A stretch of DNA of 64,000 bases from Paludibacter sp. Its GTDB lineage: Bacteria > Bacteroidota > Bacteroidia > Bacteroidales > Paludibacteraceae. The number at the start of each line of letters is the position of its first letter. The stretch's first letter is position 1. Made by a program: the position numbers and the translations under genes. Where the stretch lies: the NCBI GenBank assembly GCA_024710005.1, contig JANJVQ010000031.1:1-64000 (forward strand), read 5' to 3'. Below the pieces are notes generated by a model. That model made no database searches, was not told the origin of the DNA, and saw only the letters and a program-made list of their open reading frames with translations. Shown in pieces: positions 1 through 64,000 of the stretch.

Positions 1-106
1 ATCCTCGTTTTTTGATCTAAAAACCAAAAAAACACTTAAAATCACTTCCTGAGATTTGAACAGATAGAAATATCTTGAAAAAACAACTTTTTCTATTTGA
101 AAGGAA

Positions 107-141
107 AGAGGCTGACTCAATTTTATTTTGAGACAGCCTCT
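107..141 (-). terminator. Hairpin, probable terminator of the TonB receptor at 251-2056
   Basis: Two 14-nt arms (107-120 and 128-141) pair with one mismatch around a 7-nt AT loop. On the minus strand the stem is followed by a T-rich stretch, about 110 nt downstream of the receptor stop codon. The arm sequence GAGGCTGTCTCAAA also resembles the terminal repeats of some insertion sequences, so a relic IS end is an alternative. No transposase is visible in the flanking 250 bp, which are otherwise featureless. Confidence 0.5.
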
Positions 142-250
142 ACCGCGTTCGTCGCAGGGTTATAAATTTATTTGTATATCATTGCATTGATAATATACAA
201 ATCTAATATCGATGCAAATCCAAATATCGGGCAAAACTCCGGATATTGAA

Positions 251-2056
251 TTACAGCTTTAAATTAACTCCCCCGTGGAAATTAATGCCCGGCATAGGGT
301 AGCCATTGTTAATCTGATATTGCTGATTCAACAGGTTATGTCCGGCCACAAAAACATCCAGTTGCTTTGTTACTTTGGCTGAGACACGGGCATTGAGCAA
401 GGTAAAATTCTGAATACTTTCCGGATTCAACGCAGCGTACAAGGTATTCACATGCTGAGCTGCCACGTTGAAATTCACTATTTTATACTGATAATTCAGG
501 TTGATATTAAACTGATGTTTCGGGGCTGCCACAATTTTCTTTTCCATATCAAGGAAGGTGTAATTTGCCTGCACGTGCAACTGGTTAGTCACGCGGTATT
601 TCGCCGCGAATTCGATTCCACGGTTGCTGAACGTTCCCACATTCTGACGTTTCGGAGGTGTGCCTCCTACTACCTGGATCATATTCTCTCCTTCAACCAA
701 AAAGGCCGTCAGTTCGGTACTCAACCGATTCGCCATATAGGACTGCAACCAGCTTAACTCGTAATTCATCATCCGTTCGGGTTTCAGTTCGGCATTGGGG
801 GCATACAAATAAAGCTCCATCACGGTGGGACTGCGGAAACCTTTGGAAACAGAAGCTTTGAAATTGGTAGTTTCACCTGCCCTGACAGCTGCACCGGCCA
901 TCGGAACCCACTCGCTCCCAAATACAGAGTTGTGCTCAAAACGTAAACCGGCATTCAAATCCACAATTTGCAGCAGTTTTTGACGAATTAAGGCATATCC
1001 TGCTAATTCGTTTACTGCTTTTAACTCGTTTGCAGCAATACCTCTGTTTGCCTTCCCCCCATATTGCTTTGCATCAAAGCCGGCTGTAATGTGTGTGTCA
1101 TCAAAGAGCCGGTAATTTTGATAAATCATCAACCCTGAATTCCGGTCGGTCGATTGAAATCCGTCGGACAAATCATGTTCTCCAAAATTATGATACAACT
1201 TGATGGCGCCGTCAAGCTTGTCATATTTGTTTTCTACCGACATTGCTGCTTTTCCACGAAGTATATCAATATTAAATGGCGCCGGCGCATAAACGGGTCC
1301 GTTGTCGTTCGCTTCGTATTGCGCCATATTTATATCAGCCGTCATTTTCCAATGCTTATCAAGCTCATAACCAACTTTCACGTACCCGTTACTGATTTTA
1401 AAATCAGTATTCTCCCGGGTACCATCCGTACTGGCACAGTTAGCCGAAACAAACAAACTCAGTTTGTCTTTTTTAAATCCGAATGTCCCGGCAAATTTCT
1501 GCGTATTATACGAACCATAAACAGCGTTTACTGTCGCTGATAATCCTTCAGTCTGTTGCTTTTTGGTGATAATATTGATAGTCCCTGCCATGGCATTCGA
1601 GCCATACAACACAGATGCCGGTCCGCGTATCACTTCGACCTTCTCCACATCTGAAGCCACGTAAGCATCCGGCAGCGGGTGACCGAAAATTCCCTGATAT
1701 TGCGGATGACCGTCAATCAACACCAGCACCTGCGTATTGGGCGAGCTACCCACACCACGCACATTGATGGCTCCCGACCCACCAGTGGCTACTCCAAAAC
1801 CCAGGATATTACGTTCAGTGATAAAAACACCCGGCACATAAGCGCTCAAAGTCGAAAGCACGTTGTAATGTCCGCTCTGTTTGATGTTATCAGCACTAAT
1901 CTGAGATACTGACAATGGTACTAATTTCCGGGAAGTTTCGAACTTCGAACCGGTTACGACCACATCTTCTAATTGAACGGAATCTTTCACCACATCCTGT
2001 GCATTAAGATTCAAAAATATCCCTGTAATAATAAGTACTGATATATATTTTTTCAT
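251..2056 (-). CDS. TonB-dependent outer-membrane receptor, BtuB-like size
   Basis: 601-aa outer-membrane receptor importing a scarce ligand with TonB energy. A signal peptide (about residues 1-19, ending LNAQ) is followed by a TonB-box-like LEDVVVTGSK (about 29-38). The plug domain contains the classic VEVIRGPASVLYGSNAMAG motif at about 138-156, and the rest is a predicted 22-strand barrel ending in an aromatic-rich strand (INFHGGVNLKL). There is no carboxypeptidase-like N-terminal extension, so it is not a SusC type. Its short length fits BtuB, CirA or siderophore-type receptors. No cobalamin riboswitch lies upstream, unlike btuB at 11536-13596, so the ligand is open. A -7 box (TACTTTTG on the minus strand) lies 44 bp upstream of the start. 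Confidence 0.9.
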   Translation of the reverse strand: MKKYISVLIITGIFLNLNAQDVVKDSVQLEDVVVTGSKFETSRKLVPLSVSQISADNIKQSGHYNVLSTLSAYVPGVFITERNILGFGVATGGSGAINVRGVGSSPNTQVLVLIDGHPQYQGIFGHPLPDAYVASDVEKVEVIRGPASVLYGSNAMAGTINIITKKQQTEGLSATVNAVYGSYNTQKFAGTFGFKKDKLSLFVSANCASTDGTRENTDFKISNGYVKVGYELDKHWKMTADINMAQYEANDNGPVYAPAPFNIDILRGKAAMSVENKYDKLDGAIKLYHNFGEHDLSDGFQSTDRNSGLMIYQNYRLFDDTHITAGFDAKQYGGKANRGIAANELKAVNELAGYALIRQKLLQIVDLNAGLRFEHNSVFGSEWVPMAGAAVRAGETTNFKASVSKGFRSPTVMELYLYAPNAELKPERMMNYELSWLQSYMANRLSTELTAFLVEGENMIQVVGGTPPKRQNVGTFSNRGIEFAAKYRVTNQLHVQANYTFLDMEKKIVAAPKHQFNINLNYQYKIVNFNVAAQHVNTLYAALNPESIQNFTLLNARVSAKVTKQLDVFVAGHNLLNQQYQINNGYPMPGINFHGGVNLKL

Positions 2057-2099
2057 TTCTTCGGAGTTGTTGTGCTACATTTTATATAATTTGACTGCA

Positions 2100-2107
2100 C
2101 AAAAGTA
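2100..2107 (-). promoter_or_regulatory. -7 promoter box of the TonB receptor
   Basis: The minus strand reads TACTTTTG, matching the Bacteroidetes -7 consensus TAnnTTTG. It lies 44 bp upstream of the receptor start codon. I did not find a convincing -33 element. Confidence 0.45.
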
Positions 2108-2209
2108 ATTAAAATCTATTTCCTGTAAAACCAGGTTGTAAACACGCCTCATTGTGCGCTGATGAAAATGAGAAGTGTTATATCATCAAGTAACTCTATG
2201 TAGCGATTG

Positions 2210-2271
2210 AACGATGTACATCGTTAAGGTCGAACGATGGGCATCGTTGAGGTTGAACGATGTACATCGTT
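2210..2271. repeat. Three palindromes at exact 23-bp spacing
   Basis: Copies lie at 2210-2225, 2233-2248 and 2256-2271. Copies 1 and 3 are the perfect 16-bp palindrome AACGATGTACATCGTT. Copy 2 reads AACGATGGGCATCGTT, which keeps both arms but changes the centre. The linkers are also similar (AAGGTCG and GAGGTTG). The array sits in the 415-bp divergent gap between the TonB receptor and the small lipoprotein, about 150 bp upstream of the receptor start and 200 bp upstream of the lipoprotein. Spacing near two helical turns suggests cooperative operator binding; a small repeat array is the alternative. Confidence 0.7.
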
Positions 2272-2471
2272 CAATCCTGACATCGTGAAGCATGCAGCAT
2301 CGAAGTATATCTATTCGATGAGTTTGAACAATGGGGTGAGCTCAACTCAGTTCTTTCGAAAAAAACGGCAAGATGTTTGTATACGTTTTCAAACATTAAC
2401 ATTTAGCAGGTATCTTTCAAGTTACTTGCTTTTTTTAAGACTTATACAATAACAATTTAATTAAAATCATT

Positions 2472-2891
2472 ATGCGACGCATCTATTTACTATTTGCAAT
2501 TTCAGTACTGCTATTTAGCGCATGCGAGACTGTCTCGTACCCTGAAGATCTCACAACAAAACAGGTATTTAATTTTCAGGTGAGGGCGGCTGACTGGGTA
2601 CCCATAACCGATCCGAATGGATTAAATCTCTACTACCGTTGCCGGTTTAACCTGGATGGAATATCGAGTTACATGATAAACAACGGAGCGGTAATGGGAT
2701 ACATCGAACTTAACGGAGCTCAGCAGGCACTGCCTTACACCCGGCATCTTGAAAACAGCAACGGAAACTTATGGACAAAGACGGTCGATTTTGACTATTC
2801 CCAAAACGACATCCATTTTTATGTAACCAACAGTGATTTCGTTTCAGATCCGCCTGAAACCATGTATTTCAGGGTTGTATTTATCTGGTAA
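2472..2891 (+). CDS. Small hypothetical lipoprotein
   Basis: 139-aa protein with a lipoprotein signal peptide: a positively charged start, a hydrophobic stretch and a lipobox LFSAC with Cys at about residue 18. The mature part is rich in aromatic and beta-forming residues (YYRCRFNLDGISSY, YTRHLENSNG), consistent with a small surface or periplasmic beta-sandwich. I do not recognise the family. It is transcribed away from the TonB receptor across the gap with the 23-bp palindromes and converges on the aldehyde dehydrogenase, 17 bp away. The lipobox, strong start context and codon use make it a real gene; its role is unknown. Confidence 0.75.
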   Translation: MRRIYLLFAISVLLFSACETVSYPEDLTTKQVFNFQVRAADWVPITDPNGLNLYYRCRFNLDGISSYMINNGAVMGYIELNGAQQALPYTRHLENSNGNLWTKTVDFDYSQNDIHFYVTNSDFVSDPPETMYFRVVFIW

Positions 2892-2908
2892 GCAAGAACA
2901 ATTCACTT

Positions 2909-4267
2909 CTACCGCAACAGCTTCTTCATTAAATTAAACTTAGCTTTGCTGTGGGGGAAGTATTTCAAACCTGCTTCGAACCAGGTCGGTTTATCGAGTA
3001 TGCTTTTGTAATGTGAGAATGTTCTGAAACCATACTCACCGTGGTAAGAGCCGATACCGCTTTCTCCCACTCCGCCGAAAGGCAATTTGTTATTACTGAT
3101 ATGCATGATGGCGTCGTTCACGCACCCTCCGCCGAACGACACTTCATGCATTATTTTATCCCTAAGTTTTTTATCACGCGTGAAAACATAACACGACAAG
3201 GGCTTCTCCCTGCGTTTTACTTCAGCAATCATCTCATCGAGTGATTCGAAAGGTATAACCGGCAATATCGGACCAAAAATTTCTTCCTGCATCACCACAT
3301 CGTCAAAACTAACCTCATCCATCACCGTAGGTTCAATGATACGGGATTGCATATCGTAATTTCCACCGTACACCACCTTATCCTGATTGATATAGCCAAT
3401 CAATCTCTTCATATTTTTCTCGTTGATTATCTGGACATAATTCTGATTTTCAATGGAGAATTGCTCTTTTTTGATTTCAGCAATAAGCTGTTGAATAAAC
3501 TTATCCTTCAGGGAACGTTTCACCAGGATATAATCCGGTGCAATGCAAGTCTGACCGGCATTCACGAACTTCGCCCAGACCAAACGCTTCACATACATGC
3601 TCAGGTTTTTATCATCGAGGATAAAAGCCGGACTTTTACCGCCCAGTTCGAGCGTAACGGGTGTAAGATGCTTTGCTGCGGCCTGATAGACAATGCGTCC
3701 AACCGGCACACTGCCGGTGAAGAATACCTTATCGAAACGCTGTTCGAGTAATTGCTGCGTTTCTGCTACACCACCTTCTACTACCCTGAAAAACTCCGGA
3801 TCAAAATTGCTGTTGATTATTTCAGCCATTAACCTACTCGTATTAGCAGGCAACTCACTCGGTTTCAGCAGCACTGTATTTCCTGCAGCAATCGCGGCGA
3901 TAGCAGGTGCAAACGACAACTGATACGGATAATTCCACGCTCCGATGATGAGCGAAACACCCAGCGGTTCCGGCATGATGTAACTTCTTCCCGGGAGATT
4001 CACCAAATCGGTCGGCACCCGTTTTCGTGACGACCACTTCTTTATTTTCTTAACCGCATCATTTATTTCAAGATACAACAAGGCAATTTCAGTGGAATAA
4101 TTATCGAATGCTGATTTACTGAAATCGGCATAAATCGCTTCCTCCATCCGTTGCTCATTTTCCTTCAACAACTTTTTTAGCTTTTTCAGTTGCTCTATTC
4201 TGAAATTGATGTCTTTGGTTTTGTTGGACTTAAAAAATTGGCGTTGTTTGTTTACGAGTTCTTGCAT
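2909..4267 (-). CDS. NAD(P)-dependent aldehyde dehydrogenase, class 3 type
   Basis: 452-aa cytosolic enzyme oxidising aldehydes to carboxylic acids with NAD(P)+. The length and motifs fit the short class 3 (ALDH3/CalB/AlkH-like) family rather than the roughly 490-aa class 1/2 enzymes. Visible motifs are the PWNYP-like GAWNYPYQL (109-117), the nucleotide-binding FTGSVPVG (183-190), the general-base Glu207 in ELGGKSP, and the nucleophile Cys241 in GQTCIAPDY. The C-terminal hydrophobic tail seen in membrane-bound ALDH3 is not obvious. It lies 68 bp downstream of nrdG on the same strand. Long-chain or aromatic aldehydes are likely substrates, but the sequence does not settle this. Confidence 0.93.
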   Translation of the reverse strand: MQELVNKQRQFFKSNKTKDINFRIEQLKKLKKLLKENEQRMEEAIYADFSKSAFDNYSTEIALLYLEINDAVKKIKKWSSRKRVPTDLVNLPGRSYIMPEPLGVSLIIGAWNYPYQLSFAPAIAAIAAGNTVLLKPSELPANTSRLMAEIINSNFDPEFFRVVEGGVAETQQLLEQRFDKVFFTGSVPVGRIVYQAAAKHLTPVTLELGGKSPAFILDDKNLSMYVKRLVWAKFVNAGQTCIAPDYILVKRSLKDKFIQQLIAEIKKEQFSIENQNYVQIINEKNMKRLIGYINQDKVVYGGNYDMQSRIIEPTVMDEVSFDDVVMQEEIFGPILPVIPFESLDEMIAEVKRREKPLSCYVFTRDKKLRDKIMHEVSFGGGCVNDAIMHISNNKLPFGGVGESGIGSYHGEYGFRTFSHYKSILDKPTWFEAGLKYFPHSKAKFNLMKKLLR

Positions 4268-4335
4268 AAGGCATCTGTTTTTAATGCTTGTAAAGGTAAT
4301 TATTTTGCATCAAATCCATGCATATTGAAATTTTC

Positions 4336-4803
4336 CTATTTTTTACTGAATCTGGCTGTAAAATCCTTCATCTCACCATCTTCCAACATGTAAAACCGCT
4401 GATTGGTATCCGGAGAATCCAACCCGCCCAACTTTTCAACATAGGGTCCGAGTTTAATATAGTCGAAACTACCGGCAGCACAATGCTCCGGCAGTTTTGG
4501 TTTTCCTGAATACCAGGCTGTTTTCAAGCGATTACGGGATATTGTCCGGATATAAAGCGAAAGCCTTTCCACTGCCTGCGGATCGGCATCGCCCCCCATG
4601 AAACAAACGCAGGTAATGGCATCGCCATATCTGGCAAGAAGTTTATTAATCGCCTTTTCATCAAGCCTTGCTCCGGTATCTTCCTGCAAATGGGGACTAT
4701 GACATCCCTTGCAGCCATTGGGACAGTTCGAGAGGTTGATGGCAAGCGTCACTTCACCGGGGACTTCCTGAAAAACAATATTATAACTGAGAAATCGTAG
4801 CAT
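4336..4803 (-). CDS. nrdG: Anaerobic ribonucleotide reductase activating protein
   Basis: 155-aa radical-SAM activase that generates the glycyl radical on NrdD using SAM and a 4Fe-4S cluster. The cluster ligands are Cys27, Cys31 and Cys34 in NCPNGCKGCHS (CX3CX2C), placed near the N-terminus as is usual for NrdG. FMGGDAD (about 69-75) matches the SAM-contacting glycine motif. Its start overlaps the end of nrdD by 23 bp, so the two are translationally coupled, and it shares nrdD's cobalamin-riboswitch leader. The length is typical of the family. Confidence 0.95.
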   Translation of the reverse strand: MLRFLSYNIVFQEVPGEVTLAINLSNCPNGCKGCHSPHLQEDTGARLDEKAINKLLARYGDAITCVCFMGGDADPQAVERLSLYIRTISRNRLKTAWYSGKPKLPEHCAAGSFDYIKLGPYVEKLGGLDSPDTNQRFYMLEDGEMKDFTARFSKK

Positions 4804-6871
4804 AATGTCTTTTTGATGCTTCTACCTGTCTGCTTTCGGAAAAATTACTTACGCGTTTCATATACCCGATGATGCGGGTCAGGTAATCCAGATTACGGCT
4901 TTTGCAAACCGGACATTCCTTCAGGTTATTTTTGTCGATATGTCCGCAGTCGTTACAAACTGTATTCGGGATATTAAAGGTGAAATAGTTACACCCTTCC
5001 TGAATGGCCACCTTCAACAACTGCTTGTATTGCTGCTGACTCAGATGTTCATCTAAATTCAGGTGTAATGCTGAACCACCCGTTAGGTGTTCGATGTATT
5101 TTCGTCCGTGCAACCTGAATTTATCAATAATATTCAGCGATTCATCCTCCACGATGTAGAAATAACTGTTGTAACAATCCCGGTTCGATTTGAATCCATC
5201 CCGTTTGTCCCATTTGGCATGTTTTACGCCCACGTTTTCGGCCGGAATCATTTCGCAATTGAACATTACATCTTTCGTGCGGTATTTTTTGTTGTACGAT
5301 TCAATCAGTCCGAGTACCTCCTGCACAAACAACGAGTACCTTGGGTTATCATTAATTTCAACACCCAGAAATTCAGCAGCTTCCACCAAACCATTCACAC
5401 CAATGGTCAGGTATTGACGGCTCATGTTGATATATCCTGCATCGAACAAAGGAAGCATACCCTTCTCATGCATGTATTTCAGGTTTTCGTTGTAAGCCAC
5501 CTGCACTTTATGCACCAAATCCACCACTTCTTCGAGAAAAAAATGATAATGCATACCCCTTCGGGCAGCATGCTGGATGCATCGGTTCAGGTTGATAGTC
5601 AGCACACTTTTGGAACCCGTAGAAACACCCCCGGCACCCAGTGTATAACTAAAACCATTATCGGTAATCTCGTTACGCAGCCGGCAACAACTGCTCAGCG
5701 AATCGGCATTGTCGCTCATATAGGTAAAAAACGAATGTCCTTCCGCGTACATTTCAGCCGTAAAATCACCGTATTCCTTGTCCTTCACCTCTCCGTTTTC
5801 ACTCAGCAAAGCCATTGTTTCCACGGGGAATGTCAGCACCGTTTTCGTACGCTCCTGGTTAAACCATTTCATGAAACGTTTCTGAAGCCAGTTCAGCGAA
5901 TCCCAATGCGGCTTGCTTCCATTCGGGAACACGAAGTTTTCAAACAAACTATTGAAATAATACCGGTCATAATACGAGATATTCCAGAACACCGCCTGAA
6001 AATTCCTGGCTCCGGTCGGTTGATTGATGGAATACACGATCTGTTCGAAATAATCAGTAATAACCTTGTCCAGCGTGCGTTGCTTCTTCGACAAATCAAC
6101 AATTTTATCTGATTCAAGATAATAATCATCCCCAAATTCCAACCCGATAAAATAATTCATGTACATCAGGAATTCCGGGGTAGCACAAGCTCCGCTCAAC
6201 ATACTCGAAACCATGAATACCATGTTGATAAAACCTCCGCAAAACGACTTGAGGTTGGTAGGCGCTTTCGAATTTCCACCGATAGAAGTCGTACCACCAA
6301 TCAACCAGGGATACATGGTAATGCTGGCGCAGTAATTAGCCAGACTGGTTTCGTCGTTTTTATAGATATAATGGTTGTTCAGCAAATCGATATAACGATC
6401 TGCGATTTCTTTTCCGTACATCTCTTTGATGCGATCGGTAAGCATCCGGCGGTTCAGGCGGATAAAATTCGATTTGGGTAATTCGCCGATGAGTGTCGCC
6501 ATATTTTTGTTTTCCACATTGGCATTGGCATCGTATTTACTTCCCGAGGCAGCATTGCGGGCATTGCAATAGTCCATCAGAAACTCCAGCTTATCACGCA
6601 CCTCCCTGTCTTCGAGGTGTTTCTGACGATACAACATGTACGATTTCGCCACCGCGTAATACCGTTCCGACATCAGCGCGATTTCCACCTGATTCTGAAT
6701 TTCTTCCACCGTGACATCCTGCGTGATGTTCACCCGGCAAAGGATATTCGCGATGACTTCCTCTGTCGCGTAAGTCCCTACCGATAAAAATGCTTTCCTG
6801 ATCGCACTTTTGATTTTTTCAATCGAAAAAGCTTCTTTTTTCCCGTCTCTCTTGATAATGAATGTTTCCAT
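4781..6871 (-). CDS. nrdD: Anaerobic (class III) ribonucleoside-triphosphate reductase
   Basis: 696-aa oxygen-sensitive enzyme making dNTP precursors without oxygen. An ATP-cone allosteric domain occupies about residues 3-90 (FIIKRDGKKEAFSIEKIK). The catalytic barrel follows. The C-terminal zinc site has two CX2C pairs (CNDC and CPVC). The radical-bearing glycine is probably Gly669 in TRIIGYMKR, about 27 residues from the end. It overlaps nrdG by 23 bp. A cobalamin riboswitch about 170 nt upstream on the same strand implies repression when B12 is plentiful, which makes sense if the cell also has a B12-dependent class II reductase elsewhere in the genome. Confidence 0.96.
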   Translation of the reverse strand: METFIIKRDGKKEAFSIEKIKSAIRKAFLSVGTYATEEVIANILCRVNITQDVTVEEIQNQVEIALMSERYYAVAKSYMLYRQKHLEDREVRDKLEFLMDYCNARNAASGSKYDANANVENKNMATLIGELPKSNFIRLNRRMLTDRIKEMYGKEIADRYIDLLNNHYIYKNDETSLANYCASITMYPWLIGGTTSIGGNSKAPTNLKSFCGGFINMVFMVSSMLSGACATPEFLMYMNYFIGLEFGDDYYLESDKIVDLSKKQRTLDKVITDYFEQIVYSINQPTGARNFQAVFWNISYYDRYYFNSLFENFVFPNGSKPHWDSLNWLQKRFMKWFNQERTKTVLTFPVETMALLSENGEVKDKEYGDFTAEMYAEGHSFFTYMSDNADSLSSCCRLRNEITDNGFSYTLGAGGVSTGSKSVLTINLNRCIQHAARRGMHYHFFLEEVVDLVHKVQVAYNENLKYMHEKGMLPLFDAGYINMSRQYLTIGVNGLVEAAEFLGVEINDNPRYSLFVQEVLGLIESYNKKYRTKDVMFNCEMIPAENVGVKHAKWDKRDGFKSNRDCYNSYFYIVEDESLNIIDKFRLHGRKYIEHLTGGSALHLNLDEHLSQQQYKQLLKVAIQEGCNYFTFNIPNTVCNDCGHIDKNNLKECPVCKSRNLDYLTRIIGYMKRVSNFSESRQVEASKRHYATISQL

Positions 6872-6900
6872 TTTGAAATATAATTTAATGATGATGATTC

Positions 6901-6933
6901 AAACCTGTCAGGTTTTAAAAACCTGACAGGTTT
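6901..6933. repeat. 33-nt palindromic repeat, copy 1
   Basis: Near-perfect palindrome with two 16-nt arms around one base; the core is ACCTGTCAGG / CCTGACAGGT. The same core recurs at 7398-7430 and 11473-11505. This copy starts AAACC where the others start AGACC. It lies in the nrdD leader between the cobalamin aptamer and the start codon, so any hairpin forms in the nrdD mRNA. No T-run follows on the minus strand, which argues against a simple terminator. Confidence 0.85.
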
Positions 6934-7042
6934 ATCGGATTATTCAACGAGATTATAAATTTCAAGAGAAGAAAGGAAATTATTCCGCAACAAAGCAGCC
7001 ACAGAATCCTTCGCTTTTCTCCCGAAAGCTACGAATCAATGA

Positions 7043-7231
7043 CATGCGGCAGGTCTTCTGACTTGTTCCGGTTTCGAACGGCCTTCCCGGTAATTTACCA
7101 GTGGCAGGGGTTGTTCTCCACCCTATTTCCGGAAGAAAACTCAAGCTTTCCTCCGGGGAACTTACAGCTACGGGGATAGCTCCCGATTTTCACGGGATTC
7201 CCTTTTAATCCGGTTTTATCCGGAACCGTAT
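7043..7231 (-). ncRNA. Cobalamin (B12) riboswitch upstream of nrdDG
   Basis: Read on the minus strand the region has the conserved blocks of the AdoCbl/cobalamin aptamer in order. These are a GGTTCCGG-type 5' stem (about 7221-7229), GGGAATCCCGTGAAAATCGG (about 7185-7204), CCCCGTAGCTGTAA (about 7166-7179), and the B12-box AGTCAGAAGACCTGCC (7048-7063). The next gene on this strand is nrdD, about 170 nt away. No riboswitch blocks are visible on the plus strand, so the rightward TonB-receptor unit is not its target. The rest of the 645-bp gap holds two copies of the 33-nt palindrome and the promoter box. Confidence 0.92.
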
Positions 7232-7237
7232 GCGATG

Positions 7238-7245
7238 CAAATATA
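7238..7245 (-). promoter_or_regulatory. -7 promoter box of the nrdD riboswitch transcript
   Basis: The minus strand reads TATATTTG, matching TAnnTTTG, immediately before the 5' end of the cobalamin aptamer. This places the transcription start near 7231. A TTTG at 7269-7272 could be the -33 element, with a slightly long spacer. Confidence 0.6.
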
Positions 7246-7397
7246 GGATTTTTATGCTGAAGAAGAAACAAAGAAGAAAATAATATTTTTTATCTTCGAG
7301 GTAATATTTTCCATTTTATTTTTCACACAATTGATTTTCTGATTATTAAGATTTTCAAAACATAGAAATATTTTCGAAAAACATGACCAATCATTCC

Positions 7398-7430
7398 AGA
7401 CCTGTCAGGTTTTAAAAACCTGACAGGTCT
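7398..7430. repeat. 33-nt palindromic repeat, copy 2
   Basis: Same 33-nt palindrome as at 11473-11505 (arms start AGACCTGTCAGG), including similar flanking bases (TCTAATNCCA on the right). It lies 87 bp upstream of the His-rich small gene and behind the nrdD promoter, so it belongs to neither transcript clearly. Confidence 0.85.
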
Positions 7431-7516
7431 AATACCACGTTACTTATACAGTTAAATAATGAACTTTTCCCGGCTATTTGCTGTTTAGCAGTAAATAATT
7501 ATTTTCGCGACCGTAA

Positions 7517-7885
7517 ATGCACAGTCACAATTCCCATATAATACGTTTCCTGCAGATTGCATTGCTGTTGTTCTTCATCGGACACTACAGTAATTCAACC
7601 ATGTTTTACCATACCCACGAGGTGGACGGCAGGTTGTATTGTCACTCGCACTTCTTTGGATTAAAGACTGATAAAGGCGTACCGGTTGCATCGCATACCC
7701 ACACGAACAGCCAACTTCAGCTGATTGATACATTCAATACAATCAATCTGACCGACGAACTTGATTTTCCGGAAATCCCGGTACTGGTTTTCAGATTATC
7801 TACAATCAAAACCGCAGAATTACCACAAATACCGCAGCTTACACCGGCGCTACATCTCCGGTTACGCGCACCTCCTGCTTGCTGA
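7517..7885 (+). CDS. Small histidine-rich membrane or secreted protein
   Basis: 122-aa protein of unknown function. An N-terminal hydrophobic segment (about residues 10-26, FLQIALLLFFIGHY) could be a signal anchor or signal peptide. It is followed by a His/Cys cluster (FYHTHEVDGRLYCHSHFFG at about 30-48, then SHTHTNS at about 60-66) and a Pro-rich C-terminus ending RAPPAC. The clustered histidines suggest a transition-metal site. The gene precedes a TonB receptor (8059-10347) by 173 bp on the same strand. That gap contains a long inverted repeat. Similar HTH..G..HSH proteins occur beside TonB receptors in Bacteroidetes, as far as I recall. Metal binding is inference. Confidence 0.7.
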   Translation: MHSHNSHIIRFLQIALLLFFIGHYSNSTMFYHTHEVDGRLYCHSHFFGLKTDKGVPVASHTHTNSQLQLIDTFNTINLTDELDFPEIPVLVFRLSTIKTAELPQIPQLTPALHLRLRAPPAC

Positions 7886-7940
7886 GAAATTCTAACATGT
7901 TATTTTTATAAACTTCTTTCTTGCTTTTCAAATAACAAAT

Positions 7941-8045
7941 AACCACAAAAGGTGCAAAAGTGTCATCTTGCGACAAATGTGCTCCAATATTAATATGCAC
8001 TTTCTTTTGAGATTCCTTTTGTCTTCTTTTGTGCCTTTTGTGGTT
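7941..8045. repeat. MITE-like long inverted repeat
   Basis: 20-nt arms at 7941-7960 and 8026-8045 are inverted copies with 18 of 20 positions matching (AACCACAAAAGGTGCAAAAG against CTTTTGTGCCTTTTGTGGTT). Further complementary patches lie inside. The roughly 105-bp unit fills most of the gap between the His-rich gene and the TonB receptor start at 8059. It encodes nothing evident. It could be a non-autonomous element or a large mRNA hairpin. Confidence 0.6.
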
Positions 8046-8058
8046 CAAAAAATTATAT

Positions 8059-10347
8059 ATGAAACACTTATTATTTTTCGCTATAGCTTTATTCAGTCTG
8101 ACATCATACGGGCAAAGAAAAACCGACTCCAATATTGTCGGAGACGTAAAAGATTCAAAAACAGGGGAGCACATTCCCTACATCAACATAACTATCAACA
8201 ACACAGTGATCGGCACCACCACCGATGCAACAGGACATTACTATCTTAAGAACCTGCCAACCGGCACTTACACGCTAAAGGTAAGCGGAGTCGGGTATAA
8301 ATCCGTTGAGAAAGAAATCATACTGGAATCGGGCAAAACGATTGAGGTGAATTTTCTGACAGAAGAAAGCTCTTTGTCCTTAAACGAAGTGGTGGTCAGC
8401 GCCAACCGCAACGAAACAAACCGCAGAGAGGCTTCTGTAGTAGTAGGAGTTGTGAGTCCGAAGATATTCGCTGCGACCAACTCTGTTTGCATTGCCGACG
8501 GGCTCAACTTTCAACCCGGCCTGCGCGTGGAAAACAACTGCAACAACTGCGGATTCACCCAGATACGTATCAACGGATTAGAGGGTCCATACTCCCAAAT
8601 TCTTATCGACAGCCGTCCGATTTTCAGCGCTTTGTCGGGCGTTTATGGTTTGGAACAAATTCCGGTAAACATGATAGAAAGGGTTGAGGTAGTGCGTGGC
8701 GGAGGCTCGGCTTTGTATGGCTCCAATGCCATTGCCGGCACCATCAATATAATAACTAAAGAAGCACTCAATAACTCATTTACGGCCGGTTACAATTACG
8801 AAAGAATTGGTGGCACAGCGTCCGACAATGCCATCAACCTGAATTCCTCCATGGTGAGCGACGACAACAAAGCCGGCATGTATTTATACGGTTCCTATCG
8901 CAATCGCCTGCCTTACGACCACAATGGTGATGGTTTTTCGGAGGTAACAAAACTTCTGAACCACACCATGGGAATGCGTTCGTATTACCGACTTAGTTCA
9001 CAAAGCAAACTGACACTGGAATACCATAACATCCACGAATTCAGACGCGGCGGCAATGATTTCCACTTGCAACCGCATCAAACCGACATTACCGAACAGG
9101 TTGAGCATGAGACTAATGGCGGTGGAATTGCTTACAACTGGTACAGTCCCGATGCCAAACAAAAGCTGAACGTTTACACTTCGCTGCAACAAGTACTTCG
9201 TCAGAGCTATTACGGCGCAGGTCAGAATCCCGATGCGTATGGCAATACCGACAACCTGACTTCAGTAACCGGTGCGCAATACGTATATAATTTCCAAAAT
9301 TTACTTTTTATGCCATCTGAGTTGACTGTTGGTTCGGAGTATCAATATGATGATCTACACGACAGGATGCCGGGATACGGCAGAGACATCAAACAAACCA
9401 CCCGTGTGGCAGGATTTTTTCTTCAGAACGAGTGGAAAAACAAGGATATGAATATTTTGTTGGGTGGACGACTTGACAAACACAACCTGCTCGACAAAGC
9501 AGTTTTCAGTCCACGCGTCACCCTGAAATATAATTTCACTCCTGATCTTAACTGGCGGGGCTCTTATGCAGCCGGGTTCCGTGCACCACAAGCTTTCGAG
9601 GAAGATTTGCATTTAGATGCTGCCGGCGGTGTAATGAAACTTATCGAGATAGCTGACGACCTGCGTCCGGAATACTCTCATAGTCTGAGCACTTCATTAG
9701 ATTATTATTTCAAGTTGGGAAACACGGAAGTTAACCTGCTGGCAGAAGGTTTCTACACCCACATCAATGACATTTTCATCCTGACAGAAACAGGTCTGAG
9801 TCCCAATGGGCACATCATCGTGGAGCGCCAGAATGGTTCTGGTGGTCAGGTAAGTGGAATCAATTTTGAAGGTAAAATTGCCCCATCTACCAGACTACAG
9901 CTTCAGTTTGGCTACACACTGCAACAAAGTCTGTACAACGAACCCGAACAATGGTCGGACGATATTAATGTTGCACCGGAAAGACGTATGCTGCGCACGC
10001 CGAACAACTACGGATATTTTTCACTGTCGGCAAATCTTACCCGCAAACTGTTGATTAACGCTACAGGGACTTACACCGGCAGTATGCTGGCTCCGCATTT
10101 CGCAGGCTACATCGCAACTGACCGGCTTGAAACCACGCCGGAATTTATGGATGTAAATCTGAAGGCTACATACGACTTGAAGCTGAATGGAATCAGTTTA
10201 CAACTTAGTGGTGGAGTAAAAAATATTTTCAACAGCTATCAAAAGGATTTGGATGTCGGACCCTTGCGGGATGCAGGATATGTATACGGACCATCGATTC
10301 CGCGAACCGTGTTCATTTCGCTCAAGTTCAGCAATCTGACATTTTAA
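8059..10347 (+). CDS. TonB-dependent receptor with carboxypeptidase-like N-domain and CNNC plug motif
   Basis: 762-aa outer-membrane receptor. The start at 8059 is chosen over 8029 because MKHLLFFAIALFSLTSYGQ is then a clean signal peptide and the extra 10 residues lie in the inverted repeat. A CarboxypepD_reg-like beta domain (about 25-105) precedes the plug. The plug contains NNCNNCGFTQIRINGLEG, with two cysteines three apart, then VEVVRGGGSALYGSNAIAG. The 22-strand barrel follows and ends ISLKFSNLTF. Unlike SusC there is no SusD partner. The neighbouring His-rich protein and the Cys pair suggest a metal or metal-complex ligand; this is inference. The gene ends 5 bp from the convergent btuG-like gene. 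Confidence 0.92.
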   Translation: MKHLLFFAIALFSLTSYGQRKTDSNIVGDVKDSKTGEHIPYINITINNTVIGTTTDATGHYYLKNLPTGTYTLKVSGVGYKSVEKEIILESGKTIEVNFLTEESSLSLNEVVVSANRNETNRREASVVVGVVSPKIFAATNSVCIADGLNFQPGLRVENNCNNCGFTQIRINGLEGPYSQILIDSRPIFSALSGVYGLEQIPVNMIERVEVVRGGGSALYGSNAIAGTINIITKEALNNSFTAGYNYERIGGTASDNAINLNSSMVSDDNKAGMYLYGSYRNRLPYDHNGDGFSEVTKLLNHTMGMRSYYRLSSQSKLTLEYHNIHEFRRGGNDFHLQPHQTDITEQVEHETNGGGIAYNWYSPDAKQKLNVYTSLQQVLRQSYYGAGQNPDAYGNTDNLTSVTGAQYVYNFQNLLFMPSELTVGSEYQYDDLHDRMPGYGRDIKQTTRVAGFFLQNEWKNKDMNILLGGRLDKHNLLDKAVFSPRVTLKYNFTPDLNWRGSYAAGFRAPQAFEEDLHLDAAGGVMKLIEIADDLRPEYSHSLSTSLDYYFKLGNTEVNLLAEGFYTHINDIFILTETGLSPNGHIIVERQNGSGGQVSGINFEGKIAPSTRLQLQFGYTLQQSLYNEPEQWSDDINVAPERRMLRTPNNYGYFSLSANLTRKLLINATGTYTGSMLAPHFAGYIATDRLETTPEFMDVNLKATYDLKLNGISLQLSGGVKNIFNSYQKDLDVGPLRDAGYVYGPSIPRTVFISLKFSNLTF

Positions 10348-10352
10348 TGGGC

Positions 10353-11438
10353 TCAACGAAATACGACCTTATTGGGATTTAGTCCGACTTCCTTTAACCT
10401 GAACTTTAACTGCCCCGATTGATTGAAACACAACACATCTCCCCAGGTCAGATAGGATTTCCCATCGGTGATATAAACATCTCCGTTGATCGGATTGACA
10501 TCAATACCAAATGGAGTGGTTAATGTGGTACCATCTGTTATAAACCGGTCGGTAATCAAAGTTTCCGTTTTACAATCGAAAGTCATAATTTGATTCCGAC
10601 CGGTACTATAATCGTAATGATACATGTATGCCGTGTCGTTGTGAATTGTGAAATTCAGCAAACTGAAATCTTCGAAATCCTGTACCACTTCATCGGTCAC
10701 CGAGCTGATGCGATGAAAGCGGTAGGCTGTACTGCCATAGTTACCACGCGTTACCACATACACATCACCTTCGCTATCAGCCTTAATCTTATACGGATTG
10801 ATCCCGACGGAGATTTGCCTTATTTCCTGAAAAGAGGCAATATCAATAACTGAAACGGTATTATCATAGTTTGGAAAATTCAATCCGCCAGAATTGGAAA
10901 CGTAAATTTTACCATTTGCAATGCAGATGCCATCCGGATTTCTCCCACAATTTACCAAACCTTCAATCTGAAGGGTTGTGGTGTCAATTTTTGCTACCGT
11001 GCCATCGAAAGAACAAACGTATGCTTTGCCTTCATGAAAATCTATGTACCGTGGTTGTCGTGCCATTCCCTGACCATTAAAAAGTGAAATTTGTTTCAAC
11101 GACAGTCCGGTTCCTGCATCCAGCACTTCAATCTGACTGGAGACATTCACCACTACATAGAGTTTTGAACCATACAGTCCCATGTCGTTCGCTGTATCGC
11201 CGAGTCCCCGCTTATTCGCAGTTAAAAAATAATCGGAAGATTTTGCTCCGGCACTAAAGTCATACATGGCCAGACTGCTGTTGTTCAGATTGATCAGACC
11301 TTCCGAAAGCACAAAAATCCGTGTTGCTTCAGTCACAGGCAGATCATCCTCTGTTCGCAGTTTGTCGTGCATATCATCGCAGGATGCAATGAGGATGATG
11401 AGCGTTAAAACTGAAATATGTAAAATATATTTAATCAT
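10353..11438 (-). CDS. btuG: BtuG-like surface lipoprotein, beta-propeller cobalamin binder
   Basis: 361-aa lipoprotein. The signal peptide ends in a lipobox (IASCDD, Cys at about 20). The mature part is built of repeated blades typical of YncE/DUF5074-like seven-bladed propellers (AKIDTTTLQIEG, VSVIDIASFQEIRQISV, NPDGICIANGKIYVSN). In Bacteroides, BtuG is a propeller of this kind encoded beside btuB that binds B12 very tightly at the cell surface and hands it to BtuB. Here the gene follows btuB in the same direction, 97 bp downstream, under the cobalamin riboswitch at 13721. Assignment rests on fold and context; the gap contains the third 33-nt palindrome. Confidence 0.8.
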   Translation of the reverse strand: MIKYILHISVLTLIILIASCDDMHDKLRTEDDLPVTEATRIFVLSEGLINLNNSSLAMYDFSAGAKSSDYFLTANKRGLGDTANDMGLYGSKLYVVVNVSSQIEVLDAGTGLSLKQISLFNGQGMARQPRYIDFHEGKAYVCSFDGTVAKIDTTTLQIEGLVNCGRNPDGICIANGKIYVSNSGGLNFPNYDNTVSVIDIASFQEIRQISVGINPYKIKADSEGDVYVVTRGNYGSTAYRFHRISSVTDEVVQDFEDFSLLNFTIHNDTAYMYHYDYSTGRNQIMTFDCKTETLITDRFITDGTTLTTPFGIDVNPINGDVYITDGKSYLTWGDVLCFNQSGQLKFRLKEVGLNPNKVVFR

Positions 11439-11472
11439 TCTTGCTGATATAATAATACCTTTATTCTATTCA

Positions 11473-11505
11473 AGACCTGTCAGGTTTTAAAAACCTGACA
11501 GGTCT
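11473..11505. repeat. 33-nt palindromic repeat, copy 3
   Basis: Same palindrome as at 7398-7430, base for base in the arms. It lies between btuB and btuG on their shared transcript, where a hairpin could modulate relative expression by partial termination or by protecting mRNA ends. Confidence 0.85.
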
Positions 11506-11535
11506 AATGCCAATATATCCAAATGTAGCTGAATA

Positions 11536-13596
11536 CTAAAAACTTAAACTAACTGTTGTCCTATATGACCTCCCCGGCATCGGAAACCACTTCACCACGG
11601 CATAGTTTTCATCCAGTAAATTCAAGGCTTCCACTTGTAAGGACAAGACCCAATTTTTCAACTTCACATCCCGGGAGGCAGAAATTCCGTGGTCGGCATA
11701 ACCCGGCAAGCGGTTTTCGGCATAATTCTGATATCCTGCATAGCGTGCACCTGACCACAACAAGGAATACGAAACATTCACCCAGGGAGTTTCAACACCC
11801 AATCTTCCCGAACCTGAAACTCGTGGCGTATACGGAATTTGATGCCCGTAAGTATTACTCCCCGGCATTGTCACATCCAACGCCCGTTGATAAGTGTATG
11901 TACCACCCAGCAAGACAGCTATTTTATCATTTACAGACAGGTTTGTTTCAACCGTCAAATCAAGTCCGTCAACCTGCACCTTACCCAGATTCACCATACT
12001 CCAGATAAAGATATTTTTTGTCGGCAAAGCCACAATTTTATCTTTTACGTAGTTGCGATAGGCATCTACAGTCACAGAAAACAAAGGCATCCAATCGGCC
12101 AGACTCAACGCGTAAGTAAGTCCCGCGTTCAGTTGATCAGTGGTTTCCGGCTGTAAGCCGACATTACCCGTGCGGGCATAATACAAATCGTTGAAACTCG
12201 GCAAACGAAAAATATTTTTGTAGAAAAAACGAACCCTGATATCCTGGTCGGCAAAAGGCTTATAAGCCACACTCACGTAGGGTGATAATCGTCGGTGACT
12301 GTCCGGAGCTTCTCCCACCTGTACTTTATCATTGACCATTGTTGATAGCAAACTCGCCGTTGCCAGCAGTTCGTCAGACACAAACTTAGCCGCCAGAACA
12401 GAAAGCAGACTATTTCGTACAGGTTTGGCAAAAGCATCACTCAGTTCCGGCGTTTCAAATCGGGCCAGCATCTGATTGACAAAACCATCCGCAGCAAATG
12501 AAAAAGACAAATTCCGGGAAGCATGGTAAAGCATGGCAACTGAACCATAATACTCGTTCTGGCGGAAAACACTTTCCATCCGTCCCAATTCATTCAAATA
12601 AGTGGTGTCGGAATAGTGCATATAACCATGGTGGTATTTGGCATTCAGCTGCATCGAAAAAAGATCTGACAAATCTTTCTCATAATGTCCCTGCACGAAA
12701 AATGTCCTGTCCTCCATCCGCTGAGATGAAAAATTATCGGTATTATATAAAATCGTTGCGCCCGGCAATCCCCTTTCTGAGGTATAAAGATAAGCTTTCA
12801 GGTAAGCTGACTCCCTTTCCGTGAGATTCGCATACAGCGTAGTTTCAAGTCGCAGGTTACTCACATCCGTGTTTTTTCTGATTTCATTTGATGTCAGACC
12901 TGAACCGAGATAGCTGTAATCCAGCAAATAGGGGTACTGTCCATGAGCCGCCAGCCATTCTCCACTTAAATCAGCAGAAAACACCCGATTGATTTTGTGT
13001 TGCAGGCGGAAAGTCGGATTGAAAAGTCCGAATGAACCGCTTTTAAGGCCAACCTTACCCTGCCATGTTTTCTTATCTTCAAACCGTGGGGTAACTGTAC
13101 GAATCTGGAGTAATGCAGCTGAAGCAAACATACGGGCAGGTTGAAAAATCTGGTCACTCTGACCGTTATTCAACGCGATCATCTCCACGTTATCGAGCGA
13201 AAAACGGCCGATATCAATTTGCCCGGTCTGGCAATCGGTCAGCGTTATGCCATCGTAACTCACCGCTGTATGGGTTGCTCCGAGACTCCGTACCGAAACA
13301 GTCTTCAAACCACCGATACCTCCGTAATCACGCAACGACACCCCTGAAAAATGCCTGATTGCATCTGATACCTGCAGGGCATTCAGTTTAGTAAACTGTT
13401 TAGATGATAAAGTCTGAAAAGGCGCAGTAGTTCTGATTTCCGCTTTGCGATACTGCTCTGTGACGGTAACCTCTCCGATCCGGTAAGTTTTGGTGGTATC
13501 CAACTTCTCAACGGCATGTATATCATGCGGTTGTAACCAGCAGAACAGGGCACAACACAAACCGGTCAGCAATATTTCAACCCGGGAATCAGACAT
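11536..13596 (-). CDS. btuB: TonB-dependent cobalamin receptor BtuB
   Basis: 686-aa outer-membrane receptor for vitamin B12. A signal region (about 1-28) is followed by a TonB-box-like IGEVTVTEQ (about 40-48), the plug domain (RTTAPFQTLSSKQFTKLN onward) and a barrel ending YRTTVSLSF. The usual YGSNAIAG plug motif is replaced by a divergent QPARMFASAALLQIRT, as I would expect in the Bacteroidetes BtuB branch. The assignment is supported by the cobalamin riboswitch immediately upstream and by the btuG-like gene downstream. The start ATG is the first in frame after the riboswitch, leaving a leader of about 130 nt after the aptamer. Confidence 0.88.
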   Translation of the reverse strand: MSDSRVEILLTGLCCALFCWLQPHDIHAVEKLDTTKTYRIGEVTVTEQYRKAEIRTTAPFQTLSSKQFTKLNALQVSDAIRHFSGVSLRDYGGIGGLKTVSVRSLGATHTAVSYDGITLTDCQTGQIDIGRFSLDNVEMIALNNGQSDQIFQPARMFASAALLQIRTVTPRFEDKKTWQGKVGLKSGSFGLFNPTFRLQHKINRVFSADLSGEWLAAHGQYPYLLDYSYLGSGLTSNEIRKNTDVSNLRLETTLYANLTERESAYLKAYLYTSERGLPGATILYNTDNFSSQRMEDRTFFVQGHYEKDLSDLFSMQLNAKYHHGYMHYSDTTYLNELGRMESVFRQNEYYGSVAMLYHASRNLSFSFAADGFVNQMLARFETPELSDAFAKPVRNSLLSVLAAKFVSDELLATASLLSTMVNDKVQVGEAPDSHRRLSPYVSVAYKPFADQDIRVRFFYKNIFRLPSFNDLYYARTGNVGLQPETTDQLNAGLTYALSLADWMPLFSVTVDAYRNYVKDKIVALPTKNIFIWSMVNLGKVQVDGLDLTVETNLSVNDKIAVLLGGTYTYQRALDVTMPGSNTYGHQIPYTPRVSGSGRLGVETPWVNVSYSLLWSGARYAGYQNYAENRLPGYADHGISASRDVKLKNWVLSLQVEALNLLDENYAVVKWFPMPGRSYRTTVSLSF

Positions 13597-13720
13597 AAAT
13601 TTACAATCTATTTGTTTAATTTATAACCAAATAGCTTGCAAGAAAAGAAAATCAACAAAGCAAGGTGAGATGCAATATTGGTTTTGGCTCTATCCTCGAA
13701 AGCTCTAAAACATAACTTGC

Positions 13721-13955
13721 ATGGGCAGGTCTTCTGACTAACTCCCGTTTTGAACGCCTTCCCGGCTTCCCCTAAACCCTCCAAAAGAGGGGTACAAGAG
13801 CCAGTGGCAAAAGTGTTGTTCAATACGTTTTCCCTTTCTTAGCCTCCCCTTCGGGGAAGTTTTGAGGGACTTAGAGCTTACAGCAGCGGGACTGTTCAGG
13901 ACTTTCACCTGATTCCCTATTACTCGTCTCAGTTACAAAACATCAACGAACCAAT
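13721..13955 (-). ncRNA. Cobalamin riboswitch upstream of btuB-btuG
   Basis: On the minus strand the blocks AGGGAATCAGGTGAAAGTCC (about 13897-13916), CAGTCCCGCTGCTGTAAG (about 13878-13895) and the B12-box AGTCAGAAGACCTGCC (13724-13739) occur in aptamer order. The variable arm between them is long and can fold into extra hairpins (for example TTCCCCGAAGGGGA near 13845-13860). It fills most of the 382-bp gap between the ECF sigma gene and btuB. The boundary at 13955 is approximate. Confidence 0.92.
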
Positions 13956-13962
13956 GCAGCGA

Positions 13963-13994
13963 CAAAAATAGAAAGATTTTACCTTATTTCCAAA
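13963..13994 (-). promoter_or_regulatory. Promoter of btuBG, overlapping the end of the sigma gene
   Basis: On the minus strand a TTTG (13991-13994) and TATTTTTG (13963-13970) are separated by 20 bp, close to the Bacteroidetes -33/-7 consensus. The -33 element lies inside the last codons of the ECF sigma gene, whose stop is at 13979-13981. btuB therefore has its own promoter and need not depend on read-through from the sigma gene. Confidence 0.65.
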
Positions 13995-14572
13995 TAAACA
14001 TTATTTTCGGTAGCCAGCTTGCGCATATTCAGCAAGGCATAACGCATTCTGCCTAAGGCAGTATTGATACTAACATCCGTTTTTTCAGCTATTTCCTTGA
14101 AACTTAAATCCTCAAAAAAACGCATACGGACTACCTCCTGTTGAACAGGTGGAAGATAATCCACCATCTTCACCACGTCACGAAGCACCTGTTCGTTCGA
14201 CAGGATATCTTCAATACTTAAATCGGCAAGATTGGCGTTGTTAATGATATCATAGTCATAACCATCAGCAGAAATGGTATTTTCGTTCTTCTCCTTTCTG
14301 AAGTGATCGATGATAAGATTATGTGCAATCCGGTTGATCCAGCCCAGAAACTTACCACTTTCAAAGTAGCGTCCCTGCTGAATAGTCATAACGACTTTTA
14401 TGAACGTATCCTGAAATATGTCCTCGGTGAGTTCCTTATCACGAACAATCTGGTAGATGTAATAATATACCTTTGATTTGTAACGCGTTAGTAAAACTTC
14501 AAATGCCGCATTGTTTCCTTCCTCATATAACTTAACCAGAATATCATCGGTTAATTGATTCAGTGTTTTCAT
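13979..14572 (-). CDS. ECF-type RNA polymerase sigma factor
   Basis: 197-aa sigma-70 family protein. Region 2 covers about residues 20-90 (FEVLLTRYKSKVYYYIYQ, ELTEDIFQDTFIKV, FLGWINRIAHNLIIDHFRKE). Region 4 covers about 133-188 with the helix-turn-helix LSFKEIAEKTDVSINTALGRM. No FecR or other anti-sigma gene is adjacent: downstream is the btuB riboswitch and upstream (180 bp with nothing evident) the PUL's last gene. The lack of an anti-sigma partner resembles the stand-alone stress-type ECF factors of Bacteroidetes rather than a PUL regulator. Confidence 0.93.
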   Translation of the reverse strand: MKTLNQLTDDILVKLYEEGNNAAFEVLLTRYKSKVYYYIYQIVRDKELTEDIFQDTFIKVVMTIQQGRYFESGKFLGWINRIAHNLIIDHFRKEKNENTISADGYDYDIINNANLADLSIEDILSNEQVLRDVVKMVDYLPPVQQEVVRMRFFEDLSFKEIAEKTDVSINTALGRMRYALLNMRKLATENNVYLEIR

Positions 14573-14752
14573 TACTGCTTAATTTTGGGATATAAGCGTA
14601 ATTTTATGCTATAGGCAATTGAATTTTGAGTGTTTAAAAATATTGTTAGGGTTGCAAATATATGGATTTGTTTTCAAACTACAAAAAAACTTTCTTAAAT
14701 TATGCTAAGAAACAGGTTTTTGGGGCAATAAAATAATCCCTTTATCTGACTC

Positions 14753-15928
14753 TTATCTTATTAGTTTATAGTTTCCCACTTCATCTCCTGATTCATTTAA
14801 AACAGTAACATTCAACATTTCTGTATTGATATCCATTTTTATTAAGGTACGTGTACCATTTTTAGATCCTCCACCAATTATAACAGGAAAGTCATGAACC
14901 CCTTTGTCCGGCTTATATACTCCGTACTTATGCGTATGTCCCGAGACTAAAAGATCGACATTGTATTTGTTAAGCAAGGGACCGAATAGTTCACGAACAT
15001 GAGTCGTTCCATGTCCATCTCCCGAATAATGATGAGGAATATGCATGAATACAATTCTGAACTCAGCATTCCGGGCAGCCACAGACTTCAACTGACTTTC
15101 AAGCCATACAGCTTGCTTTTCCCGATAGCGGTCAAATGCAACTAAACCGGAGTACTCTTTATGATTATCGGCTTTATCTTCACCTGCATCCAAGAAAATA
15201 AAAAAAGCAGGTCCCCATAACTTAGAAAAATAACTGCCGGGGTTATCGGTGTAATTAAATAAATTCCGGGCAAACACCCCTCTTGTCTCATGATTTCCCC
15301 GCACATACACAAAAGGTTTCTCTGAAGCAAAATTCTTTGTCAGAGGCTCAATTACATTTGAGATGATTTGAGCCTCTCCTGTCACATAGTTCATTATATC
15401 TCCATTCAAAACAACAAAATCAAACTCATTTCCATTATTCAATGCTAACATTTTATCTATAACGGATGGCTGATTATGTATGTCATTCAGGACAAGAACA
15501 GAAAGATGCTCCTGACAGGTGTCAGGGGTAATAAAAGAGTAGATTTTACTTTGAATGGTATCTCCATAGGTAACTTTATATGGAGCAAAATCTAATATTT
15601 CTCTGGATAAAACTTTGTATGCATACCGGGTATTTGGTTTTAGATCTGCCAATCTTATCTTATTCAGTCTGGTATTAGCAACAACCAACCCATCCTGCTC
15701 AGATTCTGCCCTTTGTGTAAGAACACCGTTTTCACCATATTCTATCCAGCTATGACAGTTTTCACTTGTTATCCACATGACCGTCATAGCATCAGGAGAT
15801 GGATTTTGCAAATAAGGAGAAGTAAGGAAGGTATTTTTACCCCTTTCATTATTATTTTGAACCTGTTCCCCTGAAGTAGTCAGGATAACCGCAATAACGA
15901 TTATCAATATTGATTTTATTATTCTCAT
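14753..15928 (-). CDS. Secreted metallophosphatase, purple-acid-phosphatase-like
   Basis: 391-aa exported phosphoesterase. An N-terminal hydrophobic signal (about 5-20) precedes a fibronectin-III-like domain (about 35-130; SPYLQNPSPDAMTVMW), as in purple acid phosphatases. The calcineurin-like domain has the full metal set: VLNDIH (DxH), LNGDIMN (GD), VRGNHET (GNHE), HIPHH and SGHTH (GHxH). It overlaps the GH36 gene start-to-stop by 4 bp, so it is translationally coupled and part of the PUL. It is a shorter paralogue of the first half of 19742-22171. It would remove phosphate from a glycan or phosphodiester outside the cytoplasm; the exact substrate is unknown. Confidence 0.88.
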   Translation of the reverse strand: MRIIKSILIIVIAVILTTSGEQVQNNNERGKNTFLTSPYLQNPSPDAMTVMWITSENCHSWIEYGENGVLTQRAESEQDGLVVANTRLNKIRLADLKPNTRYAYKVLSREILDFAPYKVTYGDTIQSKIYSFITPDTCQEHLSVLVLNDIHNQPSVIDKMLALNNGNEFDFVVLNGDIMNYVTGEAQIISNVIEPLTKNFASEKPFVYVRGNHETRGVFARNLFNYTDNPGSYFSKLWGPAFFIFLDAGEDKADNHKEYSGLVAFDRYREKQAVWLESQLKSVAARNAEFRIVFMHIPHHYSGDGHGTTHVRELFGPLLNKYNVDLLVSGHTHKYGVYKPDKGVHDFPVIIGGGSKNGTRTLIKMDINTEMLNVTVLNESGDEVGNYKLIR

Positions 15929-18129
15929 TTGGTTGTCTCTGTTATATAAAGGATTATGCTGTCATATACCTTCATTAATTTAGGGTTGATGCCTTCATTC
16001 ATAAGATACTCCCCACTAAAAACCCGGCCATCTCCCCAAAATCCGGACTTATCTGTATTTAATTCTTTCAACAGGTAGTTTTTATCGGGATCCAGACCAT
16101 TGATCCTAAACCTGGGAGTCAGCGTACGACCCTTGTAATCAAAACCATAACCATAAAAAACCGCTTTACTCTTATCTTTTGAGATATACGATAACGCATA
16201 ATATCCGCTTCCATCATAAGGAGAAGCTACCCGGTACAAATCCCCGTACATTACGAGTTCTCTGATTTGTTTATAATTTGCAATTGCTTTTTTTGCAAAT
16301 ACTTTCTCTTGTTCCGAAAGGTCCTTAGGCTGCAATTCCATACCCAGCCTTCCACTCATGGCAAGATCAAACCTGAACTTAAGCGGTGTTTGATTATTGG
16401 TTTGATGGTTCGGACTTGCAGACACATGTGAACCTGTTACCAATGCCGGATAGATGAGGTTTGTGCCATACTGAATAAACATACGGCTAATGGCATCCGT
16501 ATTATCACTGGTCCAAACCTCCTGATGATATTTCAATGCTCCATAATCAACCCTGCCTCCTCCTGAGGCACAAGCCTGGATGATTACCCGGGGATATTTC
16601 TCACGTATTCTTTGATACACCTTATAAAGTCCCTGTGTATATGCTATCCAAAAGTGAGTTTGTTTGTCTGATAGCAGATAGGAAGACCCAACCGATTCCA
16701 CATGCCGGTTCGCGTCCCACTTGATATAACTGATGTTTTTCGAAAGCTTCATTGTTTGATCGAAAACATTAAAAATAAAATCCTGCACTTCGGGATTTGA
16801 AACATCCAGCAACCATTGTTGTCTCATGGTTGTAACTTCTCTTCCGTCCCGTTTTACAATCCAATCGGGGTGTTTTTGTGCAAGTACACTTTGGGGATTC
16901 ACCATTTCGGGTTCAATCCATATACCAAATTGTAACCCTTTCTTAACTGCATAGTCGGCAACATAAGCTATTCCCCGTGGAAGTTTGGCTTTATTTACCT
17001 GCCAGTCACCTAATCCCGCGTTGGCGGCATCTCTTGGATACTCATTTCCAAACCATCCATCATCCAACACGAACATTTCAAGCCCCATCTCAGCAGCATC
17101 ATCAATCATTTCTGTAAGAATCTTCTCATTGAAAGAAAAATATGCCCCTTCCCAGCTATTTAACAGGGTCGGTCTGATTGTTTGCGCATCATAAACCACA
17201 TAGTTCCGGGCCCAGTCATGCAGATTTCTGCTGGCTCCACCTGCGCCAGTACAACTATACGTTACAGTCATCTCAGGAGTATAAAAAGTTTCTCCCGGTT
17301 TTAAATAGTATGCTGAGGCATAAGGATTGATTCCCGATAAGATACTGAGAACATTAAACTCATCCAATCCGAAATTCAATTTATAATTACCGCTCCAGGA
17401 AAGTGCCCCTGCAATTACTTCTCCGTCATTTTCAGTCATAGGAGCATCCAGGGACAACAGAAAAGAAGGGTTCTCCGTGTGGGTAGTACGTATCCCTTTC
17501 TTACTTTCTACCGACTTCATGCCATGTGTTAGCAAAGTTTCCTCGAGCATCATCTCTCTTGCCCATGCGCCGGTAAATGTATTCAGATAATACTTTTCAG
17601 CCTTAACAGGAAGTGACATCGAGTAAAACTGATGTAAAACAATTTCCTTATTATCTTCATTTTTTATCTCAACACGCTGAGTGATAACATTCTCTTTCCT
17701 AAAGGCCCTGAATATCAAAATTACAGACAAGGGCAACTTTCTATCTGACAAGAATATCTTTGTTTCCTGAATATTCCCATCTGTCAGATACTGCTGAGAA
17801 TGACTTTTATAGACTAATTCGGTATTTAAGTCCCCATCGGCATGGGTAACCCGCAGTGCAGGCTCTCTGAAATCTCTTCCTCCAGCCGCTCCATATACCT
17901 GAGGATCGGCACCATAGTCTGACCTGCGATAACTTTGTTTGAGCAGAAAAGGGCTTACATCTTTAATGTATTTTCCAAAATATTGATGTAGAAGTTGATT
18001 ATCCTTTGATATTGACATGATCATTGAGGTATTATCAGTGTCAATTCGAATCAATTCGATTGCAGACAATCCATACTGAAAAGATAAAAAGAATAAAAAT
18101 AAATACGATATGATTTTCATGTGTATCAT
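15925..18129 (-). CDS. GH36 alpha-galactosidase, exported
   Basis: 734-aa glycoside hydrolase. A signal peptide (starting MKIISYLFLFFLS, so 18120 is an equally good start) is followed by the N-terminal beta-supersandwich and a TIM barrel. GH36 motifs are complete: VLDDGWFGNE (355-363), the nucleophile Asp472 in YIKWDANRH, the CASGGGRVDYG segment (520-530) and the acid/base Asp542 in SDNTDA. The length matches family norms. Family members release terminal alpha-D-galactose, and some act on alpha-GalNAc. It sits between the metallophosphatase (4-bp overlap) and the GH109-type gene, suggesting trimming of alpha-Gal or alpha-GalNAc residues from the PUL substrate. Confidence 0.95.
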   Translation of the reverse strand: MIHMKIISYLFLFFLSFQYGLSAIELIRIDTDNTSMIMSISKDNQLLHQYFGKYIKDVSPFLLKQSYRRSDYGADPQVYGAAGGRDFREPALRVTHADGDLNTELVYKSHSQQYLTDGNIQETKIFLSDRKLPLSVILIFRAFRKENVITQRVEIKNEDNKEIVLHQFYSMSLPVKAEKYYLNTFTGAWAREMMLEETLLTHGMKSVESKKGIRTTHTENPSFLLSLDAPMTENDGEVIAGALSWSGNYKLNFGLDEFNVLSILSGINPYASAYYLKPGETFYTPEMTVTYSCTGAGGASRNLHDWARNYVVYDAQTIRPTLLNSWEGAYFSFNEKILTEMIDDAAEMGLEMFVLDDGWFGNEYPRDAANAGLGDWQVNKAKLPRGIAYVADYAVKKGLQFGIWIEPEMVNPQSVLAQKHPDWIVKRDGREVTTMRQQWLLDVSNPEVQDFIFNVFDQTMKLSKNISYIKWDANRHVESVGSSYLLSDKQTHFWIAYTQGLYKVYQRIREKYPRVIIQACASGGGRVDYGALKYHQEVWTSDNTDAISRMFIQYGTNLIYPALVTGSHVSASPNHQTNNQTPLKFRFDLAMSGRLGMELQPKDLSEQEKVFAKKAIANYKQIRELVMYGDLYRVASPYDGSGYYALSYISKDKSKAVFYGYGFDYKGRTLTPRFRINGLDPDKNYLLKELNTDKSGFWGDGRVFSGEYLMNEGINPKLMKVYDSIILYITETTK

Positions 18130-18195
18130 TTTTTATGAAACAATTTTACATTTTTGAGTAGTTTGAATTATTTTTATCTGAATTCGATATAAAAA

Positions 18196-19650
18196 TTATT
18201 CCGCTAATTTTAAGCCCTTAACTTTATCCCACGCACCTCTGGTAAAATCGGGGATTTGTACCGGGGCTGAATGATTATTAACCGATATCTCTGTCAATTC
18301 TACTATGCACGACCATTCTGCAGCATCATATACATCCTGATCAAGGGGAAGCCCGTTACGCAAACAATAAATCAAGCGATAATCCATGATAAAATCCATT
18401 CCTCCGTGACCTCCAACTTTTTTTGCCTGTTCCTTTATGTTGGTTACGAAAGGAAACTCATACGCTTTTACCAATGAGTCACAAGCTTCTTTAGATAATG
18501 AATGATGAGCATTTGGTTCAAATGCAAACTGATTAACCGGATATTTCACAGCAAACCCTTTTGTGCCGCTTATCAAATGAATGCGGCTGTACGGACGGGG
18601 ACTTGTTACATCATGCTGTATCATGATGGTTTTTCCCTTTCGCGTTTTGATAACAGTCGTATTCATATCACCCATTCTATACTCCCGGTTTGCTTCAGTT
18701 GAGTTCTGCCCAAATCTTTCTTTTGCATAGGAAGTCAATCCAAACTGATCAGAAGACACAGAAACCAGATAATCCATTTTATCCCCACGGTGGATATTCA
18801 GCACCTGACAAACCGGACCTAACCCGTGAGTAGGGTAAGCATTCCCGTTGTGATCCTGATTGTACTTTAATCTCCAGGAGTCATAGTATCCCGACAAACC
18901 CGGCAGTTTTTGCTTATCACCTTGTCCCGGGGCTAGTCCCGGATTGTATGAGAAATCTTTCGATAATCTTTCATTGAAATTAAGACTCCTTAAATCATGA
19001 ATATAGGCTCCTTCCACATGCACAATTTCACCAAAGATTCCCTGTTGAGCCATATTTAATGTTGCCATTTCAAAAAAATCATAACAACAGTTTTCAAGCA
19101 TCATACAATGCCTGCGTGTTTTTTCGGCTGTATTCACCAACTGCCAGCATTCATCAATTGTAATTGCAGCAGGGACTTCAACGGCAACATGCTTACCTTG
19201 TTCCATTGCATAAACTGAAATCGGGGTGTGATTTTTCCAGTCAGTACAAATATAAACGAGATCAATATCATCACGTTCGCAAAGTTCTTTCCAACTATTT
19301 TCATTTCCGATATACTCATCCGCCTTGGGCAGGTTTGCCTTTGACAATAATGTCTGGGCTCTGTCTAAGTTATACTGTTCCATGTCACAAACAGCTTTTA
19401 TTTGGACTCCTTCAAGGTGAGTAAATCTTTTTACCGCGTTGATGCCCCGCATGCCTATGCCAATAAATCCAACCCGAACCACCGGTATCGGATCACACCT
19501 GAGCAGGAGCACATCTGTCTGACCAGCCGGTCGAACAGGTTCTTTAAAAGTAATTATTTCGCCTGCTGAAATATAATTACCGGGTAAGCAAATCAAGATG
19601 GCAATCAATAGCACATTGATTTTCAAAACTTTTAGAACATACTTTTTCAT
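18196..19650 (-). CDS. GH109-type Gfo/Idh/MocA glycosidase (alpha-N-acetylgalactosaminidase-like)
   Basis: 484-aa exported protein with a Rossmann domain (VGFIGIGMRGINAV at about 59-72; the HVAVEVP segment follows) and the Gfo/Idh/MocA C-terminal domain. GH109 enzymes cleave alpha-GalNAc with a transient NAD+-dependent redox mechanism. The signature YPTHGLGPV (about 272-280) is typical of that family rather than of sugar dehydrogenases. A predicted signal peptide (residues 1-29) argues for a periplasmic location, also typical. It is 66 bp upstream of the GH36 gene in the PUL. Other exported Gfo/Idh/MocA proteins are the alternative. Confidence 0.85.
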   Translation of the reverse strand: MKKYVLKVLKINVLLIAILICLPGNYISAGEIITFKEPVRPAGQTDVLLLRCDPIPVVRVGFIGIGMRGINAVKRFTHLEGVQIKAVCDMEQYNLDRAQTLLSKANLPKADEYIGNENSWKELCERDDIDLVYICTDWKNHTPISVYAMEQGKHVAVEVPAAITIDECWQLVNTAEKTRRHCMMLENCCYDFFEMATLNMAQQGIFGEIVHVEGAYIHDLRSLNFNERLSKDFSYNPGLAPGQGDKQKLPGLSGYYDSWRLKYNQDHNGNAYPTHGLGPVCQVLNIHRGDKMDYLVSVSSDQFGLTSYAKERFGQNSTEANREYRMGDMNTTVIKTRKGKTIMIQHDVTSPRPYSRIHLISGTKGFAVKYPVNQFAFEPNAHHSLSKEACDSLVKAYEFPFVTNIKEQAKKVGGHGGMDFIMDYRLIYCLRNGLPLDQDVYDAAEWSCIVELTEISVNNHSAPVQIPDFTRGAWDKVKGLKLAE

Positions 19651-19741
19651 ACTAACACTTGAATTTATATATTTTCAATTAATTTATTACACGATTGAAT
19701 TTAAATTCTATTCATTCATAACTAAAGTTGATTGCTAAATC

Positions 19742-22171
19742 TCAGAAAATCACTTTCTGAACATGTTCCCTGATTTTCAGGATAACAAGTTGACCAGACT
19801 CGAATCCGCCTATCTTATTAAAACCGGATACTATCGGACAGCTTCTCAGTTTACGGCCGGCAATATCGTATATGTTTATCACATCCTGAAGTTCCGACTC
19901 GACACACAACATATTATCCCGTGCATAAGCTTTAAATGGCTTTCCGGCAACAATGTCAACCTTACTTTGAATACTACCGGATCGGGGTGCCCAGGAAACA
20001 CTTCTGATTGTTTTTTTGCTCCCGGTATAATCAGCCAGCAATACCTGCTTACCTGATATTGGTTGATTAAAGCCTGACACATCTACGAGGCTATAAAGCA
20101 CTCCGTCTCCATTCGGGGTGTTATTTCCGCATACAACAAACAAATGCACATTTCCCCCGGAAACAAAACCTTCAACCGCCCGTGGCGAGGCCATTCCCTT
20201 ATAAATACCATTCAGTATCCAGTTTCCATTGACCCTGGAGTATTTAACAATGCCATTTGTTGCATCTATAAAATACAGAATCATATTCTGTCCCGGATTC
20301 ATTTCGTTCAAATCTGCCATAAAGAAATCACTACCATTCACATTTCGCGGATTTCCTGTAACATCTGTAAATACCTGTCCGAATGTCTTGGGCAAGTTAT
20401 TTCCTACTTGTAAAATTTCCGTATCTCTGCTTACATAAAGTTGATCATTAAAGATTCTCAGATTACGGGTTGTAGTATTTCCACCCTCATTATTGAGGAG
20501 TATTCCGGAAGAACTTCCCTTTGTGGTGTAGAAAACTCCACCATTATCACTAAGTCCGCCATTACCCGACACCCAGATATCAGTACCATCACTTGACACG
20601 GCTGAACGAATATCCTTGGTATTGAAAACATGATTCAAAGCTGTACTCGTATCGATATAGCCTTCCGCATCAACCAGGGCAACAACACGGTTAGCTTCAG
20701 ATGCAGGCTTTCCCCAGGGTTTCTCTCCAACATTACAATCATATCCACCCAACACCACAAAACGTTTATCTGCGGAACGGGTTATATACCCCATGTTAAG
20801 TGCAGACCCCACACCAGTAAAGCGTTTATTGGAGCCATTTATGGTAACTGGCAACGCAAGTGTTCTCACATTCCTGAAAGTTGTATCCGACAGTTCGTAT
20901 TCATCTAAAAACACCGGATAACCATCAGTTGTATTCAGCTCACGGCTGCCATCACCAAGCCTGTATAACATCAGGTTCTCTTCCGGAACCGATACTTTCC
21001 CGTTTATCTTATATCTCCCGACTTCAACACCGGCATCATTCAATATCTGAACAAAAAGCATGGTCTCGTCAGCCTTTAATTTAATCAATGTACGCTTTCC
21101 ATCTTCCGGGCCTCCACCTATGCACACAGCAAAATCGTGTAATCCTGCTACCGGACTATAAACACCGTAATTATGCGTATGACCCGAGATTACCATATCA
21201 ATACCATAACGGTTAAAAAGGGGAACAAACAATTCTTTACAGTGGTTTGTTCCATGCCATCCATTCGAATACAGAGGAGGAATATGCATCAGGACAACCT
21301 TATACAGAGCATTCTTACACTCCTCAGATTGCAGGACTTGTTCCAGCCATTGAGCTTGTTCCTGGCGATACGCATCAAAGTCAACCAACCCGCCATAAAC
21401 AGCTTCATTATCAGCTTTATCTTCACCAGAGTCCAAAACTATAAAAAAAACCGGCCCCGTGGTTAAGGTATAATATGTTTTTTCTTCCGGAGACTGAAAA
21501 TAATCAAAATAATTCCTGGCAAACGCACCCCTGGTTTCGTGATTTCCACGCACCTGCAAGAATGGCTTTACAGATGCGAATGCACTAGCACATGGGGTAA
21601 TGAATTTATCCACCAACTGGCCTTCACTGGTAACATAATTAAACACATCACCGTTAAAGAAAACAAATTCATAATCATCCTGTTTACTCAAACTTAACAG
21701 CTTGCCAATTGATTCAGGACGCTCGTGCAGGTCGTTCAGAATCAACATGGATGTTTGCTTTGGGTTTTCACCCGGAGTAATGAAATAAGACACACTGCTG
21801 GAAATCGTATTCCCGAATGTAACTTTATAAGGCTCCAATGTAACTATTTCCTTCGACACTACTTTGTAGTAATACCGTGTTCCCGGCTTCAGATTTTTGA
21901 GTCTGACTTTATTGATTCTATCCGCAGTTATGAGTCCGGCAAACGATTGGGTACTTTTCTGTTCTAATTGCAAACTTTCTCCGAACTCTACCCAACTGAG
22001 ACATTTATTATCGGTGACCCACATGACAGTCATCGCATCGGGAGCAGGATTTTGCAAATAAGGTTTTGTTACAAAAGTAACCGCGGCTTGAATCGACAGA
22101 TGATGAGATAAGGCCACTAACACTAACACATATCTGATTGTCCGGTTTCCTGTTTTCTTTGATAAAAGCAT
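19742..22171 (-). CDS. Metallophosphatase fused to an uncharacterised propeller-like domain, T9SS cargo
   Basis: About 809 aa with the start at 22171, where MLLSKKTGNRTIRYVLVLVA forms a signal peptide; the frame stays open to 22240. Domain order: fibronectin-III-like (TKPYLQNPAPDAMTVMWV), calcineurin-like phosphatase with ILNDLH, FNGDVFNY, VRGNHETRG and SGHTHNYG, then a roughly 330-aa module, then a T9SS type A C-terminal domain (VINIYDIAGRKLRS to QKVIF). The module (starting NLMLYRLGDGSRE) is shared with the next two genes upstream. The first half is a paralogue of 14753-15928. It is probably exported through the type IX system to the surface. The role of the module is unknown. Confidence 0.85.
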   Translation of the reverse strand: MLLSKKTGNRTIRYVLVLVALSHHLSIQAAVTFVTKPYLQNPAPDAMTVMWVTDNKCLSWVEFGESLQLEQKSTQSFAGLITADRINKVRLKNLKPGTRYYYKVVSKEIVTLEPYKVTFGNTISSSVSYFITPGENPKQTSMLILNDLHERPESIGKLLSLSKQDDYEFVFFNGDVFNYVTSEGQLVDKFITPCASAFASVKPFLQVRGNHETRGAFARNYFDYFQSPEEKTYYTLTTGPVFFIVLDSGEDKADNEAVYGGLVDFDAYRQEQAQWLEQVLQSEECKNALYKVVLMHIPPLYSNGWHGTNHCKELFVPLFNRYGIDMVISGHTHNYGVYSPVAGLHDFAVCIGGGPEDGKRTLIKLKADETMLFVQILNDAGVEVGRYKINGKVSVPEENLMLYRLGDGSRELNTTDGYPVFLDEYELSDTTFRNVRTLALPVTINGSNKRFTGVGSALNMGYITRSADKRFVVLGGYDCNVGEKPWGKPASEANRVVALVDAEGYIDTSTALNHVFNTKDIRSAVSSDGTDIWVSGNGGLSDNGGVFYTTKGSSSGILLNNEGGNTTTRNLRIFNDQLYVSRDTEILQVGNNLPKTFGQVFTDVTGNPRNVNGSDFFMADLNEMNPGQNMILYFIDATNGIVKYSRVNGNWILNGIYKGMASPRAVEGFVSGGNVHLFVVCGNNTPNGDGVLYSLVDVSGFNQPISGKQVLLADYTGSKKTIRSVSWAPRSGSIQSKVDIVAGKPFKAYARDNMLCVESELQDVINIYDIAGRKLRSCPIVSGFNKIGGFESGQLVILKIREHVQKVIF

Positions 22172-22271
22172 ATTCGAGGTGATTGATAATGTTTTCAGAT
22201 GAGAAGCCATAGATACAAGGCTCCTCATCTGCATCCACATGTAATATTAATTTTTAAAACCTGAATTACGG

Positions 22272-23627
22272 TCAAAAAATCACTTTTCTAATCTGATCAC
22301 CTACCTTAACCAGATAAACCTGCCCTTTTTGCAACTGACTCAATTCCGTTGGAGTTCCGGGTTTTACTTGTCCTGAGAAAAGTTTTGCCCCCACTATGCT
22401 ATAAACTTCAACTGTTTTTTCTATAAGAGACTCAACTATGATTTTATCATTTTCCGAATATACCGAAAAATCATCAGGTTTGGAAAACTGATTAAGCGAA
22501 GTGGATGGATCATTAAACGGAGCCCAGGTAATGCCTCTGATTACCTTGCCGGACGTTGTAAAATCAAGCAATTTAACAGCGTTGCCTTGCTGTTCAAAAG
22601 CATTATTGTAGCCACCAATGTCTTTAAACCGGTATAATTTCCCGCTACCGGTTGCAGTGCTTGAGCCTTCGCAGATGACATATAATTCAACTCCGCCTGA
22701 TACTAATCTTACTTCCATAGCTCTTGGCAAGGTGGTAATATTTAAAGCATAATCGCCATTATAAGTCCAAACTCCCGATATTAATGAGTATTTCTGAATA
22801 GTACCGGTGGTTGCACTGGTAAAATAAAGCACTTGTTTGGTTCCCGGATTTTCTGAATCTAAATCGACAAAAGAAAAATCATAACCATTAGTATTGGCTG
22901 ATGTACCGCTGTTTGGTGCATCAGTAATATCCACATTAGCCGCAGCTTCTGTCGGAAATCCAGTCCCAACAGCATAAACCCTTTCCATTCCGGATACATA
23001 TAATTGGTTATTGTATCCATTCAAAACCCTTGATGTTAATGTATTAATCTTGATAGACGTTGTACTTCCTTTCGTTGTATAACGAAGGTGTCCATTATTG
23101 GCCGTTGCATCGTTATCACCTGCCATCCATACGTTTACACCATCATCAGAATATACAGAGCGAATATCTTTTTTACTATACGCATCGGTCAGCGCAGTAG
23201 TAGTATTAACGCCTCCATTATAATCCACAAATGCCACAACACGATTGACAGAAGACGCTACTGCTCCCCAGGGACTGGTCCCCAGCACCTGATCATAACC
23301 GCCAACAACAATATAACGATTATTATAGGAACGTTTCATATATCCCATATTTACACTTGATGGAACGGCTACACAGCGCTTGTTTGCACCATCAACTACG
23401 GTAGGCAGGGCAATAGATTGCACTAAATCAAGCGAACCATCTGTTTCAATACTATATTCATCTAAAAATATCGGAGCAGCACCTGTTTTACTTAAATCGT
23501 ATGTTGATGTTCCATCACCTACGCGATATACAACCAGGTTACCCTGCGTAAAGGCGCCTCCAAATGCTTGTAAAGAAAGATTCAATACAATCACAATCAA
23601 GAATAAAGAAATAGTTTGTTTTTTCAT
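22272..23627 (-). CDS. Secreted propeller-like protein of unknown function, T9SS cargo
   Basis: 451 aa: a signal peptide (about 1-23), a roughly 340-aa domain beginning LVVYRVGDGTSTYDLSKTG, and a T9SS type A sorting domain (VEVYSIVGAKLF to IRKVIF). The domain has repeated motifs of the kind NRVVAFVDYNG, KDIRSVYSDDGVNVW and KQVLYFTSA, suggesting propeller blades. I recognise the pattern from many secreted bacterial proteins but not its function. It is a close paralogue of 23661-25019 (33 bp upstream) and of the C-terminal half of 19742-22171. In a PUL it may bind glycan at the surface or be an unrecognised enzyme. Confidence 0.8.
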   Translation of the reverse strand: MKKQTISLFLIVIVLNLSLQAFGGAFTQGNLVVYRVGDGTSTYDLSKTGAAPIFLDEYSIETDGSLDLVQSIALPTVVDGANKRCVAVPSSVNMGYMKRSYNNRYIVVGGYDQVLGTSPWGAVASSVNRVVAFVDYNGGVNTTTALTDAYSKKDIRSVYSDDGVNVWMAGDNDATANNGHLRYTTKGSTTSIKINTLTSRVLNGYNNQLYVSGMERVYAVGTGFPTEAAANVDITDAPNSGTSANTNGYDFSFVDLDSENPGTKQVLYFTSATTGTIQKYSLISGVWTYNGDYALNITTLPRAMEVRLVSGGVELYVICEGSSTATGSGKLYRFKDIGGYNNAFEQQGNAVKLLDFTTSGKVIRGITWAPFNDPSTSLNQFSKPDDFSVYSENDKIIVESLIEKTVEVYSIVGAKLFSGQVKPGTPTELSQLQKGQVYLVKVGDQIRKVIF

Positions 23628-23660
23628 TTTTTTTAAATTTAAGAATTGGAGTGTATTATA

Positions 23661-25019
23661 TTACAATTTGATTTTCCTTGTTAGATTTCCAACTTTAACT
23701 AAATAAATCTGATTATGCTGTAAACCAGCAAATTGCAGCGACACTCCCGGAGCTACGGCACCGGATGCGAGTCGCATTCCAAGCATATTATATACCTCAA
23801 CAAAATTATCTTTCAATGATTCTACGACAATACTATTTCCTTCTGTTAATACTGAAAAATCATCCATATCCGGCATTTCATCAACTGCCAGAATCGATTC
23901 GCGGACAGGAGCCCAGGCAACACTACGCATCGCTTTAAAACTATTGTCACTCCAATCCAGTAATTTCAAGGGGTTACCATCCTGGACAAAAGCATTGTTG
24001 TAGCCACCAATATCTTTTAATTTGTACAGTTTTCCATTTCCGGAAGCATTCCCACTGGCTTCACATACAACATAAAGCTCAACTCCGTCAGCAACAGCTC
24101 TACATTCCATACCTCTTGGTCCGTTGATATTGGTAAAATCACCATGGTATGTCCAAGTTCCCGCCACCAGTGAATATTTCTGAATCGACCCATTTGCATT
24201 TGAGAAATAAAGTACTTGTTTTGTCCCTGGATTTTCCGTATCTAAATCGGCGAAACAGAAATCATATCCGTTTGGATTTTTTGCCAGATCGCCACCATTA
24301 GGGGCTTGAGTTATATCTTCAATATTGTCTGCTATAGTAGGGAATCCTGTCCCGACACAATAAACCCTTTCCTGTCCCGAAACATACAGTCTGTTATTGA
24401 ATCCTCTTAGTATTCTTCCTGTCAGCCCGTTAATTCTGATTGAATTGCGACTTCCTTTTGTTGTATACCTCAGGTATCCGTCACCTCCTGAGATACTATT
24501 CCCAGCCATCCATATGTTTATTCCATCTGTTGTGTAAACAGAACGAAGATCTTTGGTACTGAAAGCATCGGTCAGAGCTGTAGTTGAATTTATGACAGCA
24601 TCAGAATTTACAAGGGCAACAACACGATTTACCGATTCAGCCTGATTACCCCAACAGCCAGCCCCCAACGCAGCATCAAAGCCGCCAACTGCAATATATC
24701 TGCCATCATAAGATCGGCTCATATAACCCATATTAACTGTCGAAGGAGCAGCAACACATCTTTTATTTCCCGTTCCTCCCTCATCTGTTTCGGTTGGTAA
24801 AGGAATAGATTGTACCAAATAAAGCAAGCCATCTTCGTCAAAAGCATACTCATCCAAAAATACAGGCGTAGCTAATGTTTTACTTAAGTCGTAGGTTGAA
24901 GTTCCATCACCCATACGATACACAACTAAACTTCCTTCTGTAAAAGGTTTACCAGCCGAATGAGCAGTTTCGCCAAACAAAAAAAGCGCGACAATTGTAA
25001 TTAAAAAAAGTTTTTTCAT
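23661..25019 (-). CDS. Secreted propeller-like protein of unknown function, T9SS cargo, paralogue
   Basis: 452 aa with signal peptide (about 1-22), the same domain as its neighbour (LVVYRMGDGTSTYDLSKTL, MGYMSRSYDGRYIAVGGFD) and a T9SS sorting domain (VEVYNMLGMRLAS to TRKIKL). It aligns nearly end to end with 22272-23627, so the pair arose by tandem duplication. It lies 30 bp downstream of the EEP-family gene in the PUL operon. Function not recognised. Confidence 0.8.
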   Translation of the reverse strand: MKKLFLITIVALFLFGETAHSAGKPFTEGSLVVYRMGDGTSTYDLSKTLATPVFLDEYAFDEDGLLYLVQSIPLPTETDEGGTGNKRCVAAPSTVNMGYMSRSYDGRYIAVGGFDAALGAGCWGNQAESVNRVVALVNSDAVINSTTALTDAFSTKDLRSVYTTDGINIWMAGNSISGGDGYLRYTTKGSRNSIRINGLTGRILRGFNNRLYVSGQERVYCVGTGFPTIADNIEDITQAPNGGDLAKNPNGYDFCFADLDTENPGTKQVLYFSNANGSIQKYSLVAGTWTYHGDFTNINGPRGMECRAVADGVELYVVCEASGNASGNGKLYKLKDIGGYNNAFVQDGNPLKLLDWSDNSFKAMRSVAWAPVRESILAVDEMPDMDDFSVLTEGNSIVVESLKDNFVEVYNMLGMRLASGAVAPGVSLQFAGLQHNQIYLVKVGNLTRKIKL

Positions 25020-25049
25020 GATTATTGAATTTTAAAGTTATTGAATATT

Positions 25050-25874
25050 TTATTTAACTCTGATTATACTTATTACGGGACAATGATCCGAGGCATACGG
25101 CTCATCGATCACCATGTAATTCTGTATAATAAAATTGTTTAATGGTTTATACATCAAATAATCTATGGTTCTTGCCGGATTATTCGAAGGATAAGTAGGA
25201 GAGCAATTTTTGCATCCCAATGTCAGATATTCTTTTATAACCGAAATGGTCTGAGAACCTGGAGTCGCATTAAAATCCCCACCGAGAATCAGGTTTCCGT
25301 CAACACTCTCAACAATGGATTTTAATTCATTAGCCTGGTGAATCCTGTTTGTTTCATCACTAAGATGATCCAGGTGCGTAGAAGCAAAATATAATGGTTT
25401 GTTATTAATATTGACCTTTACCATAGCTACAGATCTCATCTCTCCTCCGAGCATTACATTGACCCCCATTTTGAATGCTGTTGAATCTATTATTTCATGA
25501 CGGGAAAGCACAGCATCACCATAAGAGCCACCATCTTTGTCAATCGCTTTGGCAAAAAAGTAGCTCATTCCGGTTAATTTAGCCAAACTATCTGCCTGAT
25601 TAACATCCTTACCAGACCGGCGGGTAAACACATCAACCTCCTGTAATGCTACGAAATCCGGTTTATACCTGTTAATTACAGCAGCAATTTCGGGCAGGTT
25701 TGCCGGTGGCTTACCAAAAGCCGGTCTTGCTCCGTAAATATTATAAGTCATGACCGTTACAGGAAAGCCTTCAAGTTCCTGAGGATCCTCCGGCACATCA
25801 ACAGGTTTACATGCTGAGAATACCAATACCCCCATAATGACCACATTTGCTATAATTCTCAGAACATCCATCAT
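25050..25874 (-). CDS. Endonuclease/exonuclease/phosphatase (EEP) family lipoprotein
   Basis: 274-aa lipoprotein (lipobox VFSACKP, Cys about 22) with a complete EEP active site: MTYNIYG (Asn), LQEVD (catalytic Glu), THLDH (His), GGDFNA (Asp-Asn) and the terminal SDHCP (Asp-His). The fold hydrolyses phosphodiesters in DNA, sphingomyelin, inositol phosphates or glycan-linked phosphates. Being surface or periplasmic and inside a PUL with two metallophosphatases, it more likely acts on a phosphodiester in the glycan or its lipid anchor than on nucleic acid; this is inference. It is 6 bp from the DUF1735 gene. Confidence 0.9.
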   Translation of the reverse strand: MMDVLRIIANVVIMGVLVFSACKPVDVPEDPQELEGFPVTVMTYNIYGARPAFGKPPANLPEIAAVINRYKPDFVALQEVDVFTRRSGKDVNQADSLAKLTGMSYFFAKAIDKDGGSYGDAVLSRHEIIDSTAFKMGVNVMLGGEMRSVAMVKVNINNKPLYFASTHLDHLSDETNRIHQANELKSIVESVDGNLILGGDFNATPGSQTISVIKEYLTLGCKNCSPTYPSNNPARTIDYLMYKPLNNFIIQNYMVIDEPYASDHCPVISIIRVK

Positions 25875-25880
25875 TAAAGA

Positions 25881-26867
25881 TTAAAAAACATTTACTTCTG
25901 ACATCCAGGTGTAGTCCATATTCTGATGGCTCGAATGGATGATAATTTTCAGATAACGTGCTTGCTGGAAATAATTGAGATAAAGGGAACTTTCAATCAC
26001 GTTATCCAAATCAAACAACTGCGAATAATCCCATGCAGAACCATCTTTGCTTGTCTGAATCTCAATACTTTTCGGATTCCCTGAATCTCTGGGCACATTC
26101 ACATCGCTATTATTGCCCCTGGATCTTATAATCAGTCCATGCAGCACCTTATGCTCCTGCATATCAACAATAACCTCCTGTGGTAAAGTTCTGGAAAAAC
26201 CCGATGACCAATAAGTTGCAACGTTATCATCTAACAGATTCTGTACAACCGAATTGGAATTATTAAATGAACTGGCGGTTATCGTCCAGTTAGTCCTGTC
26301 ATAACGCTGATAAGGATTATCAATGTATTTACCTTTTATCAGGAAATAAGCTGTTGTCAATTTCTCATTAATTGCCACCCCTTCTGTTGCGACACGAATG
26401 GTTACAGGTAACAAATGCGATCCGGGACCAAGCATTTGTGTTGTTTTTATGATGAGATTTGCTCTTGAGGAATTGAGCATTCCTTTTTTAATGAGTACCG
26501 AAGTATCAGACAAGGCATAGCCTGATTCAGGCAGGGCAGGATAGTTTGTCCCATTTTCTGCATTATACGTCGCCACCAGTTCAGGTGTAACCTCGATATT
26601 TGCAACAATATCACTCGTTGGATAACCCAATCCTCCATAATTCACATTCAGCGGAATTGTGTCGTTGTTCAACGACATGGCAAAGATATAGTTGGAAGGG
26701 ACATCCAGTGCTTGTCTAAAATAGACGATGTTGTAATCGTCCGGATTGTCAATTATTTTTTCGATATCCCCTGTACCATCCCCACAGGAACACAAAAAAC
26801 ATATCATTGAGATGACGGGGAAAACTATATTGCGATTTAGCCTGTGTTTATTTATAATTATTTTCAT
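25881..26867 (-). CDS. DUF1735 and F5/8 type C domain lipoprotein, probable surface glycan-binding protein
   Basis: 328-aa lipoprotein (lipobox FLCSCGDG). The N-terminal half (about 45-175) is a DUF1735 (BT_3987-like) beta-sandwich (YNIVYFRQALD, VEVTPELVATYNAENGTNYPALP-type pattern). The C-terminal half (about 190-328) is an F5/8 type C (discoidin) carbohydrate-binding domain (WTITASSFNNSN, LLDDNVATYWSSGF, ARYLKIIIHSS). The position directly after susD is that of SusE/SusF-type surface glycan-binding proteins. It is not an enzyme by any visible motif. Confidence 0.87.
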   Translation of the reverse strand: MKIIINKHRLNRNIVFPVISMICFLCSCGDGTGDIEKIIDNPDDYNIVYFRQALDVPSNYIFAMSLNNDTIPLNVNYGGLGYPTSDIVANIEVTPELVATYNAENGTNYPALPESGYALSDTSVLIKKGMLNSSRANLIIKTTQMLGPGSHLLPVTIRVATEGVAINEKLTTAYFLIKGKYIDNPYQRYDRTNWTITASSFNNSNSVVQNLLDDNVATYWSSGFSRTLPQEVIVDMQEHKVLHGLIIRSRGNNSDVNVPRDSGNPKSIEIQTSKDGSAWDYSQLFDLDNVIESSLYLNYFQQARYLKIIIHSSHQNMDYTWMSEVNVF

Positions 26868-26907
26868 ACGATCTTAACTTTTAAAAGATTTCTGGTTGAA
26901 GAATTAA

Positions 26908-28740
26908 TTACCAAAATGGATTTTGAACAATATTTTTATTCTTATTTATTTCGGACTGAGGAATTGGAAAAAGATAGAAACTTTTACGGAATACGCGTGT
27001 TTCGAATACAACCCGCTGATGAAATACAGGATCAGACAAGGAAGTTCCTCCACTGACGTTCATCCCGTAAAATGGGCCTCCATCTGTTTCTTCTGCAATT
27101 AACCAACGTCTTGTATCAAAATACCGAAGTTGCTCCATACAAAGTTCAACCCTTCTTTCATGACGTATTCTTTCCCTCATTTCAGGCTTTGTTAATCCTG
27201 CCGGTAATGGTGGAAGTCCGGCCCTGTCGCGGATTGCATTAATAGCCCAATAAGCATCTTTACCGTCAATTGTATATGTAGGACCGCCATATTCATTAAC
27301 TGCCTCGGCAAAATTTAACAATATCTCGGCATAACGCATAATCAGATAAGGCCTTTTTATATAAGTGCTGGTAAAAGGATTAGAGCTCGGATGTACGTTT
27401 TTATAAGCAATATACCCAGTTCGCGGAAAATCCCAGGTTCCACTACGACCTGAATTCCCGGTAAAGAAAAGTTGAATTACAGCTGTTGAATCTCCGTTAG
27501 AATTATACCGTCCATTAAACTGGACATTCACATAGAAACGGGGTTCCCTGTTTATATACATGTTTGATGTACCTGGTGCAGCAAATGCCGTCCTTGAAGC
27601 TGTAAAACCTGTTTCTTTATAGTCTGTATCAGGGTCATTTATTCTTTTACCTGTTGCAGTCTCAAACTCGTCAACCAACTGTTGTGTTACCCCCATACTC
27701 TCGTACCCATTGGAAATCCTTGAAATACAGGATCGTTCCCAGTGTTGCAAACTATTCGTGTTCCGGGAAAACAGCACTTCAGAATTCCAGGGTTCTAAAA
27801 ACACATCCCGGCACGAAAGGTACGGATCATACACGCCGGATGAATTGTTTTTTCTGTAAAGACTTATCTTTCCACTTTGCCCTGCATATTGAATTAACTC
27901 ATTTGCAGCAAGTGCCGCTTTTTCCCACTTTTTATTGTCATAGACCTGATTAATCAGATGTGTCCCATCTGCGTTGGTAAACTGAGAATAGTATTTTGTA
28001 TTTCCATTGAACTGGGGACTTGCAGCCAACAAAAGCACGCGGCTTTTTAGGGCCATACACATCACCTTTGTTGCACGTCCATATTCATTTTCCGGTTGTC
28101 CATCCGAGAAATGGGCATACGGCAGTTCTTGTTGAGCCAGATCCAACTCGTTGATTATGTACGCAACTGACTCGTCGTATGTATTCCTGGCCAGATTCAT
28201 TTCAGGAGCTGTAATCCCCAGATCAGGACTAATCATCTCATCTCCAATGACAATACAAGGTCCATATTGTCTGATAAGTCCATAATAGAAGAAAGCTCTC
28301 AGGAAGCGGGCTTCACCAATATACTGTTTAATTAAACTTCTTCCGATAGCAGTACTCAACAACTCCTTATTATCGCCTATATGCTGCATAAAATAAGTCG
28401 CCGCACGAATTCCACTGTAGTAATCGTCCCAGAAATTATAATAATCAGATGATGCATCCCAGTTTCCGAAGTTTATTTTGTAACTATTATAACCACTACG
28501 ATCATAGGTAACATCCAGGTCGTCGGAACAAGGATCCCAGGGCACAGGAGATGTACGATGCGACTCATCAGGCACATAGCTGTAAATATTGGCCAGAAAG
28601 TCCTCCGAATACCTTTTACGTTGAAACACTTGCTCTATTGTCAGGATGTCATCAGGCACCTGATCCAGGTAGTCATCACAGGAAGTGACAGAAAAAATGA
28701 GGATGAAAAAAATTGCAGGATAAAAAATATATTGTTTCAT
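26908..28740 (-). CDS. SusD/RagB-family nutrient-binding lipoprotein
   Basis: 610-aa outer-membrane lipoprotein that caps the SusC transporter and captures substrate. The lipobox is SVTSCDDYLD (Cys about 21). The protein has the TPR-rich alpha-helical SusD fold, with the N-terminal DQVPDDILTIEQVF and C-terminal RERIRHERRVELCMEQLRYFDTRRW (a region conserved in the family; the invariant segment is RHERRVEL). It follows susC by 21 bp. The length is typical. Confidence 0.96.
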   Translation of the reverse strand: MKQYIFYPAIFFILIFSVTSCDDYLDQVPDDILTIEQVFQRKRYSEDFLANIYSYVPDESHRTSPVPWDPCSDDLDVTYDRSGYNSYKINFGNWDASSDYYNFWDDYYSGIRAATYFMQHIGDNKELLSTAIGRSLIKQYIGEARFLRAFFYYGLIRQYGPCIVIGDEMISPDLGITAPEMNLARNTYDESVAYIINELDLAQQELPYAHFSDGQPENEYGRATKVMCMALKSRVLLLAASPQFNGNTKYYSQFTNADGTHLINQVYDNKKWEKAALAANELIQYAGQSGKISLYRKNNSSGVYDPYLSCRDVFLEPWNSEVLFSRNTNSLQHWERSCISRISNGYESMGVTQQLVDEFETATGKRINDPDTDYKETGFTASRTAFAAPGTSNMYINREPRFYVNVQFNGRYNSNGDSTAVIQLFFTGNSGRSGTWDFPRTGYIAYKNVHPSSNPFTSTYIKRPYLIMRYAEILLNFAEAVNEYGGPTYTIDGKDAYWAINAIRDRAGLPPLPAGLTKPEMRERIRHERRVELCMEQLRYFDTRRWLIAEETDGGPFYGMNVSGGTSLSDPVFHQRVVFETRVFRKSFYLFPIPQSEINKNKNIVQNPFW

Positions 28741-28761
28741 ATTCTTGTTTCTTTTAAATCA

Positions 28762-31700
28762 TTAGAATGTAAAATTAAACCCAAAGCTATATGATCCTAT
28801 ATTAGGGTATGTTGCACCTTTACCGTCGCCGAGTTCCACATCCCATAAATCGAAAGAACTTAAGGTAAGCACATTAACTCCCTGAAAAAAGATGCTTGCA
28901 GATCCGAGTCCTGCTGTTTTTGTCCACTTTTCCGGCAAACTATAGTTTAACTGGAGGGTTTTCAGCCTTAAATAATCCGTCTTTTTCAGCCACCAGGTAC
29001 TTGCTTCATAGTTCATATTATTAGTTCCGATCATCAAACGGGGATAAAAAGCATTCGGGTCAGGATTACTTTCAGTCCAGCGATCCGTTATATTCGAAAA
29101 CAAGTTTCCTCTTCCCGACCCCTGAGAGAAAGGCATCATTCCTTCACCACTTAGCATGGCGTCCACATTGGCACTCCCCTGGAAGAGCGTTGAAATGCTC
29201 ACTGATTTATATCCAAATGTAAAACCAAAACCATATATCATTTCAGGCACGCTACCATAACCTATGGGCATCTTATCATAAGAATCAATCTTCCCATCTC
29301 CGTTTATATCTTTATATCTGATATCCCCTGCACGGGTATCCCCAACCTGTTTGGCAGAAGCTGCAACCTCATCGTCACTCTCAAACAACCCAAGTGCAAT
29401 ATAGCCAAAACGTTGCCCTACTTTTCTACCTCTTCTTTCCTGCCAGGGATAAAGATATGAGGCCTGATCATTCTCAATGACCTTATTTCTGTTGAAAGTG
29501 AAGTTTCCCAACAGGTTCAAATAAAAATCTCCGAAATGATTGGTATATGACATCGACGCATCAATCCCCTGATTCATAACTATTCCAAGATTCCCATAAG
29601 GAGCTGAAGTAATCCCGGTATAGTCAGGAAGTGATGCTCTGCGCAAGAAAATACCTTCCCTGTTTTCGTTAAAATAATCCATCTGAATATTTAACTTATT
29701 GTCGAGGATAAAGAAGTCTATTCCAAGATTAAACTTCTTGGATGTCTCCCAGCTTACCCTGCTGGCATATTCTCCAATAGCCTTTCCCGTATAATTTTGT
29801 TCCCTGTCTTTTCCGAAATTATATCCTGCTGCCGCATCATTAACTGTAGGTATGTAGGCGAATCTCCTGTCGCCACTGTTGATATTGCTGTTACCGACCA
29901 ATCCATAAGTCAGACGTAATTTAGCAAACTGTACAATTTTTTCGAGAGGCATAAAAAAGCTTTCATTAGAAATCACCCATCCAAGCCCGCCAGAAGGGAA
30001 AAAGCCAAAACGGTTCCCGGGGTCAAAATTTTCCGACCCGTTATATCCAAAGTTAAATTCAACAAAGTATTTAGTGGCATAACCATAGGTTGAGCGTCCT
30101 GACACGCCCATAAACCGATAGGGCAATGAGTTTTGAAGCGTAGTTGCCTGTGTGTTCACTTCATCACTTTGATTGTATAAGAGCATCCCTGACACACTAT
30201 GCAATCCAAAGTCTCTGTTGTAATTCACTCCAAATTCACCATAGATAGAACGGGAGCCGTTATTGTTTTTGCTATAAGCAAGGTATTCTGTTCCGACAAA
30301 TGTTTGTTCATACAATAAATTTCCATCCAGATCCCGGCCTGTTGCAATCCAGGTATCGGGAGTTTTCGTGTTTCTGGCACTGTAGTAATTATAAGCATCG
30401 AATGAGAACATACCTGTAATTGACAACCCTTTGGTTATAAAAGGCAAATCCTGCGTGATTCTTAAATTTGAAAACAACTGGTTTCTCCACTGATTTGCAT
30501 ACCCGGTTTGTGTCAGTAAAGCATAAGGATTTCCAAGGGTTCCGCTCCGTTCATCCGAGACTTTACCATCAGGATATTTGGGAGGAATAGAAATGGGGGT
30601 CTTAAAAAAAGCTTTATCAAAAATGGTACCTACTCCGGTTGCCGGATAGTTTGCATTTGCCAGATATCCCTGAACCCCAAATTTAATGGTTGTTGTATAG
30701 GTAGGCTTTAAAGTAAGGTTGGAGGTTACACTATATCTCTTATAGTAAATCGATGAATTATAGTTTACCAAATCGTCAGTTTTGTATAATCCCAATTCAT
30801 CGTAATAGCCTAACCCAATGTAATATACTGCTTTATCAAAACCTCCACTTACGTTTATATTCGTGTTACGTGTATGACCTGTTTTATTAAAAAGTTCACT
30901 GAACCAGTCAACATCAGGATACAAATAAGGGTCAGTACCATTTGCTGTGTAATCAATATCACTTTGAGAATAAACCTCAGCTTCACCTCTTGTTGTCATC
31001 CCTTCATTATACATCTGCATGTAAGTCGCTCCGTCAGCAAACGAAGGAAGTTTAGTAAACGTGGTAACTCCCTCTGTATGTCTAACCGTAAATTTAGGCT
31101 TACCCGCCTTCCCTGTTTTAGTTGTAATAAGTATAACCCCATTGGCTCCCCTCACACCATAAACAGCTGTAGCTGAAGCATCCTTCAAAAGACTGAAATT
31201 TTCAATATCTTCAGGATCCACATCCGAAAATGAGCGGGGAACACCATCCACCAGAACCAACGGTTTACTCATAGAAGCTGACAATGTTGCAATCCCCCTG
31301 ATATAGATTGTTGCGTCATCAAATCCGGGTTCGCCTTTCGTTTGCACTGATACCAACCCAGCCACACGTCCTCCCAGTGAATTTGTAAGGTTTCTCACCG
31401 GAATCTTCACATCTTTAATGTCTACAGAAGACTGGGATCCAATCATACTCACTTTCTTTTGTACGCCATAACCAACAACTGTAACTTCATCCAATAACAT
31501 ATCATTGGGCTGTAGTGTAACATTTATTGTATTTTTCCCGTTTACCGGCACCTCAAGTGTCTTATATCCCATATAAAAAAACACAAGAGTACCATCAGAC
31601 TCTACGTCCAGAATATATTTCCCATCCAACCCCGTACTGGCTCCACGAGGTTTGTCCTTAACCTTCACCGATACACCGATGAGTTCTTCGCCTAGATTAT

Positions 31701-32109
31701 CAAGGACTTTTCCTGACACAGTTATGGTTGAAGATTGATGTACCTGTTTTTCGACCGGTATGATTGCAACCATTCTGTCTTCAACAGTGTAAGTACAGTT
31801 AACAAGTATTTTATCCAGAATACTTGTCACATTCTCATTCTGCACAACTATGCTTACTTTTCTATCCATATCCACAACATTGTCATTGTAGAAAAAGGTA
31901 AATTCACTTTTCGACTCTATTACCTTTAGCACTTCTTTTAAAGTTGTGTTTTTTAGATTCAGATCAATTTTTGTTTTCTGAGCATAAGTGTCAGTTCCAT
32001 AAACCTGAAACATGGAAATGATTAGCAACATTACAATCAGTTTCATTTTACGCGTTATTATTTTTTTCAAAAAGTATTCAAACTCAGTTATATTCTCTTT
32101 ATTATTCAT
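28762..32109 (-). CDS. SusC/RagA-family TonB-linked transporter with STN domain
   Basis: 1115-aa outer-membrane oligosaccharide importer. The N-terminus has a signal peptide (MKLIVMLLIISMFQ; 32046 is an alternative start), an STN domain (about 45-115, LNLKNTTLKEVLKVIESKSE) that contacts the FecR anti-sigma factor, a CarboxypepD_reg-like domain (about 128-215), the SusC signature (MLLDEVTVVGYGVQKK at about 204-219), the plug (DASATAVYGVRGANGVI) and a large barrel ending SYSFGFNFTF. The STN domain fits the adjacent FecR/ECF pair: substrate binding here should trigger the sigma factor and so the whole PUL. Confidence 0.97.
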   Translation of the reverse strand: MNNKENITEFEYFLKKIITRKMKLIVMLLIISMFQVYGTDTYAQKTKIDLNLKNTTLKEVLKVIESKSEFTFFYNDNVVDMDRKVSIVVQNENVTSILDKILVNCTYTVEDRMVAIIPVEKQVHQSSTITVSGKVLDNLGEELIGVSVKVKDKPRGASTGLDGKYILDVESDGTLVFFYMGYKTLEVPVNGKNTINVTLQPNDMLLDEVTVVGYGVQKKVSMIGSQSSVDIKDVKIPVRNLTNSLGGRVAGLVSVQTKGEPGFDDATIYIRGIATLSASMSKPLVLVDGVPRSFSDVDPEDIENFSLLKDASATAVYGVRGANGVILITTKTGKAGKPKFTVRHTEGVTTFTKLPSFADGATYMQMYNEGMTTRGEAEVYSQSDIDYTANGTDPYLYPDVDWFSELFNKTGHTRNTNINVSGGFDKAVYYIGLGYYDELGLYKTDDLVNYNSSIYYKRYSVTSNLTLKPTYTTTIKFGVQGYLANANYPATGVGTIFDKAFFKTPISIPPKYPDGKVSDERSGTLGNPYALLTQTGYANQWRNQLFSNLRITQDLPFITKGLSITGMFSFDAYNYYSARNTKTPDTWIATGRDLDGNLLYEQTFVGTEYLAYSKNNNGSRSIYGEFGVNYNRDFGLHSVSGMLLYNQSDEVNTQATTLQNSLPYRFMGVSGRSTYGYATKYFVEFNFGYNGSENFDPGNRFGFFPSGGLGWVISNESFFMPLEKIVQFAKLRLTYGLVGNSNINSGDRRFAYIPTVNDAAAGYNFGKDREQNYTGKAIGEYASRVSWETSKKFNLGIDFFILDNKLNIQMDYFNENREGIFLRRASLPDYTGITSAPYGNLGIVMNQGIDASMSYTNHFGDFYLNLLGNFTFNRNKVIENDQASYLYPWQERRGRKVGQRFGYIALGLFESDDEVAASAKQVGDTRAGDIRYKDINGDGKIDSYDKMPIGYGSVPEMIYGFGFTFGYKSVSISTLFQGSANVDAMLSGEGMMPFSQGSGRGNLFSNITDRWTESNPDPNAFYPRLMIGTNNMNYEASTWWLKKTDYLRLKTLQLNYSLPEKWTKTAGLGSASIFFQGVNVLTLSSFDLWDVELGDGKGATYPNIGSYSFGFNFTF

Positions 32110-32189
32110 ATATTTGCATGCTTTATATTTGACATAACACAGTCAATGTATCTTTGGAGAGATCGACGATTTGTTAATTTAAGGCTCTG

Positions 32190-32219
32190 GATGAGTGTGT
32201 GTTGGCGCATACACTCATC
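32190..32219. other. Hairpin between fecR and susC
   Basis: 9-nt perfect arms (GATGAGTGT / ACACTCATC) at 32190-32198 and 32211-32219 in the 164-bp gap. On the susC strand no T-run follows, whereas a T-rich run follows on the opposite strand. It could be a leader hairpin of susC mRNA. Confidence 0.35.
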
Positions 32220-32273
32220 TTATTTTTTATTTCTTTTTATCCTGTATTTTCCATCTTATTTTAGATTTTCGGG

Positions 32274-33278
32274 TTATTTTTTACTGTATATGAAAATGTG
32301 ATTGTCTTTTACCGTATAATCAACCGGAGCTACCAACGCTAAAACCTTGAGCATCTGCTCCTTTGTCTCATTAAGTATCGTAAAACTAACACGTGTATTA
32401 TTCGCAAGATCTTCAGGACAGTCAATCGTTACATCATACCAGATTTCCAGACAGGGAATGACATTTGACAGGGTGTTATTATCAAACGTAAGTTTATCTT
32501 GCGTCCAGATATTGAACTTGCTTGCATCGACTGTCTCGATATGAGAGTCTTTACTTACTTTAGAATAAACAACTCTTTCATTAGGTTTTAACATGATGTT
32601 CTTTTGAATCCCAGACAATTCCAGTCCTACACTGCCTGTAAGAAGCACAATCTCAACATCACTTTCTTTCATTAAATTCCTGACATTAAATGATGTTCCA
32701 TATACTTTAATTTTATCTTCTCCCAGATCGACAATAAATGGTCTGTTTTTATCTTTTGCCACATCAAAAAAGGCTTTACCTTCTATCTTTACCCGACGTA
32801 TTGTTTCATTAACCTGATCTGAATAGGACAATACCGATCCTTTGTCAATCCAAACAACTGATCCATCGGGCAATACAACTCTTTCTTTCGACTGCTGGGC
32901 TTTCACAACATGAGTGTAATTATAACGGGATTCGACAGAATCACGCAACCGGTCAGCATAATTTATATAAAACAGCAAAGCTATTGTGGCTGCCACTCCT
33001 GAAGCAAATTGTATTATTCTTCTCAGTTTTTTATGTTTTCGTTGCGAATCATCAAGCTTTTTCATGTTTTCTATAAATACCTCCATAGCCTTCTCTGCAT
33101 TAAATTTCTTATTAATCAATGCTGATGAGGCCCAAATATCATGCATTTCAAGAAACTCTTTCCTGTTTTGCTCACTCTCTTTTAACCAATGATGCAACTG
33201 TTTTTTTTCATTAGAACTGATAGCCTGATCAAAAAAACGAATAATAATATCTTTCATATTCAAATAATTATTTGGCAT
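32274..33278 (-). CDS. FecR-family anti-sigma factor
   Basis: 334-aa inner-membrane regulator. The cytoplasmic N-terminal part (1-85; ISSNEKKQLHHWLKESEQN) binds the ECF sigma factor. One transmembrane segment (about 87-107, IIQFASGVAATIALLFYIN) follows. The periplasmic FecR domain (about 120-225; RVVLPDGSVVWIDKGSVLSY) and a C-terminal DUF4974/STN-like domain (TFDNNTLSNVIPCLEIWYDV) receive the signal from the SusC STN domain. It lies 68 bp downstream of the sigma gene. Confidence 0.95.
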   Translation of the reverse strand: MPNNYLNMKDIIIRFFDQAISSNEKKQLHHWLKESEQNRKEFLEMHDIWASSALINKKFNAEKAMEVFIENMKKLDDSQRKHKKLRRIIQFASGVAATIALLFYINYADRLRDSVESRYNYTHVVKAQQSKERVVLPDGSVVWIDKGSVLSYSDQVNETIRRVKIEGKAFFDVAKDKNRPFIVDLGEDKIKVYGTSFNVRNLMKESDVEIVLLTGSVGLELSGIQKNIMLKPNERVVYSKVSKDSHIETVDASKFNIWTQDKLTFDNNTLSNVIPCLEIWYDVTIDCPEDLANNTRVSFTILNETKEQMLKVLALVAPVDYTVKDNHIFIYSKK

Positions 33279-33346
33279 ACAACTAACACGTTTGAGATAA
33301 GAAAAACCCTACCTCTCTATTAAAAATTAAATAAAAAAAAGGTAAA

Positions 33347-33973
33347 TCAAGCGTTGGAGATAAAACTAAAAAGAAGGAAAAAAGCTAACAAGCCTTTTCT
33401 TTTGAGGTGTTTACGTATTTCATGTAAAGCTTTTGTAATCTGTTTCTCAACAGCCTTTACTGAAACATCCAATTGTTCGGCAATCTCTTTATTCTTTAAT
33501 CCCGTTACACGGCTTAAAATAAAAACTTTCTGGCACTGTTCGGGCAACTCTTCCACACACTGTTGAATTGTTTGTGTGAGTTCTTCCATATGAAGTTGAT
33601 CTTCCTGACTAACAATCAAACTCCTAACATATTCTTCAAGAGAATTTATTTCTTTGTAGTCTTCCAGATTTATTTCCTTATAGTATGCGCTTCTTAAGAA
33701 GTCTATTGATTTATTCTTTGTCAGTTTATAAAGTAAAGGTTTAAGTGGAAGTGACAAATCAATTTCATCTCTTTTTCTCCATACATCCAGAAACACATCT
33801 TGTACAATATCTTCAGCGTTCGCAGTATTTTCTACATAACGGTAAGCATAGGAGCACAGTGCACCATAAAATTCCAGAAAAGAATTCTGAATGAATTGCA
33901 ATTCTTTCGCTTCTTTCTCCCGGTCTGAGTAAATATTGAACACACTCACAATAAACGTATTTTTAGAAAACAA
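33347..33973 (-). CDS. ECF sigma factor of the PUL
   Basis: 208-aa sigma-70 family member of the Bacteroides-type ECF group. Region 2 (YRYVENTANAEDIVQDVFLDVW, KNKSIDFLRSAY) and region 4 (LPEQCQKVFILSRVTG, LKNKEIAEQLDVSVKAVEKQ) are clear. It is followed by fecR and then susC, the usual trans-envelope signalling order, and should turn on the locus from 33.9 to 14.7 kb when substrate is present. The C-terminal hydrophobic tail (LLAFFLLFSFISNA) is common in this group. Confidence 0.95.
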   Translation of the reverse strand: MFSKNTFIVSVFNIYSDREKEAKELQFIQNSFLEFYGALCSYAYRYVENTANAEDIVQDVFLDVWRKRDEIDLSLPLKPLLYKLTKNKSIDFLRSAYYKEINLEDYKEINSLEEYVRSLIVSQEDQLHMEELTQTIQQCVEELPEQCQKVFILSRVTGLKNKEIAEQLDVSVKAVEKQITKALHEIRKHLKRKGLLAFFLLFSFISNA

Positions 33974-34002
33974 ATTGATTTCTTCTCAATAGACTAAATT
34001 AT

Positions 34003-35178
34003 TCATTCCACATACAGCACCAATCCCTTCAGATACTCTCCTTCCGGATGATAGATATTAACCGGATGATCTGCAGGTTGTGTCAACTGATGCAATATCC
34101 GGACATTACGGCCGGTTTCGGCTGCTGCACTAAAAACTGCCAGCCTGAATTGCTCTTTGCTGATAACCTGTGAGCAGGAGAACGTAAAGATTACACCTCC
34201 CGGCTTTACCTGTTCAATCCCTTTTGCATTGAGTCGCTTGTAACCCTTCAGGGCGTTTCTCACGGCATCCCGATGTTTGGCAAATGCTGGCGGATCCAGG
34301 ATAATTAAATCATATTGGTTTTTGTTGGCATTCAGGTATCGGAAAGCGTCTTCTGCAAAAGAAGCATGACGGAGATCTCCGGGAAAGTTTAACTCCATAT
34401 TTTTATCGGTAAGCTCAATGGCTTTGGCAGAGCTATCAACCGAATGCACCAGCTTCGCTCCTCCCCGCATCGCGTAAACAGAAAAACCTCCTGTGTAACA
34501 AAACATATTCAACACGCTTTTACCTTTTGCATATTGTTCAAGCAACGCCCGGTTTTCCCGCTGATCGATGAAAAAACCTGTTTTTTGTCCTTTTAACCAA
34601 TCAACCTGAAATTGCAATCCATTTTCCAGTGTAGTATGACCTGCATTATCCTTTCCAATCAGAAATCCATTCTCCGGTTCAAGTCCGGCTTTAAACGGCA
34701 AAGTCGTTTCCGATTTATAATATACGTTTTGCACACCCGGCGCAGATTTCACAATCGCTTCAGCAAGCACCTTCCTGGCATGGTGCATACCCACTGAATG
34801 AGCCTGCATCACCGCAGTATCACCATACACATCCACAATCAAACCTGGCAGGTTGTCACCTTCCCCGTGTATCAGGCGAAAAGTATTGTTATCAGGATGA
34901 ATCAGACCGGCAGCCACGCGCAACTGATAGGCAGCATTTACCTTATCAAGCCAAAACTGTTCCGCTATAGCTATTTCAGCAAAAGATAAAACCCGCACAG
35001 CAATACTGCCAATCTGATAATGACCAATTGCAAGAAAACTTTTGTCAGCTGCATATACCGCAACCAAATCGCCCTCTTCGGGTTTACCTTCAATGGACTG
35101 AATGGCTCCGGAAAACACCCAGGGGTGAAACCGGCGAAGACTTTCTTCTTTTTTGGGTTTTAAATGTATTTTGATCAT
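34003..35178 (-). CDS. rlmI: Class I SAM-dependent rRNA large-subunit methyltransferase, RlmI-type
   Basis: 391 aa. The N-terminal PUA domain (about 1-75, IHLKPKKEESLRRFHPWVFSG) is followed by a Rossmann methyltransferase domain with NMFCYTGGFSVYAM (SAM motif I), VDSSAKAIELTDKN, LIILDPPAFAKHR (motif IV) and FTFSCSQVI, whose Cys is the catalytic residue in m5C enzymes. RlmI methylates 23S rRNA C1962 in E. coli. It lies with an RNase D-like exonuclease and a DUF5063 gene on the same strand, a neighbourhood I recall from other Bacteroidales. Confidence 0.9.
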   Translation of the reverse strand: MIKIHLKPKKEESLRRFHPWVFSGAIQSIEGKPEEGDLVAVYAADKSFLAIGHYQIGSIAVRVLSFAEIAIAEQFWLDKVNAAYQLRVAAGLIHPDNNTFRLIHGEGDNLPGLIVDVYGDTAVMQAHSVGMHHARKVLAEAIVKSAPGVQNVYYKSETTLPFKAGLEPENGFLIGKDNAGHTTLENGLQFQVDWLKGQKTGFFIDQRENRALLEQYAKGKSVLNMFCYTGGFSVYAMRGGAKLVHSVDSSAKAIELTDKNMELNFPGDLRHASFAEDAFRYLNANKNQYDLIILDPPAFAKHRDAVRNALKGYKRLNAKGIEQVKPGGVIFTFSCSQVISKEQFRLAVFSAAAETGRNVRILHQLTQPADHPVNIYHPEGEYLKGLVLYVE

Positions 35179-35204
35179 ATTAATTTATTTTGTCGCAAGT
35201 CTCC

Positions 35205-35375
35205 GGTTTTGTCGCTACCTACGGCAGCTCCGTAAGGTGGTGTATTCTCCATAAACCAGTAAGCAAGCTTATTGGTTACAAAACTTCGCTTCCTACGGAA
35301 GCAAATCAAACATAATAACTTTCCGTTCTCCGCTTCGTCATTGCGAGTCGGCTTTGCCGACGAAGCAACCCCTCT
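35205..35375. repeat. Composite short repeats in the rlmI/exonuclease gap
   Basis: The 221-bp gap contains small hairpins (CTTCCTACGGAAG near 35288-35300; CTACGGCAGCTCCGTAAG near 35218-35236), the heptamer-like TTCCGTTCTCCGC (35321-35333) and CGTCATTGCGAGTCGG with GTCGGCTTTGCCGAC at about 35337-35362. The last resembles the dispersed CATTGCGAG...CGAAGCAA palindromic repeats of many bacteria. An open frame across it (67 aa) has no protein-like features. Confidence 0.5.
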
Positions 35376-35399
35376 CAAACTCGCATTTGGCTATTGATA

Positions 35400-36017
35400 T
35401 TATTCACTATTAGCTATTAGTTCTATTTCCGCTTTCGTCAGCTTCTTTTCCTGCATCAGCTGCTTGTAAATCATCAGTGCAGCCCAGGCATCCGTTGCCG
35501 CGTAACGTTGTTGTTGCTCTGTCAACTCCGGACTCTCCCAATTTGTCAGACGCTGACTTTTGGATATTTTCTGATTAAATACTATGGCAAATATTTTTTG
35601 GAGTCCCAGTTCGAGAATACCGTAACTTTTCACAATCGACTGCAAATCAACTATGTTCTCAGGCTTAAACCGGAGATGTTTATTTAAACCATTGAAATCA
35701 TCTTTCAAGGCTAAACCAATCTTTTTTACAGACTTATCCGAAAGAAAATCACCCAGTTCTTTTGGAAAAACAATCTTATTCAGTCTGAACAAGAAACAAA
35801 TATCCTCCGTGGATATCTGTAATAATGAGACCTTATGCAGTAATCCTTTTTTAAATGAAGGCTTGGTTTCGGTATCAATTCCAACCATGTTGTGCTGACG
35901 GAGTATCTGAATCGCCTCAGACACCTTATCATCATGATCGATTACCTTTACCTCACCCCCGAAAATCACGATGGGCAATTCATTTACTTCTTCTTTACTT
36001 ATTTTCGGCTTAATCAT
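35400..36017 (-). CDS. RNase D-like 3'-5' exonuclease domain protein
   Basis: 205-aa DEDDy-type exonuclease. ExoI motif GIDTETKPSF (Asp and Glu), ExoII KIGLALKDDFNGL (Asp), and ExoIII QRYAATDAWAALMIY (Tyr-X3-Asp) are all present, so it should be active. It lacks the HRDC domains of full RNase D, so the RNA or DNA substrate is unknown. The last residues (LIANSE and the stop) are encoded by a CTAATAG-type 7-bp tandem repeat, suggesting that the original C-terminus was altered by the repeat. Confidence 0.9.
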   Translation of the reverse strand: MIKPKISKEEVNELPIVIFGGEVKVIDHDDKVSEAIQILRQHNMVGIDTETKPSFKKGLLHKVSLLQISTEDICFLFRLNKIVFPKELGDFLSDKSVKKIGLALKDDFNGLNKHLRFKPENIVDLQSIVKSYGILELGLQKIFAIVFNQKISKSQRLTNWESPELTEQQQRYAATDAWAALMIYKQLMQEKKLTKAEIELIANSE

Positions 36018-36029
36018 TTAAATGCATTA

Positions 36030-36650
36030 TTAGTCATCATCACGCAAAAAATCAACAAAACTGTTGCGATCAATCTTACCTGATGCCACAGCAGGATCCT
36101 CTTCATTTTCATCAGTTTGCCCGCTATATTTGATGCTATGTAAAGCCTTCAGGGCATTCAGCGCTTTTTGCCCCCAATGTTCACCAAAAGCTTCAAGGCA
36201 GGTAACCAAAGCATCGTTCATTACATCAGTATCCGCTAATTGATAATTCGCTGCAAAGTCTTTCAATTCCTGGTAAACATCCGCCAGATTTTCCGAAACA
36301 AAAGCGGCAACAGGCGTGTCGCTCATGGCCATATCCGGATGAAAAGTCTCCAGATATGAGTCCTGCTCTCCGAGCAATACCTCAACCTGTTCTTTGATGT
36401 CATTATAATCTTCTTCGGTAACAAATCTTTCGGTTTCATCCTCGTAAACCCGGGAAGGTATTTCAAGCATGGATGTCTTCAAATACAACAATGCCAGTAT
36501 CTTGACACTCTTATCGACAAATTCGCCTCTGGAAAAATCAACTGCATGTTCTAAAAACAGACAAGTTTCGGCAGCTACTGTCACAAATTCAACTACCGGA
36601 GGTGTATAAACAATATGGTCGGGAAGATTTTCTATTTCCATGGTTTTCAT
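36030..36650 (-). CDS. DUF5063 family protein
   Basis: 206-aa acidic helical protein of unknown function. Key segments are VEFVTVAAETCLFLEHA, KILALLYLKTSMLEIP and LADTDVMNDALVTCLEAF. The start at 36650 is preferred over 36710 because a -7 box lies at 36661-36668 on this strand, so the transcript would begin only a few bases upstream; 36641 (MEIENL) is also possible. It lies 12 bp upstream of the exonuclease gene and is probably co-transcribed with it. It is a soluble cytosolic protein by composition. Confidence 0.85.
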   Translation of the reverse strand: MKTMEIENLPDHIVYTPPVVEFVTVAAETCLFLEHAVDFSRGEFVDKSVKILALLYLKTSMLEIPSRVYEDETERFVTEEDYNDIKEQVEVLLGEQDSYLETFHPDMAMSDTPVAAFVSENLADVYQELKDFAANYQLADTDVMNDALVTCLEAFGEHWGQKALNALKALHSIKYSGQTDENEEDPAVASGKIDRNSFVDFLRDDD

Positions 36651-36660
36651 ATTAAACATG

Positions 36661-36668
36661 CAAAAGTA
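36661..36668 (-). promoter_or_regulatory. -7 promoter box of the DUF5063 gene
   Basis: The minus strand reads TACTTTTG, matching TAnnTTTG. It rules out the longer upstream translation start and implies a very short leader. Confidence 0.55.
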
Positions 36669-36771
36669 AAAAAAATATCGGGGTGCTGAAAATAAACATA
36701 TAAGCTGCAAACATTTTTACCTTTTACTTTGTTTAATAATTAGAAAGTTTCACCTCTAAATCCGAAGTATT

Positions 36772-37002
36772 ATGGAAGAAAAAATTGTAAAACTAAAGAA
36801 TTACGAACGAATGGAAGAGGCGATGCTTGATCAGTCGGTACTTTCTGAAAATAAAATATCCAGCTCCATTTCCAATTCAACGAGTGCCGACATTTTGCCA
36901 ATGTTGTACGAGATCAATGAAGGCATTGCACTAATGGTGTTTGAGAAAGATTTTGATAAAGCCTGGGAAATTCTGAAAGAGTATCATCAATATGATGAAT
37001 GA
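36772..37002 (+). CDS. Small DUF2007-like protein
   Basis: 76-aa acidic protein. The pattern VKLKNYERMEEAMLDQSVL followed by ILPMLYEINEGIALMVFEKD and KAWEILKEY resembles DUF2007 (putative signal-transducing) proteins: an N-terminal strand-helix and a C-terminal strand with the (L/V)xVxExDxxxAxxIL pattern. It is divergent from the DUF5063 gene and converges on folK. Role unknown. Confidence 0.7.
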   Translation: MEEKIVKLKNYERMEEAMLDQSVLSENKISSSISNSTSADILPMLYEINEGIALMVFEKDFDKAWEILKEYHQYDE

Positions 37003-37019
37003 TCTTTAAAAAGTCTAAA

Positions 37020-37424
37020 TCAGCCCAGGATTTCGTTTAAGGGTTTCATAACAAAGTCCCGTTCCTTCATCAGAGGGTGCGGGACTTTCAATTCCGGGAA
37101 ATCTATTACCAAATCTTCATACAGCAAAATATCAATATCAATTACCCGATCGGCATAAACACCACCTACTGATTTTTGTTTCCTGCCCATCTCTTGTTCT
37201 ATTTCCTGAAGCCGAAGAAGCAGTTCAAGCGGTTGTAAAGCAGTCTCAACACAGATTACCACGTTGACAAAATCATGTTCCGATTCAAAACCCCACGGAG
37301 CAGAAACATAATAATCAGAACGTCGAATAACCCAGCCCACAACTGCTTCAATTTTACGAATTGCGTTGTCTATATTGGCTTTTTTATGTCCCAAATTGCT
37401 TCCTAATCCCAGATAGGTCTTCAT
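37020..37424 (-). CDS. folK: 2-amino-4-hydroxy-6-hydroxymethyldihydropteridine pyrophosphokinase
   Basis: 134-aa folate-pathway enzyme that transfers pyrophosphate from ATP to 6-hydroxymethyl-7,8-dihydropterin. Hallmarks are YLGLGSNLGHKKANI at the N-terminus, VNVVICVET, and the Mg-binding DRVIDIDILLYED with PHPLMKERDFVMKPL. The length is slightly short but complete. It lies 14 bp downstream of the ABC-F gene on the same strand. Confidence 0.96.
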   Translation of the reverse strand: MKTYLGLGSNLGHKKANIDNAIRKIEAVVGWVIRRSDYYVSAPWGFESEHDFVNVVICVETALQPLELLLRLQEIEQEMGRKQKSVGGVYADRVIDIDILLYEDLVIDFPELKVPHPLMKERDFVMKPLNEILG

Positions 37425-37438
37425 GATTCACGCAAGTT

Positions 37439-39340
37439 TCAGATTTCACTTAGCTCCAGCCAACGCATGGTTTTTTCATCAATCAACTCCAACAAAACAG
37501 AGAATCGTTCAGAAGCCTTAACAATTTCATCATTACTTAATGCTCCCGAAGACATTGCTTCTTCAATTTTTGCTTTTTCTTCCTCCAACTCAGGAATCTC
37601 ACGCTCCAGCAACTCAAATTCCTGCTTCTCTTTAAAACTTAATTTACGTTTTGCGGATGCATTATTTTTGTTTACTTTGGCATCATTCTGTTCTACGCTT
37701 TCCGTTTTCCGTTTTCCGTTTTCCACACTCCTTCCATCGCTTTCCGTTTTCCGCTCTCCGCTGACAAGCTCCCATTCACGGAAATCAGTATAATTTCCAG
37801 GGAAATCCTTGATCTCTGCATTTCCTTTGAAAACCAACAAATGGTCTACAACCTTATCCATGAAATAGCGGTCGTGACTCACCACAATTACGCACCCTTT
37901 AAACGACTGCAGATACTCCTCCAGGATATTAAGTGTAACTATGTCAAGATCATTCGTCGGCTCATCCAGCACCAGAAAGTTGGGATTCAGCATCAGGACG
38001 GTACACAGGTGCAACCGTCTCTTCTCTCCCCCGCTGAGTTTATACACATAATTATATTGTGTTTCTGGGGTAAACAGAAAATGTTGCAGAAACTGCGATG
38101 CAGACATCTTCTTCCCATTACCCAAATTCACTTCTTCCGCAATGTCGCGTACCACATCTATGACTTTCATCTGCTCATCAAATGCCAGTCCGTCCTGACT
38201 ATAATACCCGAAAACCACCGTTTCACCAATATCAAAAGAACCACTATCCGGCTTAACTTCACCCAACAACATCTTCAGAAAAGTTGTTTTTCCGGTACCA
38301 TTTTTACCAATAATGCCCATTTTTTCATACCGGGCAAAATTATAGTAAAACTGATCTAAGATTTTGAAATCTCCATAAGATTTTGAAATGTACTTCGCTT
38401 CAAAGATTTTTGATCCTAAATAAGATGCTTTTACATCTAATTGTACTTTGTCCTGATTCAGCTTTTGTTTAGCCCGATCTTCTATGTCATAAAAACGGTC
38501 GATGCGTGATTTGGCTTTGGTTGCTCGTGCCTGAGGCTGACGACGCATCCAGTCTAATTCCTTCCGGTAGAGATTATTAGCCCTTTCGGTTTCAGCGTTA
38601 AAAGCCTCCAATCTGTCCTGTCGCTTCTCCAAATAATAACTGTAATTTCCGCTATATTGAAACAATTGCTGCTGGTCGAGTTCGAGAATATCCGTACACA
38701 CCCTATCGAGAAAGTAGCGGTCGTGTGTTACCATCAGCAATGCCATAGATGAACGTTTCAGAAAATCTTCGAGCCACTCCACCATTTCCAGATCCAGGTG
38801 ATTGGTAGGTTCATCCAATATCAGCAAATCAGGCTCACCAATCAGCACGTTTGCCAACGCTACCCTTTTTAACTGTCCGCCCGACAATTCCCCGATTCTC
38901 TGTTCGAAGTTGGTTATTTTCAACTTGCCCAACACCTGTTTAATTCTTGCCTCATAATCCCAGGCATTGTGCAAATCCATGCGATTCATAATCTCAGGCA
39001 ACAGGTCGTGATTATCCGAAAGCATACAATGTTCATACGCAGCAATCGTTCTCACCACCTCGTTATCCGATTGTAAACAAGCATCAATTACCGAAAGCTC
39101 TTTGGGAAAATCAGGAGTCTGCTCCAGATAACTCACCCGCAAATCCCGGCGGAAAGATATCGTACCTGAATCATAATCTTCAATACCGGCAATGATATTC
39201 AACAAAGTCGTTTTGCCCGTACCGTTTTTAGCAATCAATGCAACACGTTGTTTTTCCGATATTCCGAAAGAAATATCCTGAAACAACAATAAATCTCCGA
39301 ATGACTTGGTAAGATGTTCTATCTGAAGGTAGCTGAGCAT
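37439..39340 (-). CDS. ABC-F family ATPase (Uup-like)
   Basis: 633-aa soluble tandem ATPase acting on ribosomes. Two nucleotide-binding domains are present, with Walker A AKNGTGKTTL and GKNGTGKTTF, signatures LSGGQLKR and LSGGEKRR, and Walker B LLILDEPTNHLDL and FLVLDEPTNDLDI. The interdomain linker (PtIM) is at about 245-300. A C-terminal coiled coil (about 565-633) suggests the Uup branch. Residues about 527-551 are encoded by GGAAAAC-type repeats (SGERKTESDG, ENGKRKTESV) and look like an in-frame insertion in the flexible stretch before the coiled coil. Confidence 0.93.
   Translation of the reverse strand: MLSYLQIEHLTKSFGDLLLFQDISFGISEKQRVALIAKNGTGKTTLLNIIAGIEDYDSGTISFRRDLRVSYLEQTPDFPKELSVIDACLQSDNEVVRTIAAYEHCMLSDNHDLLPEIMNRMDLHNAWDYEARIKQVLGKLKITNFEQRIGELSGGQLKRVALANVLIGEPDLLILDEPTNHLDLEMVEWLEDFLKRSSMALLMVTHDRYFLDRVCTDILELDQQQLFQYSGNYSYYLEKRQDRLEAFNAETERANNLYRKELDWMRRQPQARATKAKSRIDRFYDIEDRAKQKLNQDKVQLDVKASYLGSKIFEAKYISKSYGDFKILDQFYYNFARYEKMGIIGKNGTGKTTFLKMLLGEVKPDSGSFDIGETVVFGYYSQDGLAFDEQMKVIDVVRDIAEEVNLGNGKKMSASQFLQHFLFTPETQYNYVYKLSGGEKRRLHLCTVLMLNPNFLVLDEPTNDLDIVTLNILEEYLQSFKGCVIVVSHDRYFMDKVVDHLLVFKGNAEIKDFPGNYTDFREWELVSGERKTESDGRSVENGKRKTESVEQNDAKVNKNNASAKRKLSFKEKQEFELLEREIPELEEEKAKIEEAMSSGALSNDEIVKASERFSVLLELIDEKTMRWLELSEI
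37699..37763. repeat. GGAAAAC-type heptamer repeat inside the ABC-F gene
   Basis: The plus strand has successive TTTCCG/TTTTCCG units (37699-37724), then a second block at 37741-37763. The frame is kept. The same units occur between genes at 39366-39393 and 45160-45181. Confidence 0.75.
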
Positions 39341-39343
39341 AAG

Positions 39344-39393
39344 TTAATTAGTGATTAGTTGGTTAGCGGAAAACGGAAAACGGAAAACGGAAA
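39344..39393. repeat. Heptamer repeat block upstream of the ABC-F gene
   Basis: TTAGTGA/TTAGTTG-like units (39350-39366) run into CGGAAAA repeated three times and CGGAAAG (39367-39393). It lies just upstream of the ABC-F start codon. The 310-bp gap otherwise holds only the rubrerythrin promoter. Confidence 0.75.
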
Positions 39394-39552
39394 GTGCTTA
39401 TATGTAACCTACATGGCTTATATGGTTTAAAAATTAATTTTTGAATTACAAAGATACGCTTTTTGTAGCAGCCCCGAAATTTGGAATGATTACAAATTAA
39501 CAAAACAGACTAAAAAACGCCGGTCTCACTTTTTCGAAACAAACAAAAAAGC

Positions 39553-39560
39553 TATCTTTG
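39553..39560 (+). promoter_or_regulatory. -7 promoter box of rubrerythrin
   Basis: TATCTTTG matches TAnnTTTG 90 bp upstream of the rubrerythrin start. A weak TTTT near 39530 is at the expected -33 position. Confidence 0.6.
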
Positions 39561-39650
39561 CAAGGATGTGAACCAACATCATCAAACAAATTGATAGATT
39601 GGCAAATTATAAAAAATGAAATAAATATTCATCTTTAAAATCAAGAAAAA

Positions 39651-40226
39651 ATGGCATCATTAAAAGGAACACAAACCGAAAAGAATCTATTGATTGCTTT
39701 TGCAGGTGAGAGTCAGGCCCGCATGCGTTACACCATGTTCGCAAGCAAGGCAAAAAAAGAAGGATTTGAGCAGATTGCAGGCGTTTTCATGGAAACAGCT
39801 GAACAGGAAAAAGAACACGCAAAAAAATTCTTCAGTTATTTAGAAGGAGGTATGGTAGAGATTAACGCTTCCTATCCGGCCGGTATCGTAGGCACAACGG
39901 CTGAAAATTTACTGGCAGCCGCCATGGGTGAGCACGAAGAATGGGCACACGACTACCCCATGTTCGCTGATATTGCTGAACAAGAAGGTTTCAAAGCCAT
40001 CGCAGTTTCATTCCGTAAAATTGCAGAAGTAGAAGCAGAACACGAAAGACGTTACCGTCAGTTACTTGAAAGAGTTGAAGCTGAAAAGGTATTCAACCGC
40101 GACGAAGAAATCGAGTGGCAGTGCCGCAACTGCGGTTATGTACACAAAGGCAAAAATGCGCCAAAAGTTTGTCCTGCTTGTACCCACCCGCAAGCTTATT
40201 TCGAAGAAAAGAAAAACAACTATTAA
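39651..40226 (+). CDS. rbr: Rubrerythrin
   Basis: 191-aa cytosolic peroxidase that reduces H2O2 in anaerobes. The N-terminal ferritin-like four-helix domain carries the diiron ligands ([34 protein letters not shown]). The C-terminal rubredoxin domain has [10 protein letters not shown] and [11 protein letters not shown], the two CX2C pairs for one iron. The order and length are standard. Its own promoter and a strong terminator make it monocistronic. Confidence 0.97.
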
Positions 40227-40237
40227 ACCCTATTTGG

Positions 40238-40281
40238 AAGGAACAACCGTTAACACACTGCATAAATGGTTGTTCCTTTTT
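40238..40281 (+). terminator. Rho-independent terminator of rubrerythrin
   Basis: 11-bp perfect stem (AAGGAACAACC / GGTTGTTCCTT) at 40238-40248 and 40268-40278, ending in a run of five Ts, 12 bp after the stop codon. Confidence 0.85.
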
Positions 40282-40287
40282 CATTAT

Positions 40288-40345
40288 GGTTTTCCGTTCT
40301 CAGTTTTCAGCTTTACGCTATTCACTATCTCGCTATTCGCTAAAA
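40288..40345. repeat. Degenerate heptamer repeat block before mnmD
   Basis: TTTTCCGTTCTCAGTTTTCAG followed by CGCTATTCACTATCTCGCTATTCGCTA, a series of 7-bp-spaced variants, fills the gap between the rubrerythrin terminator and the mnmD start. Confidence 0.5.
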
Positions 40346-40346
40346 A

Positions 40347-41006
40347 ATGACCCCCGACATAATCCTCACCGAAGACGGCTCTCACTCGTTGCGACAGAGC
40401 GAACTGAATGAAACCTACCACTCAATTCATGGCGCTATCCAGGAATCGGGACATATTTTTATTGATGCCGGTTTGAAAACGTGCGCAAAAGACACATTGC
40501 AAGTGCTTGAAATTGGCTTCGGCACAGGATTAAATGCATTTCTAACCCTGCTTGAAAGTGAATCTTCACAACAAAAGATACAGTATACAACAATTGAACT
40601 TTATCCATTATCAACTGAATCGGCTTGTTTATTGAATTACCCTGATTTATTAGCACCCGAAAAAAAAGATGTATTTTACCAATTGCACACCGCACCCTGG
40701 CAGAATCGCATTCAAGTCACTCCATATTTTGAACTGTATAAAATTCTGGAAGATTTCTCATGCATGACATTAACCGGGCAATACGATTTAATCTATTTCG
40801 ATGCATTTTCCCCAGAGAAACAACCTGAGATGTGGACAGAAGATCGCTTCAGGATGCTGTATAAACACTGTAACCCGGGGGCTATTCTGACCACTTATTG
40901 TGCCAAAGGAATTGTCAGACGGGCCTTGCAATCGGCAGGATTCTCAGTAGGGCGTATTCCGGGGCCTCCGGGAAAACGGGAGATTCTGCGGGCATTGAAA
41001 GAATAA
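40347..41006 (+). CDS. mnmD: tRNA 5-aminomethyl-2-thiouridine methyltransferase, MnmD type
   Basis: 219-aa SAM-dependent methyltransferase equivalent to the N-terminal half of MnmC; the FAD oxidase half is absent, so this is the stand-alone MnmD form. Motifs are VLEIGFGTGLNAFLTL (SAM), YFDAFSPEKQPEMWT (catalytic Asp region) and GILTTYCAKGIVRRALQSAGF-like C-terminal segment (TTYCAKGIVRRALQSAG). It would complete mnm5s2U in the tRNA wobble base, acting after MnmEG. It is followed by rpsO, which has its own promoter. Confidence 0.93.
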   Translation: MTPDIILTEDGSHSLRQSELNETYHSIHGAIQESGHIFIDAGLKTCAKDTLQVLEIGFGTGLNAFLTLLESESSQQKIQYTTIELYPLSTESACLLNYPDLLAPEKKDVFYQLHTAPWQNRIQVTPYFELYKILEDFSCMTLTGQYDLIYFDAFSPEKQPEMWTEDRFRMLYKHCNPGAILTTYCAKGIVRRALQSAGFSVGRIPGPPGKREILRALKE

Positions 41007-41017
41007 TTAACTGATTA

Positions 41018-41048
41018 TTTGTAGTTAATCAAATTATTATTATCTTTG
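41018..41048 (+). promoter_or_regulatory. Promoter of rpsO
   Basis: TTTG at 41018-41021 and TATCTTTG at 41041-41048 are separated by 19 bp, an excellent match to the Bacteroidetes -33/-7 promoter. The leader to the rpsO start is about 65 nt, long enough for the S15 autoregulatory structure known in other bacteria. Confidence 0.75.
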
Positions 41049-41119
41049 CGCACTCAAAAAAATGAAGGCAAGTCCAATGTGGCTTAAATTCTATTTATTA
41101 ATTAAATTTACACATTATC

Positions 41120-41389
41120 ATGTATTTAACAGCTGAAAAAAAACAGGAACTGTTTGCAAAACATGGCAAATCAGCTACTGACACAGGCTCACCTGAAGCC
41201 CAGATTGCATTGTTTACTTTCCGTATCAACCATTTGACAGAGCACCTGAAACAGAACAAAAAAGACTTCAGTACAGAACGCGCTTTGGTTATGTTGGTAG
41301 GAAAACGTCGTCGCTTACTCGATTATTTAATCAAAAACGACATCGAACGTTACCGTGCAATTATCAAAGAACTGGGAATCAGAAAATAA
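41120..41389 (+). CDS. rpsO: 30S ribosomal protein S15
   Basis: 89-aa small-subunit protein binding the 16S rRNA three-way junction. Conserved segments are TDTGSPEAQIALFTFRINHLTEHLK and LVMLVGKRRRLLDYLIKND, split here as GSPEAQIALFTFRINHLTEH and GKRRRLLDYL. The length is exactly typical. It has its own promoter and terminator. Confidence 0.98.
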   Translation: MYLTAEKKQELFAKHGKSATDTGSPEAQIALFTFRINHLTEHLKQNKKDFSTERALVMLVGKRRRLLDYLIKNDIERYRAIIKELGIRK

Positions 41390-41408
41390 TTTCATTCCGA
41401 ATCTCATT

Positions 41409-41443
41409 AAAAAGGCGTTTCAATTTCTTGAGATGCCTTTTTT
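41409..41443 (+). terminator. Terminator of rpsO
   Basis: A 15-nt imperfect stem (AAAAAGGCGTTTCAA / TTGAGATGCCTTTTT, with G-U tolerance) with a 4-nt loop and T-run lies about 20 bp after the rpsO stop. Confidence 0.8.
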
Positions 41444-41532
41444 GTTCAAAAAATAACAGCGAACTCTAAAATGTCAGTGCCACAAATGCTTAAAAGATGA
41501 TGGTTGTAGAAAATTGGAGCGTCCATCATTCA

Positions 41533-41570
41533 ATAGAAATTTCTATCTTTGCATTAATTTCAATTGAAAT
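41533..41570 (+). promoter_or_regulatory. Operator-like double palindrome with -7 box, upstream of the DUF3791/DUF3990 operon
   Basis: Two perfect 14-bp palindromes, ATAGAAATTTCTAT (41533-41546) and ATTTCAATTGAAAT (41557-41570), are centred 24 bp apart. A -7 box TATCTTTG (41544-41551) overlaps the first and ends before the second. They lie 27 bp before the first start codon. This layout is typical of autoregulated small operons. AT-rich DNA makes chance palindromes easier, and no good -33 was found. Confidence 0.6.
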
Positions 41571-41596
41571 CTGATCAAATATTATCACAACGCCAT

Positions 41597-41836
41597 ATGA
41601 AAATCAATGAGTTTGACTCCATATTACCTTTTAAAATTCAGGATTTGGTTTCATTGATTATTGAAATCAAAAATATAAATTTTGAAGAGGCAGTTCAATT
41701 TTTATATGAATCAAAATTATACGAGGCTCTATCAGACGAACAAACTAAATTATGGCATTTGAGTTCGGAGAAATTGCTGGATATGCTTTTAATTGAGGAA
41801 ACAACAGGTACACTTATTTTTCCCGATTTTGTATGA
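41597..41836 (+). CDS. Small protein, first gene of a DUF3791/DUF3990 operon
   Basis: 79 aa with ATG at 41597; a TTG at 41564 in frame would start inside the operator palindrome and is less likely. It is mostly helical and acidic, with the pattern FLYESKLYEALSDEQTKLWHL and a C-terminal ETTGTLIFPDF. I recall similar small proteins beside DUF3791/DUF3990 genes. There is no signal peptide or helix-turn-helix that I can recognise. Its stop overlaps the next start by 4 bp (ATGA), so it is translationally coupled. In a toxin-antitoxin reading it would be an antitoxin or accessory component. Confidence 0.75.
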   Translation: MKINEFDSILPFKIQDLVSLIIEIKNINFEEAVQFLYESKLYEALSDEQTKLWHLSSEKLLDMLLIEETTGTLIFPDFV

Positions 41837-42042
41837 TACGATTAAATAATATAAATAGACTTCAGTTGTTTTGTCTTGAAAATTACAAAACAACAAAAGG
41901 TATTTCCGGTAAAGATGCTTTAGAGGAATTTAAGAAACATGGCGTTTTTGTTTTCATTTCAAATAATTATGAGGTTCTACACACACAGGGAAAAAATTAC
42001 ATCTTAGATGAAATAAACCATTATATGAACAACAGAAGATGA
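41833..42042 (+). CDS. DUF3791 family small protein
   Basis: 69 aa. The family hallmark is the C-terminal NNYEVLHTQGKNYILDEI preceded by a helical region with KDALEEFKKHGVFVF. It overlaps both neighbours by 4 bp, so the three genes are translated as a unit. DUF3791 proteins are found next to DUF3990 genes; their function is not established as far as I know. The small size, coupling and position before an ADP-ribosyltransferase-fold gene fit an antitoxin. Confidence 0.85.
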   Translation: MIRLNNINRLQLFCLENYKTTKGISGKDALEEFKKHGVFVFISNNYEVLHTQGKNYILDEINHYMNNRR

Positions 42043-42524
42043 AATTGTACCACGGAGGAACAGAACCGGTCCAAAAACCGATGATTATTGAAACACAACG
42101 TTTGCTTGACTTCGGGAAAGGCTTTTATGTCACCAGTAATCAAGAACAAGCTAACAGGTGGGCAATGATAAAGCAAAATAGAAACGGAAGTAATGCAAAG
42201 GCAATTGTATCTGTCTACGAATTTAATGAGATATTATTCAACCAAGATAAATACAAAGTCAAATCATTTGAAACAGCAAATGAAGAATGGTTAGATTTCA
42301 TCGCTTCCAACAGACGAGATTTTGTTAATCACCCTTATGATATTGTAAAAGGAGCTGTTGCTAACGATACATTATACGCCACACTTCTTTTATACGAAAC
42401 AGGAGTTTTATCTAAACAAGAAACTATAGCCCGTCTGAAAGTTCACAAATTATTTGATCAGATTTCTTTTCATAATAACTCTGTCTTGAATGAACTGAAA
42501 TTTATCGAGAGTTACCAATTATAA
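42039..42524 (+). CDS. DUF3990 protein, ADP-ribosyltransferase-like fold
   Basis: 161 aa. The N-terminus KLYHGGTEPV supplies the first ART-type residue (His5), and LDFGKGFYVTSNQEQANRWA supplies the second (Tyr30). FDQISFHN with Gln141 is a candidate for the third. This H-Y-[QE] pattern is typical of diphtheria-toxin-like ADP-ribosyltransferases; DUF3990 also has the conserved DIVKGAVANDTLY (101-113), present here. It is the likely effector of the three-gene operon and would modify a nucleic acid, protein or metabolite; the target is unknown. It is more AT-rich than rpsO and hisS on either side. Confidence 0.85.
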   Translation: MKLYHGGTEPVQKPMIIETQRLLDFGKGFYVTSNQEQANRWAMIKQNRNGSNAKAIVSVYEFNEILFNQDKYKVKSFETANEEWLDFIASNRRDFVNHPYDIVKGAVANDTLYATLLLYETGVLSKQETIARLKVHKLFDQISFHNNSVLNELKFIESYQL

Positions 42525-42551
42525 TGAATTTTTAAAGTTATTCCTGTCATT

Positions 42552-43919
42552 ATGTCCCAGAAACCATCCATACCAAAAGGAACCCGCGATTTCACACCAC
42601 AGGAAATGGCGAATCGCAACTATATCTTCAACACCATTAAGTCGGTTTTCCAGCTCTATGGCTTTCAGCAAATTGAAACGCCTGCCATGGAGAATCTATC
42701 TACCTTGATGGGGAAATACGGGGATGAGGGAGATAAATTGTTATTTAAGATTTTGAATTCAGGAGACTTTCTTAACAATGTCAACGATACAGAATTACTT
42801 GAAAGAAATAGCATCAAATTAACAAACAAGATCGCTGAGAAGGGCTTGCGTTACGATTTAACAGTCCCCTTTGCCCGTTTCGTGGTGCAAAATCGCGACA
42901 AGATTTCATTCCCCTTCAAAAGATACCAGATACAGCCGGTATGGCGTGCCGACCGGCCACAAAAAGGCAGGTACCGTGAGTTTTACCAATGCGATGTGGA
43001 TGTGGTGGGAAGCGACTCCCTGCTGAATGAGCTGGAACTGATCCAGATTGTGGATGAGGTGTATCGTCGACTAAAAATTAACGTGGTAATTAAAATCAAC
43101 AACCGCAAAATTCTGTCGGGCATCGCTGAAATCATTGGAGAAGCTGAAAAAATCACCGACATAACTGTTGCCATTGATAAGCTGGATAAAATCGGACTTG
43201 AAAAAGTCAACGAGGAAATTGCTTCAAAAGGTATATCACAGGATGCAATTGATAAATTACAGCCCATCCTCAAACTCAGCGGAACAAATTCAGAGAAGCT
43301 GAATCAGCTGAAAGCTGTGTTGGCTACTTCAGAAACAGGTCTGAAAGGCATTGATGAAATGGAAACCATATTCGGACTTTGCGAAACCATGCAAATCAAA
43401 ACCAGAGTAGAACTGGATCTGACACTTGCACGGGGACTAAACTATTACACAGGAGCCATTTTTGAAGTAAAGGCGCTGGATGTGGAAATTGGCAGCATCA
43501 CCGGAGGAGGACGTTACGACAACCTGACAGGGGTGTTTGGTATGCCGGGTGTATCCGGCGTGGGTATTTCATTCGGCGCTGATCGTATTTATGATGTACT
43601 AACCCAACTCAATCTTTATCCTGAAACATCCGAAGAACAAACCCGGATATTATTTGTAAGTTTCGGCGAAAAAGAGCTGATGTATTGTCTACCCTGGCTG
43701 AAAACCCTCCGGGAAAACGGGATTAACTGCGAAATTTATCCTGAACCGGCCAAAATGAAGAAACAAATGAGCTATGCAGATAATAAAAACATACCTTTTG
43801 TTGCCATTGTCGGGGAGAATGAAATGTATGAAAATAAGGTCATGCTGAAAAATATGAAAACCGGCGAACAAATACTTTGCTCGCCGGAAGAATTACTCAA
43901 CAGATTCGCCACCAATTAG
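42552..43919 (+). CDS. hisS: Histidyl-tRNA synthetase
   Basis: 455-aa class II synthetase. [15 protein letters not shown] at the N-terminus, motif 2 [20 protein letters not shown] with [10 protein letters not shown], the His-specific [14 protein letters not shown] and motif 3 [15 protein letters not shown] are all intact. The C-terminal anticodon-binding domain (about 370-455; [19 protein letters not shown]) is present. It starts 27 bp after the DUF3990 gene with no promoter that I can see in between, so it may be read partly from upstream. Confidence 0.97.
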
Positions 43920-43938
43920 TGATCCTTTGCATGTGTGT

Positions 43939-45084
43939 TTAATACGCGTGGCTATCACTATTGATATCATCCATATCGGTTTTCTTCTTTTCAAGGGCTC
44001 TCCAGGCAATGAAGATATAACCCGCAACAATTGGCACCAGGATGGAAGCCCATGACATGGCTTTCAACGTAAACTCGCTGGATGAGGCATTGAAAATGGT
44101 CAGGGAGCTTTGCAAATCAGTTGATGACGGATAGAAAGAGGTATTATTATACCCGGCAATCAGCAACAACATGGTTACCGTTACAACCGTTCCTGCTCCT
44201 GTATACCAGATCCCTTTTTTAAATGATTGTTTCAGAATTGAGGCAATGATACCGTATAAAACAGCCACAACACCCAACAGGAATAAGATTCCAACAACCG
44301 GCATATCGATGAAGTTGTTGAAGTACTTGTACTTTTCCATGTAAACAGTGCCATCATCCTGTACAGCAAATCCTTCGGACAATAAAATTGAAATCACAAA
44401 AGCTAAGAAAAACACCACAAATGGGATGGCGTTATACAACAAATACTTATGCGAACGGTTTTCCAGTACTTCATGTTTCAGGCGGTTAATAAAAAACAGG
44501 GTTGCCTGCGTACGCGCCAGGAAAAAAATTGTCAAACCCAGGAAAAGATTTCGTGGACAAGCCAGCGCTTCGAGCCCGTGCCAGGCATTCCCCCAGCGAC
44601 TGATTACCGGAGAGGCGATGTTGGTGATATTCCCTTTCCCAACCGTAAAATCTGAGCCTGTAAAGAAAGTAGCAACGGCAACACCCAACAGGAAAGTGCC
44701 CAGCAAGCCATTGATGAACAGCAAACTGCGGTAAGTTGTTTTACCGTATACGTTACCCGGTTTCGACTGAAACTCATAAGAAAAAGCCTGTATGGTAAAC
44801 GCAAACAGGATGATGATCCACACCCAGTAAGCACCCCCGAAACTTGTTGAATAAAACAACGGGAAAGATGCAAAAAAGGCACCGCCAAAAGTAACTAAGG
44901 TAGTGAATGTATATTCCCATTTCCGTCCCAGTACATTTACAAGCAATCTTTTTTCATCTTCAGTTTTAGAAAGCGAAAAAAGCATGGATTGTCCGCCCTG
45001 AATAAAAAGGAGAAAGGTAAGTAATCCTCCCAGTAGGGAAATCAGGAACCACCAGTAATGTTGAAGAAATGCGTATGTTGTCAT
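43939..45084 (-). CDS. cydB: Cytochrome bd oxidase subunit II
   Basis: 381-aa polytopic membrane protein pairing with CydA in the bd-type quinol oxidase. The N-terminal HYWWFLISLLGGLLTFLLF and FIQGGQSMLF with repeated hydrophobic segments (about nine) match the family. The final residues are polar (KKKTDMDDINSDSHAY). It lies 95 bp downstream of cydA; the gap contains a palindromic repeat and GGAAAAC units. It ends 19 bp from convergent hisS. It provides micro-oxic respiration or oxygen scavenging. Confidence 0.95.
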   Translation of the reverse strand: MTTYAFLQHYWWFLISLLGGLLTFLLFIQGGQSMLFSLSKTEDEKRLLVNVLGRKWEYTFTTLVTFGGAFFASFPLFYSTSFGGAYWVWIIILFAFTIQAFSYEFQSKPGNVYGKTTYRSLLFINGLLGTFLLGVAVATFFTGSDFTVGKGNITNIASPVISRWGNAWHGLEALACPRNLFLGLTIFFLARTQATLFFINRLKHEVLENRSHKYLLYNAIPFVVFFLAFVISILLSEGFAVQDDGTVYMEKYKYFNNFIDMPVVGILFLLGVVAVLYGIIASILKQSFKKGIWYTGAGTVVTVTMLLLIAGYNNTSFYPSSTDLQSSLTIFNASSSEFTLKAMSWASILVPIVAGYIFIAWRALEKKKTDMDDINSDSHAY

Positions 45085-45130
45085 AATGATTTATTTAAAG
45101 TTGTTAAAATATCCCGGTTTTCGAACGCAT

Positions 45131-45181
45131 GTAAAGACGCGATGCATCGCGTCTCTACATTTCCGTTTTCCGTTTTCCGTT
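45131..45181. repeat. REP-like palindrome plus heptamer repeat between cydA and cydB
   Basis: A 20-bp perfect palindrome AGACGCGATGCATCGCGTCT (45135-45154) is followed by TTTCCG/TTTTCCG units (45160-45180) that run up to the cydA stop codon (45180-45182). A hairpin here could reduce cydB relative to cydA or protect the upstream mRNA. Confidence 0.8.
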
Positions 45182-46724
45182 ATTCGCCCGGTCCCTTCTG
45201 AATTTGTTTCACCATAATCCTGATTTCGGCAATCAGCAGGGCAGTGAAGAGGGCTAAGAAAAGGAAGAAAGTCAACTGCACCGACCCGGTTGACACGCTT
45301 GATACCGCAGCCTGTACCGGCAGCACATCCTGTATAGCCCAGGGCTGACGACCAACTTCTGCTACAACCCAGCCCAGTTGTGTTGCCAGATATCCCAGTG
45401 GAATAGAAAATAACGAACCCCACAAGAGCCAACGTACATTTTCAAGTTTCTTTTTCCAGTGGAAGAACCATACCGCCATGAAAATAACCAGGAACAACAT
45501 GCCCAATGCAACCATGATGTGGAAAGAATAGAATACCAACGCTACATTGGGAATCAAATCAGCCGGTTTCTCGAGATATCCATATCCGAAGTTTTTAAAG
45601 TTTTCATCGAGCACTGCCTTGTGCACAACAGCCAGCGAATCATTTCCGGCAGTTTTAGCTTCGCGGTAGTCATTAAACGCCTGAAGTGCTTTTTTACCAC
45701 TTGCTTGTTTTTCCACGAATGACGGCACCACTGTTCCATCAGATAAAGTATAACCCTCTATAATATCTTTAATACCGGGGACAAAAGCATCTGCATCCCG
45801 GTAACCGAGCAAGGATAAAAGTTTCGGTATCGGCACATCCATTTTCACGATGAAGGTTTCCTCGTCGTTATCGTATTGTTTTTCCGGATTGAGCAGACCC
45901 ATTGCCACGATATTTGCACCTTCTTTCCCCTCGTACAAGCCTTCCATAGCAGCCAGCTTCATGGGCTGTTTCTGTGCCACATGATAGGCAGAACCATCGC
46001 CGGTAGCAATAATCAGAATGGAAGATACTACTCCGAAAATCGCTCCGATTTTAATGCTGCGGAGGGCAAAGTCGAGTTCACGTTTTTTGAGGATAAACCA
46101 AGCGCTTACCCCTACGACAAATAACGCTCCAAGCACCCATCCCGACAAAACAGTATGCGCAAATTTATTCAGAGCGATTGGAGAAAGTAAAATTGCCCAG
46201 AAATCGACCATCTCATTACGGGCTGTATCGGGGTTAAACTGCATTCCAATCGGATGCTGCATCCAGGCATTAGCCACCAAAATCCATAGTGCTGAGAAAG
46301 TTGCACCCAACATCACCAGCCAGGTAGAAGCTAAGTGGAAGCCCCTGCTCACCTTTTTCCATCCGAAGAACATGATGGAGATGAAAGTCGCCTCTAAGAA
46401 GAAAGCGAGCATCCCTTCGATGGCCAATGGCGCACCAAAGATATCACCTACAAACCAGCTGTAATTCGACCAGTTGGTCCCGAACTGAAACTCAAGAATG
46501 ATACCGGTAGCTACCCCACAGGCAAAGTTAACCCCGAATAAGGTCATCCAGAATTTGGTAGCTTTTTTCCATTCTTCTTTTCCTGTTTTATAATATAAAG
46601 TCTCCATGATCGCCATGACAATGCCCACGCCGAGAGTCAGTGGCACAAATATCCAGTGATACATGGCAGTCAGGGCAAATTGCCCCCTCGACCAGTTAAT
46701 TAATGATACATCTAATAATTCCAT
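45180..46724 (-). CDS. cydA: Cytochrome bd oxidase subunit I
   Basis: 514-aa integral membrane subunit carrying haems b558, b595 and d. MYHWIFVPLTLGVGIVMAI near the N-terminus contains one of the conserved haem His residues. GVATGIILEFQFGTNWSNYS, the quinol-binding Q-loop region (about 255-385) and WVVAEVGRQPWAIQ (about 455-468) are typical. It is the middle gene of DUF4492-cydA-cydB. The stop codon abuts a heptamer repeat, so the extreme C-terminus may have been trimmed or changed by it. Confidence 0.97.
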   Translation of the reverse strand: MELLDVSLINWSRGQFALTAMYHWIFVPLTLGVGIVMAIMETLYYKTGKEEWKKATKFWMTLFGVNFACGVATGIILEFQFGTNWSNYSWFVGDIFGAPLAIEGMLAFFLEATFISIMFFGWKKVSRGFHLASTWLVMLGATFSALWILVANAWMQHPIGMQFNPDTARNEMVDFWAILLSPIALNKFAHTVLSGWVLGALFVVGVSAWFILKKRELDFALRSIKIGAIFGVVSSILIIATGDGSAYHVAQKQPMKLAAMEGLYEGKEGANIVAMGLLNPEKQYDNDEETFIVKMDVPIPKLLSLLGYRDADAFVPGIKDIIEGYTLSDGTVVPSFVEKQASGKKALQAFNDYREAKTAGNDSLAVVHKAVLDENFKNFGYGYLEKPADLIPNVALVFYSFHIMVALGMLFLVIFMAVWFFHWKKKLENVRWLLWGSLFSIPLGYLATQLGWVVAEVGRQPWAIQDVLPVQAAVSSVSTGSVQLTFFLFLALFTALLIAEIRIMVKQIQKGPGE

Positions 46725-46769
46725 AAGTAATATTGATATTAGTGTTTAAGATAATGATTGATAGATTTT

Positions 46770-46982
46770 TTATTTATTTGAACGGTCAATTAATTCATTC
46801 GTAACGTGATTGCCTCTTTCAGCATCAGTATCGAAATTTTGTTTAAGCTGATTGGGGAAGAAGAAAACCTTGAGGATTCCGAACATGATAAAAAGTTTAA
46901 CGATTACGATAATCCAGAGCTTTTTACCAACCGTCATATTTGAAAAACCTTCGCGGTAAAAATGGTATAGTTTTTTAAACAT
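46770..46982 (-). CDS. DUF4492 small membrane protein upstream of cydAB
   Basis: 70 aa when started at 46982 (MFKKLYHFYREGFSNM). A longer frame to 47072 would extend past the promoter box at 47017-47024, so it is rejected. A single transmembrane helix (about 22-41, KLWIIVIVKLFIMFGILKVF) follows a basic amphipathic start, with a polar C-terminal tail. DUF4492 genes commonly precede cydA in Bacteroidetes. By position and topology it may be an assembly factor or a CydX-like small subunit; this is inference. Confidence 0.9.
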   Translation of the reverse strand: MFKKLYHFYREGFSNMTVGKKLWIIVIVKLFIMFGILKVFFFPNQLKQNFDTDAERGNHVTNELIDRSNK

Positions 46983-47016
46983 TGTATTTAGATTTTTTGT
47001 AATGATTACAACTCCA

Positions 47017-47024
47017 CAAAAATA
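47017..47024 (-). promoter_or_regulatory. -7 promoter box of the DUF4492-cydAB operon
   Basis: The minus strand reads TATTTTTG, matching TAnnTTTG, 35 bp upstream of the DUF4492 start. The -33 element is not clear. Confidence 0.55.
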
Positions 47025-47056
47025 AAGATTTTTTTGATAAAAGAAACCTTTATTGT

Positions 47057-47101
47057 AAAAAAAGAGGAACAACCGCGCTGTTAAATGCGGTTATTCCTCT
47101 T
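47057..47101 (-). terminator. Terminator of the uronate operon
   Basis: On the minus strand AAGAGGAATAACCGC pairs with GCGGTTGTTCCTCTT (one mismatch) and is followed by seven Ts, 34 bp beyond the SDR stop codon. It cleanly separates the uronate operon from the cyd operon. Confidence 0.9.
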
Positions 47102-47134
47102 CATAATCCTGATAATATATTGTATCTCTACCGG

Positions 47135-47887
47135 TTATGAGAAATACAATCCTCCATTGATATCCACATTCGTACCTGTAATATAGTCCGAATCATCAGC
47201 AGCAAAGAACAGCACGAGATCTGCAATGTCTCCGGCATCACCTTCTCTTCTCAACGGATACATGCCTTTCATGCGTTCTCTGTTTTCAGGGGTATTAAAT
47301 CTGTCGTGGAAAGAAGTTGCAATGGTACCAGGAGCAAGTGCATTTACGCGAATACCTTTGGGTCCTAATTCTTTAGCCATTGATCTTGTAAATGTCATCA
47401 CGGCACCCTTCGCTGTAGCGTAAATTGAAGCTCCCGGGCCGCCGCCATCGCGGGCCGCCAATGATGAGAAGTTGATAATTGATCCGCCTTCGGTCATGTA
47501 GGGAACAACTTCACGGGTACACAACCAGCAGCTTTTCATGTTCACATCCATCAGGAAATGATACCAGGCTTCATCCTGTTCGGTTATTTGTTTACGACCA
47601 ACGAGACCACCTACAACATTCGCGAGGACATGTATTTTATCTCCGAATGCAGCTACACCTGCATCGAAAAGTTTTTTTACATCACCCGCATTGGTCATAT
47701 CACCTTGTACGACGATTCCATCTCCACCCTTTTCTTTGATAATTTTAAGCGTCTCTTCAGCATCCTCAGGATTATCGTAGTAATTAATCACGACTTTGGC
47801 TCCTTCCGAAGCTAACTTAACTGATATTGCACGTCCCAAATCGCGTGCACCACCGGTAACGATGGCTACTTTCCCTTTTAATTTCAT
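47135..47887 (-). CDS. SDR-family oxidoreductase, probable DEH reductase
   Basis: 250-aa short-chain dehydrogenase. The cofactor-binding VTGGARDLGRAI (9-20), catalytic Ser in INFSSLAARDG, the YATAK motif, and C-terminal DSDYITGTNVDINGG are all conserved. Beside alginate lyases and a KdgF cupin the best role is reduction of 4-deoxy-L-erythro-5-hexoseulose uronate (DEH) to 2-keto-3-deoxygluconate. FabG-like sequence alone would not decide this. It is the last gene of the operon before the terminator. Confidence 0.88.
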   Translation of the reverse strand: MKLKGKVAIVTGGARDLGRAISVKLASEGAKVVINYYDNPEDAEETLKIIKEKGGDGIVVQGDMTNAGDVKKLFDAGVAAFGDKIHVLANVVGGLVGRKQITEQDEAWYHFLMDVNMKSCWLCTREVVPYMTEGGSIINFSSLAARDGGGPGASIYATAKGAVMTFTRSMAKELGPKGIRVNALAPGTIATSFHDRFNTPENRERMKGMYPLRREGDAGDIADLVLFFAADDSDYITGTNVDINGGLYFS

Positions 47888-47927
47888 AATAATATTGTTT
47901 TATTTTAAGCTATATACCATTATTGTG

Positions 47928-47942
47928 ACCATAGTATATGGT
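47928..47942. promoter_or_regulatory. Inverted repeat between the MFS and SDR genes
   Basis: ACCATA-GTA-TATGGT, a perfect 6+3+6 inverted repeat, lies in the 73-bp gap. It may be an internal operator or mRNA structure. It does not match the TTGGTTGACCAA sites at the operon promoter. Confidence 0.3.
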
Positions 47943-47960
47943 AAATAACTTAATTGTAAA

Positions 47961-49427
47961 TTATTTAATTTGTTCTATTTTCCCCACCGTCAGATAAATT
48001 GACAGCAATGACAGTGGAACCAATCCTGCTAATAATCCGAACAGCAATGGCCAACTGGCTATCTGACCGGCAAATAAAATCGCGATAATAGTTCCCAATA
48101 CAGCTGCAGCTCCTCCCAATCCGGCCAGCGAACCTACCGACTTACCTCCATGTAAATCACTCGGGATAGTCTGTATGTTGGTCATGGTAAACTGGAATCC
48201 TCCAAGTACAAACGCCATCAGTATCACTGCCAAAACAGCATTAGGCGCAAGCACAGACAGGATAACCGACGGTACGATAATCGATCCGCCCAGCATCATG
48301 GCTGTTTTACGGGCCTTATCAACTGTTTTACCTTTCCTGATCAGATAGCCGGAAAACCATCCTCCGGCGATACTTCCCACCATGGCACCCACATAAGGCA
48401 CCCAGGCAGAAAATGCCAGCTCCTTGATATTCAAATTAAACTCTTCTACTAAATAGAGAGGTAAAAAAGTCACGAACATCCACCAGATCGGATCTAAGAA
48501 GAAGCGGCCAAGTATAACCGAGTAGTTTTTCTTATTTCGAAGCAGCTCACCCCAACTTTTTCCACGATCGGCTGTTGCAGATTGTGCTTCCGGTTGATTC
48601 GAAAGAATATAATGTCTTTCTTCGTCTGTAATCCAGGGATGTTCTTTCGGACCTTTTTTATTGATAATGAGCCAGGGTATTACCCAAAGGATACCCAAAC
48701 TACCCACCACAATAAAAGTCAGCTTCCAGCCCAGCCATAAATAGAGCATCAAAATGATAACCGGTGCCAAAATAGAGCCTATCGAAGCAGCTGCTCCAAA
48801 CAATCCCTGAGCAAAAGCCCGTTCTTTTTGCGGAAACCATTCTGCATTACTTTTAGTTGCCCCCGGCCAGGGACCAGCTTCTCCAAGTCCAAGCATCATC
48901 CTGAAACCTGTTAATGAGATTTTACCACGGGCTAAAGAAGTAAGCGCATCAGCTGTTCCCCAAATCAGAACAGACACTACAAATCCTTTGCGGGTACCTA
49001 TTTTGTCATAGAGTTTTCCGGAGAAAAGCTGACTGAAACCATAAGCAATCATAAAGAATATTGTAATGGTGCCCAATATGTCCTTGGCTTCTTTCGAAGC
49101 ATCATCCGGGGTCATCTGCGAATTGATAATCCCTAAATCGTACGCAATACCTTCTCTGTTAACAACAATCCGACCGTCAGCTTTTGTAAAAATGTGCTCA
49201 GCCAATTGTACCCTGATTTCACCCTTTTTATTTTTTAGTTCATAGCTGTTTGCTTCACTGTTATAAACAGCCTCATTTGTTTTTGAACCGGATGTAAACT
49301 CATTAACTAACTGATATTCGACATTGGTAACCCACATGTAATTGAGCGTACCCCTATCGAGGTAATTGATGATGGTAATTACCATGATCAGTCCAATTAC
49401 CCACCATCTTAATCCTTTTATCTTCAT
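47961..49427 (-). CDS. MFS transporter, hexuronate/ACS-type, with enlarged first loop
   Basis: 488-aa inner-membrane permease. Transmembrane helix 1 ends in NYLDRGTLNYM, the sequence typical of the anion:cation symporter (ExuT-like) family, and DKIGTRKG marks the loop between helices 2 and 3. Between helices 1 and 2 there are about 70 extra polar residues (about 40-115) not found in the usual 430-aa members. About 12 membrane segments can be counted. In this operon it probably imports unsaturated uronates or DEH from the periplasm. Confidence 0.9.
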   Translation of the reverse strand: MKIKGLRWWVIGLIMVITIINYLDRGTLNYMWVTNVEYQLVNEFTSGSKTNEAVYNSEANSYELKNKKGEIRVQLAEHIFTKADGRIVVNREGIAYDLGIINSQMTPDDASKEAKDILGTITIFFMIAYGFSQLFSGKLYDKIGTRKGFVVSVLIWGTADALTSLARGKISLTGFRMMLGLGEAGPWPGATKSNAEWFPQKERAFAQGLFGAAASIGSILAPVIILMLYLWLGWKLTFIVVGSLGILWVIPWLIINKKGPKEHPWITDEERHYILSNQPEAQSATADRGKSWGELLRNKKNYSVILGRFFLDPIWWMFVTFLPLYLVEEFNLNIKELAFSAWVPYVGAMVGSIAGGWFSGYLIRKGKTVDKARKTAMMLGGSIIVPSVILSVLAPNAVLAVILMAFVLGGFQFTMTNIQTIPSDLHGGKSVGSLAGLGGAAAVLGTIIAILFAGQIASWPLLFGLLAGLVPLSLLSIYLTVGKIEQIK

Positions 49428-49490
49428 AATATTTATTATTTGACAATTTACAAACTACTGATTCGAAAATTTGCCACACTATTCATTACT

Positions 49491-49835
49491 TTACTTTTTC
49501 AGAAAATCAGCGCGAACCGGACTGAACACATCAATCAGCATACCTGATTCAAGACATACAGCTCCATGTGGTGCATCTGGTTCAATATAGAAACCATCTC
49601 CACCTTCCAGGATTTTCTTCTCACCGTTAATCATTACTTCAAATTTACCGCTCACTACATAAGTAGCCTGTGAATGGTAGTGTTCGTGTACATAACCTAT
49701 CGCACCTTTTTCAAACTTCACTTTTACAAGCATAATCTGACCATCATAACCCATTACCTGACGGGATAAGCCTTCTCCTACCACTTCCCATTGAAGTTCA
49801 CTGCCAAGATTGTAATTTGCGCTTCTTGTTTTCAT
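49491..49835 (-). CDS. kdgF: KdgF-like cupin, unsaturated-uronate linearising protein
   Basis: 114-aa single-domain cupin. Metal ligands are in VHEHYHSQATYV and at PDAPHGAV, giving the usual three His plus Gln set. KdgF-type cupins convert 4,5-unsaturated monouronates from alginate or pectin into linear keto acids. It is 11 bp downstream of the PL17 gene, the usual context. The closely matching length and VVSGKFEVMINGE core support this over a regulatory cupin. Confidence 0.88.
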   Translation of the reverse strand: MKTRSANYNLGSELQWEVVGEGLSRQVMGYDGQIMLVKVKFEKGAIGYVHEHYHSQATYVVSGKFEVMINGEKKILEGGDGFYIEPDAPHGAVCLESGMLIDVFSPVRADFLKK

Positions 49836-49846
49836 ACGTTTAATTT

Positions 49847-52051
49847 TTATTTATTTGTTATTAATTTTAAATAATAGTTCCCTGTAAATTCATGATTTTC
49901 ACCTTTGTGCGTAAACTGATTTACAGACTTTTCAGTTTTATTGTTTACTGCAAAAAGCAGTGTTTTATTTTCCGCTGTTATAATCTCTACCACGCTGACT
50001 GACTCATTGTCGATAAGCAGTTTTAAAGAATTAATATTACTGCGATAACCTACGGTCACTTCTTTTGTTATATCATATAAACCATGCGGTTCAATTACTG
50101 ACACAAAAGTGTGATTTGCCGCGTTGTGCTGACGAATCATGAATGCCGGATCCTGACGCAGGTTGAAGTATGGATCATTGGCTCCCGTGCGCGTCATCAT
50201 CAATTCCGACGAAGCATCTGTGAGCGTTGTAATACTGTAGAACCGGTCTCCTTTTACCCAGGTAAAACAGGCTTGAGATTTATCTGCTACACCTTTTGCT
50301 TCCAGCCACAAATGCTGATATCCATTTTTATCTCCAAGAGGTTTCAATTCAACTGTATTCTTTTGATAGTTAAAATTGGTGGAAACCATGTGTCCCTGAT
50401 AATAAAATGGCAAATCTATGGTTCGGTTTACCTGTTGTGATTTCACCCTGAAGATATCAACAATAACAGGAAATTCAAATGCAGGGTGGTTCAACATGGC
50501 AGTTGTGCGTTGCATTTCAATGCCGGGATACGCATTTTTCTCCAAAGCAGATATCAATTGAACTTCTTTAGTTGAAAAATCATGATACAATATTTCCGGA
50601 TGGAATTCAGAAGAGACATCAATTTTAGCCTCAAAATGACTGGTTTCGTTTATTGTCACCGTATTATGAGCAATAGTCTGCATAGCCCAGGAATAATTCT
50701 CCTTTGTATAATGCCCACCATATTTAGGTTCAATATTCAAGAAACGTACTGCACCGTAATCAGTCAGGATTGCATTTCCGTTGTCATGCAACGTAATACT
50801 GAGTTTATCATAATGCCCGTGAGATAACCCGTGGGATGTAGCCTTGTATGTGAGGCAAGTTGCATCAGGCGTATTGCTGTTTCTCATAATGGCAATACCG
50901 CCTTCCGTACCGTGTTGTCCGTCACGCATAAACAACGATTCGTAGGTATAATAAGGTTTGTTCTTTTCTTTATAGAAAGCTTTTGCTGTAGCAATTCCTG
51001 CATCAGAAACGACAAAATCACCCTGCTGCCCAACGATATCAAAAAGCGATTTATTTTTCGGATTGTTCTTATAGGCAATATTGACCGCGTACACAATTTC
51101 CTGTGTTTTAAATGTTTTCCTGAGGGCATCATTCAGATAGAAAATCTCTCCCTGATAAGAACTCTGCAACAATTTATCCACTGCTTTCAGCAGAATACCA
51201 TCGCGATATTCAAATATCTTCAGCTCCGGTTGCTGATGCTGAACCACCTGTGCAAATGTCATGAATGGCCAGATTGCATAGCGCTGATAATACGGACCTT
51301 CGGTAAAATATCCATCCGGAGAAAATAAAAAATCAAGTTGACGGATAAAACCTGTTTCCCCATCTTTATTCGAACCATAAAGCGCCATATCGGTAAGATT
51401 TTTATCCCCCATAACATACCCAATCATCCCAACAGCAGCTGTTGCCCAGGTTCCATGGTTATGCATTTTATTAAACACCTTGTAATTTTCAGGGTTCCCG
51501 TTCGAGATAAAATCACACATGGGATAAAACAGATTCGTTTCGATATATTTTCTATCCGATTCAGAGATAAAATCATACACACAATCGTATGCCATCGAGG
51601 TATGTACAAGCCAAACAGCTTCATTCAATGCCTGCCAGAATATCTTTCCCGGTGTTGCAGATTTAGTAGCCGGATGTAATCCCAGATCTGGATAAATTGC
51701 CGCATAAGCAAAGAGCATGTCTTTCACAAACAAAGCATATCGCTTGTCCTTTGTGATCTGAAACAAAATACCGGCTGCATTCATTTCATAGTAGTTCTTT
51801 TTGTGCTTTTCGTGGGTATATCCACCTCCTCCGTCTACGGGCTGTGGAACAATAATCTCAGCCACAAGTGCTTCATCAGCAATTTTCTTAAGTTCGTTAA
51901 ACGATTGATCGAAGATAGGATATTTACCCAGAGAGGAACGGATTTCTTTTACCCCTTTGGGTGTCAGAAACAACCCCGGATGAGTCGCTGCCACGATTAA
52001 GCTGGTAGCGAACAATAAAAGAAAAGTTGAAATGTGCTTTCTTAAATTCAT
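49847..52051 (-). CDS. PL17-type oligoalginate lyase
   Basis: About 734 aa when started at 52051 (MNLRKHISTFLLLFATS, a good signal peptide); the frame extends to 52120 but that region contains the promoter and operators. The N-terminal alpha/alpha-toroid domain (KMHNHGTWATAAVG with the catalytic Asn-His region; TEGPYYQRYAIWPF with Tyr) and the C-terminal heparinase II/III-like beta-domain (SHGLSHGHYDKLSI) are complete. PL17 enzymes cut oligoalginate exolytically to unsaturated monouronates, the substrate of the adjacent KdgF. First gene of the operon PL17-kdgF-MFS-SDR. Confidence 0.92.
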   Translation of the reverse strand: MNLRKHISTFLLLFATSLIVAATHPGLFLTPKGVKEIRSSLGKYPIFDQSFNELKKIADEALVAEIIVPQPVDGGGGYTHEKHKKNYYEMNAAGILFQITKDKRYALFVKDMLFAYAAIYPDLGLHPATKSATPGKIFWQALNEAVWLVHTSMAYDCVYDFISESDRKYIETNLFYPMCDFISNGNPENYKVFNKMHNHGTWATAAVGMIGYVMGDKNLTDMALYGSNKDGETGFIRQLDFLFSPDGYFTEGPYYQRYAIWPFMTFAQVVQHQQPELKIFEYRDGILLKAVDKLLQSSYQGEIFYLNDALRKTFKTQEIVYAVNIAYKNNPKNKSLFDIVGQQGDFVVSDAGIATAKAFYKEKNKPYYTYESLFMRDGQHGTEGGIAIMRNSNTPDATCLTYKATSHGLSHGHYDKLSITLHDNGNAILTDYGAVRFLNIEPKYGGHYTKENYSWAMQTIAHNTVTINETSHFEAKIDVSSEFHPEILYHDFSTKEVQLISALEKNAYPGIEMQRTTAMLNHPAFEFPVIVDIFRVKSQQVNRTIDLPFYYQGHMVSTNFNYQKNTVELKPLGDKNGYQHLWLEAKGVADKSQACFTWVKGDRFYSITTLTDASSELMMTRTGANDPYFNLRQDPAFMIRQHNAANHTFVSVIEPHGLYDITKEVTVGYRSNINSLKLLIDNESVSVVEIITAENKTLLFAVNNKTEKSVNQFTHKGENHEFTGNYYLKLITNK

Positions 52052-52067
52052 ATTAAATGCATACTTG

Positions 52068-52123
52068 ATTGGTTGACCAATTACAACAAACAAAAATAAA
52101 ACAATAAATTGGTTGACCAAATT
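52068..52123 (-). promoter_or_regulatory. Promoter with two identical operator-like inverted repeats before PL17
   Basis: ATTGGTTGACCAA occurs at 52068-52080 and 52108-52120, exactly 40 bp apart; each is an inverted repeat TTGGT-TG-ACCAA. A -7 box (TATTTTTG on the minus strand) lies between them at 52091-52098, so one site covers the -33 region and the other the start of transcription. The TGGT..ACCA halves recall GntR/FadR-type operators. No candidate regulator gene is in the window. Confidence 0.75.
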
Positions 52124-52136
52124 AATTTAAGTCTTT

Positions 52137-53861
52137 TTATAGTATTATTTTTTGCGCATAGCTTTTGCCTAAATCAGAATAAAACCGTACTAAAAACAAG
52201 CCTTCACCGATTTCTTTGTCCTGTCTGGCAAATGCCACAACCTGAAACTCCTTCACTGACTTCCCGGTTATATCAAGTATACTGACTTGACCGTTTTCCA
52301 AACTTTCAAACGTGAGACTCCCTTTCCATGACCTCAGCACAAAGGGTTTCTCATCAGCAGAAATATTATTGACTGTTGTTATTTCATTTAAAAAAGTGGC
52401 TCCAACCGTATTTTTTGCAGGCATTAGCTTTGAAACCACACCACTTATCTCACTGGCACCTGGTAATTTCGCGCTAATACTTCTCATTCTTCCTCTTATA
52501 TCTGATGTGATATTATCATATTCATCGGTTGAATAATGAATTAAATCAGAGCCGGATGCAGGTTCGTATATAGAAACAGGTGTCGCAACTAATTGCATTC
52601 GCGGATTTTGACCTGTTATGACCTGAGTTGAGTTATACGTGAAATTGGTGTATTTCCCCTGATTCATCAGGTTATTCTTCCATGTAATATCCATATTGGC
52701 ATGTTGTTGAGCCAGATTTACATTCGTATTGTTTGAATTTGTGTTATAGACATGGTTGTGAGATATTACTGTACCAATAGGAGGCATAGTATACTTGGAA
52801 TAGCTATGGTAATTGATGCAAAACGACTGTGTACAATTCACAAATGTATTGAAAATTACCTGGGCATTTTTCACCTGAAAATAATCGTCAAGGGCTGAAT
52901 TAAGCATTCCTCTCACTACACAGAGGGCTGCCCTGTAGTTGGAGCCTCTCAAATCCTGAAAATAGTTATTGTATACCTTGTGGTCTTCACCAATGATGCG
53001 AACACCTCCTGTAGAAGAAACTCCGTTCCCAAAGAAAAAATTGCCTTCTACCGTGCAATCATTACCATGCCTGAGGGTCAGCATTCCTTTGCACTCGAGA
53101 AAAACATTGTTAGAATAAACATTACCGCAGGATTTATTGGATATGATTTCAATTTCACCGTTACATCTCTCAAAAAAATTATTGCGTACAATACAATCAG
53201 CATATTGCATCGAAGTATTGCTGTCACCAATACGGATGATTTCCTGTCCGTTCAGCTCTTCTCCCTTATCATCCAGGTTAGCAACCCGATACCCGAAATA
53301 GTTGTTTTCAATCACGTGAGCAGGAACAACCCCGGATGTTAACCAAACCACCAGTAAGGTTCCTGAATTTGTTTTGTTTTCGAAAGAACAGTTATCAACA
53401 CGGTTATTTCGACCGTAAAGCGATACCCATTTACTGTCGACAGTATTGAGAGCCGGATTATAATTGATAATGGCACAATTCGTTAATCGACAATTTTCTG
53501 CCATGTTGGAAGATGAGGTTCTGAATTCCACAACAGGAGAACCGCTCAGGGTACCATCTTTAAAATAAATTCCTGATATTTCAATAAACTGACCTGACAC
53601 GGAGATTCTGGACGAGCCATTGAAAACCACATCTCCCTGATTTTCTGCAATTAACACAACCGGCTGTGAAGCTGTTCCGGATGCTTTGAGCGAAATAGTC
53701 TGATTAGTCCATTCCCCATTTTTTAGTACGATGGTATCTCCGGCCGACCAGCTTCCGTTATTGACTGACGCTGCGGTAGTGACAACAGTTCGCCGGGCGC
53801 CGAGTGGATTCAGCATGCACAGCAAGAGTAAAAGGGGAACAATAATGTACCTCATAAGCAA
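52137..53861 (-). CDS. PL6-type alginate lyase, T9SS cargo
   Basis: 574 aa: signal peptide (about 1-22), right-handed parallel beta-helix with repeated NNxF turns, and a T9SS type A C-terminal domain (VSILDITGKSVKEF to KIIL). The chondroitinase B/PL6 catalytic elements are present: EIISNKS with the Lys base, and LTLRHGND with the Arg. Family members cleave alginate, or dermatan sulfate in chondroitinase B; alginate is favoured by PL17, PL38 and KdgF neighbours. Probably presented at the cell surface by the type IX system. Confidence 0.92.
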   Translation of the reverse strand: MLMRYIIVPLLLLLCMLNPLGARRTVVTTAASVNNGSWSAGDTIVLKNGEWTNQTISLKASGTASQPVVLIAENQGDVVFNGSSRISVSGQFIEISGIYFKDGTLSGSPVVEFRTSSSNMAENCRLTNCAIINYNPALNTVDSKWVSLYGRNNRVDNCSFENKTNSGTLLVVWLTSGVVPAHVIENNYFGYRVANLDDKGEELNGQEIIRIGDSNTSMQYADCIVRNNFFERCNGEIEIISNKSCGNVYSNNVFLECKGMLTLRHGNDCTVEGNFFFGNGVSSTGGVRIIGEDHKVYNNYFQDLRGSNYRAALCVVRGMLNSALDDYFQVKNAQVIFNTFVNCTQSFCINYHSYSKYTMPPIGTVISHNHVYNTNSNNTNVNLAQQHANMDITWKNNLMNQGKYTNFTYNSTQVITGQNPRMQLVATPVSIYEPASGSDLIHYSTDEYDNITSDIRGRMRSISAKLPGASEISGVVSKLMPAKNTVGATFLNEITTVNNISADEKPFVLRSWKGSLTFESLENGQVSILDITGKSVKEFQVVAFARQDKEIGEGLFLVRFYSDLGKSYAQKIIL

Positions 53862-53870
53862 AAGATTATT

Positions 53871-53898
53871 AGTGGAACCGGCTTAGTCCGGCTCCACT
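53871..53898 (-). other. Intercistronic hairpin upstream of PL6
   Basis: AGTGGAACCGG (53871-53881) pairs with CCGGCTCCACT (53888-53898), with one mismatch. It lies between the 346-aa T9SS gene and the PL6 start. Only a weak T-rich stretch follows on the minus strand, so partial termination or mRNA processing is possible. Confidence 0.45.
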
Positions 53899-53919
53899 AT
53901 GATTGATGAGAGAATTGAA

Positions 53920-54960
53920 TTATTTTATTTGAAGTTTCGCTGATGAAACAACACCGTTTTTATCGGTAAAGCGTACTAAGTACAATCCTGTATTGAGGTC
54001 TGTCATAAATTTATCTTCAACCTCCGCTTTTGCTACTTCACTACCTGATAAGGAATATATACTCAGAAACCCGGAAGCATTGGTTACTACGTCCTTACCA
54101 GCTGCAAAAATCCGATGCGGGTTATCATTCGTTGTTGATAATCCGGTACCTGCTCCCATAACAACGGCATCCCAGCTTCTGCCAACACGAATACCTCCAA
54201 TCTGAGCTCCGATCCCCCTTTGTCTCAGATTAATCTTCATGGCCGTATTAGCAGAATAATCCGTTTGCGTATCATTTGCTGTAAGCTTATTTGTTTGCAC
54301 TGACTCTGTTTTTGTAGGATCAGGATTAACATACAAACTAAGAATATCGTTACTTGAGCCTTCTACAATTTCATATTTTAAAACAAGCAGGTGGTTGACA
54401 CCGGTTGTCAGGGCTAATCCCAAAAGACCTGTATTGGCAACATCGAAATCAGTTGCACTGGATGAATTTTTGGTAAGAGCAAATGTTACTTCAGATCCAT
54501 CCTCATTGTTTTTTGCAAAAACACGACCTCTAGTAAAACTTGAAGTTTCGGATCCCTCCCAGGTAAAAAAATCTCTGAATGAACGATAAGACTGTGCTGA
54601 GATATTTACCAGAAACGACGCATACATAGCACCGCTAGTTCCTGTTTTCAAGGTATCTCCCGTTGCATAAACAATCCTCTTAGTTGAAATTCTTTGCGTA
54701 GTAGAAGTTGTTCCTACTACTGAATCTAACAAAGCAACTTTTCCTACATTTGAACTTGGATAGTCATTGTAGAATAATGGATACTCATCAATTTTAGGAC
54801 TTACGCCATACGCATCTGAGGCTTTCGGGCATACATACCAGTCGTTGTAGCCTTCTACATTGCCATTTACGGTAGCTCCTTCAAAGTTTTCAATAAACAC
54901 CTGAGCACCTGCATTAATTACAAGTACAAGGGTTGTTAAAAGTAAAATTTTCCTTTTCAT
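53920..54960 (-). CDS. Secreted beta-sandwich protein of unknown function, T9SS cargo
   Basis: 346 aa with a signal peptide (about 1-19), a roughly 250-aa concanavalin/LamG-like beta-sandwich (FIENFEGATVNG, ASFLVNISAQ, GGIRVGRSWDAVV) and a T9SS sorting domain (LSIYSLSGSEVAKA to SAKLQIK). The ending GGIRVGRSWDAVV closely matches GGIRVATSWAEIV in the 951-aa esterase, so the module is shared. It may be a carbohydrate-binding protein. It sits between two alginate-lyase genes. Confidence 0.8.
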   Translation of the reverse strand: MKRKILLLTTLVLVINAGAQVFIENFEGATVNGNVEGYNDWYVCPKASDAYGVSPKIDEYPLFYNDYPSSNVGKVALLDSVVGTTSTTQRISTKRIVYATGDTLKTGTSGAMYASFLVNISAQSYRSFRDFFTWEGSETSSFTRGRVFAKNNEDGSEVTFALTKNSSSATDFDVANTGLLGLALTTGVNHLLVLKYEIVEGSSNDILSLYVNPDPTKTESVQTNKLTANDTQTDYSANTAMKINLRQRGIGAQIGGIRVGRSWDAVVMGAGTGLSTTNDNPHRIFAAGKDVVTNASGFLSIYSLSGSEVAKAEVEDKFMTDLNTGLYLVRFTDKNGVVSSAKLQIK

Positions 54961-54979
54961 AACACTAAATTTTAATTAA

Positions 54980-56155
54980 TTAATAAATGATTAAATTGAT
55001 ATTTTTTACGCTTTGCTTAACGTAGTTTTCATAATACTTTTTGTACAGGGTCGACTTATTGAGGTTATCCGCGCGATAAAGCAACAAGGCATAATCCTGC
55101 TGTACCCTGTTCCAGTCACGTATTTGTTGATACGGGAAGTCCTGCACAGTTTTTCCGGCATAGGGCAGCAAGAATTCCATTGCTTTCGTGATATTCCTTC
55201 CATCCGATGAAGTCGCATTATAAAGATCAACTCCGAGACTTTTTGCCATATAACACATATCTAAGATATGATCCAGATTGAAGACCGAGTAACCAAAAGC
55301 AGTTGTGCGAGCCAGTTCAAGTGGTTGCGATCCATCAGGTTTAATTTGTGAAAACAACCTGCGTGCAGGAAAGTCATCCAAATACTTTTTGGCCACATCC
55401 TGTTTTCCCACGAACAAGGCAAAACGTACAACCTGCACATCGAATGCAGTACCGTGGTTATTGGGTGCTTCGTATTCTTCCTTTCCAATAGGAGAAGTGA
55501 GCATCCAGTCGAGGTAAGCTGTAAACCATTCCTGTAAGCCCTGTTGGTCTTTTTTCGTAAATCTTTTGGAAGATTTGAGCAATTCAACACCTTCCAGCAT
55601 TTCAATAAATGAATAAGTATCGATGATCCCGAAACCACGTCCCATACCATCGTTATGCCCGGGGACTGTCTGACCGTAATTCAAATGGGGATTCATCCTT
55701 GTTTTTTTATCCAAAAACCATTTACGCAGATGATCCACCGCTTTGGTAGCATATTTATCATCTTTAGTCAGATAAAATGCCATAGCAAGTAATTTCACAC
55801 CCCTGGTCATTTGTGCCAGCGGGAGACGATCCAGTTTCTCTATTTCCGGGTTCGACACTCCATCCTTTCTGATATAGGGCAAGCCATCTTTTGTATCAGG
55901 ATTCGGCCACCAGTACCTTCCCATACTCATATAGTCATGCTTGTTCCCACTTGGAGGTGTCATTGGCTTGTCCACAACAGTCAGTATATTTCTACTTAGC
56001 TCTTTATCTGCATCCCGAATGAGCAGTTTTGCAGCTTCTGAACTCATCGAGCGTGACTTTTGCATACTTTCGAAATTCCAGATTACCGATTGACCCGAAG
56101 CTGTTACTGAACAGAAAACAAGTAAAAAAGCAATATAAGTAGTTAGTTTTGACAT
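54980..56155 (-). CDS. Alginate-lyase-family protein (PF05426-like, PL38-type)
   Basis: 391 aa with a signal peptide (about 1-22) and an alpha/alpha-barrel. The segments DYMSMGRYWWPNPDT, GLPYIRKDG, NYGQTVPGHNDGMGRG and APNNHGTAFDVQ (Asn-His pair) match the alginate-lyase fold of PL5/PL38. PL38 enzymes occur with PL6 and PL17 in Bacteroides alginate loci and cut poly-mannuronate or glucuronan, so the combination here is meaningful. There is no T9SS domain, so it is likely periplasmic. Confidence 0.88.
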   Translation of the reverse strand: MSKLTTYIAFLLVFCSVTASGQSVIWNFESMQKSRSMSSEAAKLLIRDADKELSRNILTVVDKPMTPPSGNKHDYMSMGRYWWPNPDTKDGLPYIRKDGVSNPEIEKLDRLPLAQMTRGVKLLAMAFYLTKDDKYATKAVDHLRKWFLDKKTRMNPHLNYGQTVPGHNDGMGRGFGIIDTYSFIEMLEGVELLKSSKRFTKKDQQGLQEWFTAYLDWMLTSPIGKEEYEAPNNHGTAFDVQVVRFALFVGKQDVAKKYLDDFPARRLFSQIKPDGSQPLELARTTAFGYSVFNLDHILDMCYMAKSLGVDLYNATSSDGRNITKAMEFLLPYAGKTVQDFPYQQIRDWNRVQQDYALLLYRADNLNKSTLYKKYYENYVKQSVKNINLIIY

Positions 56156-56180
56156 TTTAAATTCTTTCTTGAAATAACTA

Positions 56181-58037
56181 TTATTGGATGTAAATTTTAT
56201 TCACGAATTCATTCCCTTCAATCGTGTGTAACCTTGCTATATAAACACCTTTATCGAGACTGATGTTCACTAAGTTATGCACGAATAACGAGTCGACTTT
56301 CTCTCCTGTCAGATTATAAATATGCAACATCCCCGGAGAAGTTGCATGAATATTTGAATCAGCATACCAGCAATGTACCGGTTTAATCCCTGATCGCGGA
56401 TTTTGAACAGCATTTGGTTCCTGTGAATTGTCCACTTTCTGTATCAGCGGCTGTATAAACGCTGTAATTTCATTGTTGATCTGCGTATTCTGAGCAGATG
56501 TAAATCCACCATGACCACCACCGGGAATGATGGTGTATTGATTTTGAACATTCTTTTTTCTCAATTCAGGCACCAATACATCTGACGAAACTGATCTTGG
56601 GACAGTCATATCGCTATCCCCATGAACAGTATAAGTTGGGGGTGTTTTATCATTTACCATGTGTACAGGAGATAATGATTTCACAAAACTTTCCTCATTA
56701 TTTCTGCTTCCCAACCATGCTGCCGCGGATGACACACTGCGAATTGTCCACATATCTGACGGACCGTATTTATTTACGACAGCCATCACCTTGATCTCAC
56801 CTTCATAATCATTGCAGTTGGTATCATATCTCCTGTCATTTTGCAAATAACCCGCTACAAGTGCCAGATGAGCTCCAGCTGATCCTCCCTGAAATACAAT
56901 CTTTCGCGGATCTATATTGTACTGTGTCGCATTTTTCAACATGTGCTGCATAGCACAACGAACATCTTCAACAGCTGCCGGTGCAGTCGCCTGCGGTGTC
57001 ATTCTGTATTCAACATTGGCAACTGCAAAACCCATATTGGTAAAAGCAGTAAAACTGGTTTGTTCTTCTTTGTAACCATGACTCCAACCGCCACCATGCA
57101 TATTAATCAGCAATGGTGTTCGGGAAGTCGCGTTAATCGGATAATAAAAATCAAGCCGACACATTTCAGGAGATGCATCCGAATACTGAATATCGATAAT
57201 CTCACCATAATTCGCAGGTACGTTTGCTTTTCTAAATGTTTCAAAATTCAGGGTAAATGCAGAACTACCCACTGAATTATTGTTTTTTTCTACAAAAGCT
57301 CCTTCCGGCACCTGCAAGACATAGGATTTATTGACGCTCTTTGTACTTGTAAGCTGAAGTGGTATTGTCACTTTTTGTCCTTCAAACACGGCATTATTCA
57401 ATGATAAAACTTCCGAATTCAATAGAATTCCGGATGTTCCTTTCTCAACTTCTTTATTGAAATTAAGTACCAGTTCCTTTGTCAGATTATAAAAAACCAC
57501 CTGACCTTCAACTATACTCGATTTCGTAATTAACAAGCGGGAGTCAACGTCCGATGTAAAAGAGAAATCATCTAATGCAACAAAACTGGTAGAAGTACCT
57601 TTATCTTCAGCCCAAATTCTGATTTTAATATTATCAGATGCATCGTTTACCGGAACACGTATTTCCGTCCAATCCGGTTTCTTAGCGATGGTGGTATTTG
57701 AAATTGTTTCAACCAAAGAAGCTACACCATTCACCACTTTATACACATGAAAGTCAAAATATACAGCATTGGCATTTCGCGAAGCATAAAATGTGAGTGT
57801 CCCTGCTTTGTTTACTGCTGGTGTTTCAAAATACTTCTCCGCTCCAAAAGTTACCTGATCGAATTTCAGGGCATTGGCTCCTGTGAAACCTCCTCTGTTT
57901 ACACTGGTTGTCGTCCCGCAATTGCGTACCCACCCTGGCGGCGTTGTTGTTGCAAACCCTTCCTGAAAATGAAAGTTTTGTGCAGATATAGCAATATATC
58001 CAATGAACAAAAATAATATAGTTTGTATGTATTTCAT
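56181..58037 (-). CDS. Carbohydrate esterase-like alpha/beta hydrolase, T9SS cargo
   Basis: 618 aa. Signal peptide (1-19), a jelly-roll domain (about 22-165), an Ig-like (SbsA/Big_5-type) domain (about 172-268), the alpha/beta hydrolase (about 275-535) and a T9SS sorting domain (about 565-618). The esterase has the oxyanion HGGG (314-317), nucleophile Ser386 in QGGSAGAH, Asp in VHGDSDMTV and His509 in GGGHGGF. This is the BD-FAE/acetyl-esterase branch. A paralogue lies at 60451-63306. It may remove acetyl groups from the uronan substrate. Confidence 0.88.
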   Translation of the reverse strand: MKYIQTILFLFIGYIAISAQNFHFQEGFATTTPPGWVRNCGTTTSVNRGGFTGANALKFDQVTFGAEKYFETPAVNKAGTLTFYASRNANAVYFDFHVYKVVNGVASLVETISNTTIAKKPDWTEIRVPVNDASDNIKIRIWAEDKGTSTSFVALDDFSFTSDVDSRLLITKSSIVEGQVVFYNLTKELVLNFNKEVEKGTSGILLNSEVLSLNNAVFEGQKVTIPLQLTSTKSVNKSYVLQVPEGAFVEKNNNSVGSSAFTLNFETFRKANVPANYGEIIDIQYSDASPEMCRLDFYYPINATSRTPLLINMHGGGWSHGYKEEQTSFTAFTNMGFAVANVEYRMTPQATAPAAVEDVRCAMQHMLKNATQYNIDPRKIVFQGGSAGAHLALVAGYLQNDRRYDTNCNDYEGEIKVMAVVNKYGPSDMWTIRSVSSAAAWLGSRNNEESFVKSLSPVHMVNDKTPPTYTVHGDSDMTVPRSVSSDVLVPELRKKNVQNQYTIIPGGGHGGFTSAQNTQINNEITAFIQPLIQKVDNSQEPNAVQNPRSGIKPVHCWYADSNIHATSPGMLHIYNLTGEKVDSLFVHNLVNISLDKGVYIARLHTIEGNEFVNKIYIQ

Positions 58038-58111
58038 TTTTTAATATGTAAAGTCGTTAATTGATAAAATCTTCTTATAATAAAACTATTATGTTTGTGC
58101 GAATAATAAAT

Positions 58112-60442
58112 TTAAGTTGACAACATAAATATTTCAGGAAAAACCTGTTTTAGTTGATTTGTTTTAATTTCCCATTCATATTTCTTTTTCGATGGGACAT
58201 GCATTAAAATGATTTTTCGGGGCTGTATGTTGGAAACGATATATGATAAATCTTCAGTTGAATTAATAATATCATAATATATTAGCGCCACATCAACCTG
58301 TTCGATGGAATGCTTATTTCTTTCTAAATAGTTTTTTAAATTATTAAAATCAGTGTCTCCAGAATGGAACACTTTAACACCGTCTGTTTCAATGGTATAT
58401 GCGGAATTATACATATATTCTTCGAGGTCAACACCGTTCCTTATAAAGGATAAATGCTTTAAACAATGAGATGTTATTTTCACATCATCTACAAATGTTG
58501 CAATAGTGCCATTCATTTCAGGAGTTAGTTCAATAAACTGATTTTTATATGTTACAAAACCAAACTGATCACCATCGATAAAAACCAATGCAGGTTTATT
58601 GGTTACTAAACGCGCTTTGGGATACTTCTTCAGATATTTTGCCATCAATAATGGATTGCAATGATCTTTATGATAATGTGTTAGAAAAACAAAATCTACA
58701 CCATCAAATGGTATAACACCATTCAGTATATCATTCATTATATCTTTTTGTGGTGTTTCAAATACCCCATAACTTTCAGCAAACAAAGCATCAATTAGAA
58801 TTTTATGATTTTTAGTTGTTATAAAATATCCACTATTGGCAACATAGCGGACTTTCAATTGAGAGTCAGAAGTATAGTTGTATTTTGTAGAAAGAACTCC
58901 TCTCGAAAACAATTCAAAATCATCCGTTCTGAATGGTACGGCTGGAAATCCATTTTTATTTTTCAAATTAGCATTTGTCCAATTCGACCAACCGTAACGA
59001 ACTGCAACCGGGTTATCTACATTATCAGAATAAACAACAACCTGATTGCCTACAATTTGCGCAACTGCAGGAATAAAATTTCTATCTGCTCCGCATATAC
59101 TAAAACCATTTAACTGTCCATCAGCAGTTAATCCACTGTATACATAATTAAAAGAAAGTATAGCCTTGTTGTTTTCGAACTTCACTGATTTGAATACAGG
59201 ACCGGAAAATGGGACTTTATAACCATACAACTGATTCAATGCGATGGATGCCAGTCTATCTCCGACAGGTTTCTTGTTGATTGGATGAATGTCCAATTTA
59301 TCACCCACATCAATTGAGACAGCCATGCCTGTATTTTCAACCTGTTTCCATGTTAAGAACTGAGCTTCTCTCAATTCAGCCCACATCGGACGTTCTCCGT
59401 AAGCAGGATGGTCATAATTTGATAATTGAACAAAATAAAATGGCAATTCAGGGTTTCTTAGATTAGTCCTCCATTCATCAATTAAAGCCGGGAAAAGTGT
59501 TTGGTACTGCTCGGCTCTCGGAGCATTTGCTTCGCCCTGATACCAGATTACACCTTTAGCTGTGTAAGGCATGATCCTTTTAAACATTGTATTATAAAGA
59601 CCATACGGACGTTTATAATTTTTAATACCCATAGGTTCTACCGGACGAACAACTTTGGTAAAACCTGATTTTAATGAATCCTGATAAGATTTTAATTCTG
59701 TTTCGTATGAGGCAACCAACTCCTGATATTTATTTATACCGAGTTCATGCAAATAATCTTCATAATTTTTTACAATTGGAGCATGATCAGGATTATTTAA
59801 GAGTTTCTCTCGGCTCATCCAAACTTCAGCTGCTGTACCACCTTTATAACAACAAATGACCCCAATTGGGACTTTCAGTTTGTGTTGCAGTTGCTTTGCA
59901 AAATAATAGGCTACCGCAGACATAGTACCTGCATATTCTGTAGTTGCAGTTCTCCAGTTCATGTCACCCCGCACTTTATCCCCTTCGAAATTTAGTACAG
60001 GAACCATCACAAAACGAATGTTGGGGTTTTTAGCAGATTCAATCTCTGATTTTCCATTAGCTGATTTATTCAAGGTAAATGCCATATTTGACTGGCCCGC
60101 TGCAATCCAAACTTCTCCTATAAAAACTTGCTCAAGAGATATCTTCTCATTAGCTGATTTTACATTCATGGAATAAGGACCACCTGGTTTAAGATTTTTT
60201 AGGGTTACCTCCCACTTCCCGTTTTTATCAGCTATTGCTTTGAATAATTTGCGTTGAATTATTATTTCAACCGGCACATTTGGCTGCGTATTTCCCCAGA
60301 TAAGCACATCTGACTTTTGCTGCAACACCATCCCCTCATTGAATATCTCTGCAAGTGACAGTTGTTGTGCATTGGTTACACTACCAAACCACAACATAAA
60401 TGATATTAGAAGATTAATCAATTTCATCCTATTTGATTCCAT
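58112..60442 (-). CDS. Sialate-O-acetylesterase (SASA) fused to a metallo-beta-lactamase-fold domain
   Basis: 776 aa. Signal peptide (about 6-25), then a SASA/SGNH-type esterase (about 28-520) with GQSNM (Ser118), WYQGEAN (302-307) and the Asp-His pair DIHP (385-388). A second, complete metallo-beta-lactamase-fold domain follows (about 530-776) with LTHYHKDHC (HxHxDH at 590-595), a SHCLKH segment, FHSGDTDF and LMHVP. Both active sites look intact. The usual SASA protein of 500-650 aa ends before the second domain. It is not a T9SS protein by its C-terminus. It lies 8 bp from the 951-aa esterase gene. Confidence 0.9.
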   Translation of the reverse strand: MESNRMKLINLLISFMLWFGSVTNAQQLSLAEIFNEGMVLQQKSDVLIWGNTQPNVPVEIIIQRKLFKAIADKNGKWEVTLKNLKPGGPYSMNVKSANEKISLEQVFIGEVWIAAGQSNMAFTLNKSANGKSEIESAKNPNIRFVMVPVLNFEGDKVRGDMNWRTATTEYAGTMSAVAYYFAKQLQHKLKVPIGVICCYKGGTAAEVWMSREKLLNNPDHAPIVKNYEDYLHELGINKYQELVASYETELKSYQDSLKSGFTKVVRPVEPMGIKNYKRPYGLYNTMFKRIMPYTAKGVIWYQGEANAPRAEQYQTLFPALIDEWRTNLRNPELPFYFVQLSNYDHPAYGERPMWAELREAQFLTWKQVENTGMAVSIDVGDKLDIHPINKKPVGDRLASIALNQLYGYKVPFSGPVFKSVKFENNKAILSFNYVYSGLTADGQLNGFSICGADRNFIPAVAQIVGNQVVVYSDNVDNPVAVRYGWSNWTNANLKNKNGFPAVPFRTDDFELFSRGVLSTKYNYTSDSQLKVRYVANSGYFITTKNHKILIDALFAESYGVFETPQKDIMNDILNGVIPFDGVDFVFLTHYHKDHCNPLLMAKYLKKYPKARLVTNKPALVFIDGDQFGFVTYKNQFIELTPEMNGTIATFVDDVKITSHCLKHLSFIRNGVDLEEYMYNSAYTIETDGVKVFHSGDTDFNNLKNYLERNKHSIEQVDVALIYYDIINSTEDLSYIVSNIQPRKIILMHVPSKKKYEWEIKTNQLKQVFPEIFMLST

Positions 60443-60450
60443 AAAAATTT

Positions 60451-63306
60451 CTATTGTAAGAATACCTTCTTGACTATATCACCTTCATTTAATTGAATTT
60501 TCAATATATAAAAACCAGAATTCTTAACCTGTAGTTTATTATCACTGGTCAGCAATATATAATTACCAGTGGTATCATACAATGTTGCTTTAATAGGTTC
60601 ATCGGTCAGTATTGTGATTTGTTTCTTATCAATAGCAATTTTGACTGAGTTTTCTATTGATGATTCAACTCCGGTTGAAGCCTCCTGTTCAGCAATTACT
60701 TCATTCAGAAATTGAATAACTTCTGTTTCAAACTGCGTATTGTATGCAGCAGGGAAGCCTCCATGCAATCCTCCGGGGACCGTTGTAAATTTATGTTTAA
60801 CTCCTTCAGATTGCAATGCTGCTTGTAGAGTAACCGACTGACTATATGGAACTGTCGGATCTGCATCACCATGTATGATATAGGTTGGTGGCGTATTTGC
60901 ATCGATCATATCTACCGGTGAAACTGATTCGATAAAAGTCTGATTAGTTGCATTTTCTCCCAACCAATTTACCAGTGACGTATAAAACATGAAATCAGTC
61001 AGCTTGGCGGGACCATATTTATCAACAACAGCCATCACTTTTATTTCATCAGAGTATGCCTGGGTATCATTATCATACATTCTGTTATTTTGAAGATATC
61101 CGGCAGTTAATGCTAAATGACCTCCTGCAGATCCTCCCTGGAAAATGATTTTATTTTTATCGATGTTCAGTTCTTCCGCATGATGTAAAAGATAAATCAT
61201 GGCTGCACGAACATCCTCGACAGCAGCAGGTGCTTTTGCTTCGCCTGTCATGCGGTATTCTACATTGGCAACAGCATAGCCCTGATTGAAATACATGTTA
61301 AATCCTCCCTGTTCTTCTTTATATCCGTGGTTCCATCCACCACCATGCATATTGATTACCACCGGTACCGGTTTCGCAGGATTCGTAGGGTAGTAAATAT
61401 CCATCCGGGTATTCGGACTATTTACATCCTTGTACACAACATCCATTTGAGCAGCATAATTTGAAGGATAAGCAACCGTTTTCAAGGTTTGGAAATTAAC
61501 TGTAAAGGCTTTTGACTGATTTGCTACATTGTCTTTTTCAACAAAACAACCTGCAGAAGCCGTAAATGTATAATTTTTATTGACTGATGGCGTCCCCTCC
61601 AGTTGAATAGGAATAGTGACTAAATTACCTGTTATCACACAGGTATTCAACGGTATCGACACTCCGTTCAACAACAGAGATCCACTGCCTAATGCCACAT
61701 TTTTATTGAAATTCAGGGTAATTTCTTTTTTGAGATTGTAAAAACATACCTCACCTTCTCCAGGAGAAGAACTTCTTAATGTGAGGTCAATAGTTTCCTG
61801 TAAGGTGCGTGTTACAATTTTATAGAGATATAATCCACTTCCTGTGTTATTAGCAATACGTAGTTTTGTATTATCAGCCCTTGGTAGCGACACGATATAA
61901 ATACTGTCGGGTGATTTCCGGGTAACATAAGTGTCAATAACCTGCCACTGACCACTTACCCATTCTTCTAACCGAAAACTCATTCCTTCGGTACCTGTTG
62001 CAGCATGAATTTCAACCTCTCCCACAGTTTTCAGTGCCGGAAATTCAATTGCAGCTCCCTGAGAACTCTTATCCAACAGGATCCTGTTCACGTGAGACTC
62101 TCCGGTTTCACAAGTAACAGAACCTGTTAGCAAAACAGCTTTTACAAAATTAAATCCATTGATAGTTGAGGTCGGATAACTTCCTGATGAAGGCGCAGAT
62201 GAAACCGGCGTACCCCAGCTTCCATCGCCAAAATTGGTCAGGATGGCATCAACACCTGTGTTTAAAGTCTGGAAAACAGCAGAAGCGTCTGATTCATCCG
62301 AATCGCTGTAATCCGTTCCATTCCCTTTGGCAATTACTTTATAAGTATAAGCCGTATTGGGTAACAAGCCTGTAATCTCAGCATTCGTTGTTGTTCCTCC
62401 GCTTATTTGCGATGTTTTGGCCAAGGTTGTACCTTGGTATACATTGACAGCGTAACCGGTCGCGTTTTCGACAGCAGTCCAGTTGGCTGTAAATCCTTCA
62501 CCTGTAACAGCAGATACTGAACCAACAACCGGAGTGGCTAGTTTTGGAGTATTGCGATCGGTAACAATTTCAGCCCAACTTGTGGCAACCCTTATTCCGC
62601 CCACGTTGAATTTAGCAGCGCTGGAACCCTGACTTCTGAACCATAAATTATCCAGTTTGTTTCTGATGGTAGATGTTGTGTTATCAACAATGTCGGCAAC
62701 CGGTTCCTCAGCAGATCCGAGGGCCGGATTGATAAATACCGAAGCCGTAGAATTTGCAAAATCATATTTAATAACAATCAACAACGCTTCTGAAACATCA
62801 GTATATTCTGTTGTTCCCCAGATAACAGTTGCAGAAGTTGTGCTTCCACGGGTTAATCCAAATCTATAATTAGCTGTATTTACACTTCCTTTTCCTGCCC
62901 ATAAACGAGGTCCCTGACTGGTACCATCGGCAAGTCCCATCACCTCTGAGTTGGTTTGTCCCTGCGCAACACCTGCTTTATATAAAAAAGACAAATACAC
63001 CGCTCCACTGTTGATTGGTGTTGAGGTAAATGATTTATATGATTTATAGTCTGTTGCAGACGAGATGTCACTATTTAATGTTTTTCCGATACCGGAAAGT
63101 ATGTAAGTTTTACCATTACTGGTATAAGTTAATGCAGGCGAAACGATGTTTCTTCCTGTACCGGTAGTTAAAGTACCAGCTGTCGTCCAGGTAGTTTCAT
63201 CAGCCAGATTCGACACAGTATAGTTAAAGGTTTCATCAAGTAATACCGTTGCTTTAGCAATTATTGTAAAGCAAATTAAGATCAGTAATAAAGTAATTTT
63301 TTTCAT
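60451..63306 (-). CDS. Large multidomain carbohydrate esterase, T9SS cargo
   Basis: 951 aa. Signal peptide (1-19), LamG-like beta-sandwich (about 20-250, ending GGIRVATSWAEIV), fibronectin III (about 255-350), a further beta-domain (about 355-500), Ig-like domain (about 505-605), alpha/beta hydrolase (about 610-890) and T9SS sorting domain (ATLYDTTGNYILL to VFLQ). Hydrolase motifs are NMHGGGWNHGYKEE, FQGGSAGGHLAL, IIHGDADPTVP and GGLHGGF, forming a full Ser-Asp-His triad. It is a paralogue of 56181-58037 with extra N-terminal binding modules. Confidence 0.88.
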   Translation of the reverse strand: MKKITLLLILICFTIIAKATVLLDETFNYTVSNLADETTWTTAGTLTTGTGRNIVSPALTYTSNGKTYILSGIGKTLNSDISSATDYKSYKSFTSTPINSGAVYLSFLYKAGVAQGQTNSEVMGLADGTSQGPRLWAGKGSVNTANYRFGLTRGSTTSATVIWGTTEYTDVSEALLIVIKYDFANSTASVFINPALGSAEEPVADIVDNTTSTIRNKLDNLWFRSQGSSAAKFNVGGIRVATSWAEIVTDRNTPKLATPVVGSVSAVTGEGFTANWTAVENATGYAVNVYQGTTLAKTSQISGGTTTNAEITGLLPNTAYTYKVIAKGNGTDYSDSDESDASAVFQTLNTGVDAILTNFGDGSWGTPVSSAPSSGSYPTSTINGFNFVKAVLLTGSVTCETGESHVNRILLDKSSQGAAIEFPALKTVGEVEIHAATGTEGMSFRLEEWVSGQWQVIDTYVTRKSPDSIYIVSLPRADNTKLRIANNTGSGLYLYKIVTRTLQETIDLTLRSSSPGEGEVCFYNLKKEITLNFNKNVALGSGSLLLNGVSIPLNTCVITGNLVTIPIQLEGTPSVNKNYTFTASAGCFVEKDNVANQSKAFTVNFQTLKTVAYPSNYAAQMDVVYKDVNSPNTRMDIYYPTNPAKPVPVVINMHGGGWNHGYKEEQGGFNMYFNQGYAVANVEYRMTGEAKAPAAVEDVRAAMIYLLHHAEELNIDKNKIIFQGGSAGGHLALTAGYLQNNRMYDNDTQAYSDEIKVMAVVDKYGPAKLTDFMFYTSLVNWLGENATNQTFIESVSPVDMIDANTPPTYIIHGDADPTVPYSQSVTLQAALQSEGVKHKFTTVPGGLHGGFPAAYNTQFETEVIQFLNEVIAEQEASTGVESSIENSVKIAIDKKQITILTDEPIKATLYDTTGNYILLTSDNKLQVKNSGFYILKIQLNEGDIVKKVFLQ

Positions 63307-63327
63307 CTTGTTTTATTTGCATGTAGT

Positions 63328-63366
63328 ATAAAACCGGACACCGCGAAAATAACACCCGGTGTCCGG
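63328..63366 (-). terminator. Terminator-like hairpin before the 951-aa esterase gene
   Basis: CCGGACACCG (63334-63343) pairs perfectly with CGGTGTCCGG (63357-63366). On the minus strand it is followed by TTTTAT, 17 bp after the stop of the partial gene. It may end or attenuate the upstream transcript. Confidence 0.7.
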
Positions 63367-63382
63367 CCGGTTTAATCAATCA

Positions 63383-64000
63383 TTAATTAATCGAGATTTT
63401 TCTTGTTGATTGTTTTCCATTATCACCTGTAAATTGCAGGATATAAAGTCCTGTTGGTAACGCTGTTTCTGCAATATCGGCATTTTTTACCTGATAAACC
63501 TTAGCACCTTGTAAACTGTACACATCAAAGGTGCCTGTTTCACTAGCCCTGATTGACTTTCCCGACACTGTCAGTTTCAATCCGGAAAGATTATCCAATC
63601 CGGAAGTGATACCGGTTGTAAAAGGAGTTGAGGCTGCAGACAAATACGAATCGGCATAATCAATAAAACCATCTCCAACTGCCAACACTTTAAACGTATA
63701 TTCTGTTTCAGGGTCCAATCCGGTTACCTGAACGCTTGCTGTAGCTTGTCCCGAAACATCAACTGTTTTTACATTTGAAGTTCCCTGATATACAAGGACC
63801 TTATATCCGCTTGCATTGGATACCGTTGTCCAGTTAGCCGTAAAATGATTTGAATTAACTACTGATGCCTCACCAACAACAGGAGCATCGAGTAAAGTTG
63901 GGTTGGTAGTGCGGGTGATGATTTGCGTTATATAAATAGCACCATTCGTAGGATTCTCAATTTTAAACTTTGCAGGTTCTGCACGTGATATTGAAATGAT
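63383..64000 (-). CDS. T9SS-sorted fibronectin III protein, 5' end beyond the window
   Basis: 206 residues visible, truncated by the window edge at 64000; the frame is open throughout. A TTG at 63718 is inside a domain and is not the start. Visible parts are the end of an N-terminal beta-domain (AIYITQIITRT), a fibronectin III domain (about 63620-63880; NHFTANWTTVSNASGYKV, GLDPETEYTFKV) and a T9SS type A sorting domain (FDVYSLQGAKVYQV to TRKISIN). The layout resembles the N-terminal half of the 951-aa esterase. The catalytic domain, if any, is outside the window. Confidence 0.8.
   Translation of the reverse strand: MISISRAEPAKFKIENPTNGAIYITQIITRTTNPTLLDAPVVGEASVVNSNHFTANWTTVSNASGYKVLVYQGTSNVKTVDVSGQATASVQVTGLDPETEYTFKVLAVGDGFIDYADSYLSAASTPFTTGITSGLDNLSGLKLTVSGKSIRASETGTFDVYSLQGAKVYQVKNADIAETALPTGLYILQFTGDNGKQSTRKISIN

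Follow-up and report, generated by a model that had tools for sequence, protein, structure and literature searches.

In Streptomyces, the class I nrdABS genes are under a B12 riboswitch, and B12 represses this B12-independent ribonucleotide reductase (RNR), which exists beside the B12-dependent enzyme NrdJ. The sequence-only reading of the locus studied here had relied on such class I precedents; that B12 controls some B12-independent reductases holds true, but class I is not the whole story, because control of class III nrdDG had already been proposed. Namely, in Desulfovibrio vulgaris and Desulfuromonas, whose genomes also encode NrdJ, a B12-element was reported in 2004 to precede nrdDG (PMC545781). 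The logic of a B12 riboswitch choosing between isozymes has thus been known for nrdDG in deltaproteobacteria since that report, and Paludibacter sp. adds another case. Among Bacteroidota, most proteins of the riboswitch-governed uptake operons of Bacteroides thetaiotaomicron are reported to increase without cobalamin (PMC12751083). A literature search, with many subscription papers and supplementary tables outside its scope, found no riboswitch–nrdD arrangement in Bacteroidales.

A cobalamin riboswitch precedes nrdDG in Paludibacter sp.

The window, that is, the whole stretch of 64,000 nucleotides of Paludibacter sp. DNA that was analysed, contains the following elements of the nrdDG locus:

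7238–7245, minus strand: Bacteroidota-type −7 promoter box TATATTTG, at the 5′ edge of the aptamer
7031–7245, minus strand: cobalamin riboswitch aptamer (RF00174, 110 bits, model positions 1–189 of 189)
4781–6871, minus strand: nrdD, class III anaerobic ribonucleoside-triphosphate reductase, 696 aa (TIGR02827, 959 bits)
4336–4803, minus strand: nrdG, radical-SAM protein activating the class III RNR, 155 aa (TIGR02826, 166 bits, cut-off 151.7)

The aptamer, nrdD and nrdG follow each other in this order on the same strand, with the aptamer ending 159 nt 5′ of nrdD. NrdD has NRDD and ATP-cone domains (solved relatives 4u3e and 4coi), and the nrdG product scores slightly under the cut-off of Pfam Fer4_12; both NrdD and the activase NrdG exceed their curated cut-offs, identifying the pair as the class III RNR NrdDG. 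A complete aptamer with its own −7 box had been proposed from the letters of the DNA, with a covariance-model search as the check. The RF00174 search bears this out: the aptamer is matched over its full length at 110 bits (E = 1.2e-26), against a gathering score of 31.5, and the box TATATTTG lies at 7245–7238. The corresponding motif, TAnnTTTG, is present at the 5′ edge of the aptamer in 45 of 49 nrdD leaders, compared with 1.1 on average and at most 5 across 200 mononucleotide shuffles, whereas a TTG at −33 spacing is found in just 10 of the 49 and is absent from the Paludibacter sp. leader. The aptamer, the promoter box, NrdJ, the failure to find a class I small subunit and the co-occurrence with NrdJ in relatives (see below) are established by computation. 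We put at roughly 80% the probability that the leader (6872–7245) is a cobalamin riboswitch which would lower nrdDG expression when adenosylcobalamin suffices for NrdJ.

Reductase isozymes and B12 supply

Riboswitch control of nrdD had been taken to predict a B12-dependent class II reductase in the same cell, and the genome indeed encodes NrdJ (TIGR02504, 582 bits, cut-off 400). A class I RNR small subunit was sought in the genome, which is 99.85% complete, and was not found, so that NrdDG is the B12-independent and NrdJ the B12-dependent member of a pair; most likely, the cell can switch between them according to B12 supply. NrdR was likewise not found in the genome, leaving control by this regulator without support. 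The link to B12 uptake genes carrying a second riboswitch, also anticipated in the earlier reading, is evident within the window:

13707–13970, minus strand: second cobalamin riboswitch, upstream of btuB1-btuG1 (RF00174, 82 bits)
11536–13596, minus strand: btuB1-like TonB-dependent B12 receptor (723 bits to PDB 8blw chain A, Vitamin B12 transporter BtuB1)
10353–11438, minus strand: btuG1-like surface protein (367 bits to chain B of the same BtuB1 entry, 8blw)

Besides the nrdD leader, the genome has two further cobalamin riboswitches, the one upstream of btuB1-btuG1 and a third upstream of a DUF4465 gene; the targets of both are of the B12-uptake type. CbiD, one marker of de novo B12 synthesis, was not found in the genome; judged by this single marker, Paludibacter sp. 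may lack this ability. A complete B12 pathway is predicted in 0.6% of Bacteroidota species (PMC6461909).

The nrdD riboswitch co-occurs with NrdJ in Bacteroidales

To score relatives, we considered a riboswitch present when located directly upstream of nrdD, which could be decided for 77 loci. By this measure, a B12 riboswitch on nrdD is common in relatives within Bacteroidales: it is found in 49 of the 77, and all 49 of these genomes encode NrdJ over the cut-off. Cultured relatives that combine the riboswitch on nrdD with NrdJ include Dysgonomonas hofstadii (L024) and Paludibacter sp. 221 (L016). Conversely, none of the 16 scoreable genomes lacking NrdJ has a riboswitch directly before nrdD, even though cobalamin riboswitches are present elsewhere in 14 of all 17 NrdJ-less genomes. 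The association yields a Fisher p of 2e-9 uncorrected for kinship; in kinship-corrected pairs, 4.1 of 5 point in the same direction and none in the opposite one (median p = 0.125). NrdJ does not, however, guarantee a riboswitch on nrdD, because 12 of the 28 riboswitch-free loci belong to genomes that do encode NrdJ (over the cut-off in 10 and partial in 2).

Individual loci show how the arrangement varies. In one clade (L070, L072, L075 and L085), the aptamer is missing in place and the promoter is kept. In L011, nrdD has no riboswitch of its own and stands last in a series on one strand comprising a riboswitch, btuB1, btuG1 and other genes. Finally, within the genus, a second, non-orthologous type of nrdD (22% identity) is also accompanied by a cobalamin riboswitch. 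These patterns are consistent with, and tip the balance modestly towards, the nrdD riboswitch of Bacteroidales being a leader cassette that sits between a fixed promoter and the gene and can be removed or reused: it would disappear in place with the −7 promoter left behind, mostly where NrdJ is gone, and a leader of this kind stands before two non-orthologous class III reductases in one genus. If so, possession of NrdJ would decide whether the class III RNR can be B12-gated, and loss of the riboswitch would be a readable marker of reliance on shared B12.

Expression platform and alternative mechanisms

The following elements of the leader bear on how ligand binding might be transmitted to nrdD:

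7166–7181, minus strand: P5 hairpin with loop L5 (UCCCCG), kissing partner of L13 by complementarity
7005–7037, minus strand: P13 hairpin from the local fold, with lower stem GAUUC/GGAUU, upper stem GCUUU/AAAGC and loop L13 (CGGGAGA, 7024–7018)
6955–7032, minus strand: competing anti-P13 hairpin, the predicted ligand-free fold (MFE −27.4 kcal/mol, z −3.95)
6963–6979, minus strand: pyrimidine strand UUUCCUUUCUUCUCUUG, able to pair with L13 and the 3′ side of P13
6903–6931, no strand assigned: dispersed palindrome, a genome repeat inserted in the leader and not judged part of the switch

The likely mechanism is a choice between L5–L13/P13 and anti-P13. With ligand bound, L5 would kiss L13 and stabilise P13 (7005–7037), turning nrdDG off; without ligand, L13 and the 3′ side of P13 would pair with 6963–6979 in the anti-P13 hairpin, leaving nrdDG on. 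The kissing loop of the Paludibacter sp. leader, UCCCCG of L5 with CGGG of L13, is assigned by complementarity only, and a 4-bp L5–L13 pairing can form in 47 of the 50 leaders that could be scored (54 in total), with CCCG/CGGG becoming CCUG/CAGG, a C-G to U-A replacement, in 6 leaders. When P13 is set by hand in 49 leaders, a larger share of its pairs is formed and the covariation score is higher than in shuffles; pairs changed on both sides show no excess (8 versus 7.9), a control P13 slid by +1 scores higher in covariation, and RNAalifold recovered no consensus P13 pairs from the 49-row alignment. The whole leader has an MFE of −57.1 when folded freely versus −52.4 with P13 forced. Across 52 leaders, anti-P13 pairing has a mean z of −0.54 and falls below p 0.05 in 6 (p = 0.10 in Paludibacter sp.); it is not general among nrdD leaders.

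An alternative fold involving 6901–6933 had been suggested as the switch, but this candidate was rejected. The region is a palindrome with 23 occurrences in the genome at up to 2 mismatches (none for a control pattern), and among the compared nrdD leaders it is present only in Paludibacter sp., L009 (also represented as L154) and, with one mismatch, L155. Two other near relatives have unlike sequences at this site: in L008, with a 98% identical NrdD, it is a different inverted repeat, and in L007/G001, with an aptamer identical at 215 of 215 positions, yet a third sequence.

The P13 state is favoured to act by premature transcription stop rather than by masking of the start codon, because the platform ends ~80 nt before the ATG and L008, L009 and L007/G001, all near relatives, have unlike repeats in between. 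Masking, in which the same riboswitch with the same logic would hide the nrdD start in the P13 state and thus act on translation, as in E. coli btuB, is the strongest competitor, albeit at perhaps one chance in four. In its favour, cobalamin riboswitches of Gram-negative bacteria were earlier predicted to act on translation (Lennon and Batey, as cited in PMC12121620), and forced P13 lowers start-codon accessibility in L017 by 0.31 and in the near relative L009 by 0.15. As a general mechanism it is not supported: predicted accessibility around the start codon shows no general difference between forced-P13 and free folds of 53 leaders (mean change −0.008; shifts of more than 0.1 downwards in 2 and upwards in 2), accessibility in Paludibacter sp. 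changes only from 0.62 to 0.58, and the distance from aptamer to start ranges from 43 to 393 nt.

A switch of opposite sign, in which a hairpin after P13 would be a terminator formed without B12 and blocked by P13, so that B12 raises nrdD, is improbable. In 10 of 54 leaders (0–4 in five mononucleotide shuffles), most clearly in L009, P13 is indeed followed by a terminator-like hairpin and U run, and the hairpin can share a strand with the lower stem of P13. It was not found in the Paludibacter sp. leader, which argues, together with its rarity, against an intrinsic terminator as the general mechanism. Furthermore, the U runs of several leaders also show complementarity to L13 and P13, and induction of a B12-independent isozyme by B12 agrees poorly with the nrdD riboswitch co-occurring with NrdJ and with the presence of this riboswitch type before btu genes. 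Least probable of all is that the aptamer is a leftover or part of an unrelated transcript without control of nrdD, as might be argued from its absence directly upstream of 28 of the 77 nrdD relatives, given that it has its own −7 box on the same strand with nrdD as the next gene, and that it is present in 49 relatives with L5–L13 pairing mostly kept and absent where NrdJ is absent.

Implications and comparison with known systems

Under the preferred reading, repression of nrdDG at sufficient adenosylcobalamin, the riboswitch links the making of DNA precursors to B12 imported from outside. Because de novo B12 synthesis is possibly lacking and no RNRs other than those of classes II and III were found, the supply of dNTPs would hang on the choice made by this leader. 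The distribution, with the riboswitch found only alongside NrdJ and the promoter outlasting the aptamer, amounts to a natural test of the retention or loss of an isozyme riboswitch, and would predict from sequence which Bacteroidales reduce their class III RNR under plentiful B12.

Compared with nrdABS of Streptomyces, a class I enzyme of Actinobacteria, the target here is a class III enzyme of Bacteroidales. The uptake-operon riboswitches described in B. thetaiotaomicron (PMC12751083) share the phylum and the riboswitch family with the nrdD leader, but their reported targets are uptake genes rather than an RNR. The closest likeness is to Desulfovibrio vulgaris and Desulfuromonas, where a cobalamin riboswitch likewise stands before class III nrdDG with NrdJ alongside; those are deltaproteobacteria, whereas the present case is in Bacteroidales. 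Beyond what is described in PMC545781, it adds counts of the distribution across 77 relatives, loci from which the aptamer is missing in place, and a second type of nrdD with a similar switch.

Riboswitches and ribonucleotide reductase genes of the Paludibacter genome

Scanning the genome (3.24 Mb in 36 contigs, 99.85% complete) with Rfam models revealed three cobalamin riboswitches, two of which are located in the window. The first adjoins the genes for the B12-independent class III ribonucleotide reductase (RNR), NrdDG.

4336-4803, nrdG, following nrdD; over the curated cut-off
4781-6871, nrdD, the next gene after aptamer 1; over the curated cut-off, with NRDD and ATP-cone domains
7031-7245, minus strand, cobalamin aptamer 1; full length, 110 bits (Rfam)
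7245-7238, -7 box TATATTTG at the start of aptamer 1
13707-13970, minus strand, cobalamin aptamer 2; full length, 82 bits (Rfam)
11661-11890 of contig C6 of the same genome, cobalamin riboswitch 3; whole-genome scan

The second riboswitch precedes btuB1-btuG1 (723 and 367 bits against chains A and B of solved entry 8blw) and the third stands before a gene for a DUF4465 protein; thus, nrdDG and the B12-uptake genes share a common type of B12 sensor, which bears out the connection between them proposed in the sequence-only reading. Two more TonB-dependent receptors, encoded on either side of the region (251-2056 and 8029-10347), give sub-threshold matches to the B12-receptor family TIGR01779, and the Rfam search of the window detected no cobalamin riboswitch directly upstream of them. 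The genome encodes the B12-dependent class II RNR, NrdJ (TIGR02504, 582 bits). Neither a class I RNR small subunit nor NrdR was found in it, and searches for the corrin gene CbiD and for MetE, the methionine synthase that works without B12, were likewise negative.

Association of the nrdD riboswitch with NrdJ

The best 80 of 303 confirmed nrdD matches, all from Bacteroidota by record title, were scanned; among them, the NrdD of a Bacteroidetes MAG is the closest (99%), followed by those of Paludibacter MAGs (98% and 97%). Three loci with less than 300 nt of upstream sequence and no riboswitch match (L007, L047, and L058) were left out as unscoreable. One of these, L007, belongs to genome G001, in which an aptamer at the end of another contig is identical to ours at 215 of 215 positions. 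In 49 of the remaining 77 loci, a riboswitch lies directly upstream of nrdD on the same strand (one, L020, is cut by the contig end). The -7 box is found at the 5′ edge of the aptamer in 45 of 49 leaders (our own and 48 loci, excluding L020, whose 5′ end is truncated); 200 mononucleotide shuffles gave 1.1 such leaders on average and at most 5.

NrdJ scores over the cut-off in 61 of the 80 genomes, with 2 partial matches and 17 without a match. Every one of the 49 riboswitch loci belongs to a genome whose NrdJ passes the cut-off, and the 28 loci without a riboswitch comprise 10 with NrdJ, 2 with a partial match, and 16 without it (Fisher p = 2e-9, with partial matches counted as present and kinship ignored). 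Kinship-aware pairs on supported branches of a tree of 81 NrdD proteins (our own and the 80 relatives) ran in the same direction in 4.1 of 5 cases and in none in the opposite one (median p = 0.125), too few for significance. Cobalamin riboswitches over the cut-off occur elsewhere in 14 of all 17 NrdJ-less genomes, so that the deficit is at nrdD. Most of the relatives' genomes are MAGs, and therefore any single absence may be a gap.

Three loci scored as lacking a riboswitch carry one farther upstream: in L041 and L042 it is separated from nrdD by an intervening gene (for a DUF4465 protein in L041), and in L059, from a genome without NrdJ, it lies 2.6 kb upstream, in front of a DUF4465 gene. 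Locus L011, from a genome with NrdJ, has no riboswitch adjoining nrdD; there, a riboswitch is followed on the same strand by BtuB1-like, BtuG1-like, DUF4465, other, and DUF6580 genes, with nrdD starting 15 nt after, a run which probably constitutes one operon.

Within the window's genus, nrdD is an accessory gene, an NRDD protein of any kind being found in 11 of 40 genomes, our own included. These yielded nine further loci, several duplicating the 80-relative set (a tenth genome yielded none), and seven of the nine have a riboswitch directly upstream. L156, without an adjoining riboswitch, has the same upstream sequence as L011, and the sequence of L157, without a riboswitch match, starts 147 nt before nrdD, as in L007. 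In L149, one of the seven, the encoded enzyme is of another class III type (TIGR02487, 574 bits) and shares 22% identity with the window's NrdD; its gene is preceded by a full cobalamin aptamer with a TATCTTTG box and by a P13-like hairpin. The presence of this kind of switch before two non-orthologous enzymes of a single genus suggests that class III RNR is under selection for B12 control.

In one clade, alignment of leaders with the riboswitch (L084, L080, L068, L064, and L081) against those without (L070, L072, L075, and L085) shows the aptamer missing in place, with the promoter region and the final bases before the start retained. L070 keeps platform remnants and its genome NrdJ; the other three genomes are without NrdJ. 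The remnants in L070 and the tree point to loss rather than gain. Many nrdD leaders (for example, L025, L026, and L033) have a TGTTnATAA-like element some 50 bases before the -7 box; a loose pattern matches 21 of 49 as a raw count, often near -50, and the four riboswitch-less leaders also retain such a sequence. Given that NrdR was not found in the window's genome, a different regulator may bind it.

Expression platform

The aptamer is followed by a candidate platform hairpin.

P13, after the aptamer: lower stem GAUUC/GGAUU, upper stem GCUUU/AAAGC, loop (L13) CGGGAGA

By complementarity, L13 could pair with aptamer loop L5 (UCCCCG) in 47 of 50 scoreable leaders out of 54 (our own, the 49 riboswitch loci, L090, L094, L103, and L105), and a compensating CCUG/CAGG form occurs in six leaders. 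The pairing fails in L090, L103, and L105, where the loop is CGAGG. The platform of the second riboswitch (13597-13706) likewise has CGAGG, not CGGG, and its kissing pairing would hence be weaker or shifted. Across 49 leaders, 64.4% of P13 pairs form versus 59.7% in 500 shuffles, and the covariation score is 0.281 versus 0.216; pairs changed on both sides show no excess (8 versus 7.9), sliding P13 by +1 gives a higher covariation (0.312), and RNAalifold returned no consensus P13 structure.

In the window leader, the 3′ side of P13 together with L13 could instead pair with a pyrimidine strand (6963-6979). This anti-P13 hairpin has a predicted energy of -27.4 kcal/mol (z = -3.95), and the leader is predicted to be 4.7 kcal/mol more stable with it than with P13 forced, a gap that ligand and kissing loop would need to pay to hold P13. 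Over 52 leaders, anti-P13 pairing gives a weak signal: z averages -0.54 and six leaders fall below p = 0.05 (window leader, p = 0.10), with a combined p of 0.001 when kin are treated as independent. The distance from aptamer to nrdD start ranges from 43 to 393 nt; start-codon accessibility shows no general change with P13 state over 53 leaders, with drops in L017 and L009. A terminator-like hairpin was found in 10 of 54 leaders, but not in that of the window. We favour premature transcription stop as the effect of P13, at roughly even odds, perhaps aided by Rho at the pyrimidine strand that the P13 state would release. According to passages of the TaRTLEt study, 10 of 15 Gram-negative taxa have one or more cobalamin riboswitches that are transcriptionally active (PMC12121620).

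One copy of a dispersed palindrome (6903-6931) lies between platform and start.

6903-6931, 7400-7428, and 11475-11503, palindrome ACCTGTCAGGTTTTNAAAACCTGACAGGT

The genome holds 23 copies when up to two mismatches are allowed (reversed control, 0), and three of them lie in a 4.6-kb stretch that takes in nrdD and btuB1-btuG1; L009 likewise has three. In the nrdD leader, its place is taken by a long inverted repeat in L008 and by an unlike stretch in G001 (L007 and L120), the genome with the identical aptamer. The leader may be an insertion hot spot.

Comparison with published systems

In the portions of the literature consulted, we found no report of an nrdD riboswitch in Bacteroidales, of its co-occurrence with NrdJ there, or of aptamers missing in place. 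Passages of PMC3766115 list isozymes of B12-dependent enzymes among the cobalamin-regulon classes and Bacteroidaceae among the taxa; its main text does not contain "nrd". The riboswitch-nrdDG arrangement itself is already known, since passages of a 2004 study (PMC545781) place B12-elements before nrdDG in Desulfovibrio vulgaris and Desulfuromonas.
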